Below, one piece after another: positions 1-39,370 of a stretch of DNA of 39,370 bases. Source of the stretch: an archaeon (lineage in GTDB: Archaea; Nanobdellota; Nanobdellia; Woesearchaeales; GW2011-AR4). The notes beneath the pieces are model-generated. The model was given only the letters and a program-made list of their open reading frames with translations, was not told where the DNA came from and made no database searches. Within the stretch, counting starts at the first letter, position 1, and each line of letters opens with the position of its first letter. The stretch is from assembly GCA_002688925.1 (NCBI GenBank), contig NZEC01000010.1:1-39370 (forward strand), in the 5' to 3' direction. A program made the position numbers and the translations under genes.

Positions 1-86
1 TAAATCATATTTATAGTTTTCTATATTGAAAAGAAATAAGGGAAAAACAAATAAATTTTTAAATAAGTTAAGACTAAAGTTCTTTT

Positions 87-686
87 ATGTCGAAATTCAA
101 ACATATATTCCTTGCGATTGCTATTGCTATAGTTTTTGTATTCTTTACTGGGTTTGGAATATCTACTTTTTATAAAACTCCTCAATATGAGGATTTCTGC
201 GGGGAGAGAGAAAAATTTGTAGAAATAAGGACAAAAGAAAGCTGTGATAATGAGGGTGGGAAATGGAACTTAAACGAAGTTGCGAGGCCTTTAGCTAAAA
301 TTGATGATAACCAATTATTATGCACTAAGACTTCAGAACAAGATGATGCTGTTAGCTTAAACTGTCAGAGTCAGGCAGATATTGAAAATCAGGGTTATTG
401 TGATAGGGATTTTTATTGTAGGGAAGAATTTGATGGTGTAAGAGAAAATTATAACAGGAATGTGTTTATAATTGCAACAGGCATTGGAATAATAGCTTTG
501 ATTGTCGGCTTTGCATTAAAGCTTGCAAGCATAAGCTCAGGAATAATGGGCGGAGGAATTCTAACTATAATTTACGGCACAATAAGGTATTGGAGTGATT
601 TGCCTGATTATGGCAGGTTCATTATTTTAGGCATTACTTTAGCTATACTTATATGGCTTGGCTACAAGAAGATAAAGAAGGAATAA
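87..686 (+). CDS. Hypothetical membrane protein with a Cys-rich exposed segment between an N-terminal TM helix and about 3 C-terminal TM helices
   Basis: Open ORF of 199 aa; hydrophobic N-terminus, six Cys in the soluble part, C-terminal TM segments; TATA-like 'tttttaaataag' upstream. Confidence 0.7.
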   Translation: MSKFKHIFLAIAIAIVFVFFTGFGISTFYKTPQYEDFCGEREKFVEIRTKESCDNEGGKWNLNEVARPLAKIDDNQLLCTKTSEQDDAVSLNCQSQADIENQGYCDRDFYCREEFDGVRENYNRNVFIIATGIGIIALIVGFALKLASISSGIMGGGILTIIYGTIRYWSDLPDYGRFIILGITLAILIWLGYKKIKKE

Positions 687-723
687 AATAGTTTTTTAAA
701 CCAATTCTAAGTTCTTAATCATT

Positions 724-1767
724 ATGGAATACTTATTTGTTTTGTCAAAAGAAAACATTGATATTGCAATAGAAGAAATTTTGGCATTATTAAATCTAAA
801 TGAGTGCATATTAATTGGAAATCTACTGATTTTAAATATAAAAAATCATGATAAGATAAAAATATTGAAAAAAAGGTTGGCTTATGCAAAATGCATTTAC
901 TCTCTTTTATTTGAATCTTCTCATAAGAATTTTTTGAAAAATATGGAAGATTTTGAATGGAATAAGATTTATAAAGATAATTTTTGTATTAGAGCAAATA
1001 TAATTAATACAATAAAAAATGATAAGATTAAATTAAACTATTCTGAAAAAAATCTGGCTTCTTATGTGTGGAAAAAGGTAAAAAATCCTAAAGTTGATCT
1101 TAAAGATCCTAAAACAAAAATAGAAATTTTCTTCTTGAAAGATAAAGTATTGTGCTGCCTTTTAGATGCAGATATAAAAAAGAGTTTTGAAAGTAGAAAA
1201 TCACATCTGAGGCCGAGGCCTTCTCCAATATCATTGCATCCTAAATTGGCCAGGGCGATGGTAAACTTAACCGGAATAGGAAGGAATGAAACTATCCTTG
1301 ACCCTTTCTGCGGCTCAGGCGGTATCTTATTGGAAGCAGGGCTTATGGGATTAAAGAGCATAGGTTATGATATAAGCAAAAAGATGATATGGAAATCAAT
1401 GGTGAATTTAAAGCATTATAAAATAAAAGATTATAAATTAAAAGTAAAGGATTTTTTCAAGATAAATAAAAAATACAAGTATGTTGTTTCGGATCTGCCT
1501 TATGGGCTAAATACAAATATCATGAAAAATATCAATATTAAGAAAACCAATAAAAATGAAATGAAAAATTATTTAGATAAATTTTACAATAAAGTTGTTA
1601 AAAAACTTGAAAAAATACTAACAAAAAAAGCTGTAATTATTTTTCCCAGCTACATAAGTTACAAAAAGATAATTAAAAAATCAAAATTAAAGATTATTAA
1701 TGAGTTTGAAAGTTACGTTCATAATAATTTAACTAGAAAGATTGTTGTTTTGGAGCCATTAAATTAA
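724..1767 (+). CDS. tRNA (guanine-N2-)-methyltransferase, TrmG10/Trm11-like (THUMP plus Rossmann methylase)
   Basis: Motifs ILDPFCGSGGILLEAGLMG (SAM binding) and VVSDLPYG (catalytic D-x-P-Y variant); HLRPRPSPISLHPKLARAMVNL signature. Confidence 0.85.
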   Translation: MEYLFVLSKENIDIAIEEILALLNLNECILIGNLLILNIKNHDKIKILKKRLAYAKCIYSLLFESSHKNFLKNMEDFEWNKIYKDNFCIRANIINTIKNDKIKLNYSEKNLASYVWKKVKNPKVDLKDPKTKIEIFFLKDKVLCCLLDADIKKSFESRKSHLRPRPSPISLHPKLARAMVNLTGIGRNETILDPFCGSGGILLEAGLMGLKSIGYDISKKMIWKSMVNLKHYKIKDYKLKVKDFFKINKKYKYVVSDLPYGLNTNIMKNINIKKTNKNEMKNYLDKFYNKVVKKLEKILTKKAVIIFPSYISYKKIIKKSKLKIINEFESYVHNNLTRKIVVLEPLN

Positions 1768-1784
1768 ATTTAATTAGAATTTGG

Positions 1785-4199
1785 CTATTGTCTTTTTTTG
1801 AGTTTTTTTTCTGCATCCAAAACACTTAAAGTTGTTTTTATGATTGCGTCTGGTGTTAATGACATGCTATCTATGCTGCGTTCAACTAAAAATTTTGCAA
1901 ATTCTTTTGAAGAAGAGGGTGCATCCCCGCATAATCCTATTTTTCTTTTGTTCTTTTTTGCGGCCTTGATTACTTGTGAAATAAGACTTTTAACAGCCGG
2001 GTTACTCTCATCATATATTGGAGCTACAAGCTCCGAATCCCTATCTAGACCAAGAGTTAATTGAGTAAGGTCATTTGTTCCTATGCTAAAGCCGTCAAAA
2101 ATCTTTGAAAATTCATCTGCTAAAATAACATTTGAAGGAATCTCGCACATGACATATATCTCAAGCTTATTTTTCCCGCGCTTTAGCCCGTACTTGCCCA
2201 TCTCATTTATTACTTTTTTTCCCTCTTCAACAGTCCTGCAGAATGGAACCATAATTTTTACATTAGTTATGCCCATAACATCTCTTACTTTCTTAAAAGC
2301 CTTGCATTCAAGTCCAAAGGCTTCTTTATAATTATCAGAATAATATCTTGATGCGCCTCTCCATCCAATCATCGGGTTCTCTTCTTTTGGCTCAAAAGAT
2401 TTTCCTCCGATCAAGTTAGCATACTCGTTGCTCTTGAAGTCTGAAAGCCTTACAATAACATCATTTGGGTAAAATGCAGCGCCTAGAGTTGCAATCCCCT
2501 CAGCCAGCTTATCAATAAAGTAATCAGCTTTGTTATTCTCATAGCCTTTAATCAACTTTAAAATTTTCCTTCTTGCTGCAGCATCCTTGACCTTATTAAA
2601 ATATAATAAAGCAAGAGGATGAATTGAAATATAAGAATTTATTATGAATTCCAGCCTTGCCAGACCAATCCCTTCATTCGGGATAAAGCTCAAATCGAAA
2701 GCTTGTTCGGGATTGCCAAGGTTCATCATTATCTTTGTTTTTGGCCGTTTAAGTTTCTTTAAATCAGTTTTTTTGTTTTGGAATTTTAGCAAGCCTTCAT
2801 AAATATAGCCAATCGAGCCTTCGGCACAGCTGACAGTCACATACTGTCCATTTTTGATTTTTTTAGTTCCAAAACCTGTTCCAACTATGCATGGAATCCC
2901 TAATTCTCTAGCTATAATTGATGCGTGGCATGTACGGCCTCCCTTATCTGTAACTATAGCAGAAGCGAATTTCATTATAGGCTCCCAGTCCGGATCAGTC
3001 ATCTCTGTTATAAGCACTTCTCCTTTTCTGAATTTATTGATATCAGAAACATCCTGGATTATATGCGCCTTGCCCTGCCCTATTTTATCCCCAACACTCA
3101 TTCCTGATACCAGCTTTTTACCTGTTTCAAGCAGCTTATATTCTTCTAAAACATTAGCATCTTTTTGGCTTTGGACTGTTTCGGGCCTTGCCTGAACAAT
3201 AAATAATTTGTTTGATTTGCCATCCTTTGCCCACTCGATGTCCATTGGCTTGAATTTTTTTGCTTTTTTGGAATAATGCTCCTCAATAATAACTGCCCAT
3301 TTGGCTAATTGCAGGACCTCATTGTCGCTTAATGCATACTTATTGCGCAAGGCTTCAGATACTGGTACATTTCTTATTGTTTGCCCTGCTTTGTCAGAAT
3401 AAATCATCCTGATTTTTTTATCTCCTAGTTTTTTGCTCAATATCGGCTTATAGTTATTTAGTTTCGGCTTGAAAACATAAAACTGGTCAGGATTCACTGA
3501 ACCTTGAACAATATTTTCCCCCAATCCATAAGCACTATTGATTAAAACAGCGTTTCTAAATCCTGTTTCTGTGTCAATGGAAAACATTACGCCGCTTGAA
3601 GCTAAATCACTTCTGACCATCTTCTGAACTCCAATGGATAAAGCAATTTTGAAATGGTCAAAGCCCTTGTCCACCCTATATGAGATTGCCCTGTTGGTAA
3701 ATAAAGAAGCAAAGCATTTCTTGCATGACTCAATTAAATCTTTTTCTCCTTTAATGTTAAGGAAAGTTTCCTGCTGGCCTGCAAAGCTTGCATCCGGAAG
3801 GTCTTCAGCAGTTGCGCTGCTCCTGACAGCAACGTCTGCAGTCATTTTATATTCTTTAGAAAGCCTGTTGTAAGCTTTTACAATTTTTTTTCTTAACTCT
3901 TCAGGAAATTCTGCCTGAAGAATAGTTTCCCTTACTTTTTTTCCTCTTTGTGCAAGGTTTTCCATGTCATGTGTGTCTAAATCAGAAAGAATTTGCTTTA
4001 TCTTATTCTTAATTTTTGCTTTTTTTAATAAATACCTGTAAGCGTATGCAGTTACAGCAAAGCCATTTGGGATATTAACTCCTTTTTTTGTGAGATTCCT
4101 GTACATCTCACCCAAAGAAGCATTTTTTCCCCCAACTAAAGGAACATCACCTATACTTAAATCTTTAAACCAAAGAACAAACTCTTTTTTCTTATTCAT
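1785..4199 (-). CDS. ppsA: Phosphoenolpyruvate synthase (pyruvate, water dikinase)
   Basis: VGGKNASLGEM N-terminus, GGRTCHASIIARELGIPCIVGT phosphohistidine domain, C-terminal SIGTNDLTQLTLGLDRD and GLCGDAPSS; internal ATG (MNKKKEF) with upstream aggtgg preferred over ORF-track start 4220. Confidence 0.95.
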   Translation of the reverse strand: MNKKKEFVLWFKDLSIGDVPLVGGKNASLGEMYRNLTKKGVNIPNGFAVTAYAYRYLLKKAKIKNKIKQILSDLDTHDMENLAQRGKKVRETILQAEFPEELRKKIVKAYNRLSKEYKMTADVAVRSSATAEDLPDASFAGQQETFLNIKGEKDLIESCKKCFASLFTNRAISYRVDKGFDHFKIALSIGVQKMVRSDLASSGVMFSIDTETGFRNAVLINSAYGLGENIVQGSVNPDQFYVFKPKLNNYKPILSKKLGDKKIRMIYSDKAGQTIRNVPVSEALRNKYALSDNEVLQLAKWAVIIEEHYSKKAKKFKPMDIEWAKDGKSNKLFIVQARPETVQSQKDANVLEEYKLLETGKKLVSGMSVGDKIGQGKAHIIQDVSDINKFRKGEVLITEMTDPDWEPIMKFASAIVTDKGGRTCHASIIARELGIPCIVGTGFGTKKIKNGQYVTVSCAEGSIGYIYEGLLKFQNKKTDLKKLKRPKTKIMMNLGNPEQAFDLSFIPNEGIGLARLEFIINSYISIHPLALLYFNKVKDAAARRKILKLIKGYENNKADYFIDKLAEGIATLGAAFYPNDVIVRLSDFKSNEYANLIGGKSFEPKEENPMIGWRGASRYYSDNYKEAFGLECKAFKKVRDVMGITNVKIMVPFCRTVEEGKKVINEMGKYGLKRGKNKLEIYVMCEIPSNVILADEFSKIFDGFSIGTNDLTQLTLGLDRDSELVAPIYDESNPAVKSLISQVIKAAKKNKRKIGLCGDAPSSSKEFAKFLVERSIDSMSLTPDAIIKTTLSVLDAEKKLKKRQ

Positions 4200-4256
4200 T
4201 AAGCCACCTATTAAAAACAATAAAGAAAAAGGTTATTTAAAAGTTTTTGGTTTAGA

Positions 4257-5366
4257 TTACTTAGTAACTTGGGCACTTGTTTTGGATAATGTTCTATAAG
4301 CATCCATTATCAAATCTATTGTTGTTTCCAAATCTAAACATGGGTCAGTTACCGATAATCCATATTCTAATGTAGAGCGGTCAAATCCTCTAAGATTAGA
4401 GGGAATTTTTTGATTTCCAGCCTTTAAATTAGATTCAAGCATTAGCCCAACGATACCCCTATTTCCATCTTTAACTTGTTTAATTGTATCCTGAAATACA
4501 TCTATTTGTTTTTTATAATCTTTTTTGCCCTCTCCATCCATTGTATTGTCATGACTACAATCAACAACTATATTCGGAAGCAGATTTTTACTTTTTAACA
4601 TCTCCTGAGCCCGCTCAACACTTGCCTTATCATAATTTGGACCAGTATCTCCACCTCTAAGTACTAAGTGAGTATCTGTATTGCCTGATGTTTTCGCAAT
4701 GGAAGATGTGCCATATTCATTAATACCTAAAAATGGACGTCCTATTTGGGCAGCAAGAATAGCGTTGACTGCAATACTAACATCGCCATGAGTGTCATTT
4801 TTAATACCTACTGGCATTGATAGACCAGAAGCCATTTTACGATGTTGTGGTGAATATGCTGTTCTTGCTCCTATGGCTGCCCATGAAATCAAATCTGAAT
4901 TGTATTGGGGTGTAAAAGATTCTAAATACTCGGTTGCACATGGTAAACCTAATTCTGATATCCTTAACAATATCTTACGTGATAAATGGTAACCTTTGTT
5001 AACATCATCTGATCCATCCATATTAGAATCAATAATTAACCCTTCCCATCCCAAGCTAGTTCTTGGTTTTTCAAAATATGTCCTTATTATAATTAAAAAT
5101 CTATCAGAAACTTTAGCATCTAACTCTTTAGCCCTCTCAGCATAATAAAAAGTTGCTTCAGTATCATGAATTGAACATGGACCTGTCGTAATAAAGATCC
5201 TATCATTATTATTTTTATTGAGAATATTTTCTATATCTCGCCTTCCCCGTATAACTGTTTCTTTAGCTTGTTCTGATCTTGGAATATCCTGCATAACTTG
5301 ATATGGGCTTATTAACGGTGTATATTTAATAATTCTTGTATCAATCAAACCATTACTCTTTTCCAT
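4257..5366 (-). CDS. aroG: 3-deoxy-7-phosphoheptulonate (DAHP) synthase, type I-alpha AroF/AroG/AroH-like
   Basis: GPCSIHD, YFEKPRTSLGWEGLIIDSNMDGSDDVNKG, GARTAYSPQHRKMASGLSMPVGIKN, LRGGDTGPNYD, DCSHDN. ggaggt precedes the ATG at 5366, so the TTG start at 5378 is unlikely. Confidence 0.93.
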   Translation of the reverse strand: MEKSNGLIDTRIIKYTPLISPYQVMQDIPRSEQAKETVIRGRRDIENILNKNNNDRIFITTGPCSIHDTEATFYYAERAKELDAKVSDRFLIIIRTYFEKPRTSLGWEGLIIDSNMDGSDDVNKGYHLSRKILLRISELGLPCATEYLESFTPQYNSDLISWAAIGARTAYSPQHRKMASGLSMPVGIKNDTHGDVSIAVNAILAAQIGRPFLGINEYGTSSIAKTSGNTDTHLVLRGGDTGPNYDKASVERAQEMLKSKNLLPNIVVDCSHDNTMDGEGKKDYKKQIDVFQDTIKQVKDGNRGIVGLMLESNLKAGNQKIPSNLRGFDRSTLEYGLSVTDPCLDLETTIDLIMDAYRTLSKTSAQVTK

Positions 5367-5416
5367 TTTAACCTCCAAATTTGATTTAATTTTATTAACA
5401 ACAACCTAAGAATCAA

Positions 5417-5533
5417 CTCTTTTTTTCGTTCCAGGCAAGATGGTTTTTCAGACCAAGCCAAAACGGAACTTGTAAAGAGCACATGGACTAATTAAAAATA
5501 GAAATAAAAACCAAAAAAGTTTTGTGCTCTCAT
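5417..5533 (-). promoter_or_regulatory. Putative attenuator: competing RNA stems between leader ORF and aroG
   Basis: Stem 1 AGAGCACA (5530-5523) : TGTGCTCT (5483-5476). Stem 2 CTCTTT(5479-5474)/GTTCC(5469-5465)/GGC/TGGT pairing with ACCA/GCC/GGAAC(5432-5428)/AAAGAG(5422-5417). The two stems share CTCT (5479-5476). Confidence 0.5.
5492..5533 (-). CDS. Putative leader peptide MRAQNFFGFYFYF* upstream of DAHP synthase
   Basis: Minus strand reads ATG AGA GCA CAA AAC TTT TTT GGT TTT TAT TTC TAT TTT TAA; 7 of the last 8 codons are Phe/Tyr; located about 125 nt upstream of the aroG-type CDS. Confidence 0.6.
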   Translation of the reverse strand: MRAQNFFGFYFYF

Positions 5534-5554
5534 ATGACTATAGAATTCGATGCT

Positions 5555-5564
5555 TATTAATAAA
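5555..5564 (-). promoter_or_regulatory. Putative archaeal TATA box for the leader/aroG transcript
   Basis: Minus strand aaaaaagTTTATTAATAagc; A-rich BRE-like segment upstream; about 26-27 nt from the leader ATG, the spacing expected for a leaderless start. Confidence 0.5.
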
Positions 5565-5574
5565 CTTTTTTGTT

Positions 5575-6561
5575 TTAAAGTCCTAATTTTTTCTTTATGA
5601 CTTTTATTGGCCTTTTCTTCATTATCTTTAATGCTTCATTATAACTCAAAAGTTTTTCCTTTGCGCCATGATACTGTATTACTGATTCTGCATTAGTCAT
5701 TCCAAGCTTCACGGCAAACTCAATGTCGTTTTTTCTCATGATTCCGGACAAGAAAGATGATGCAAATGCGTCTCCTGCTCCTGTTGTTTCAACAACTTTA
5801 ATGTTATTTGGCATGCCAATATACATCTTATTTTCATGATAAATATAAACTCCGTTCCTGCCATCTGTTATTGCTGTGGTTTTAGGCCCGAGCTTATGGA
5901 TTTTAACCAATAATTTTTTTATATCTCCTTTTCCAACCATCATGCAGGCTTCCTCTTTATTTAAAACGATTATATCTATATTTTTTAATAGATTTCTTAA
6001 AAATTTTGGCCCTTTTTTTGCCAGATAAGAGCTGATATTCAGCATTACCCCGATATTATTCTTAACAGCATAATTCGAGAGGCTCTCTAAAGTTTTGAAT
6101 GATGTTTCCATCATTGTTGATAAAAAAAACCATTTTGCCTTAAGTTTTTTTAATTTTATTTCATTAAGCTTTAAATCGTTATTAGATCCCCTGTAAACTA
6201 AGATTGTCCTGTCATGCTTTTTGCTGTCCAAAATAACTGAATAGCCTGTTCTTCCTTTTCCGGACCTTACAATTAATGAGGTATCCACTTTTTCATCTTT
6301 AAGTGCCTCGACAATTTTTTTTGAATTCTCCATTATTCCCATCTTGCCCAGAAAGGCAACTTTATGCCCCAACCTCGATAAAGAAACAGCTGTATTTGTG
6401 CCGCCGCCGCCGCAGGTAAATTGCAGCTCATCAATCAGAATTTTTGCCCCAACAGGATAAGCGATGTATTCCCTTCCCTTTCCCACTTCAACCATTTCGC
6501 AATAATCAGTATGCGCAAAGACATCTACAGTAGAAGAACCAACAGTTATTACATCATACAT
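5575..6561 (-). CDS. PfkB-family carbohydrate/nucleoside kinase
   Basis: GGGGTNTAVSLSRLG N-terminal motif and C-terminal VVETTGAGDAFASSFLSG anion-hole motif. Confidence 0.9.
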   Translation of the reverse strand: MYDVITVGSSTVDVFAHTDYCEMVEVGKGREYIAYPVGAKILIDELQFTCGGGGTNTAVSLSRLGHKVAFLGKMGIMENSKKIVEALKDEKVDTSLIVRSGKGRTGYSVILDSKKHDRTILVYRGSNNDLKLNEIKLKKLKAKWFFLSTMMETSFKTLESLSNYAVKNNIGVMLNISSYLAKKGPKFLRNLLKNIDIIVLNKEEACMMVGKGDIKKLLVKIHKLGPKTTAITDGRNGVYIYHENKMYIGMPNNIKVVETTGAGDAFASSFLSGIMRKNDIEFAVKLGMTNAESVIQYHGAKEKLLSYNEALKIMKKRPIKVIKKKLGL

Positions 6562-6627
6562 AATTTTTTAATGGATTGTATGTTTATATATTTTTTGATG
6601 AGAAAGGAGGAATAAAGGTTTTTTGTT

Positions 6628-8556
6628 TTATAACTTAAATGATTGCTCTTTCTTCTCAATATTATCAGAAATCCTTTTTAATAAATCGTTAACCTTAACT
6701 CCGAATTTAACATTGCCATCAAGAGTTCTTACTGCGACTGTTTTGTTTTTTTCTTCTTTTTCCCCTACAATTATTATCAGGGGTATTTTCTGCAGCTGGG
6801 CTTCCCGCACTTTGTAGTTGACGGATTCGGATCTTGTATCCAATTCTATCCTTAAATTGTTCTTTTTGAACTCTTCTTTTATTTTTTCTGCATATGAATT
6901 AAAGCGGTCGGCTATTGTGAGGATTTTAACCTGAACAGGGGCAAGCCATATCGGGAATTTTCCTGCATAATGCTCTATCATTATTCCAATAAACCTTTCC
7001 AGGCTTCCATAAATTACCCTGTGCAATATGAATGGCTTGTGCTTTCTTCCATCTTTGCCTTCATAAGTTATGTTAAACCTTTCCGCTAAATTAAAATCAA
7101 GCTGTATTGTTGAGCATTGCCATTTTCTTCCGATTGCATCTTTTATTTTTAGGTCCAAGGATGGGCCATAAAACTTAGCTTCTCCTTCCTCTATTACAAA
7201 TTTATCATTAGTTTTATTAAACGCATTTTTTAGTGCTTTTTCGGCTGTTAACCAGCCTTTATCACCGCCAAGATATTTATCCTTTTTTTCTTCGCTTCTG
7301 ACAGCAAGAGTAAATTCATAATCATTAAAGCCGATTGCAGCAAGCATCTTTTTCATTAATTTGATTATGGAAATAATTTCAGATTCAAGCTGCTCTTCAG
7401 AGCAAAAAACATGCGCATCATCCTGGGTAAAAGCCCTTGCCCTGAATAATCCTGCCAGGACTCCGGAAAGCTCATGCCTGTGCACATATCCTAACTCTGC
7501 AACCCTTAACGGAAGTTCTCTGTATGAATGCGCTTTTGTTTTATATACTAACATGCCTCCGGGACAGTTCATCGGCTTTATTGCAAAATCCCTTCCGTCA
7601 ATTTTTGTAGTATACATGTTTTCCTTAAAAAGATCCCAATGGCCGCTTTGCTCCCATAATGACCTGTTTAAAATATCCGGAGTTTCAATAAGCTGGTAAT
7701 TCATTTTTTTATGCTCTTCATTCCAATATTTCATAAGCTCGTTTTTTAGGATAACACCATTATTGTGCCAGAAAATAAGACCTGGGCCTTCTTCATGTAT
7801 GCTGAATAAATCCAATTGTTTTCCAAGCTTTCTATGGTCGCGTTTTTCTGTTTCTTCCAATAATTTCAAATAGGATTTTAGCTGCTTGTTTTCAGGAAAG
7901 CTTATCCCATAAATTCTTTGCAATTGCTTGTTTTTTGAATCTCCTTTCCAATAAGCTCCTGCTATCTTCATCAACTTGAATGCTTTTAACTTTCCAGTGC
8001 TTGAAACATGGGGACCTTTGCACAAATCAATAAAACTGCCTTGCTTGTATGCAGTTGATTGCTCGTTAAGTTCTCCAATCAACTCAAGTTTATATTGGTT
8101 GTTTTTGAAAGTTTTTTTTGCCTCTTTTTCTGAAAATTCAATCCTTTCTATCTTGAGGTCTTTTTTGACAATCTCATTCATTCTTTTCTCGATTTTTACA
8201 ATATCTTCCGGAGTAAAATGATGTTGCGTGTCAAAATCATAATAGAATCCTTCTTCGACAACAGGGCCTATTGTCAGCTTTGTTTTGGGAAATAAATCAG
8301 TTACAGCATGTGCCATAAGGTGGGCAGTAGAATGCCGGAAAATATCAATGCCCTCTTTGTTTTTGTATGTGATTATCTTTATTTTTGCATCATTGTTTAT
8401 TTTTGCGGAAATATCTACCAGATTATCGTTTACTTTTGCAGCTAAAGCGTCCTGCGCAAGCCTTTTTCCTATGGATAAGGCTATTTTTTCCGCTGTTACT
8501 CCTTTTTCAAAATCCTTAACTGTGCCGTCAGGCAATGTTATTTTTATTTTAGACAT
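6628..8556 (-). CDS. thrS: Threonyl-tRNA synthetase, bacterial/eukaryotic-type (TGS plus HD-like editing domain)
   Basis: TGS domain at N-terminus (ITLPDGTVKDF), HSTAHLMAHAV editing motif, KPMNCPGGMLVYK, RVAELGYVHRHELSG, C-terminal WLAPVQVKIL; ATG at 8556 favoured over ORF-track 8634. Confidence 0.95.
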   Translation of the reverse strand: MSKIKITLPDGTVKDFEKGVTAEKIALSIGKRLAQDALAAKVNDNLVDISAKINNDAKIKIITYKNKEGIDIFRHSTAHLMAHAVTDLFPKTKLTIGPVVEEGFYYDFDTQHHFTPEDIVKIEKRMNEIVKKDLKIERIEFSEKEAKKTFKNNQYKLELIGELNEQSTAYKQGSFIDLCKGPHVSSTGKLKAFKLMKIAGAYWKGDSKNKQLQRIYGISFPENKQLKSYLKLLEETEKRDHRKLGKQLDLFSIHEEGPGLIFWHNNGVILKNELMKYWNEEHKKMNYQLIETPDILNRSLWEQSGHWDLFKENMYTTKIDGRDFAIKPMNCPGGMLVYKTKAHSYRELPLRVAELGYVHRHELSGVLAGLFRARAFTQDDAHVFCSEEQLESEIISIIKLMKKMLAAIGFNDYEFTLAVRSEEKKDKYLGGDKGWLTAEKALKNAFNKTNDKFVIEEGEAKFYGPSLDLKIKDAIGRKWQCSTIQLDFNLAERFNITYEGKDGRKHKPFILHRVIYGSLERFIGIMIEHYAGKFPIWLAPVQVKILTIADRFNSYAEKIKEEFKKNNLRIELDTRSESVNYKVREAQLQKIPLIIIVGEKEEKNKTVAVRTLDGNVKFGVKVNDLLKRISDNIEKKEQSFKL

Positions 8557-8663
8557 GCAATGAAGAAATATTTGAAGTGTATATAAAAATATTGTGGTTT
8601 GAAACTTTATTAGCGAGTAATAGGGTACAAACAAAACATTTATAAATATTAATCTTAATAATA

Positions 8664-8693
8664 TTAATAAAATTACATAATTTAATAAAATTA
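8664..8693. repeat. Two 12-bp direct repeats TTAATAAAATTA upstream of AbrB-like gene
   Basis: Identical 12-mers at 8664-8675 and 8682-8693; AT-rich context makes this suggestive only. Confidence 0.35.
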
Positions 8694-8725
8694 TTATTTT
8701 AATAATGTCAATAAATGGAGCTTAA

Positions 8726-8935
8726 ATGAAAGTAAAATTCATCGGCAAGGCTAAAATAACAAAGCAGGGGCAGGTGACACTGCCTATTGAGGCAAGGGAA
8801 GACCTGAAGATTGAGTCTGAGAGCGAGCTTTACTGGTATTGTGTTGATGACCATCTGGTTGTTGTCAAGGATTTGGTTAGTGTCGAGGATTTAATCAGCA
8901 AAATAAACAAAGTGAAAAAAAGCAATAAAAAATGA
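8726..8935 (+). CDS. AbrB/MazE/SpoVT-type swapped-hairpin DNA-binding protein
   Basis: KFIGKAKITKQGQVTLPIEAREDLKIESESELYWY matches the AbrB fold pattern; TATA-like 'acatttataaata' upstream. Confidence 0.8.
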   Translation: MKVKFIGKAKITKQGQVTLPIEAREDLKIESESELYWYCVDDHLVVVKDLVSVEDLISKINKVKKSNKK

Positions 8936-9045
8936 AAATTTACATTACGAATTAAAAAAACCATTAACAAAAATTCAATAAAAAATAGAATAATAATAAA
9001 AAATAATTATTAAAAAATAAAACTCAAATAAATAAAAAGAGGTTA

Positions 9046-10914
9046 ATGATGCCGTTTGCAAACACACTTGGGCTTATAGCATTAGCAAGCTTAATCCCGT
9101 TCATAATCCTGTACCTTAGAAAGCCTAGGCCGCAGGACAGGGTCATTCCCTCTTTGATGTTTATACTGCAAAATAAAAAAACGTCGAAGCAGGCTGATTT
9201 TTTGAGAAAATTCCTGACAAATCTGCTCTTTTTTATACAGTTGCTGGCTTTAATAGGATTAAGCATTGCAGTGGCAGAGCCTTATATCACGATACCTTAT
9301 GATGTCTCTCTTGAAAATACCGTGATAATCATTGATGTGAGCGCATCAATGCAGGCATTAGAAGGAAGTTCCAGGTTTGACAATGCAATTAAAGATGCTA
9401 AAAAAGCCTTAAGCGGCAGAAACAGCATAATAATTGCGGAAAATATCCCATTGATAGTTCTGGAAGATGAGGAAAGCGAAACAGCTTCTGATATCTTGGG
9501 AAATTTAAAGCCAAAAGTAACAACAACAAACTTGGGGGATTCTATGCTTTTGGCTAAAGATATACTGCAGGACAGGCCAGGAAGAATTGTTGTGATAAGC
9601 GATTTCAGCAATGTGAATGTTGATGACCTGCTTGTTGTAAAAAGGACATTAAGCTCAGAAGAGGTAGTTGTGAATTTTGTTGATGTATCCAATAATGCTG
9701 AAAATGCAGGGATTATCGGGATGGACGTTGGGAAGCACAGCATAAAGATTTTTGTTAGAAACTTCAATCCAGTACAGAAGCAGATAAGCCTTAAATTGAT
9801 AAAAAATGATGAGGTAATAGCTGAATCCGGAAAAATTAGTGTGCTGCCAAATTCTATAGAGAGTTTTATCTTTGATGACACTCCTACAGGAATAAGCAAA
9901 ATTGAGCTTGAGCCAAAGGATGATTTGGATGTTGATAATATTGCCTATGTAAGCGCTCCTTTAAAGAAAAAAGTGGATGTTTTATTGATAACTAACAGGA
10001 GAAATACAAACCTTGAAAATGCATTATTAGCGTCTAAAGATATAGGGCTTAATGTAGTAAATCCTCCGGTGCTTACTTTGAATACTCATGGAAACAAGAT
10101 AGAGCCTTTTGAGCATGACGTTATTATAACCCATGAGATAAATAATATTGGAAGGAGGGATGGCATTCTTCCCGGGACTTTCAGGGATCTGTCAAGCTAT
10201 GTTAATAATGGGGGAAATTTGATAATTACGGGACAGGATGACCTGAATGAATTTAACAAGGCTGACCTTGAAATTGTAAATTTAAATGAACTGATGCAGG
10301 ATACGAAAAGAGTGTGCGTAGATATCATTAATGAATTCACAAAGCAGTTTGGGAGCGAAAGGTGCTTTTCAACTGTATCGAAATTTTTTGATGCAACTCC
10401 AAAAAAAGAAACAAATGTGATTGCTTCCACAGAAAATATGCCCATTTTGGCAGTTAAAAAGCATTTCAAGGGAAAGATTTTTTATTATGGGATTATTGAT
10501 GAGGCAAGCGACTTCAAGACACTGCCTTCTTATCCAATTTTCTGGAATTCACTGATTAATTTTATGGCAGAGACAGAGGATATAAAAGACTTTAACCTTA
10601 AGACCGGAAAAATCATTACAATAAATGAGCAGCGCGTTAAGACGCCATCTTCTTCCATGAAAACATCAAAGGTGATTTTTGATGAATCCGGAATATATGA
10701 GTTCAATAACAAAAAGTTTGCAGCAAATCTTCTTGATGAAACAGAATCATATGTCACAAAAGAAAGCACGCTTAAAGAAAAGAGCGAGAGCGCTGAAGTC
10801 TTAACAGAACAAAGCACTGAAAGGGATTTTAATCTCAGCAATTTTATCCTTATTGGAGTATTTTTAGTTATGGCTTTTGAGGTATTTTACATAAAAAGAA
10901 GGGGTGATTTATAA
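9046..10914 (+). CDS. BatA-like VWA-domain membrane protein
   Basis: N-terminal LASLIPFIILYLRKPRPQDRVIPSLMFIL, two TM segments, VWA MIDAS VIIIDVSASMQA, C-terminal TM. Confidence 0.8.
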   Translation: MMPFANTLGLIALASLIPFIILYLRKPRPQDRVIPSLMFILQNKKTSKQADFLRKFLTNLLFFIQLLALIGLSIAVAEPYITIPYDVSLENTVIIIDVSASMQALEGSSRFDNAIKDAKKALSGRNSIIIAENIPLIVLEDEESETASDILGNLKPKVTTTNLGDSMLLAKDILQDRPGRIVVISDFSNVNVDDLLVVKRTLSSEEVVVNFVDVSNNAENAGIIGMDVGKHSIKIFVRNFNPVQKQISLKLIKNDEVIAESGKISVLPNSIESFIFDDTPTGISKIELEPKDDLDVDNIAYVSAPLKKKVDVLLITNRRNTNLENALLASKDIGLNVVNPPVLTLNTHGNKIEPFEHDVIITHEINNIGRRDGILPGTFRDLSSYVNNGGNLIITGQDDLNEFNKADLEIVNLNELMQDTKRVCVDIINEFTKQFGSERCFSTVSKFFDATPKKETNVIASTENMPILAVKKHFKGKIFYYGIIDEASDFKTLPSYPIFWNSLINFMAETEDIKDFNLKTGKIITINEQRVKTPSSSMKTSKVIFDESGIYEFNNKKFAANLLDETESYVTKESTLKEKSESAEVLTEQSTERDFNLSNFILIGVFLVMAFEVFYIKRRGDL

Positions 10915-10952
10915 TTGCAATAATACTGCCCGATATAAGCAATGTATTCTGC

Positions 10953-13412
10953 ATGTCAAAATTCTGCTTGAGATATTCTTATGTGGTTTTTTTAATCATA
11001 CTGATTGTTATAATCTTATACTTCTCAATAAGAAAAAATTTCATAAAATTTTTGGATAAAGCTGAGCAGCAAAGCTATGAAAGGGAAAAAAAGAAACAGA
11101 GGCTTATTTTCTTTGGGATAAGGTCTGTGATTTTTGTATTATTATTGATTGCAATAGCTTCTCCGTTTTTGCTTGAAACAAAAACTGTAAAGGGAAATCC
11201 AAGAATCACTATTTTGGTAGATAATTCAACGTCCCTTAATTTATTTGAGTATGGCCTTGAAAAAGAGCTTGTTAAAAAATTAAAAGGCAAGATACCGGTT
11301 ACTGTAAGGCATATTGCTTCCGGCGACAAATCTGCAATAGGAGATGGGATCTTAAACAATATAGGTAGGGATGAGAATGTTCTTGTGATAAGCGACGGGA
11401 ACAGCAATTCCGGGAAGCTTTTAGGAGATATTATGCTGCTTGCATCTTCCTTAAATGCAACAGTAAGCACTTTAGGCATGGAGCCGGTAAGAAGTGATGT
11501 TGGCGTTGAGATTATAGGTCCGGCAGAAGCTATAAGGGATACAGATGAAGTATTTATTGTAAATGTGAATACTGTCGGGGAAAATGTGCCTTATACTCTT
11601 GAGGTGAGGTTTGATGAAGAGATTGTCATTGCAAGAAGCGATGATAAGAGCAAAAGCTTTACATTAAGGAAAAAGCTGCCGGAAGGGTATCATAAAATTA
11701 CTGCAGAACTTTTGAATGTCGGAAGCAATGATTATTTTAAGCAGAACAATAAATATTTTAAGACAGTTAAAGTAGTGCCTAGGCCAAGAGTATTGTTTGT
11801 TTCAGATAAAAGCTCTCCTTTAACAAGTGAATTAGGCAAGATTTATGACTTAACAACTGTAAGTGTAGTTCCAAATGACTTAAGCAGTTACCTAGCAGTT
11901 GTTTTGGATGACCTTCCTGCAAATAAATTTTTGCAGCATATAGACAGGTTAAGCAGCTATGTTTCTGATGGTAATGGATTATTTGTAGTTGGAGGCCAGA
12001 ATTCATATGACCGGGGAGGATATAAGGGAACGTTTATAGAAACTTTATTGCCGGTAAAAACAGGTTCAGGGGAAGAGTCTGAAAAGAGTGATGTGCATGT
12101 TGTCATTATAATTGATGTTTCCGGGACAACAGGAAAAGTTTACAATGCCAATACAGGCCAGTATGAGGTAAGGGGATATGATCTAGTGATAAAGTCCCAG
12201 GCAGTAAGCGTTATTGACAGCCTTGACAAAAAGAACAATGTTGGAGTTGTTGTGATTGGAACAAGGAATCCGACCGGAACTGTTGTAACGCTTGCAGATA
12301 TAGCGCCTTTGAAAGACAAGAAAAAAGGGATTATTGATAAGATCTCAAGAATTGACAGAGATAAAGTAGGGGGGCAGACTGACATTAAAATAGGGATTGA
12401 GAAAGCCAACCGGATGCTGAGAAGTGTTGGGGGAGGGAAAAATATAATTTTGTTGTCTGATGGAAGAGGCATCAACCCTGCTCCACAAGAAGAAGTTAAG
12501 GAAACTATGAGGCAGGCAAACGCAAGGGGTATTAAAGCCTATGTAGCAGGCATCGGTGCGAGTGACGACCAGGATCACTCTTTCCTAGCAGATATAGCAT
12601 CTATAGGTGGAGGAATTTATTTTCCAATTGATGCTTCCAATAAATTAAAGATAATTTTTGGAGAACCTGAAAGCAAGGATGATAAGGAATTTCTCAACAG
12701 GCTTGTTTTATTAGATACTACTCATTTCATAACTTATAACCAGACCTTGGATGTTGTTGTAAGCGGATATAATTATGTGATTCCAAAGCCCTCTGCAAGA
12801 ATGCTTATTACAACAAATAAAAATATACCTATAATGGTTACATGGAGGTTTGGGCTTGGGAGAGTAGTAAGCTTAGCGACTGATGACGGAAGCAAGTGGT
12901 CAGGGGAATTTTTAAGCAAGGAAAATTCAAAAGTGCTGACTAAGGCAATTAACTGGGCTATTGGAGACTTAACAAGAAAAAAGAATTTTGATGTGAAAAT
13001 TAAAGATACTACTCTAGGAAATCCTATGTCTGTAAGTGTTGTGTCTGATAGTCTGCCAAGGCATGAAAAGCTTAGTTTTGTGAAAGCGGATGTCAATCTT
13101 TACAATGCAAAATATAATCCTACTGGTACAGGATTTTATAATTTTTTAGGGGCAGATGCTGCTGTCAATTATAAGGATGAATTCAAGGATCTGGGAGTTA
13201 ATGACGAGTTCATAGAGCTTGTAGAGCAGACTCAAGGGAAGGTCTTTGACAAGGATGATATAGATGGAATATTGGAGTTTGTCAAGGAAAAATCAAAAAG
13301 AATAAAAGTGGATACAACTGAATTTAAGTGGCCGTTTTTAATTGCTGCTTTATTATTGTTTTTGGCTGAGATAGGGTTAAGGAGGGTGTGGGAGAATAAA
13401 GGTTATAGATAA
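10953..13412 (+). CDS. Large VWA/glutamine-amidotransferase-like membrane protein
   Basis: Two N-terminal TMs, ITILVDNSTS, GLFVVGGQNSYDRGGYKGTFIETLLPV (GATase-like), second VWA VVIIIDVSGTTGK with IILLSDGRG, C-terminal TM. True start may lie upstream in the same frame at a non-ATG codon. Confidence 0.75.
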   Translation: MSKFCLRYSYVVFLIILIVIILYFSIRKNFIKFLDKAEQQSYEREKKKQRLIFFGIRSVIFVLLLIAIASPFLLETKTVKGNPRITILVDNSTSLNLFEYGLEKELVKKLKGKIPVTVRHIASGDKSAIGDGILNNIGRDENVLVISDGNSNSGKLLGDIMLLASSLNATVSTLGMEPVRSDVGVEIIGPAEAIRDTDEVFIVNVNTVGENVPYTLEVRFDEEIVIARSDDKSKSFTLRKKLPEGYHKITAELLNVGSNDYFKQNNKYFKTVKVVPRPRVLFVSDKSSPLTSELGKIYDLTTVSVVPNDLSSYLAVVLDDLPANKFLQHIDRLSSYVSDGNGLFVVGGQNSYDRGGYKGTFIETLLPVKTGSGEESEKSDVHVVIIIDVSGTTGKVYNANTGQYEVRGYDLVIKSQAVSVIDSLDKKNNVGVVVIGTRNPTGTVVTLADIAPLKDKKKGIIDKISRIDRDKVGGQTDIKIGIEKANRMLRSVGGGKNIILLSDGRGINPAPQEEVKETMRQANARGIKAYVAGIGASDDQDHSFLADIASIGGGIYFPIDASNKLKIIFGEPESKDDKEFLNRLVLLDTTHFITYNQTLDVVVSGYNYVIPKPSARMLITTNKNIPIMVTWRFGLGRVVSLATDDGSKWSGEFLSKENSKVLTKAINWAIGDLTRKKNFDVKIKDTTLGNPMSVSVVSDSLPRHEKLSFVKADVNLYNAKYNPTGTGFYNFLGADAAVNYKDEFKDLGVNDEFIELVEQTQGKVFDKDDIDGILEFVKEKSKRIKVDTTEFKWPFLIAALLLFLAEIGLRRVWENKGYR

Positions 13413-13640
13413 GAAAATATTAAAAAACAAAGCCAATAAAAAATATCATAAACAAAAAAACAATAAACAAAAATTTCAATATAAAAAATACAATTAAGTA
13501 GTAATAATAAAAATACAAATTATAAATAATAAACAATTATTAGAAATTAAAAGAATAATAAAAAACCAATGAAAGATAATTAATAAAATTAAAAAATAAT
13601 ATAAATAAAAAACACTAAAACAATGGAAGGTTGATTAAAA

Positions 13641-14138
13641 ATGGCATTTATGAAAAGGGATGTGAATATGGGATTATTAATTTTGATAATCGCATCAATA
13701 ATATTGTTCAGCGGGTTTAGTGTTTATTACCAGACCAGTTTCAAGGATGTTTCATTGGAATACCAAGATAAATTAGAGCAGCTGGGCAAAGTGACAAAAG
13801 AATTAACTTCGCAAAAACAGGAGCTGAATGAAACATACAGCTTAAGGGTCAAGGCAGAGGAAGACAGAAAAGTGCTTGACGTTAGATACAAGGATGTGAG
13901 TGATGAGAATGAAAGAATAAATGCGGATAATGCAAATTTGCGCTCAGAGATAAGCAGCACAAAAAACAAATTAGCAGAGAAAATAGCAGAAGTGGCTGCA
14001 ACAAAGGTATTGCTGGCGCAAGTACAAAATAGCCTGGCTGCAGCTAACAGCAAAATAAGCTCATTAAAATCCAAACTGGATGATGTGTGCGATGATTACA
14101 CACCATTAAATGCCGACGTAGAGCATGACAGATGCTGA
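13641..14138 (+). CDS. Membrane-anchored coiled-coil protein
   Basis: N-terminal TM followed by about 110 aa heptad-like coiled coil; Cys near and at the C-terminus. Confidence 0.7.
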   Translation: MAFMKRDVNMGLLILIIASIILFSGFSVYYQTSFKDVSLEYQDKLEQLGKVTKELTSQKQELNETYSLRVKAEEDRKVLDVRYKDVSDENERINADNANLRSEISSTKNKLAEKIAEVAATKVLLAQVQNSLAAANSKISSLKSKLDDVCDDYTPLNADVEHDRC

Positions 14139-14143
14139 TAATG

Positions 14144-14198
14144 AGAAAATTTCATAAATTAGAGAAATAGTGAAATTTTCTGGTGTTGAATCCCAACA
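14144..14198. repeat. Intra-cluster hairpins
   Basis: agaaaatttca (14144-14154)/tgaaattttct (14171-14181) perfect 11-bp IR, followed by tgttg (14184-14188)/caaca (14194-14198). Confidence 0.6.
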
Positions 14199-14213
14199 AT
14201 ATTAATTTACTAA

Positions 14214-14993
14214 ATGAAAAACTTCATTAAGGCTATTAGGGAAATTAACAAAACCTTGAATTTTTTTATTTTTTTTGAGAGCATGCTAAATGCAGCTATA
14301 TTCTTCCTTGTGGTTTATTTTTTGTTGTCTTTAGTAAATTTATATCCTGTACTGGCAGTTATGCCTGCTGCAATATACTTTTTTATAAGGATGTATGTTA
14401 ATCTGAAAATTGATAAAAGGAAAGCTGTCGAGGGGAAATATGAGCCTTTAAAAGAAAAATTAAGGACAGCTGCAGATAATCTCGATAAAGATAATCCTGT
14501 TGTAAATGAGCTGCAGGAAGATGTGATACATGACTTAAAGCATGTTGGGCTGTCTTCTTTTATACAAACAAAAAATCTGTCTTACAAAATCTTGGCTTCA
14601 ATACTCCTTTCCTTTGCAATAGTCTTTGCAACGACATTCAACCTGTATATTGTTGATTTAAACACATTTTTAGGCAATGTCCCTGATATGATAGAAAACA
14701 TAAATCCGCTGGGAAAAAGGTCAAGCAATGTTCTTGGAGAGGTAAATGAAAGCGAGGATATTTACGGGGATAGCAAGCTTGCTGTTCTTGGGGAAAAGCA
14801 GATAGACATAAAGATAAAGCCAGTAAATTATGAGATCAATGTAAGGGAATCAGGGGATGTTGAGCAGAAGCAGTTTGATGAGATTTTTCCAAATGAGGTT
14901 TTTATTGAGCAGTCATCTGCTTTAGAGGAGAAAATACCTGAAGAGGAGCAGGAACTTGTAAAAAGTTATTTTAATAAGCTTGCTAAAGGATAG
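14214..14993 (+). CDS. Integral membrane protein of the MoxR/VWA cluster
   Basis: About 3-4 TM segments in the N-terminal half and an acidic C-terminal tail; sits between VWA genes and moxR. Confidence 0.65.
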   Translation: MKNFIKAIREINKTLNFFIFFESMLNAAIFFLVVYFLLSLVNLYPVLAVMPAAIYFFIRMYVNLKIDKRKAVEGKYEPLKEKLRTAADNLDKDNPVVNELQEDVIHDLKHVGLSSFIQTKNLSYKILASILLSFAIVFATTFNLYIVDLNTFLGNVPDMIENINPLGKRSSNVLGEVNESEDIYGDSKLAVLGEKQIDIKIKPVNYEINVRESGDVEQKQFDEIFPNEVFIEQSSALEEKIPEEEQELVKSYFNKLAKG

Positions 14994-15118
14994 ATTAAAA
15001 TAAACATAATACAATATAAAAACAAACAATTAATAATAAGATTTAAAAACATATAAAAAAATTAATAAATATAAAAGTAAAAGGTAATTGTATAGTGATT
15101 TTTAAAAGAGGTGGATTT

Positions 15119-16054
15119 ATGAAGAATTACAAACATGTTTTTGACGCTGTTTTTAAGGAAATAAACAAGGTTATTGTCGGTCAGAATGATGTTATTGAGC
15201 AGATTTTAGTTTCTATTCTATGCAACAGCAATGCTCTGCTGGAAGGCTATCCTGGCTTGGCTAAAACCCTTGTTGTAAGGACATTAGCTGATTTAATGAA
15301 CCTTAAGTTCAGCAGGATACAAAATACTCCTGACTTAATGCCTTCAGATATAACAGGTACACATATAATTGAGGAAACATCCGGCAAAAGAAACTTTAAA
15401 TTTCAGCCAGGGCCTATATTCGCAAATATTGTTTTAGCAGATGAGATCAACAGGGCAACGCCAAAAACCCAGAGTGCTTTATTAGAAGCAATGCAGGAAA
15501 AGCAGGTTACAGTAGGAAACAGCACGTTTAAGCTTGACCTTCCGTTTTTTGTATTAGCGACGCAAAACCCAATTGAGCAGGAAGGAACCTATGCCCTGCC
15601 TGAGGCGCAAGCTGACAGGTTTTTGCTGAAAATTAAGGTTGGCTATCCTTCTTTTGATGAAGAAAAGGAGATTGTAGGCAGGTTTGCTTCTGTTTCAAAA
15701 GAGACCAAGCTAAAGACATTGCTTAATAAAAACCATTTGCTTAGCCTGCAAAGCCTGACAAGACAGGTTCCTGTCGCAAATGACATAAAAACCAGGGCTA
15801 TCAAACTAATAATGGCTACAAGGACAAACAAGGATGTTATTAGTTATGGTGCTTCTCCAAGAGCATCAATTGGAATTTTGCTTGCGTCAAAAGCACGTGC
15901 ATTAATCAGAGGCAGAAATCATGTGAGCAATGAAGATATTAATGAGATGGCATATCCTATAATGAGGCACAGGGTGATTTTAAATTTTGAGGCAGAGAGG
16001 AAGGGAATGACAACGGATGATGCAATAAAGCATATACTGGATAAGGTTAAGTGA
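15119..16054 (+). CDS. MoxR-family AAA+ ATPase
   Basis: EGYPGLAKTLVVRTLA Walker A, VLADEINRATPKTQSALLEAMQEKQVTV, ATQNPIEQEGTYALPEAQADRF; ATG at 15119 after agaggtgg. Confidence 0.95.
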   Translation: MKNYKHVFDAVFKEINKVIVGQNDVIEQILVSILCNSNALLEGYPGLAKTLVVRTLADLMNLKFSRIQNTPDLMPSDITGTHIIEETSGKRNFKFQPGPIFANIVLADEINRATPKTQSALLEAMQEKQVTVGNSTFKLDLPFFVLATQNPIEQEGTYALPEAQADRFLLKIKVGYPSFDEEKEIVGRFASVSKETKLKTLLNKNHLLSLQSLTRQVPVANDIKTRAIKLIMATRTNKDVISYGASPRASIGILLASKARALIRGRNHVSNEDINEMAYPIMRHRVILNFEAERKGMTTDDAIKHILDKVK

Positions 16055-16238
16055 AAACCATTGAAAAATAAACAATTAAAAATAAAATCAATAAAAAAAT
16101 TCCAATAATTAAAAAAATACATTAAAAATTAAAATAATTCAAATTAAAACTTATTAAAAAAATAAATAATTAAAATTTAATAAAAATCAGTCCAGAATTA
16201 TTATTTTTTAAATTATAACAAAATTAAAATCAAATAAA

Positions 16239-17087
16239 ATGATTAATACTGACTTTCTAAACCAGCTGGACAGGTTTCATCTTGTTGTAAAGAAGAGAGT
16301 TACGTCAAATTACATGGGGCCAAGAAGGTCTATAGCAACTGGGAGGGGGCTTACTTTCAAAGAGCATAGGATGTATGCGCCCGGAGATGATATAAGGCTT
16401 ATTGACTGGAAGGTATTTGCCAGAACAGATGATTTGTATGTGAAGACTTTTGAGGAGGAAAGGAACTTAACTGTCCATGTCATAATGGATGCAAGTGCTT
16501 CAATGGGTTTTGGCAAGCCAATAAATAAATTTGACTATGCCTCTATGCTGGGTGTTGGTTTTGCCTATCTTGCTATGAAGGATAATGAAAAATTTCAATT
16601 CTCTACATTTGCTGAAGGGCTTGATGTGTTCCAGCCGAGAAGAGGAATGTCCCAGCTTGCAAGCATGGTTTATCATCTTAACAATACAAAGACGCAGGGA
16701 CATTCAAAGCTATTGGACGGGATGGTGCAGTACAAGAAAGTCATTGGAAACAGGTCATTGCTTGTGCTGATATCTGATTTTTTATTGGATATTGATGAGG
16801 TTACAGAAGCGCTTTATACTCTTGGAGATCATGAGATAAAAATAGTGCAGGTTCTGGATCCTATTGAAAAAGATTTGAAGTACAGCGGAGACTTTAAATT
16901 AACAGACAGCGAGACAAAAAATAAATTAAGGACTTATATCAGCCCAAGATTAAGGGTGCAGTACCAGCAGATGCTTGATAACCATTCTGCAAAGATAGAA
17001 GAAACGTGCAATAGATTAGGAATGCATTTTCATCTGCTAACAACAGATACTCCTATTTTTGATGCCTTCTATAGGGTTTTAGAATAG
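16239..17087 (+). CDS. DUF58-family protein (VWA-like, MoxR partner)
   Basis: GRGLTFKEHRMYAPGDDIRLIDWKVFARTDDLYVKTFEEERNLTVHVIMDASASM signature. Confidence 0.92.
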   Translation: MINTDFLNQLDRFHLVVKKRVTSNYMGPRRSIATGRGLTFKEHRMYAPGDDIRLIDWKVFARTDDLYVKTFEEERNLTVHVIMDASASMGFGKPINKFDYASMLGVGFAYLAMKDNEKFQFSTFAEGLDVFQPRRGMSQLASMVYHLNNTKTQGHSKLLDGMVQYKKVIGNRSLLVLISDFLLDIDEVTEALYTLGDHEIKIVQVLDPIEKDLKYSGDFKLTDSETKNKLRTYISPRLRVQYQQMLDNHSAKIEETCNRLGMHFHLLTTDTPIFDAFYRVLE

Positions 17088-17134
17088 AAGGCTAGGAACG
17101 AAGTGACTATGCTTTTTACAGAGTTTTAGAATAA
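17061..17134 (+). repeat. Duplicated 3' end of the DUF58 gene (AFYRVLE-stop) with synonymous divergence
   Basis: GCC TTC TAT AGG GTT TTA GAA TAG (17064-17087) vs GCT TTT TAC AGA GTT TTA GAA TAA (17111-17134): 5 differences in 24 nt, all at third positions and silent. Confidence 0.65.
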
Positions 17135-17135
17135 T

Positions 17136-18098
17136 TCACATCCAACCTTTTTTTCTAAAAAATAAATAGGTAAAGATTACAGAAAATGCCATTAAACCCA
17201 AAGCAAAGTAATAGCCAAATTTTTTTCCTAATTCGGTGTGTATTTCCGGCATGAACTGGAAGTTCATTCCATAAATTCCTGAAATCAAGGTCGGTATTAA
17301 AACAAATGAGGCTACAATTGTAAGCGTTTTCATGACCTGGTTTAGGTTGTTGGAGACTGAACTTAAGTAAATGTCCAGAGTTCCTGTCAAAATGTCCCGA
17401 TAAGTTGCTTCTGTATCAATTAATTGTGTTACATCATTATACAAAGTCCTGAACCTTTTGATATTTTTTTTATCTATGTTTGAGATATATTCTTTTTCTA
17501 TAGCCGCTATTACTTCCCGGTTTGCTGTCAGGGCCTTATGGAAAAAAATAAGTGTTTTTTTTACAGACAAAATATTTTGGCAGGTAAGCTGATCAGGATG
17601 CTCAATGACTTTGTCCTCTATCCTGTCTATTTTTTCTTCTAAAGTGTCTAAAATTGAGAAGTATGTGTTGAAAACCTCATCAAGAAGCCTGTAAGTAAAA
17701 AAGCTGATTCCTTTCTCGTAGAGGTTAATTTTTTTTGCTTGTATAAGCTGCTTTATTTTTTGAATAGAGCTTATTTCCTTTAATGTGATTGTAATTACAT
17801 TATTCCTGTTCTTTGAAATAAAAATAGATAAGGGTGTTGTTAAAATTTCATCATGCTCTACCCACGGAACCCTTACAATTATAAGAGAATAATTTTCCAA
17901 ATCAGAAACTTTTGGCCTTTCTTCCCTATCCAGGACTTCCTTTAAATCGCTCAATGGTATTTTTGATTTCTGGGAAAGCTCCTTTAATTCTTTTTCTGTT
18001 GGGTTTATGCAGTCTGCCCAGCATTTAGAAGTGTTGCCTAGATCACTTAAGGACCCTTGGGTTGTACCCTCTTTTTTGAACTTATAAACTTTAATCAT
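17136..18098 (-). CDS. corA: CorA-like Mg2+/divalent cation transporter
   Basis: C-terminal IPTLISGIYGMNFQFMPE (GMN motif) followed by final TM helix. Confidence 0.93.
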   Translation of the reverse strand: MIKVYKFKKEGTTQGSLSDLGNTSKCWADCINPTEKELKELSQKSKIPLSDLKEVLDREERPKVSDLENYSLIIVRVPWVEHDEILTTPLSIFISKNRNNVITITLKEISSIQKIKQLIQAKKINLYEKGISFFTYRLLDEVFNTYFSILDTLEEKIDRIEDKVIEHPDQLTCQNILSVKKTLIFFHKALTANREVIAAIEKEYISNIDKKNIKRFRTLYNDVTQLIDTEATYRDILTGTLDIYLSSVSNNLNQVMKTLTIVASFVLIPTLISGIYGMNFQFMPEIHTELGKKFGYYFALGLMAFSVIFTYLFFRKKGWM

Positions 18099-18147
18099 TA
18101 CAACTTAATTTTGATTTGATGTATATAAATGTTTTGCGGTGGTTTTG

Positions 18148-18299
18148 GAAGTTGGTGCGAAAGTCTGTGCTTGTGCGTAAATTGCCAATTCAGCAAGCTC
18201 CGCAGGATTTGTTATACGACCTGAGCATACGCAGTATGCGAAGCGGAGAAGAGTGCTAAGGCTCCGCACAAGCACGAATTAGATTTTCGCACCAACTTC
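18148..18299. repeat. Long imperfect inverted repeat enclosing dispersed element copy A
   Basis: gaagttggtgcgaaa (18148-18162) / tttcgcaccaacttc (18285-18299) perfect 15 bp; inner gtgcttgtgcg (18167-18177) / cgcacaagcac (18265-18275) perfect 11 bp. Confidence 0.85.
18167..18261 (+). repeat. Dispersed intergenic element, copy A
   Basis: 95-nt gap-free alignment, about 87% identical to the reverse complement of 32019-32113 (about 12 mismatches counted by eye). Confidence 0.85.
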
Positions 18300-19775
18300 T
18301 AACACAGCACACCATTCATCCTCATAAACTGCCTTGTAATTTTCTTTATGACCTACAATGTAATTAAATAATTGCACATCCTGCTTTACCTTGCCCGAAA
18401 ACACATAATCCGGATTATAATCTTTGATGATATAATCACTTGCATCTTTTGAAGTTCCCTGCAATATTTCCATGTATCTTTCAAATTCATTTTTATCAAA
18501 AAGGTAGGAATAAGTTAAATCAATTCCATGAGTGTATCTTAAATCAGAGTTTTTGAAAAACAGGTAAGGGAATGCATAAGCATTATTAAAAATCAGAGAG
18601 TTTTTTTTAATGTTGTTTTTCATCCAATCTGCACAGTCGTTATAATTGTGTAAAAAATTATTATTTTCAATGTCTTTTTTCAATAAGATAAAATTTGCTG
18701 AGGCAATGATGATTAATAACAATATTCCTAATATTTTAATACACTCAAAAATTGAAAATTTTTGGTGTCCTGGAAATCTTTGATTTCCATGATATTTTAA
18801 TTTATTTCTATCAAAATTTTCAAAGTAACTGTTAAGGAAGAATGCTGCTGCAAGAATTGAGAACGGTACAAGATACTCATGCATTCTTCTTGATATTATT
18901 GTGTAGGCAAAAAAGAATAATGCCAATGCAAGGTAAAATAATTTGTTTTTATTTATTTTTTTGTCCTTGATTAAAATAAAAAGTGGAATTGCAAGGTAGA
19001 AAAAAACAAGGATATTGTTTTTTATGAAATCAAATAAGGACCATGGCTTCCATTCGACATTGAATAAGTTTGATATTAAATTTACCTTAAATATTTGCGT
19101 GTAAAGCAGCGCAATGTTATTGGGAAAGTATGGGTTTATTATCAATCCAATAAAAACTCCCAGTAAAGAATACAATATTATTTTGTAATCAAATTTTTTT
19201 GAGAATATTCTTTCAAAAAGAAGATAAACTAATATAATGAAAATCTGGATTACAAATCCGGAATAAAAAAGCGCAAAAATCAATGAGGTTAATCCTAACA
19301 ACAAGTATTTCTTTTTTTGAAGGAAATAGATTGTAAGGATTATTAATGCTATGGCTAAGGGCATTTCCCTTGTCAGGGTAAAGCGGTGCATCAGAGAAGC
19401 GGATGTGAATAAATAAAGCAGAGTCCAGAAAAAAGAATATTTGATTTTATTCTCGTTGAGAAACCAATAGAAAACAGCAAATGCTATTGCTGAAAATAAA
19501 ATTGATGCAATTTTTGCTCCAAGATCTAAGTTGAAAAATGTGAAAGGTATAAGGATAATCCTGAAAAGCAACTGTATGTCTGCATAATTATTGGATAAAA
19601 TTGTGTGTTCTGCCCAGGGAAATTCTTTGATAAAGCCCTGATTTTTTATTATATCTGCAGCTTTTATGTGCAGGTAAGAGTCAAAGCCGATTATATGTGG
19701 ACTAGTAAACTGCATTATGCCTAATATTATAAGGAAAGCAATAAAAACCAGAAGATTTTTATGTTTGATTGGCAT
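18279..19775 (-). CDS. GT-C-fold-like polytopic membrane glycosyltransferase/oligosaccharyltransferase-related protein
   Basis: Multiple TM segments; early luminal GFDSYLHIKAADIIKNQGF (acidic D..Y.H motif as in STT3/AglB-like enzymes); ATG at 19775 likely. Confidence 0.6.
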   Translation of the reverse strand: MPIKHKNLLVFIAFLIILGIMQFTSPHIIGFDSYLHIKAADIIKNQGFIKEFPWAEHTILSNNYADIQLLFRIILIPFTFFNLDLGAKIASILFSAIAFAVFYWFLNENKIKYSFFWTLLYLFTSASLMHRFTLTREMPLAIALIILTIYFLQKKKYLLLGLTSLIFALFYSGFVIQIFIILVYLLFERIFSKKFDYKIILYSLLGVFIGLIINPYFPNNIALLYTQIFKVNLISNLFNVEWKPWSLFDFIKNNILVFFYLAIPLFILIKDKKINKNKLFYLALALFFFAYTIISRRMHEYLVPFSILAAAFFLNSYFENFDRNKLKYHGNQRFPGHQKFSIFECIKILGILLLIIIASANFILLKKDIENNNFLHNYNDCADWMKNNIKKNSLIFNNAYAFPYLFFKNSDLRYTHGIDLTYSYLFDKNEFERYMEILQGTSKDASDYIIKDYNPDYVFSGKVKQDVQLFNYIVGHKENYKAVYEDEWCAVLEVGAKI

Positions 19776-19912
19776 ATTAGTGGTTAAATAACACAATATA
19801 AATAAATATGTTATGTATAATTTATACTGAATAAAGCTATATTTTACTAAATAATCCCTAAAAACATAGATAATCTAATATATATGTTGCAGAACATAAT
19901 CTAACCGCAACA

Positions 19913-19920
19913 TTTAAATA
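19913..19920 (+). promoter_or_regulatory. Putative TATA box of S-layer gene
   Basis: 'catttaaata' about 95 nt upstream of the ATG; implies a long 5' UTR. Confidence 0.45.
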
Positions 19921-19996
19921 TGATTGGTTAACTATCATACCACAGAAACTCATGTTTACGAGGGTTTCCTATAAAAAATAAAAAACAAAGACACTT

Positions 19997-20003
19997 GGAG
20001 GTG
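19997..20003 (+). promoter_or_regulatory. Shine-Dalgarno of S-layer gene
   Basis: ggaggtg 8 nt before the ATG at 20012. Confidence 0.7.
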
Positions 20004-20011
20004 TTAGAAAA

Positions 20012-22582
20012 ATGAATTTTAAAAAAACAATAAAGAGAATTTCTGCTTTAGGTATAGGAGCATCAATGGTTGGAGCTACTATCTTTGGAGCAATGGCAGC
20101 TGATTTAGCGCAATATCCAACTCAATATGTTAAAGACGGTAAATTTACCGGAGTTCTAGTTGTAGGAGATAAAGCAGCAGCAGAAGACGTTATCGGTGTT
20201 TCTGATATTGCTGTAAGTTTGCAGTTTGCTGCAACAACACCAGTTACTGTTTCAGCAGGAGGATCTGTTACTGCAGAAGGAGATGCATGGCAGGTACAGA
20301 AAGGAGCAACGAATGTTATGGAATTATCAGAAGATGATGGAACATTAAACAGTGGAACAGACAGTGAAGCAATCGCTACAATAACAAGTAATTCTTTTAT
20401 AGATTCTACAGAACTGCCAGGTTTGCTTGCATCAGGAACAGTAAGCAACACAAAGGGAGATTCTCCTTATGACCAGAGAATGTATTTTGAATATACAGAT
20501 ACTGGATATGTGCAGCATCTTGAAGACAGGGAAGATGTAACAGCAGATTTCCTATATTTCCCAAGTGGAAAGCAGATTGCAAGGTATGAGTTAGAATTTA
20601 CAACTTCTCTTGAGTCAGATGTTGATGATAGTGCAGGCAGTGCATCATCAACAGGTGATTATCTTACAGATTTTGAAGATACAGAAATTACCATGCTGGG
20701 AAGCAAGTTTACAATAGTAACAGCAAGAAGAAATGGAGGTAATCCAGGTCAAATTAAGCTTACAATGATGGGCGGAGCAGTAAGGGATACATTGCTGGAG
20801 GGCAATACAAAAACCTATACTATTGATGGAAAAGACTATGAGGCTTCACTTGCTTTTGTAGATGCAAACAGCGCTAAGTTCACAGTAAATGGTGAAGGAA
20901 CAAGAGATATGCTTGATGGAGACACAGATAAGCTATCAGACGGAACAACAATTGGTGTTTCAGAGATACTTTACCAGGATTATGCTGGCGGTGTACATAG
21001 TGTAGAGTTTTTCCTTGGAGCCCAAAAAATAGAGTTAAAGGATACTAATAGTAACAGTTCAGCATATAGCAATGAACTTAAGGTGGATGATGAAACGATT
21101 GATGGGGCAACTGTAGATATTCAAGGTAGTGACGATAGCTCAACTTTTAAGATTGATAAGATAAATATCAATATGACTGCAGATGACAATTACTATGTAC
21201 CTGCAGGTGGAAAATTGAGCGAAAATCCTGAGTTGGATGAGCCAGCATTATTATTTACAAAAGGATGGGATATTGAGTACCGGGGTTTAAGCGATGAAGG
21301 AAGTGAAGAGATAAGCATAAAAGCAGCAGGATCTGATGACTATGAGTTAAATTTTTTAGATGGAAAAGGAAATGAAGTAAATCTTCCTCTGGTGAATGCA
21401 GTATCTGGTTCAGTAATAAGGTTTGGAGACAACGATGATGACCTTATAGTTAATGAGAACAAGTCTATAACAAAAGATGACTATTTTGTAGTGACTGATG
21501 TCTCTGATACTGATGGAGAAAGGCAGAGTTTTGCCTTAAGGTACAGAGGAGCAGACAAAATAAGTGCTGACAACCCAATCATCAAATTTAGTGAGTTAGG
21601 AAGCGGAGACGATATTGAGCGAACAATAAGTGCTCCGAGTTCGCAGACCAGCTATAGTGGTGTTGGTCCAGATGGTCTAACAGTAGTATCAGAGCTTGCA
21701 CAGATTAAGCTTGGTGGAGGTACTTACAGAGTGTATAACACTTCATCAGCAAAAAGCAATGACTTCAGTATAACAATTAGCTTGGATGGAGATACAACTA
21801 TAGGTGAAAACACAAACCCTGGCTTGAATACTAAGGGTGGAGCAAGTATCCTGATACAGAATACATCAGCTACAAATGTTACCGTACATATAGATACACC
21901 AAATACAGAGGATTATGATGATTTGGCACCAACCGATATAAACTTTTCCCTAACTGCATCAAGCGGAGAAGTGGCGCTGGCTAAGGGTCTCGCAAACGCC
22001 CATAACTACAAGACACCTGATGACGACAATGATAACTCATATATATACACAACTTATGGTACATATGTACAGTTATATTCCCAAACAGGCAGCCCGCAGG
22101 AAGTAATCATTGATTACCCTAATGCACAGAGATTACCTCAGGTATTCGTAACTGGACAGGGTGTAAGCTTTACTCAAACAGCTGCAACCACAACTGATGC
22201 AGTTACAGTGCAGAGAATCGATGTTGGAGCAACTAAGTTAGCTTCAGAGGTTGCAAACATCAATGCAGTTAACTCAATCCTTGTAGGAGGACCATGTGCT
22301 AACGCAGCAGCTGCAGACGTTATGGGTAATCCAGCAGATTGTACAGCAGGATTTGAGCCTGGCGTTGGAAAGATTCAGATGTTTGATGTCAATGGTAATG
22401 TAGCTATGCTAGTTGCTGGTTACAGTGCAGCAGACACAAGGAACGCAGCACAAGTAGCTGCTAACTATGGTGACTATGCACTAACCGGAGAAGCAATGGA
22501 AGTTACCAAAGTTGGTTCAACTTTAACTGTTGCTGAGCCAAGCGCAGCACCAGCTGAGGAAGAAGCTGCAACTGAAGAATAA
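20012..22582 (+). CDS. S-layer protein
   Basis: Signal peptide MNFKKTIKRISALGIGASMVGATIFGAMAADLAQYP followed by archaeal S-layer N domain-like sequence; C-terminal VNSILVGGPCANAAAADVMGNPADCTAGFEPGVGKIQMFDVNGNVAMLVAGYSAADTRNAAQVAANY. Confidence 0.92.
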   Translation: MNFKKTIKRISALGIGASMVGATIFGAMAADLAQYPTQYVKDGKFTGVLVVGDKAAAEDVIGVSDIAVSLQFAATTPVTVSAGGSVTAEGDAWQVQKGATNVMELSEDDGTLNSGTDSEAIATITSNSFIDSTELPGLLASGTVSNTKGDSPYDQRMYFEYTDTGYVQHLEDREDVTADFLYFPSGKQIARYELEFTTSLESDVDDSAGSASSTGDYLTDFEDTEITMLGSKFTIVTARRNGGNPGQIKLTMMGGAVRDTLLEGNTKTYTIDGKDYEASLAFVDANSAKFTVNGEGTRDMLDGDTDKLSDGTTIGVSEILYQDYAGGVHSVEFFLGAQKIELKDTNSNSSAYSNELKVDDETIDGATVDIQGSDDSSTFKIDKININMTADDNYYVPAGGKLSENPELDEPALLFTKGWDIEYRGLSDEGSEEISIKAAGSDDYELNFLDGKGNEVNLPLVNAVSGSVIRFGDNDDDLIVNENKSITKDDYFVVTDVSDTDGERQSFALRYRGADKISADNPIIKFSELGSGDDIERTISAPSSQTSYSGVGPDGLTVVSELAQIKLGGGTYRVYNTSSAKSNDFSITISLDGDTTIGENTNPGLNTKGGASILIQNTSATNVTVHIDTPNTEDYDDLAPTDINFSLTASSGEVALAKGLANAHNYKTPDDDNDNSYIYTTYGTYVQLYSQTGSPQEVIIDYPNAQRLPQVFVTGQGVSFTQTAATTTDAVTVQRIDVGATKLASEVANINAVNSILVGGPCANAAAADVMGNPADCTAGFEPGVGKIQMFDVNGNVAMLVAGYSAADTRNAAQVAANYGDYALTGEAMEVTKVGSTLTVAEPSAAPAEEEAATEE

Positions 22583-22608
22583 GGAAGCAAAACTTCCTAA
22601 TTTTTTTT
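22582..22608 (+). terminator. Hairpin plus T-tract terminator after the S-layer gene
   Basis: aggaag-caaaa-cttcct-aa-tttttttt. Confidence 0.7.
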
Positions 22609-22624
22609 CTTTTATTATCTTTTT

Positions 22625-23842
22625 TTAATTTAATAATTCTCCAAGAAATATATTATGTTTAGTCCGTTTTATCCTTATTTTTACAAGGCCTTCATTCTGA
22701 TAGCAATTTGGGATGGAAATAAGCCTGTTTTTTGCTGCAGCAAGCACCTCATGGTTTAATCTTCCAGGACATACAATATTGGCTTCTACAACTTCTCTTT
22801 TTTTGAATGGTTTTGGGTATTCTTTGCATTTTTTTACATTAAATCCTTGTGTATAAAGCAGCTTTATGCTGTGTTTTTTCTCCAAATCGCGCAGTTTTCT
22901 GGTAAATGTGTCCATTTCCATTGGTTTTACAGGATTCCTGCCGAATTTGTAAGGAAGGAAGCTTTGGATTCCAATTCCAGGACAATTCTTTCCTGCTCCT
23001 ATCTTTTGGGCAAATTTAGCTAATTTTACCAGTTGATCGTCATTATAACCTGGAAGAAATAGAGGAGCAATGATTAAATCCATTTTTTTTGGGATATATG
23101 CAGCTAGTTCCATTACTTTGCTTAAGTTATAAGAAGATCCTGCCATTTTGTCTGCTATGCCTTTATTTAAGGCATTTAAGGATAGGTTTATTCTTGTAAG
23201 GCCTGCTTTTGTGAGTTTATCAATAAACTGCTTATTTAGCAATGTTCCGTTAGTGTCGATAGAAATAGCTTTTACTTGCGGTATTTTGGCTATATCTGCC
23301 ACTAAATCGATTATATCAGCATATAGCAATGGTTCTCCCTGAGCGTTGATATGGGCATCTATATAGCTTTCCTGCTTAAAATCAATGAGCTTCTTTAATT
23401 CCTCGACTATGTAGTCTTTTTCAACAACAAAATCAAGCTTTCTTTTTGAGGATGGACCTTCATCCACTGAGCAGTATATGCAGCTTAGATTGCAGCCTGT
23501 TATTGGCTTTATTTCAATTATATTAGTGCCTCTGTCTATCAGGCCAAAGTAATTTGTTCCGATTAATGGAATTCCGGAATTTTTATGGACATAAATTGCA
23601 GGCTTGTTATTCAGCCTATTTTTCAGTTTTGTAAAGCCTTTTAACAGCAGCATGCTGAATTTTCTTTGGGCTTTTTTATCAGTAATATCCTTAAATTCTA
23701 TCTTGTTTTGGCTTATTTTGAAATTTCCAATTTTTTCTAGGATAGATTTACCTATGTCAAAATAAAAAATTTTGAGGAAAATTACCCTTACCCTGCTGCC
23801 TTTTTCTTCGAAAGAAAGGTCTTTAAACGTTAATTCAGCCAT
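22625..23842 (-). CDS. Radical SAM protein
   Basis: PITGCNLSCIYCSVDEG (CxxxCxxC), NAQGEPLLY; C-terminal conserved VCPGRLNHEVLAAAKNRLISIPNC. Confidence 0.85.
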   Translation of the reverse strand: MAELTFKDLSFEEKGSRVRVIFLKIFYFDIGKSILEKIGNFKISQNKIEFKDITDKKAQRKFSMLLLKGFTKLKNRLNNKPAIYVHKNSGIPLIGTNYFGLIDRGTNIIEIKPITGCNLSCIYCSVDEGPSSKRKLDFVVEKDYIVEELKKLIDFKQESYIDAHINAQGEPLLYADIIDLVADIAKIPQVKAISIDTNGTLLNKQFIDKLTKAGLTRINLSLNALNKGIADKMAGSSYNLSKVMELAAYIPKKMDLIIAPLFLPGYNDDQLVKLAKFAQKIGAGKNCPGIGIQSFLPYKFGRNPVKPMEMDTFTRKLRDLEKKHSIKLLYTQGFNVKKCKEYPKPFKKREVVEANIVCPGRLNHEVLAAAKNRLISIPNCYQNEGLVKIRIKRTKHNIFLGELLN

Positions 23843-23969
23843 GAGCAAAGTAAAGAAAGTTTTTTTATAAATGTTGCTTAAAGGAATATAATAGTCTGAT
23901 GTCTTATTTTAAAAATAATTATAAAAAATTATATAAACTAACTAGTATTATTTGTTTTTGGGGCTGGTT

Positions 23970-24599
23970 ATGGAAACTAAAGAGATCAATATTACGTATG
24001 AGACTCTGTTTGAGATTTTGAAGAGAGAGAAGGATATAACAGAGCTGCAGAAGCTGGAGCCTGGTTTTTTTAGCGATTTTGTTGATTATCTTAATGAGAA
24101 AAAGAAAGTTCTTGGGAAAGAAGATTCTATGTTTTCCTATGATGAGAAAAAGAAAGTCGAGAAGCAGATTGACAATGCCAGGAGGATAATTAAGGAAATA
24201 TATGAAAGGAGGGAGAAAAAGATAGTAGATATTGCCATGATAAAAAGCAGGACAAAGTCAGATGTCATGGATACATCATCTTTCCTTGAAAATGAAAAAC
24301 GGCTTTTTGATGAAACTGTTAAGGTTCTTGATAATTTTCGCAATGAGGTTATCTCTAATGTTCTGAGCGGAAAAAATCCTGTAAAAACAGATGTTGCAGA
24401 TGAAAAAAGCAAGAGTGAAGTGGCAGAAGAAAAGAAAAATGCCAAGATTATAAGGTTTCTAAACCATGTCCCTAAGTTTGTCGGGAAGGAGCTAGAGGAT
24501 TATGGGCCATTTGAAGAGGAAGATATTGCCAATCTTCCATCAGAAATTGCAGATGTTCTTATAAGCAAAGGAAGCGCTGAGGAGATTAAGAGCGGATAA
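23970..24599 (+). CDS. Archaeal GINS complex subunit (Gins15/51-like)
   Basis: N-terminal alpha-helical ETLFEILKREKDITELQKLEPGFFSDFVDYL and C-terminal GPFEEEDIANLPSEIADVLISKGSAEEI. Confidence 0.8.
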   Translation: METKEINITYETLFEILKREKDITELQKLEPGFFSDFVDYLNEKKKVLGKEDSMFSYDEKKKVEKQIDNARRIIKEIYERREKKIVDIAMIKSRTKSDVMDTSSFLENEKRLFDETVKVLDNFRNEVISNVLSGKNPVKTDVADEKSKSEVAEEKKNAKIIRFLNHVPKFVGKELEDYGPFEEEDIANLPSEIADVLISKGSAEEIKSG

Positions 24600-24681
24600 T
24601 TAGTATTCTATATTTTCACACTCAATCTTACTTAACCAGCAATTAGAAACATTTTTAAATTAACTCCAGATACCAAAATGC

Positions 24682-24990
24682 ATGATATTACCTAAAAATA
24701 CCAATAGGCACTGTCCGTACTGCAAGAAACATACTAATCACAAGATAGCGCTTAATAAAAAGAAAAGCCCAAGAAGCATGACTTATGGAAGTAAATTAAG
24801 AGCTAAGAGAAGGGGCCTTGCAAGAGGCATTGGAAATAGGGGAAGGTATAGCAAGCCGGCAGTCACAAAATTCAAGATGACTGGGAAAAAAACAAGCAAG
24901 AAATTAGACTTAAGATATGAATGTAGTACATGCAAGAAAAAGCATATGAAAAGCAGCGGATTTAGAGCAAGAAAGATTGAGTTTAAGTAA
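24682..24990 (+). CDS. rpl44e: Ribosomal protein eL42 (L44e)
   Basis: Zn ribbons CPYCKKHTNHK and YECSTCKKKH; RRGLARGIGNRGRYSKP. Confidence 0.93.
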   Translation: MILPKNTNRHCPYCKKHTNHKIALNKKKSPRSMTYGSKLRAKRRGLARGIGNRGRYSKPAVTKFKMTGKKTSKKLDLRYECSTCKKKHMKSSGFRARKIEFK

Positions 24991-25003
24991 CCAGGTGAGT
25001 TTT

Positions 25004-25189
25004 ATGGATGATGTTAGAGAACCTACAAGCAAATTCATTAAGGTAAGATGCTCTAAATGCAAGAACGAACAGACAATGTTTGGAAAGGCATCTTCAAAAG
25101 TAATCTGTTTAGTGTGCGGTAAAGTGCTGGCAGATCCTACTGGCGGAAAAAGCAAGGTTAAAGCCAGAATTCTGGAAGTTTTGGAATAA
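25004..25189 (+). CDS. rps27e: Ribosomal protein eS27 (S27e)
   Basis: FIKVRCSKCKNEQTMFGKASSKVICLVCGKVLADPTGGKSKVKARILEVL; ATG at 25004 fits the family start. Confidence 0.95.
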   Translation: MDDVREPTSKFIKVRCSKCKNEQTMFGKASSKVICLVCGKVLADPTGGKSKVKARILEVLE

Positions 25190-25204
25190 AAATTTTTAAA
25201 TAAA

Positions 25205-25987
25205 ATGCTGCTAAAAAAGGAAGGATTTCCTGAAGAAGATGAGCTAGTTATATGCACCGTTACAAAAGTGCAGTTTCATTCTGTTTTTGCAAACCTGGAT
25301 GAGTATGGAAAGGGAGGGATGATACATATTTCTGAAGTAAGTCCTGGAAGGATTAGGAATATCAGGGACTTTGTTAAAGAAGGAAAGAAAGTAGTGTGCA
25401 AGGTTTTGAGGATCAATACAGATAGGGGGCATATAGACTTATCATTAAGAAGAGTAACCGAAGGGCAGAAAAGAAATAAGATTGATGAATTAAAACAGGA
25501 ACAAAAAGCTGAAAAAATTCTGGAGTTTGTGGCTAAGGACCTGAAGATCGATGTAAAAAAATTATTTTATGACATTACTAAGAACATATCTGAAAAATAT
25601 GCATCATTGTATGGATTTTTCCAGCAGGTTGTTGTGGACAGTGCAGCAATAAAGGATGCTGGCGTAGAAGAAAAAACAGCGGAAAAAATTGTAGAAGCTG
25701 TCAAGTCAAGGATTAAGGAAGCAAGCATTAAGATAGAAGGAAAGTTAAAGTTAACAAGCTTTGCATCAAATGGCATAGATATTATCAAGGAAGCGCTTAA
25801 AAAAGCAGAGGAAATCGGCAAAAAGAGCATATCAATAAAATATCTCGGGGCAGGCTCTTATAATATCATAATCAATGCAAAAGAATACAAGGGTGCTGAA
25901 AAGCTGCTTAAAGAAGCGTCGGAAAAAGCGATAGAGCATGTAATGGAGCATAATGGTGAAGGTGAATTCACAAGAGTAGAAACATGA
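25205..25987 (+). CDS. eif2a: Translation initiation factor aIF2 subunit alpha
   Basis: S1 domain FANLDEYGKGGMIHISEVSPGRIRNIRDFVKEGKKVVCKVLRIN; RGHIDLSLRRV. Confidence 0.96.
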   Translation: MLLKKEGFPEEDELVICTVTKVQFHSVFANLDEYGKGGMIHISEVSPGRIRNIRDFVKEGKKVVCKVLRINTDRGHIDLSLRRVTEGQKRNKIDELKQEQKAEKILEFVAKDLKIDVKKLFYDITKNISEKYASLYGFFQQVVVDSAAIKDAGVEEKTAEKIVEAVKSRIKEASIKIEGKLKLTSFASNGIDIIKEALKKAEEIGKKSISIKYLGAGSYNIIINAKEYKGAEKLLKEASEKAIEHVMEHNGEGEFTRVET

Positions 25988-26157
25988 AAACCATTTTAAG
26001 ATGTGAAAAGTGCAGTGAATTCACAATGAAAGAATCATGTTCATGTGGGGGAAAAGCTTTAACTCCAAAGCCAGCTAAATTCAGCATAGAAGATAAGTAT
26101 GGTTCTTATAGAAGAAAAGCAAAGCTTGAAATTTTTAAGAAAAAGGGGATAATTTAA
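25984..26157 (+). CDS. nop10: H/ACA RNP protein Nop10 (not in supplied ORF track)
   Basis: 57-aa ORF overlapping the aIF2a stop (ATGA): MKTILRCEKCSEFTMKESCSCGGKALTPKPAKFSIEDKYGSYRRKAKLEIFKKKGII. Confidence 0.93.
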   Translation: MKTILRCEKCSEFTMKESCSCGGKALTPKPAKFSIEDKYGSYRRKAKLEIFKKKGII

Positions 26158-26176
26158 GCAATAAATTGTGGTCATT

Positions 26177-26974
26177 ATGAGTACCTGGAAAATTAATGAA
26201 ATAGGGAAAAGGCCAAAGCTGAATAAGCCGTTGCTGATAGAAGGTCTTCCGGGAATAGGCAATGTAGGCAAAGTTGCAGTAGATTTTCTTATTGATGAAT
26301 TAAAGGCAAAAAAATTATATGAGATTACATCCTATACTTTTCCGCATTCTGTTTTTGTGAATGAAGATAATCTTGTTGAGCTGCCGATGATAGAAGTTTT
26401 TTACAAGAAATTCGACAGGAAAAGGCAGGATTTATTGCTTCTTGCAGGAGACGTGCAGCCCATGGATGAGGTAAGCAACTATGAATTTTCCGACAGACTG
26501 CTTGACATGGTGCAGCAGTTTAAAGGAAAGGAGATTATAACTCTTGGAGGCATAGGGCTTGCAGAAGTCCCTAAAAAACCAAAAGTTTACTGCACTGCAA
26601 ACAATAAAAAAATAATCCAGAAATACAAGGATGGGATGATAAACGATAAGCTTTATGGTGTTGTAGGGCCTATTGTCGGTGTTTCAGGCCTTTTAGTTGG
26701 TTTGGCAAAAAGGAGAAAAATAGATGCCATAACATTTCTGGCAGAAACTTACGGCCATCCTATGTATCTGGGCATTAAAGGGGCCAGGGAGATTTTAAAA
26801 GTTCTTGACAAAAAATTAAAGCTCAAAATAGATTTAAACAGGCTTGACAAGGAAATAAAGGATATTGAATCGGATATGATGAAGAAGACAGAGCAGTTCA
26901 GCGATGTTGCCAGGCAGACAGCATTAGGGAAACTAAAGAGCAAGATTGGGAAAGAAGTTGATTATATTGGGTAA
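26177..26974 (+). CDS. PAC2 family protein (proteasome assembly chaperone-like, COG2047)
   Basis: LIEGLPGIGNVGKVAVDFLIDELKAK, GVVGPIVGVSGLLVGLAKRR; standard neighbour of nop10. Confidence 0.9.
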   Translation: MSTWKINEIGKRPKLNKPLLIEGLPGIGNVGKVAVDFLIDELKAKKLYEITSYTFPHSVFVNEDNLVELPMIEVFYKKFDRKRQDLLLLAGDVQPMDEVSNYEFSDRLLDMVQQFKGKEIITLGGIGLAEVPKKPKVYCTANNKKIIQKYKDGMINDKLYGVVGPIVGVSGLLVGLAKRRKIDAITFLAETYGHPMYLGIKGAREILKVLDKKLKLKIDLNRLDKEIKDIESDMMKKTEQFSDVARQTALGKLKSKIGKEVDYIG

Positions 26975-27055
26975 AAGCCTGATTGATTTTATTGTTATTT
27001 ATTTCGAAATGTTTATATAGTGTTCTTTTCTTATTTTTTAGCAAAGGGTGGTAAT

Positions 27056-28330
27056 TTGTCTAAAATAAAAAAGATAATAGCTAGAGAAGTTCTTGATTCC
27101 AGGGGAAATCCTACAGTTGAAGTAGATGTTGTAACTGATAAGATAACTGCAAGTGCTATCGTGCCGAGCGGCGCGTCAACCGGAAAGCACGAGGCACTGG
27201 AGTTAAGAGATGGTAATAAAAAAAGGTATAATGGAAAAGGGGTAATGAAAGCAGTTGATAATGTCAATAAAATTATTTCCAAAAAACTTATTGGTCTGGA
27301 CTGCAGAGACCAAAAAAATATTGATGAGGTTATGATTGACTTAGATGGGACAGAAAACAAGTCAAAATTGGGAGCAAATGCAATTCTGGGAGTGAGCATG
27401 GCTATTTGCAATGCAGGAGCTTTTCATAAAAATACAAATTTATTTGAACATATCAGAAATATTTCAGATTCGAAAAGATTATCATTGCCGGTTCCTCAAT
27501 TTAATATTATTAATGGCGGAAGGCATGCCGGAATTGATAATGATATCCAGGAGCATATGATAATGCCCGTTAAATTCAATAATTTTAGTGATGCGATAAG
27601 GGCAGGTGCGGAAGTTTACCATGAATTAAAGGGATTGTTGAAAAAGAAGTTTGGAGCTCAGGCAATTTTACTTGGTGATGAAGGGGGCTTTGTCCCGAAA
27701 ATAAATGATGTTGATTCGAGATTGGAGCTGGTTGAAAAGGTTATTGAAAATGCAGGGTATAAAGGCAGGATATCTTTCGCATTGGACTGTGCTGCGTCTG
27801 AATTTTATTACGGGAAAAATAAAAAATATACAATTGGAAATCAAAAATTTGATGCTGGTGAATTGATAGATTTCTATAAAGACTTAGTTAAAAAATTTAA
27901 AATAAGCTCGATTGAAGATGGCATGGCAGAGGATGACTGGAACGGATGGAAAGGGCTGAATAAAGAGATGGGAAATAAAATACAGATTGTAGGGGATGAT
28001 TCATTGGTTACAAATACTACTAGGATAAAAAGAGCTATTGAGGAAAAATCATGCAATGCCTTATTGTTGAAAGTAAACCAGATAGGAACTGTAACTGAAG
28101 CTATTGATGCTGCAAATCTTGCCTTCAGGAACAAATGGAATGTTGTAGTAAGCCATAGAAGCGGCGAAACAGAAAACAGCTTTATTGCTGATTTAGTTGT
28201 TGGGCTAAATGCAGGGCAATGTAAGTTTGGAGCGCCTGCAAGGTCAGAAAGAACTGCTAAGTATAACCGGTTGTTGAGGATTGAGGAAATGCTTGGCAGC
28301 AAAGCAAGATACTCCAAATTAAGCTTCTAA
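27056..28330 (+). CDS. eno: Enolase, probable TTG start
   Basis: AREVLDSRGNPTVEVDV, GANAILGVSMA, INGGRHAGIDNDIQEHMIMP, GDEGGFVP, SHRSGETENSFIADL, KFGAPARSERTAKYNRLLRIEE; TTG at 27056 preceded by gggtgg. Confidence 0.96.
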   Translation: MSKIKKIIAREVLDSRGNPTVEVDVVTDKITASAIVPSGASTGKHEALELRDGNKKRYNGKGVMKAVDNVNKIISKKLIGLDCRDQKNIDEVMIDLDGTENKSKLGANAILGVSMAICNAGAFHKNTNLFEHIRNISDSKRLSLPVPQFNIINGGRHAGIDNDIQEHMIMPVKFNNFSDAIRAGAEVYHELKGLLKKKFGAQAILLGDEGGFVPKINDVDSRLELVEKVIENAGYKGRISFALDCAASEFYYGKNKKYTIGNQKFDAGELIDFYKDLVKKFKISSIEDGMAEDDWNGWKGLNKEMGNKIQIVGDDSLVTNTTRIKRAIEEKSCNALLLKVNQIGTVTEAIDAANLAFRNKWNVVVSHRSGETENSFIADLVVGLNAGQCKFGAPARSERTAKYNRLLRIEEMLGSKARYSKLSF

Positions 28331-28331
28331 G

Positions 28332-29132
28332 ATGAAAAAAATTATAACTCTATCAAGCGATTTTGGAGTCCAAAGCCAAGGTGTTGGTATTATGGAATCT
28401 GTTGCATATGAAATTAATCCAGAAGCGCATGTAATACATTTAATGCACGGCCTTCCAAGCTTTGACTTATTGTATGCAGCAAGAACAATGGAAACCTTAA
28501 ACTATGTGCAGATTGGCTTCCATGTTTGTGTTGCTGATCCGGGTGTCGGAACAAAAAGAAAGCCAATAATAATAGAAACAGGAAGGGGTGATTTTTTAAT
28601 TGGTCCTGATAACGGAGTTTTAATACCTGCGACAAGGTTTTTGGAAGGAATAAAAAAGGTTGTTGAGATAACTAATGAAAAATATATGAGGAAGCCTGTA
28701 AGTCTAATATTCCATGGCAGGGATATTTTTACTCCGGCTGCTGCGTATCTTTCTAAAGAAGCGGGGATAGAGGAATTTGGGGATGATATAAATATAAAAG
28801 ATTTAGTAAAAGGGCCTTATGAAGAGGCTATAATTGGGAAAAATGAAATTCGGGCAAAAATAATATCCATCAATAAATTCGGATCTTTGCATTTGAATAT
28901 AATGCATTCCTCATGGGACAAATTTGATATTAAGCTTAATGATATTGTTAAGGTGAATTTTAATAATAATTCAATAAAAATACCTTATGCAACAACTTTT
29001 GGCGACGTGGAAATGAGAAAACCTTTAATAATGAAGGATGATTATGACAGGGTAGAAGTGGCATTAAACCAGGATTCTTTTGAAAAAAAATATAAAGTTA
29101 AAATTGGGGATGATATAGTTATAAAAAAATGA
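28332..29132 (+). CDS. SAM hydroxide adenosyltransferase (DUF62 family)
   Basis: [61 protein letters not shown]. Confidence 0.9.
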
Positions 29133-29878
29133 TAAAACTAGTGCTTCAGAGACATGGGGAAAGTGTATGGAATAAAGAGAACAGGTTTACTGGGTGGACT
29201 GATGTTGATTTATCTGAGAAAGGGGTTGAAGAAGCTAAAAAGGCAGGCAGGATTTTGAAAAAAGAAGGTTATGTGTTTGATATTGCATTTACTTCTGTGC
29301 TAAAAAGAGCAATAAAGACTTTGGATATAACATTTAAAGAGATGGGGCATAAGGCAATACCCATACATAAATCCTGGAGGCTGAACGAAAGGCATTACGG
29401 AGCTTTGCAAGGGCTTAACAAGGCAAAGATGGCAGAAAAATACGGGGAAGAGCAAGTGCATGAGTGGAGAAGAAGCTATGATATAAGGCCTATGCCTTTG
29501 AAAAAATCAGATAAAAGATATCCGGAAAATGATCCCCTTTACAAAGACTTAGATGAAAAAGACATACCATCAGTAGAATGCTTAAAGGATACTGTCAACA
29601 GATTTTTGCCATACTGGAAAAATGAAATAGTTCCGGAAATAAAATCCGGCAAGAGAGCCATTATATCGGCTCATGGGAATAGCTTAAGGGCTTTGATAAA
29701 GCATCTCGATAATGTTTCTGATGAAGATATTGTAAACTTGAATATTCCAACTGGAATTCCATTAATTTATGAACTTGATGACAATCTAAGGCCAATAAAA
29801 CATTATTATCTTGGAGACCCCAAGGATGTGGAGAAGGCAATGAAAGCTGTTGCTGCGCAGGGAAAAGCTAAGAAGTGA
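29129..29878 (+). CDS. gpmA: 2,3-bisphosphoglycerate-dependent phosphoglycerate mutase
   Basis: [82 protein letters not shown]. Confidence 0.96.
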
Positions 29879-30742
29879 TTATTTTTTCTCCAAAACCAAA
29901 GCGGCAGCCCCTAAAATTCCAGCTTCTTTTAATTTTGAAGGCAGGATTTTACATGGGTTTTGAAAATATCTTTCTTTTACTGCTTTGTTCATGCTTTTTG
30001 AAAATAGTTTCCAGGAGTTTGATATTTTTCCCCCTATGACAATTATGTCTGGATCTAAAGCATAGATTATGTTTGTTAATCCAATGCCAAGATAATATCC
30101 CATTTCATTGTAAGTTTTTATGGCTTTTTTATTTCCTTTTATAGCTAGCTTGTATATTGAATAAGGATCGCTTTTGCCAAAAATCCTTGTTATGCCTCGT
30201 GCTGCAACATGGGTTTCTATGCACCCGTGATTTTTGCACCTGCTTTTTGGGCCGTTGTAGTTTATTGTCATATGTCCTAATTCAGCAGCATTATTCCTAC
30301 CGTGATATATTTTTTTGTTTATTGTAATCCCAGACCCGAATCCAGTTCCTAGTGTTATTCCTGCAACATTTTCATAATTTTTTCCTGAGCCAAAAACAGC
30401 TTCTGCAAGTGTAAAGCAGTTTGCATCATTATCAAGAAATACAGGCAGCCTGAATTTTTTTTGTATTATTTTTCTTAAAGGGGTGTTTTTGAAAGGAAGG
30501 TTGACAGGTTTTGTTATGATGCCTTTTTTGTAGTCTAAAGGGCCGGGGCTTCCAATTCCAATGCCAATAACATTTTTTGTTTTTACTTTTTCAATTGTTT
30601 TTATGATATTTTTAGTTACTTGATTAGTGCCTTTTTTTGTTTCTGTTTTTATTTCATATTTTTTCATTATTTTTCCGTCTAAATTGATTAATGCTGTTTT
30701 TATGTTTGTTCCTCCTAAATCAACTCCAATGATATGTTTCAT
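29879..30742 (-). CDS. ROK-family sugar kinase (glucokinase-like)
   Basis: IGVDLGGTNIKTALINLDG, LDNDANCFTLAEAVFGSG, GTGFGSGI, Zn-site GHMTINYNGPKSRCKNHGCIE. Confidence 0.92.
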   Translation of the reverse strand: MKHIIGVDLGGTNIKTALINLDGKIMKKYEIKTETKKGTNQVTKNIIKTIEKVKTKNVIGIGIGSPGPLDYKKGIITKPVNLPFKNTPLRKIIQKKFRLPVFLDNDANCFTLAEAVFGSGKNYENVAGITLGTGFGSGITINKKIYHGRNNAAELGHMTINYNGPKSRCKNHGCIETHVAARGITRIFGKSDPYSIYKLAIKGNKKAIKTYNEMGYYLGIGLTNIIYALDPDIIVIGGKISNSWKLFSKSMNKAVKERYFQNPCKILPSKLKEAGILGAAALVLEKK

Positions 30743-30796
30743 TTTAATGTAAAATTATTTCATAATATTCTATCTACTTAAACTTGATTTGTTTAT

Positions 30797-31276
30797 TTAA
30801 ACTTTTTGAATTTTATTTTTGATAATCCAGGAGATTAGTGAATAGTTTGCAATTAATCTATCATGGATGGAGAATGTATAAATTAAGTCCATTATAAAAT
30901 GGGTTAAGATGCCTATCGTGGCCATTAAGATTATATTAGAATAGAATGACAGCAAACTCATGAGGATTATGAATTCTATTGTGTGAAATATAAGGAGTAT
31001 TCCGATGTTTTTGTGATAGCTGTTTTTCTTATTTGTGACAATATAATGATTATAGCAATCAGAAAGCTTAAGATTTTTGTATCTAAAAGCATGATTAATA
31101 TAATGGTCAATGTCTATCAAAACTCCCCCTATAAAAATAAAAATTACTATCCAACTGAATGTAGGATATAGTATTGCGGCTAAAATTAAGGAAGTTAAAA
31201 AGTGAACCCAGATTTTCATTTTTAGTGTATTATTTGATATTTGTTTATAAAATTTCCTAAATTCAGTTTTATCCAT
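30797..31276 (-). CDS. Membrane protein, metal-dependent hydrolase-like (YdjM-type)
   Basis: Multi-TM with GGVLIDIDHYINH, FHTIEF and THFIMDLIY His/Asp motifs. Confidence 0.55.
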   Translation of the reverse strand: MDKTEFRKFYKQISNNTLKMKIWVHFLTSLILAAILYPTFSWIVIFIFIGGVLIDIDHYINHAFRYKNLKLSDCYNHYIVTNKKNSYHKNIGILLIFHTIEFIILMSLLSFYSNIILMATIGILTHFIMDLIYTFSIHDRLIANYSLISWIIKNKIQKV

Positions 31277-31328
31277 AATTCTCCTATAATTGCAAAAACT
31301 TAAAAATTACATTAGAATAGTATACATC

Positions 31329-31994
31329 ATGGACATTAAATCTATAAAAAATAAAGTGCCTGCTAAATTATTTGATATTCTTCAAAAAGAAATAGCAGAG
31401 TTGAGGCCGGCGCAGGCAAAGGCTGTGGGTAAAGGTCTTTTGGATGGGAAAAATCTGCTTGTGTGTACTCCAACGGCATCAGGAAAAACCTTAATTGCAG
31501 AACTTGCTGCATTAGATTCTATTATTGAAAAAAAGAGAAAAGCAATTTACATAGTTCCCTTAAAGGCGTTGGCATCAGAGAAGTACAAAGATTTCAAGAA
31601 AAGATATGAAGGCATAGCAAATGTTGCCTTATCTATAGGAGATTTAGACTCAAGTGCGGAGTGGCTTGGTAGGTATGACCTGCTGATTCTGACTGTTGAG
31701 AAGATGGATTCAATGCTGAGGCGCCATGTTCCCTGGATTAATGAAGTGTCAACAGTAATAATTGATGAAATACATTTGATGAATGATCCTAGCAGAGGGC
31801 CGACATTGGAAATACTGATAACAATTTTAAAACAAGTGCTTAAAAAAGCGCAGATAATCGGATTATCTGCTACTATAGGAAATCCAGAAGAGCTGGCAGA
31901 ATGGCTGAAAGCAGATTTAGTTATAGATGACTGGAGGCCAGTAAAGCTGCATAAAGGAGTTTATCTGGATGGGGAGATTGAGTTTGAGCAATAA
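31329..31994 (+). pseudogene. Truncated Hel308/Ski2-like DEAH-type helicase (first RecA domain only)
   Basis: CTPTASGKTLIAELAALD (Walker A), IVPLKALASEK, IIDEIHLM (DEIH), IGLSATIGNPEELAEWL, WRPVKLHKGVY, then TAA; no second RecA, winged-helix or ratchet domains downstream. Confidence 0.75.
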
Positions 31995-31997
31995 ATT

Positions 31998-32135
31998 ATT
32001 TTAGATATCTGCGCGTGGCCTTAGAGGGCTTCTCAACTTCGCAAACTACGTTTGCTCAGGTCGTATAGCAAATCCTGCGGAGCTTGCTGAATTGGCAATT
32101 TAAGCATAAGCACCGAATTTAACAATATCCAAAAT
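31998..32135. repeat. Inverted repeat enclosing dispersed element copy B
   Basis: attttagatat (31998-32008) vs atatccaaaat (32125-32135), 10 of 11 complementary; unrelated in sequence to copy A arms. Confidence 0.5.
32019..32113 (-). repeat. Dispersed intergenic element, copy B
   Basis: Reverse complement aligns gap-free to 18167-18261. Confidence 0.85.
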
Positions 32136-32178
32136 TATAGAAAACCTTTAAAAAATCGCTCTATTATCTTTTCTTAAA

Positions 32179-33591
32179 ATGAAAGTAATGCTAATTGTCC
32201 CTCCGTACCCAAAGGACAAGATATTCAGGAAATCCATGAAAAGCCTTGGCGCAGTGCTTCCTCCTTTGGGAATTGCTTACATAGCTGCAATGCTTGAAAA
32301 ATATTCTCATGAAGTTAAGATAATTGACGGCCCTGCAATGGCTACTGTTCTTGAATACGGCTTTGAAGAGCTGGAAAAGGACATAAAAGAGTTTAGCCCT
32401 GATCTTACAGGAATATCTGCCTCAACTTCCCAGATGGGCCATGCCAAAAAAACATTGAAAATAATAAAGGAAAATAATCCAAACTGCATTACTGTTCTTG
32501 GAGGAGCTTTAATCAGCGCTGACACAAATGCCCTGCTGCATTTCAATGATGCTGATTACGGTGTTTATGGAGAAGCAGACCTGACTTTTCCTGAAATTAT
32601 AAAAAAAATAGAAAACAAGGAAAAGATTGAGGGCAGCGAAGGCCTAATCTGGAGGGAAAATAATATTGTTAATTTCCTTAAGCCAAAAGTGATTATGAAC
32701 CTTGATGATATTCCGATGCCTGCAAGGCACCTTCTTAATATGAAAATTTACAGGCCGTCACCTGCCAATTACAGGAGACTGCCTGCAACAACAATGATGA
32801 CTAGCCGCGGCTGTCCTTACAAGTGCATCTTCTGCTCAAAGCCTACTATAGGGACTGCTTTTAGGGCTCATTCTGCAAAAAGGGTTGTTGATGAAATTGA
32901 GCACCTGGTAAATGAATATGGAATTAAAGACATACAGATGTTTGATGATACATTCACTTTGCTTCCAGAAAGAACCAAGGAAATATGCAAGGGCATCATA
33001 GAAAGAAAATTAGACATAGGCTGGAACTGCATGACAAGGGTAGATAGGATTGACAAAGAAATAACAGAGTTGATGAAAAAAGCAGGCTGCTATGAAATGG
33101 GATTTGGCATTGAGTCAGGCTCTGAGCGTATGCTTAAGTTCATAAAAAAAGGCGTTACAAAACAGCAAATAAGAAACGGAGTAAAATTGGCAAAAAACTC
33201 TGGAATCCATGTCCGCGGCTTTTTCATGATGGGCTTCCCGACAGAAACAAAAAAAGAAGTCCTTGAAACAATTGAATTTGCAAAAGAGCTTGATGTTGAT
33301 GTTGCCCAGTTCATGGTTTCTACTCCATTCCCGGGGACTGAATTATGGGAAATCGCTAAAATGTCCGGGGAGATTAACGAGGACTGGAGCAGCTTCACTT
33401 TTTATGCCCCGGATGAAGTTCCGTTTACCTCAAAATTATTAAGCAAAAATGATATCCTTGATTTGTACAAGAAAGCCTACAAGAGCTTTTATTTAAGGCC
33501 GAAGTTCATCTTAAGGCAGTTTCTCTACATAAGGTCATTTACAGACATAGAAAGGCAGTGGAATGCAGCAAAAGGAATTCTTGGATTGTAG
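32179..33591 (+). CDS. B12-binding-domain radical SAM protein
   Basis: N-terminal MLIVPPYP...LPPLGIAYIAAMLEKYSHEVKIIDG cobalamin-binding-like domain; TSRGCPYKCIFCSKP cluster motif. Confidence 0.92.
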   Translation: MKVMLIVPPYPKDKIFRKSMKSLGAVLPPLGIAYIAAMLEKYSHEVKIIDGPAMATVLEYGFEELEKDIKEFSPDLTGISASTSQMGHAKKTLKIIKENNPNCITVLGGALISADTNALLHFNDADYGVYGEADLTFPEIIKKIENKEKIEGSEGLIWRENNIVNFLKPKVIMNLDDIPMPARHLLNMKIYRPSPANYRRLPATTMMTSRGCPYKCIFCSKPTIGTAFRAHSAKRVVDEIEHLVNEYGIKDIQMFDDTFTLLPERTKEICKGIIERKLDIGWNCMTRVDRIDKEITELMKKAGCYEMGFGIESGSERMLKFIKKGVTKQQIRNGVKLAKNSGIHVRGFFMMGFPTETKKEVLETIEFAKELDVDVAQFMVSTPFPGTELWEIAKMSGEINEDWSSFTFYAPDEVPFTSKLLSKNDILDLYKKAYKSFYLRPKFILRQFLYIRSFTDIERQWNAAKGILGL

Positions 33592-33630
33592 TTAGTAAGT
33601 TTTAAATAAAGCCGATAATTCACCCAAAGG

Positions 33631-34574
33631 ATGAACATATTAATCACAGGCATAGCTGGATTTATAGGAAATACATTAGCTAAAGAGCTTTCTAAAAATG
33701 ATAGCTATAATATTATTGGCATAGACAACTTCAACGAATACTATAATCCTGAATTCAAGGAAGAAAATATCAAAGGCTTAAAAATAAAGCTTTACAGATA
33801 TGATATCAGGGATTTTGACAAGCTAAAAGAGATTTTCAAAGAAAACAAGATAGATAAGATAATCCATCTTGCTTCCATGGTTGGTGTGAGGTCCAGCATA
33901 GACAACCCTTTTGTCTATGAAGAAGTCAATATTAAGGGAACTTTAAATTTATTAGAGCTTGCAAAAGACTTCAATTGCAAAAGTTTGTTTTTGGCTCAAG
34001 CTCAAGTGTCTATGGCAACTGCAAAACAACGCCTTTTAATGAAAAACTGGATGCTTATCCAATTTCTCCGTATGGTGTAACAAAAAGATCCGCAGAGCTT
34101 CTTTGTCATTCTTATTCTCACCTCTATAATCTCCCAATAGTATGTTTAAGGTTTTTTACTGTTTACGGCCCAAAAGGAAGGCCGGATATGGCCCCGTATA
34201 AATTCACTGAAAGAATTTTTAATGGAGATGAAATTGAGATGTTCGGAGATGGAACTTCAAAGAGGGATTACACTTTTGTTGCTGATATAGTTGATGGAAT
34301 CATAAAAAGCCTTGATTTGGATGCTGGATTTGAAATAATAAATCTGGGCAACAGCAATCCAATAGAGCTGAATAAACTGATAAGCCTGATTGAAAAAACC
34401 CTGAATAAGAAAGCAAAAATAATTTCCAAAGGCGAGCAGCCAGGAGATGTAATAAGGACATATGCTGACATAAAAACAGCAGAAGAGCTGCTTGGCTATA
34501 GTCCTAAGGTCAATATTGAGGAAGGTATCAAGATGCTCTGCGAGTGGTATGTAAAGAACAGAGCCAATAAGTAA
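33631..34574 (+). pseudogene. NAD-dependent sugar epimerase/dehydratase (UDP-glucuronate/galactose epimerase-like), split by a frameshift near 33980
   Basis: ITGIAGFIGNTLAKEL and IHLASMVGVRSS in frame 1; FVFGSSSSVYGN, SPYGVTKRSAELLCHSYSHLY and VCLRFFTVYGPKGRPDMA in frame 3; restoring one A in gcaaaagtttg fuses them. Confidence 0.85.
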
Positions 34575-34615
34575 TTGTTATGCACAGAATACACAAAAAC
34601 AAAGTTTGAGTTAAA

Positions 34616-35341
34616 ATGTCAAAGCCAGATATTACAATGTTTTTTCCTGCTTATAATGAAGAAGAAAACATTCAAAAACTTCTTACTTCAGCTGTTAAAG
34701 TCCTCAGACAAAGTGCAAATAATTATGAGATTTTGGTTATTGTTTATGCTGGCTCAACTGACAAAACCATAACTGTTGTAAAAAAGTTTAAAAAGAAAAA
34801 CAGGAGAATAAAGCTTTTAATACAGCCAAAAGATAAGAAAGGCATCGGTTACGCAAAAATAATGGGTTTTAAGAATGCTCGTTACTCTTATATTTTTTAT
34901 GCGGACTCTGATAACCAATTTGACTTAAAAGAATTCAAGAAATTTTTGCCTTACATTGGCAAATATGACATTATTGCTGGCTATAGGATAAAGAGGCATG
35001 ACCCAAAGGCAAGAATTATAATATCAAAAATTTATAATATAATGATGCGCACGTTATTCGGAACAAAGGAGTGCGATTTGGATTGTGCATTCAGATTGGT
35101 TAACAAAAAGGTTATAAACAGTATAAGCTTAAAATGCCGCACCGGAGTTGCAACCACAGAGATTCTGGCTAAGGCGAGAAAAAAGGGGTTTAAGATAAAG
35201 GAAGTGGGCATTAATCATTACCCAAGAAAGTTAGGGCAGCCAGTATTTGAAAGTAAATTTTTAAACCTTCCAAGACCAAAAGTCGTGATAAATATACTCA
35301 AGGATATTTTATTGCTTTATGGGGATTTAAACAAAAAATGA
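34616..35341 (+). CDS. Family 2 glycosyltransferase (DPM1-like)
   Basis: DITMFFPAYNEEENIQKLL, YAGSTDKT, FYADSDNQFD (DxD-like). Confidence 0.9.
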   Translation: MSKPDITMFFPAYNEEENIQKLLTSAVKVLRQSANNYEILVIVYAGSTDKTITVVKKFKKKNRRIKLLIQPKDKKGIGYAKIMGFKNARYSYIFYADSDNQFDLKEFKKFLPYIGKYDIIAGYRIKRHDPKARIIISKIYNIMMRTLFGTKECDLDCAFRLVNKKVINSISLKCRTGVATTEILAKARKKGFKIKEVGINHYPRKLGQPVFESKFLNLPRPKVVINILKDILLLYGDLNKK

Positions 35342-36792
35342 AAATCAACGACGCTTACGAATCTATGTTTGGTAGAGATACAGCTACTGAAGATGATCAC
35401 TTCATGCCTACAATCCTGCCATTAAATCTTAACAAGCCTCTGATAAGTTCAGTAATGGAGCAGGCTAAAAAAGAGCGCAAATGGGTTCTTGCTTTTGTAA
35501 TTGGAACAAAACCCTGTTTCTATAAATTTTATGGAAGTATAGTAGCTGCGGCAAAGGCAAAGATTCCTTTTTTTATCATTAATTCTAACCAGCATTATGA
35601 CGATATATTAACCCATGGCATCAAGGAGTTTGATTTCCAGAACAAAATTGCATCCAATTTCTCAATAAGAGGGGATTTAGCTCAAAAATCAGCAGAGTTA
35701 ATGATAAAAACCTCATGGTTTGCTAAACACTTAAGGAAAAATTGGCCAGATGTAACTGTAATTCCTGTTGTCTTGGGAGACACAATAATGACCAGCATTG
35801 TTCCGGCTGCATGGATGTTTTCCAGAAATGAAAAAGCTATACAAAACGAAGCTGGCTTGAGAAGCATGACTCCGGAAGTTATGAAAAGGTACAATAAGGT
35901 GGATATTGAAACATTTATCGACCAGCAGTTTTACGGCAAATGGTTGCTGATGAGAAATGAGCCCTTTCCGGAGCAATATGATACCTATACATCTGCTGCA
36001 GCCTCTCAATACCTATTTGCTCCAGTTTCTCTTAACAAAGAACATCTTCTAAGGGAAGGCTATCCCGAAGAAAATATATGGGTCATTGGAGGGGTTGTCG
36101 CTGATGCGTTAGAGCTCAAAAGAAAAATAAAGCCGGAAAAGAGCATATTCAGCATCTACCCTGAACTTGAAAAAGGTGATTGGATAAGGGCGGATATTCA
36201 CAGAAGAGAAAATCTTACTCCTAGAAGGTTTAAAGCCATAATTGGAGCCATAAAAACTCTGGTTAAAAAAGGGCATAATATCAATTTTATTGAAATGAGC
36301 GCAACAAGAATGGCCCTTGACTTTTATGGCCTAAAAAAAGAGATTGATAAGCTAAAGAAAAAAAAGAATTTTCTCTATACAGCTGTTTGGCCTGAATATG
36401 GACATGTCATAGAGTTCTTTGAATCAAATAATTGCATTGCTGCTTTAACAGACTCCGGAGGTGTCCAGGAAGAATTGAATCTTATTGGAAAAGTTTGCAT
36501 GACATGCCGTATAACAACTGACAGGCCAGAGACTGTATTTGGTGCAAGAAGCAATATTTTAGTTCCTCCTGCAAGTAAAGATATTATAGTTGATATGATA
36601 AAATATATCACAAAAAACGATAGTTTGAGGAAGAAGATGGAGTCTCAAAAATCTCTTTATGGAAATAATGTTGGCAAAAAATTTATCTCTATAGTATTAA
36701 AACTAATGGAAAAAAATGACAAGCCTTTCAAATGGGCTCATGATACCTTAAAATTATGGAGTGACAATGAAAAAGGTATTGATTATCTCTAA
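35338..36792 (+). CDS. UDP-N-acetylglucosamine 2-epimerase (WecB-like, long form)
   Basis: VIGTKPCFYKFYGSIVAA, INSNQHYDDIL, IHRRENL, ALTDSGGVQEELNLIGKVCMTCRITTDRPETVFGARSNILV. Confidence 0.85.
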   Translation: MKINDAYESMFGRDTATEDDHFMPTILPLNLNKPLISSVMEQAKKERKWVLAFVIGTKPCFYKFYGSIVAAAKAKIPFFIINSNQHYDDILTHGIKEFDFQNKIASNFSIRGDLAQKSAELMIKTSWFAKHLRKNWPDVTVIPVVLGDTIMTSIVPAAWMFSRNEKAIQNEAGLRSMTPEVMKRYNKVDIETFIDQQFYGKWLLMRNEPFPEQYDTYTSAAASQYLFAPVSLNKEHLLREGYPEENIWVIGGVVADALELKRKIKPEKSIFSIYPELEKGDWIRADIHRRENLTPRRFKAIIGAIKTLVKKGHNINFIEMSATRMALDFYGLKKEIDKLKKKKNFLYTAVWPEYGHVIEFFESNNCIAALTDSGGVQEELNLIGKVCMTCRITTDRPETVFGARSNILVPPASKDIIVDMIKYITKNDSLRKKMESQKSLYGNNVGKKFISIVLKLMEKNDKPFKWAHDTLKLWSDNEKGIDYL

Positions 36793-39019
36793 GTCAAAAG
36801 ATTTAGTAAAAAAGCATTTTTATGTTATAATATTATTTCTTATAACCTTGATTTTCTTTTCAGGAATACTAAGTTCTTCAAAAACCTTAAGTAACATACA
36901 CTATGCAAATGATATGACTTTTCAGTCTGAAAATATAAGGAAGTATCTACACGAGTCTGGAACCATCCCACTTTGGACACCATATTTCTATTCTGGACAG
37001 CCATTTATCGGAGTACCAGAACATTACTTATTTGACCTTAATTTTCTGTATATTTTCTTATTCAAAAATATATTTCTTGCTATGAACCTTGCAGTAATAA
37101 GCTACTTTTTTCTCGCTGGACTGGGAATGTATCTTCTTGTTTATGAAATAATGAGGAAACAAAATGCTGCATTTATTGCAGCTCTTATTTTTATGTTCAA
37201 TGGTCTGATGCAAAAATTCGTAATTGGTGGTCATCTCAATATTTTGGAAAGCTATGCATTAATACCTTTTGTTTTTCTCTTTACATATAAATCCCTGTAT
37301 AAAAAAAAATGGTTGAATAATTCTATAATTGCTGCTTTCTTTTTTTCATTAATGGTCTATGCTGGAGGAATAATATTCTTTCTTTATACTGGATTAATAA
37401 TCGGAGTATATATGATCTGGAGCTTAATAGGACGTAATTTTAAAAAAAGAGCGGTAAAGGTGATGCTTGTTTCCATTGTTATAATTACAGTATTAATCGG
37501 CTTGTCAGCATTAAAGCTGCTGCCTATTCTTGAATTCGCAAAAATGTCCAACAGAGGTGCTGGAGTAAGTTATCAGGAATACCTTGGCTATCCAATAGAT
37601 TTAAGTGGCTTATGGAATCACCTGATTAATTTATCATTTAGTGGCGGATTCTCTGGAGCAATAGGCATAACTTCCTTTATATTGTTATTATTAGGATTGC
37701 TATCCTTCAGGAAGAAAATTGTTTTATTTTCTGTTTTATTGATAATACTCTCTATTTTGCTTGCTGCAGGAACATTTGTTGCAAAATTTTTCTACACACT
37801 CCCTGGATTTGGGCAGATGAGGCATATAGAAAGAGTATTAATAATGTTTGTTTTTGCATCTCCATTAATTGCAGCATACGGCTTCAATAATTTAGTTAAT
37901 ATTTTAAGAAACTACAAAAAAAATATCAAAGAAGGGCTGATATTTTCAGTTGTATTGGCGATTTTAGTTATTGAGCTGGTATTATTGCAAAAATTTCCAG
38001 CATCTCTTGAAATTATAGAACCAAATGATATACCGATTGTGAATGAAATAAGTAAAGACCTCAGTGATTTTAGAACCATTAATATTGCACTTTCAGACTT
38101 AATAGGGGCTTCTGGTTACAATTACATGGCTCAGCTTGATATAAGCAGTATTAAAGGTGGTGGTGGCATTTGGTTTAACGACTATGTGGGATATTTAGCG
38201 ATAGCGCAACAGACAAAATCCGCAAAATTATGGGGGCTGCTTAATAACAAGTATGTCATTGCCGGAGAAGAATCTGGAATATCTGGTTTGAAATTCATAG
38301 ACAAGTTTGAAGAATGCGAAAAATGCCCGATAGGAGAGGCTGATGGGCCTTATCTCTATGAAAACACTGAATTTATGCCGCGGGCTTTTTATGTGGATAA
38401 AGGCATTCTTGTTGTTGGAGATAAAAATAATGTTGGACAGATAATATATCCTGTGCTTTTAGATGAAAATTTTAATCCCAGAAAAGCAGTCATAATACAG
38501 GGAAAAGATTCAATAAGCAGCTATAATTCTGAAGAGTTAAAAAATTACGGTGCTATAATAATTTCTGCAGCACTAATCAGTGTAGAGATGGGAATTTTGG
38601 AGAATTATGTTAATAATGGGGGAATTTTGCTTCCTGACATTTTCAATAACAAAAATTCCATAAATGAAAATGACATTAAAGAAATGTTTGAAAGATTAGA
38701 TGGGAATTTTGAAGAGATTGAAATATTGGAATATGAAAGCAACAAGGCTGTTTACAATATTGGCAGCAGAAAGGGCTTTTTGGTTTTAAGCGAGCGCTTC
38801 TCTAATTTCCCTGGCTGGCATGCTTCAGGAAAAGATAAAAAAGAGATACTAAGAGCCAATGGAATAACAACAGCTGTTTTTTCTGATAATGATGAAAAAA
38901 TAACATTTAAATACATGCCTCAGCCTTTTAAAAAAGGCGTAATAATCAGCTCAATAACAGCTATAATATTAATTATTTATTTCAGTTTTAATTTTATAAG
39001 AAAATTGGCTAAAAGATAG
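36767..39019 (+). CDS. YfhO-like polytopic membrane protein
   Basis: About 12 TM segments, TIPLWTPYFYSGQPFIGVPEHYLFD motif, C-terminal soluble domain with FPGWHASGKDKKE; ATG at 36767 overlaps the upstream gene. Confidence 0.7.
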   Translation: MKKVLIISKSKDLVKKHFYVIILFLITLIFFSGILSSSKTLSNIHYANDMTFQSENIRKYLHESGTIPLWTPYFYSGQPFIGVPEHYLFDLNFLYIFLFKNIFLAMNLAVISYFFLAGLGMYLLVYEIMRKQNAAFIAALIFMFNGLMQKFVIGGHLNILESYALIPFVFLFTYKSLYKKKWLNNSIIAAFFFSLMVYAGGIIFFLYTGLIIGVYMIWSLIGRNFKKRAVKVMLVSIVIITVLIGLSALKLLPILEFAKMSNRGAGVSYQEYLGYPIDLSGLWNHLINLSFSGGFSGAIGITSFILLLLGLLSFRKKIVLFSVLLIILSILLAAGTFVAKFFYTLPGFGQMRHIERVLIMFVFASPLIAAYGFNNLVNILRNYKKNIKEGLIFSVVLAILVIELVLLQKFPASLEIIEPNDIPIVNEISKDLSDFRTINIALSDLIGASGYNYMAQLDISSIKGGGGIWFNDYVGYLAIAQQTKSAKLWGLLNNKYVIAGEESGISGLKFIDKFEECEKCPIGEADGPYLYENTEFMPRAFYVDKGILVVGDKNNVGQIIYPVLLDENFNPRKAVIIQGKDSISSYNSEELKNYGAIIISAALISVEMGILENYVNNGGILLPDIFNNKNSINENDIKEMFERLDGNFEEIEILEYESNKAVYNIGSRKGFLVLSERFSNFPGWHASGKDKKEILRANGITTAVFSDNDEKITFKYMPQPFKKGVIISSITAIILIIYFSFNFIRKLAKR

Positions 39020-39370
39020 GTGATTAAAATAAAAATTGACCTGGAAAAAATACTGCTGGCTTTGTTTTTTGCTTTTATCCTGTTTGTAAGCCTTGGAAGC
39101 CTATTTAATCATAATATAAAGCATGAATTCCCATTTGCCTATTTTGCATCTGACGCTTTTCAGCATCAGGTAAGGGCAGAAGCAATCAAGGACATGGGAA
39201 ACTTCAAGTATGAGGCTCCATACATATCTAAAGGCATTGAAGGGATTGAAGGAAGGTACCCTCCTGTGCTTTATCATCTGGCTGTAATCCTGTCTCATGC
39301 TATGGGTGTAGAAACCTATGATTCTATCCTTATTGCTGTGGTATTTTTTGCCATAATCGGAAGTTTTATC
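39020..39370 (+). CDS. 5' part of a GT-C-like membrane protein, runs off the window
   Basis: GTG directly after the previous stop; open to the window end: VIKIKIDLEKILLALFFAFILFVSLGSLFNHNIKHEFPFAYFASDAFQHQVRAEAIKDMGNFKYEAP...; acidic SDAFQHQ motif. Confidence 0.65.
   Translation, partial: MIKIKIDLEKILLALFFAFILFVSLGSLFNHNIKHEFPFAYFASDAFQHQVRAEAIKDMGNFKYEAPYISKGIEGIEGRYPPVLYHLAVILSHAMGVETYDSILIAVVFFAIIGSFI

Follow-up and report, generated by a model that had tools for sequence, protein, structure and literature searches.

A short aromatic ORF between pfkB and aroG

The window, meaning the whole stretch of 39,370 nucleotides that we analysed, carries pfkB (6561-5575), aroG (4257-5366) and ppsA (1785-4199) on its minus strand, and a short leader ORF (5492-5533, minus strand) sits between the first two of these genes. 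Read on the minus strand from 5533 to 5492, its codons are ATG AGA GCA CAA AAC TTT TTT GGT TTT TAT TTC TAT TTT TAA, translated as MRAQNFFGFYFYF*, which is exactly the Phe/Tyr-rich leader peptide that the original prediction had placed between pfkB and aroG. A Shine-Dalgarno-like GGAGGT (5371-5376, minus strand) precedes aroG, the product of which contains 2.2% Phe and matches TIGR00034. The enzyme is a DAHP synthase of the AroFGH type, which corrects the earlier designation as archaeal: bacterial control genomes contain this family, and the archaeal control genomes do not. The gene behind aroG, ppsA, encodes PEP synthase and is found in this position at four of the five aroG loci of the family; PEP is a substrate of DAHP synthase.

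The genome to which the window belongs (G000) measures 0.86 Mb and is 85% complete. It is placed with Woesearchaeota, tiny archaea that are probably symbiotic: the named genomes with a related aroG are Candidatus Woesearchaeota MAGs, and the nearest genomes belong to its own family. Among 570 ATG sORFs (8-40 aa) lying upstream of 851 ORFs in G000, only two have at least seven F/Y/W within eight residues, MRAQNFFGFYFYF included. We regard rarity in one genome as weak evidence by itself, and conservation across genomes as decisive. The second of the two sORFs, MVADAMISRQKRRNKYFFYYFYFSKWKLDLTIFLNC, is located on contig C18 ahead of a methyltransferase-like ORF (92270-93001).

Conservation of the leader across genomes

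In the window's family, represented by 36 genomes, each of the five AroFGH-type aroG genes has an aromatic leader ahead of it, the other four peptides being MRANSFFGFSYWF, MKANNNFWFYFYF, MKANTLFWYFRLYF and MLKINSKSNFLSFSYSFFYFGW. Leaders are also present ahead of four aroG genes elsewhere in the phylum; distant forms are MIFQQQVYFWYF (L012), MKVNACEDNAFALASFSFKPFSFFFCFFYW (L018) and MNPTKENQYKVNGFSLDSKFYYYW (L024), and the aroG of L028 has a possible leader. About half of the aroG genes are without one: the leader is absent from eight other aroG loci, five of which (L010, L011, L013, L014 and L026) start closely after another gene. In an AroG tree of 12 rows five leaderless AroGs cluster (87/93) and the forks are mostly open, hence this tree does not date the gain or loss of the leader. 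At L022 (1042-1382), two differing aromatic leader ORFs stand in tandem ahead of a single aroG.

When 26 leaders are pooled, 39% of the codons in the ORF frame are aromatic, versus 15% and 21% in the other two frames, and their count (157) lies above the maximum reached by shuffling (97). From leader to leader, Tyr codons are exchanged for Trp (TGG) and TTT for TTC or other codons, with the frame and the aromatic class retained. Beyond that class the peptides are poorly conserved, as their length ranges from 12 to 38 aa and their residues and spacing vary widely, from MIFQQQVYFWYF to MPRATLSFKFFS; FFGF nonetheless recurs among leaders of different families (recurrent motif FFGF.FF). UUU accounts for 73% of the leader Phe codons and for 73.5% of those in the genome, which gives no hint that U-runs are under added selection, and the longest U-runs of the leaders vary from 4 to 7 nt. 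The T-tract, which the original prediction read as a termination signal, is thus not supported as the conserved element. Across homologues the frame and the aromatic codons persist where the T-tract is lost, which is the reverse of the pattern that the prediction had named as contrary to it.

Promoter geometry

A TATA box, TTTATTAA (5557-5564, minus strand), is centred 27 nt ahead of the leader ATG in the window. This position, previously given as 26-27 nt, was confirmed, and it is shared: a TATA-like box occurs at -30 to -24 of the ATG in 26 of 29 leaders, centred about 26-27 nt ahead of it, compared with 13% of control sORFs and with 1-6 of the 29 leaders when the search window is shifted. 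Because of this fixed distance, the transcript is probably leaderless, beginning at the leader ATG or a few nt from it. From promoter position and orientation we infer that the leader ORF and the gene behind it share one transcript.

These data bear on a possibility that the original prediction wished to see excluded, namely that the ORF is a T-rich pfkB terminator that happens to be read in frame. The region is AT-rich, and G000 does possess one further sORF of equal aromaticity. However, the frame and its aromatic codons are retained in many genomes behind differing upstream genes, the T-runs are interrupted by TGG, GGC and AGC, and the promoter box keeps its distance, so that a chance origin seems barely conceivable.

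Competing helices and a conserved hairpin

The start of the ORF appears to pair with the segment just past its stop codon. In this helix, 1:2, ORF nucleotides 3-14, which include codons 2-4, provide the 5' arm, represented in the window by region 1, GAGAGCACA (5523-5531, minus strand; from the third base of codon 1 to within codon 4). The 3' arm is region 2, TGTGCTCTT (5475-5483, minus strand), which begins 9 nt past the stop codon and can take either region 1 or region 4 as its partner. Matched partners outscore permuted ones (p=3e-4, or p=0.0016 with one sequence per family), and none of the other ORF windows tested likewise for post-stop pairing scored. L110 and L113 differ by a direct compensatory change in this helix (GATGCG/CGCATC versus GATGCA/TGCATC); L037 lacks a clear helix 1:2.

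The post-stop segment has an alternative partner, a purine-rich stretch that lies about 60 nt further downstream and with which it forms helix P1 (or 2:4). Its strands in the window are GCTCTTT (5474-5480) and region 4, AAAGAGT (5416-5422), both on the minus strand. In the comparison of homologues 98% of the P1 cells are paired, with compensatory changes, and slid controls came nowhere near this value. Helices 1:2 and P1 overlap by six bases in the window, and in a few homologues the overlap shrinks to about 2 nt; they are predicted to be mutually exclusive, sharing the post-stop segment and having one arm within the ORF. The distance from the stop codon to P1 is 4-12 nt in 19 elements, which is within the footprint of a terminating ribosome.

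P1 encloses a hairpin, GGU-YYGAAAA-ACC, with the loop YYGAAAA in 19 of 19 aligned elements. The copy in the window, GGU-CUGAAAA-ACC (5442-5454, minus strand), has a 7-nt loop like the anticodon loop of tRNAPhe, with GAA at 5449-5447, and the hairpin is present in L153 too. A likely native tRNAPhe of G000 has the loop CUGAAG and another stem, as against CUGAAAA in the element, with the calls of intron-containing tRNAs being unsure. Directly 3' of P1 lies UUCU (5409-5412, minus strand), kept in 17 of 19 elements although UUC would be expected in 2.4. The GAA of the loop is complementary to this UUC, and since neither varies, covariation is uninformative on their contact. Two other roles were rejected: reading of UUC as a codon, since it does not keep a constant frame with the leader, and pairing of the loop with the leader Phe codons, since UUUUC is missing from several ORFs.

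Folding of the whole leader region of the window was no better than that of shuffles (z -0.2), and the balance between P1 and 1:2 in the window is poorly resolved by this approach. In searches against Rfam 15, which includes the T-box, nothing in the window passed the gathering threshold and the leader region had nothing credible at E up to 10; in 11 homologue loci they gave only an unrelated tRNA.

The sORF might instead encode a functional hydrophobic micropeptide, with the RNA element regulating regardless of sORF translation. Short aromatic peptides could enter membranes, and the element could act alone, for example by offering PheRS a tRNAPhe-like site, much as ThrRS binds the tRNA mimic in the E. 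coli thrS operator. Yet the partner of the post-stop segment, region 1, is located within the first codons of the ORF, the stop-to-P1 spacing is confined to the range given above, and residues are poorly conserved outside the aromatic class. We therefore consider this alternative very improbable.

Genes behind the leader and their Phe content

A covariance model built from four, and then seven, leader regions found the element in 20 of the 353 genomes of the order; the model includes the leader and the GAA loop and so favours copies that have both. Leader and RNA element together were detected in about 15 genomes of the order beyond those with the five aroG genes of the family. Later searches added L119, L121 and L153, and L153, which was reached via its PDT protein, possesses leader and GAA loop independently of the covariance model. 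In six genomes the element lies ahead of prephenate dehydratase (PDT, PF00800; L107, L109, L110, L113, L117 and L118, with L113 being 90% identical to L110), and L153, from the protein search, is the seventh. These form a subset, as most PDT genes of the order have no leader. L146 (G519) has a possible PDT leader, MGCLFLVKMKKTADPKIADPAIQTFIFFFQ, from which the GAA-loop hairpin is missing.

The PDT leaders are nearly Phe-only (MAESRFFGFEFFC, MAKHADFFGFAFFN, MPRATLSFKFFS), and the ratio of F to Y+W is 24:4 in them versus 46:31 in aroG leaders (Fisher p=0.018). The element was also found ahead of small proteins without Pfam matches (L037, L106, L111, L114, L115 and L119), which contain 0-1.8% Phe; those of L037, L106, L111 and L114 belong to one homologous family. 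We suggest the small Phe-poor proteins behind leaders as candidates for Phe-starvation proteins.

Biosynthetic enzymes are known to be low in the amino acid that their pathway makes (PMC4209129). In our data, the first gene behind the leader has 1.78% Phe versus 4.94% in neighbouring genes (p=8e-12), and among the 20 residues Phe is the most depleted in leader-controlled genes, Tyr not being depleted. PDT with a leader is poorer in Phe than PDT without one (p=0.003), and the same holds for aroG (p=0.02). That the Phe-poor genes stand directly behind the leader supports starvation as the "on" state. The aroG leaders probably sense Tyr and Trp as well, but this is less supported than Phe sensing, because no Tyr or Trp depletion was found in aroG.

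TnaC is a nascent peptide that stalls the ribosome with tryptophan. Similarly, the leader (FFGF.FF) could stall the ribosome upon free Phe or another ligand instead of reporting tRNA charging, and the recurrence of FFGF in different families is in keeping with such an arrest. We find this improbable, in view of the wide variation in length, spacing and residues, the F/Y/W proportions that track the downstream gene, and the Phe-depleted controlled genes, which point to a shortage of Phe.

Proposed mechanism and output

We consider it likely that the locus carries a ribosome-sensed leader-peptide attenuator that is on when charged tRNAPhe is scarce. The attenuator reading of the original prediction is retained here in its frame-conserved aromatic leader, its probably leaderless transcript and, newly, the competing helices; it is given up for the T-tract as the conserved part. 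Transcription would begin at, or a few nt from, the leader ATG. With no ribosome on the leader, region 1 would pair with region 2 and P1 would be disfavoured, and a ribosome finishing the leader would sit on the stop codon and cover region 2, again disfavouring P1. A ribosome stalled at the Phe/Tyr codons would cover region 1 and free region 2, so that P1 could fold. P1 would then be the starvation structure, given that a stall frees region 2 and a ribosome at the stop covers it, and folded P1, carrying the GAA-loop hairpin and the UUCU tail, would be the on state. When the RNA was folded with a ribosome masking the stop, most sequences lost P1, whereas a modelled stall at the Phe codons did not have this effect. 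Computational comparison thus shows the conserved ORF, the two overlapping helices, the promoter geometry and the Phe-poor genes behind the leader; that the leader is translated, that ribosomes stall on it, which way the switch works and, above all, what its output is are inferences.

For the output, we slightly favour relief of premature termination in the P1 state over control of translation initiation through the P1 fold, and early termination could perhaps use FttA. No consistent U-run of an intrinsic terminator follows P1; a U-run of at least 5 directly after P1 is confined to a few homologues (L035, L118), and the window has none. Across 18 sequences, Shine-Dalgarno accessibility did not follow the modelled ribosome state in a consistent way, and sequestration of this site was for that reason not adopted as the output.

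FttA could also be involved more directly. Its preferred RNA is U-rich and located 30-36 nt behind the 3' end (PMC11616081), and the U-rich UUU/UUC Phe codons, at nt 16-39 of the transcript, fit this preference. The Phe-codon run would then be a loading site for FttA/aCPSF1, which a ribosome stalled by starvation hides, giving read-through, and which is exposed to termination when the ribosome has passed or is lacking, and P1 would play a secondary part. The idea restates the gate of the original prediction, itself a reasonable form of the early-termination route, with the regulation sign made explicit. It would account for the finding that no convincing Trp leaders lie ahead of trpE in 11 genomes. 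On the other hand, leader UUU use equals the genome average and U-run length is variable, and the idea explains neither the covariation of helices 1:2 and P1 nor the conservation of the GAA loop and UUCU. We judge it unlikely, though the least so of the alternatives to a charging-sensed attenuator that are weighed here.

Within the attenuator model, the GAA loop might in the starvation state dock on the UUC behind P1 in a codon-anticodon-like manner and be read by the ribosome, PheRS or RNA polymerase, switching the gene on. Such a combination of a cis-encoded anticodon mimic with leader-peptide sensing is speculative and, in our opinion, rather doubtful.

Comparison with known regulators

Enterobacterial pheL and trpL resemble the element in their short leader ORF with end-product codons, the 5' arm within the ORF, the two partners between which the post-stop segment can choose, and footprint-sized spacing. 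They differ from it in that the host here is archaeal and the transcript probably leaderless, a GC hairpin with a U-run terminator is not consistently present, the loop and tail sequences are conserved, and the controlled genes often stand outside a complete pathway. We do not class the element with the pheL/trpL transcription type, because the intrinsic terminator that defines it was searched for and not found.

T-box riboswitches report the supply of aminoacyl-tRNA before aromatic amino-acid genes in many bacteria. Unlike these, the Woesearchaeota element shows no Rfam match, T-box sequence or specifier stem, and it has an anticodon-like mRNA loop where the T-box has a codon-bearing specifier loop. 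The thrS operator is alike in its mRNA hairpin resembling a tRNA anticodon arm; the present hairpin, however, stands ahead of biosynthesis-type genes, is coupled to a leader ORF, and departs from the native tRNAPhe (CUGAAG, not CUGAAAA). In actinobacteria, leader peptides with codon runs precede amino-acid genes, and several of them lack an obvious terminator; in the LEU element the Leu-codon run pairs with the Shine-Dalgarno sequence of leuA (PMC1262725). Codon runs and a conserved RNA fold near the leader are shared with LEU, but here it is codons 2-4 that pair with the post-stop segment, and Shine-Dalgarno pairing is inconsistent.

According to a 2021 paper, no transcription attenuation or antitermination was known in archaea (PMC8448881), and in open-access full texts we found no archaeal leader-peptide attenuator. 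If confirmed, the element would extend codon-read leader-peptide regulation to archaea, to leaderless transcripts and to a new RNA fold.

Pathway context

Chorismate synthase (aroC) was undetected in 28 of 29 carrier genomes, several of which are 95-100% complete, and PDT was not found in G000 itself. The leader-controlled aroG or PDT of the carriers are the first and last enzymes of Phe synthesis, with the middle steps missing. A metabolic rationale based on a complete pathway was abandoned for the absence of aroC, and classical end-product logic is not fully applicable since the host genomes are without this enzyme. If confirmed, the element suggests a Phe-starvation regulon in uncultured, probably symbiotic archaea, consisting of small Phe-poor proteins and isolated first or last Phe-synthesis enzymes in genomes without chorismate synthase. 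Such isolated enzymes raise the question of exchange with hosts, and our guess is that carriers use host intermediates. In the window's lineage the leader would control the first pathway enzyme, probably together with PEP supply, the middle of the pathway being missing. The original prediction had missed this lack of chorismate synthase, as well as the downstream RNA fold, the PDT regulon and the Phe depletion.

The one carrier with chorismate synthase, G006, is a member of the window's family and has it at the same locus (L089/L175, contig C66). This locus comprises trpE and further trp genes, a different DAHP synthase, aroB, aroA, aroK, aroDE, aroC, tyrA, pheA and ppsA, as assigned from sequence (trpE and aroC by model). 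Of the genes from DAHP synthase through ppsA, tblastn recovers only ppsA in G000, and the locus of this aromatic supercluster is, in the window's lineage, reduced to leader-aroG-ppsA. The leader of G006 is intact, and an oppositely oriented ORF lies between it and trpE.

Follow-up and report, generated by a model that had tools for sequence, protein, structure and literature searches.

A candidate phenylalanine-responsive leader-peptide RNA switch in one order of archaea

Control by ribosomes stalled on a leader peptide is documented in bacteria, and the locus described here raises the question of whether an archaeon uses a comparable device ahead of genes for phenylalanine (Phe) supply. The DNA analysed, called the window, is a stretch of 39,370 nucleotides that constitutes contig C10 of an 864 kb genome (85% complete). 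The host is an archaeon, as indicated among other evidence by genes for aIF2 alpha, Gins51 and an archaeal S-layer protein on the same contig. The window carries aroG, which has matches in just 17 of the 353 genomes of the order, and a first-pass annotation had proposed that two RNA stems between a leader peptide and aroG exclude one another, with a ribosome on the leader choosing between them. Promoter, leader and gene are arranged as follows.

5557..5564, minus strand: TATA box TTTATTAA, its first base 31 nt upstream of the leader ATG
5492..5533, minus strand: leader peptide ORF MRAQNFFGFYFYF with its stop, probably on a leaderless mRNA (from the sequence and 24 further homologous leaders)
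5371..5376, minus strand: Shine-Dalgarno (SD) sequence GGAGGU of aroG (from the sequence), without conserved pairing partner
4257..5366, minus strand: aroG, encoding an AroFGH-type DAHP synthase (TIGR00034, 392 bits, over the cut-off)

The leader ATG lies at 5533-5531 on the minus strand. Because a TATA box stands about 30 nt upstream of it, the leader ORF probably begins at the 5' end of a leaderless mRNA, the start site being deduced from the known archaeal spacing between TATA box and transcript start. A TTTATAAA-like box is present at a similar distance in homologs, and most family members whose upstream sequence was inspected have a TATA-like box ~28-32 nt ahead of the leader ATG. The aroG proteins of three relatives (G029, G026 and G035) are 41-57% identical to that of the window, and the corresponding loci have the matching leaders MKANNNFWFYFYF, MRANSFFGFSYWF and MKANTLFWYFRLYF.

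Between leader and gene, the nested hairpin that had been described as stem 2 is present on the minus strand as claimed. CTCTTT (5479-5474) pairs with AAAGAG (5422-5417) and GTTCC (5469-5465) with GGAAC (5432-5428), and the apical part pairs GGC (5459-5457) with GCC (5436-5434) and TGGT (5455-5452) with ACCA (5444-5441) around the loop CTGAAAA (5451-5445). The element consists of the following parts.

5474..5480, minus strand: P1 5' arm GCUCUUU; 7/7 P1 pairs with compensatory changes, 90.6% paired in 25 sequences
5470..5473, minus strand: joining segment J1/2, ACAA; family consensus AUAA, near-invariant by column conservation
5465..5469, minus strand: P2 5' arm GUUCC; P2 95.2% paired, 5/5 pairs with compensatory changes
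5441..5459, minus strand: apical part, comprising GGC 5459-5457 (with GCC 5436-5434) and P3 UGGU/ACCA with the loop CUGAAAA 5451-5445
5428..5432, minus strand: P2 3' arm GGAAC, supported by covariation
5423..5427, minus strand: joining segment J2/1, GAAAA; family consensus YGAAAA
5416..5422, minus strand: P1 3' arm AAAGAGU, supported by covariation

The homolog set was assembled with two covariance models. The first was built from the post-leader element of four aroG loci, contained no leader sequence and was run over the 353 genomes of the order; the second was built from 18 sequences and was run over the class and then again over the order. This yielded 25 members in 25 genomes, including the window, all within one archaeal order (Woesearchaeota-type), plus one decayed copy, and the class-wide search returned no convincing member outside the order. 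Since the first model held no leader sequence, the presence of a Phe-rich ORF at every member is an independent confirmation. Model matches at L035, L037, L040-L042, L044-L046 and L053-L064 were set aside as chance, as they have no Phe leader ending upstream or lie inside genes. The window has no Rfam match, the best relaxed match being far under the cut-off, and no T-box was matched at either gathering or relaxed Rfam thresholds. The decayed copy (L027, G002:C66:11014-11072) retains the leader MNANMTFGFYFWFYF, P1 and P2, and its apical P3 hairpin is deleted; no aroG lies downstream, and its upstream sugar-kinase gene resembles the upstream neighbour in the window. This element seems to have lost P3 after the loss of its gene.

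Comparison across these members supports stem 2 throughout. In the 25 sequences, 88.2% of its cells are paired and 17 of 18 pairs show compensatory changes, values reached by 0 of 500 shuffles, and sliding the partner by one column lowers pairing to 48-55%. The structure guided the alignment of the 25 sequences, but stem 2 emerges equally from a plain MAFFT alignment of the initial four. Across the family the GG, the CUGAAAA loop, the CC and the joining segments AUAA and GAAAA are near-invariant, with the GAAA of the apical loop invariant in 25/25 members and the closing GG/CC near-invariant, and the GGC/GCC helix is weak (64% paired). By eye, the sequences of the joining segments are unfit for a K-turn or an 11-nt tetraloop-receptor. 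The first-pass annotation had also named folding energies against dinucleotide-shuffled controls as a check, and here the outcome is divided: the 168-nt region folds no better than its shuffles (z -0.20), whereas the 65-nt stem-2 element folds modestly better than its own (z -2.2, p 0.025; the mean across 25 homologs is z -1.7). Given these weak values, energy cannot decide the matter, and the evidence beyond chance comes from comparison across homologs; whole-region energy (z -0.2) was accordingly dropped as uninformative and replaced by covariation.

The leaders are under selection for Phe. Among in-frame TTN codons of the 25 leaders, 112 encode Phe and 6 Leu; the ratios in the other two frames are 40:48 and 50:17, so the bias reflects selection on Phe and not U-richness. 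Aromatic residues fill 126 of 225 positions in the last nine leader codons, compared with 5 of 135 earlier positions, and in every member the Phe-rich ORF ends 5-11 nt before P1. Tyr and Trp codons are common in the leaders of aroG; most leaders of pheA and pheS have few of them. Each element thus has a short leader ORF, rich in codons for the amino acid that would be sensed, directly upstream of its gene. In four more genomes (L004, L013, L015 and L017) aroG follows Phe/Tyr/Trp-rich leader ORFs of 22-38 codons without P1-P2-P3, and in L013 the aromatic leader is followed by a long hairpin of its own. Aromatic leaders may be more widespread than the P1-P2-P3 RNA family.

The downstream genes belong to Phe biosynthesis or charging wherever a function of this kind could be assigned: aroG in four members, prephenate dehydratase (PF00800) in six (L029, L033, L034, L036, L043 and L051, with L033 assigned by near-identity to L036), and pheS in five (L051, L052, L069, L070 and L071), where it is a later operon gene after another protein gene. 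The pheS assignment is by PF01409 in three; in L051 and L070, where only the N-terminal part is on the locus, it is by likeness to the others. L051 is both a prephenate dehydratase and a pheS locus, and in L068 tyrS lies beyond a GNAT-like gene. Function is assigned in under half of the first downstream genes, the others encoding small proteins. Behind the element, uncharacterised small proteins of three or more families occur repeatedly (L025/L026/L071, L039/L050 and L038/L068); they are mostly Phe-poor and may have a role in Phe starvation. In a close relative (L024, G025:C5:209970-210042) leader and element are kept, and an unassigned 126-aa gene takes the place of aroG before a PEP synthase gene. 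A pterin-4a-carbinolamine dehydratase gene (PF01329) occurs in the region after the element of L031 (genome G126). In G000 and G126 (L072-L124) many tRNA genes appear intron-bearing, and the tRNA-Phe candidates of G000 are odd.

The proteins encoded first behind the element contain 1.78% Phe, compared with 4.64% in neighbours (six-frame ORFs of >=100 aa and not curated genes), a 2.6-fold depletion that holds in 24 of 24 loci (Wilcoxon p 6e-8). The bias is stronger than for any other amino acid; the next most depleted is Lys (0.68x), and Tyr stands at 1.31x. The first genes of L052, L069 and L070, which lie between the Phe leader and pheS, encode proteins of 104, 108 and 148 aa with zero Phe. 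Such products are as expected if the genes are switched on in Phe starvation, as they would then have to be translated during it, and they support P1-P2-P3, the form that a stalled ribosome allows, as the ON form. Enzymes of biosynthesis may be poor in their own product for general reasons, and aroG proteins from loci lacking the element are somewhat low in Phe as well (0.9-3.8%, versus 1.1-2.8% with it), so this argument for polarity depends chiefly on the dehydratases and on the proteins of no assigned function.

The remaining pairing, which the first-pass annotation called stem 1 and which is named stem A here, connects the leader start with the P1 5' arm.

5523..5530, minus strand: region 1, 5' arm of stem A, leader codons 2-4 (from the sequence and permutation tests)
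5476..5483, minus strand: region 2, 3' arm of stem A, overlapping the P1 5' arm (from the sequence, permutation tests and a window-pair scan)

As had been noted, AGAGCACA (5530-5523) is perfectly complementary to TGTGCTCT (5483-5476), and because stems 1 and 2 have 5479-5476 in common they are mutually exclusive; both are evolutionarily conserved. For the permutation test, the leader start was paired with the segment from the stop to the end of the P1 5' arm, and the partners were permuted. In 18 sequences the own pairing averages -6.48 kcal/mol, against -4.31 for permuted partners (0/20000 permutations), and with 25 sequences 1/20000 permutations reaches the observed value; the signal is limited to leader nt 1-15. 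Compensation is illustrated by GCACA/UGUGC, GCAAAU/AUUUGC, GGCUGAA/UUCAGCC and GGCUUAU/AUAGGCC, and between two relatives by GAUGCG/CGCAUC and GAUGCA/UGCAUC. Stem A is not universal, however, as stem 2 is: it is conserved in leaders of <=14 codons (own -7.31 versus -4.85 permuted, 0/20000) and undetectable in longer ones, which show no excess (-3.80 versus -3.51, 5844/20000). Its confinement to short leaders is what ribosome control predicts, since only there would a stalled ribosome also cover the leader start. The family thus has mutually exclusive 1:2 and 2:3 pairings, the former being stem A (short leaders) and the latter P1 (all members).

Ribosome states were modelled by folding with the ribosome-covered positions blocked. 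In the window, P1 is predicted at 0.93 for a ribosome stalled on Phe codon 7 and at 0.01 for a ribosome at the stop. A partial transcript ending before the P1 3' arm favours stem A (0.97), and the full free RNA favours P1 (0.92). Family medians for P1 are 0.78 with a stalled ribosome and 0.10 with a ribosome at the stop. P1 stays likely despite the ribosome at the stop in several homologs (L022, L023, L039, L032 and L052), and exceptions to the family pattern occur mostly where the gap between leader and P1 is 10-11 nt. Because P1 usually beats stem A in the free full-length RNA, an OFF state would rest on kinetics or on a ribosome at the stop. Folding alone indicates which form would be possible at each ribosome position.

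These observations suggest the following mechanism. The transcript would start at or next to the leader AUG, and a ribosome would translate the short leader with its crowd of Phe codons among the final nine. When Phe-tRNA is plentiful, the ribosome would reach the stop codon, where its front edge would reach or cover the P1 5' arm; after release, or without translation, stem A, which is made early, could hold that arm. When Phe-tRNA is scarce, the ribosome would stall in the Phe cluster and leave the P1 arm free, so that P1-P2-P3 could form, and in short leaders the stalled ribosome would also cover the leader start and block stem A. P1-P2-P3 would then be the ON form that raises expression of the downstream Phe or aromatic genes in starvation. 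Comparison across homologs establishes, at the level of sequence, the Phe-coding leader, P1, P2 and P3, stem A in short leaders, the gene context and the Phe-poor product; from these we infer that the signal is charged tRNA-Phe and that P1 corresponds to ON. The earlier idea of a ribosome-controlled balance of stems before Phe or aromatic genes is thereby supported, with the amendment that the signal would be Phe, Tyr and Trp codons being mainly a property of aroG leaders. For the whole reading, a cis-acting Phe-responsive leader-peptide RNA switch in archaea of one order with P1-P2-P3 as its ON form, we estimate a probability of about 0.74.

In an unbiased scan, 801 pairs of 12-nt windows between the leader start and the downstream start codon were compared with permuted partners. 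The clear signals are P1 (z -12), P2 (z -6) and stem A (z -5). Beyond these the values fall to about -3, which, with so many tests, is close to the largest deviations in the opposite direction (+2.7). The scan contains no conserved third hairpin (3:4, the P1 3' arm with downstream sequence). Two candidates were rejected on this basis: a 3:4 helix that looks good in single sequences (AAGAG-UUGA-UUCUU in the window, AACAG-GGGC-CUGUU in L029) fails the permutation scan, and pairing of a leader GGUUUU with a hairpin AAAACC, suggested by four sequences, has no support in the scan and is lacking in several pheA leaders. One short motif was found after P1.

5409..5412, minus strand: UUCU motif 3' of P1, in 18/25 homologs versus 5.6% background

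Directly following P1, this UUCU(GA) motif resembles the UCUGAAA of the apical loop.

In a classical attenuator of the bacterial type, P1 or a downstream hairpin would be an intrinsic terminator and stem 1 the antiterminator. A few homologs do have a GC-containing stem followed by U's (L024 TTTTTCTT, L043 TTTTCTTTT and L039 TTTCTTTT), and at the two positions that follow P1 the fraction of T is 0.72-0.80, but in most members the longest T run in the first 15 nt is 1-3, and neither a 3:4 hairpin nor a U-tract is conserved before the gene as an intrinsic terminator. A P1 terminator would moreover turn a Phe-stalled ribosome into an OFF signal in starvation, contrary to the gene content and the Phe-poor products, which makes this reading quite improbable. 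Archaeal termination has been described as intrinsic at poly(U) stretches or as aCPSF1/FttA dependent (PMC8116511). With an archaeal host and an apparently leaderless leader ORF, a bacterial-type Rho-independent terminator is not expected. The attenuator architecture that had been proposed is thus supported for the leader, the exclusive stems and the genes but not for bacterial transcriptional attenuation, there being no conserved 3:4 hairpin, no SD-sequestering helix and, as the first-pass annotation had itself remarked, no canonical U-run after stem 2. Judged from sequence, the element resembles ribosome-mediated attenuation as far as the choice of structure, and for want of the terminator it is not classed as a classical attenuator. 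Translational control, in which the two forms hide or expose the SD site of the downstream gene, appears rather unlikely: an SD-like site lies ~20-110 nt after P1 and single members (L031) could pair it, but no segment of leader or element covaries with the SD, and its mean openness is about the same in free (0.29), stalled (0.34) and stop (0.35) states. SD sequestration found no support, with neither a conserved SD helix nor a systematic change in openness.

It is also unlikely that P3 mimics the anticodon arm of tRNA-Phe, either as a binding site for phenylalanyl-tRNA synthetase or as an occupant of the stalled ribosome's A site. Its 7-nt loop YUGAAAA places the Phe anticodon GAA at the equivalent of positions 34-36 in most members, GAAA is present in 25/25, and pheS is in the operon in five genomes; P3 is, however, just 3-4 bp long, some members have C at the U33 position or a shorter loop, GAAA could equally be a GNRA-like loop, and no element was found that combines another anticodon-like loop with another codon. 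Variable helices around invariant unpaired AUAA, GAAAA and CUGAAAA look aptamer-like, as a metabolite-binding riboswitch for Phe or a precursor would, with the leader peptide incidental. We regard this as very improbable, as selection for Phe acts in the reading frame of the leader, every member has its leader anchored to the element, stem A draws on leader codons and nothing in Rfam matches. Within the leader-peptide switch favoured here, our tentative view, held at somewhat less than even odds, is that the ON form would be a new structured RNA acting directly on the machinery of transcription, translation or decay, or through mimicry of the tRNA-Phe anticodon arm, a new output mode that would be neither terminator disruption nor freeing of the SD.

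Known systems share parts of this arrangement. The Phe leader-peptide attenuators of Escherichia coli pheA/pheL and pheST likewise have a short Phe-rich leader ORF before pheA or pheST and exclusive 1:2 and 2:3 pairings between which ribosome position would choose. The archaeal element differs in its host and promoter, in having no 5' UTR before the leader and no 3:4 terminator or U-tract, and in its P1-P2-P3 with invariant loops, its optional stem A and its lack of an Rfam match. T-box riboswitches of Firmicutes and others also sense amino acid supply upstream of biosynthesis and aminoacyl-tRNA synthetase genes, whereas the archaeal element has no Rfam T-box match, no specifier codon and a translated leader. 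The E. coli thrS operator is a tRNA mimic bound by ThrRS, and the archaeal element has, ahead of Phe genes, a hairpin that may resemble an anticodon arm, with pheS part of the operon in some genomes; unlike the operator, it stands behind a translated Phe leader, and its P3 has just 3-4 bp. In bacterial leader-peptide switches of the erm/cat type, which are translational, a stalled ribosome frees the SD site; a stalled ribosome would choose the leader structure in both cases, but an SD-pairing helix is not conserved in the archaeal leaders. A search limited mainly to open papers found no amino-acid-sensing leader peptide in archaea, and within the literature covered a Phe leader switch of this type is, as far as found, new for archaea.

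A conserved, covarying Phe leader in archaea would bring ribosome-sensing cis-regulation into a new domain of life, in a switch that would work on a leaderless mRNA and without a bacterial terminator. The gene set behind it is depleted in the very amino acid that would be sensed, including the three small Phe-free proteins of no assigned function, and with the Phe leader one can readily ask whether translation in archaea acts in cis on the expression of downstream genes.
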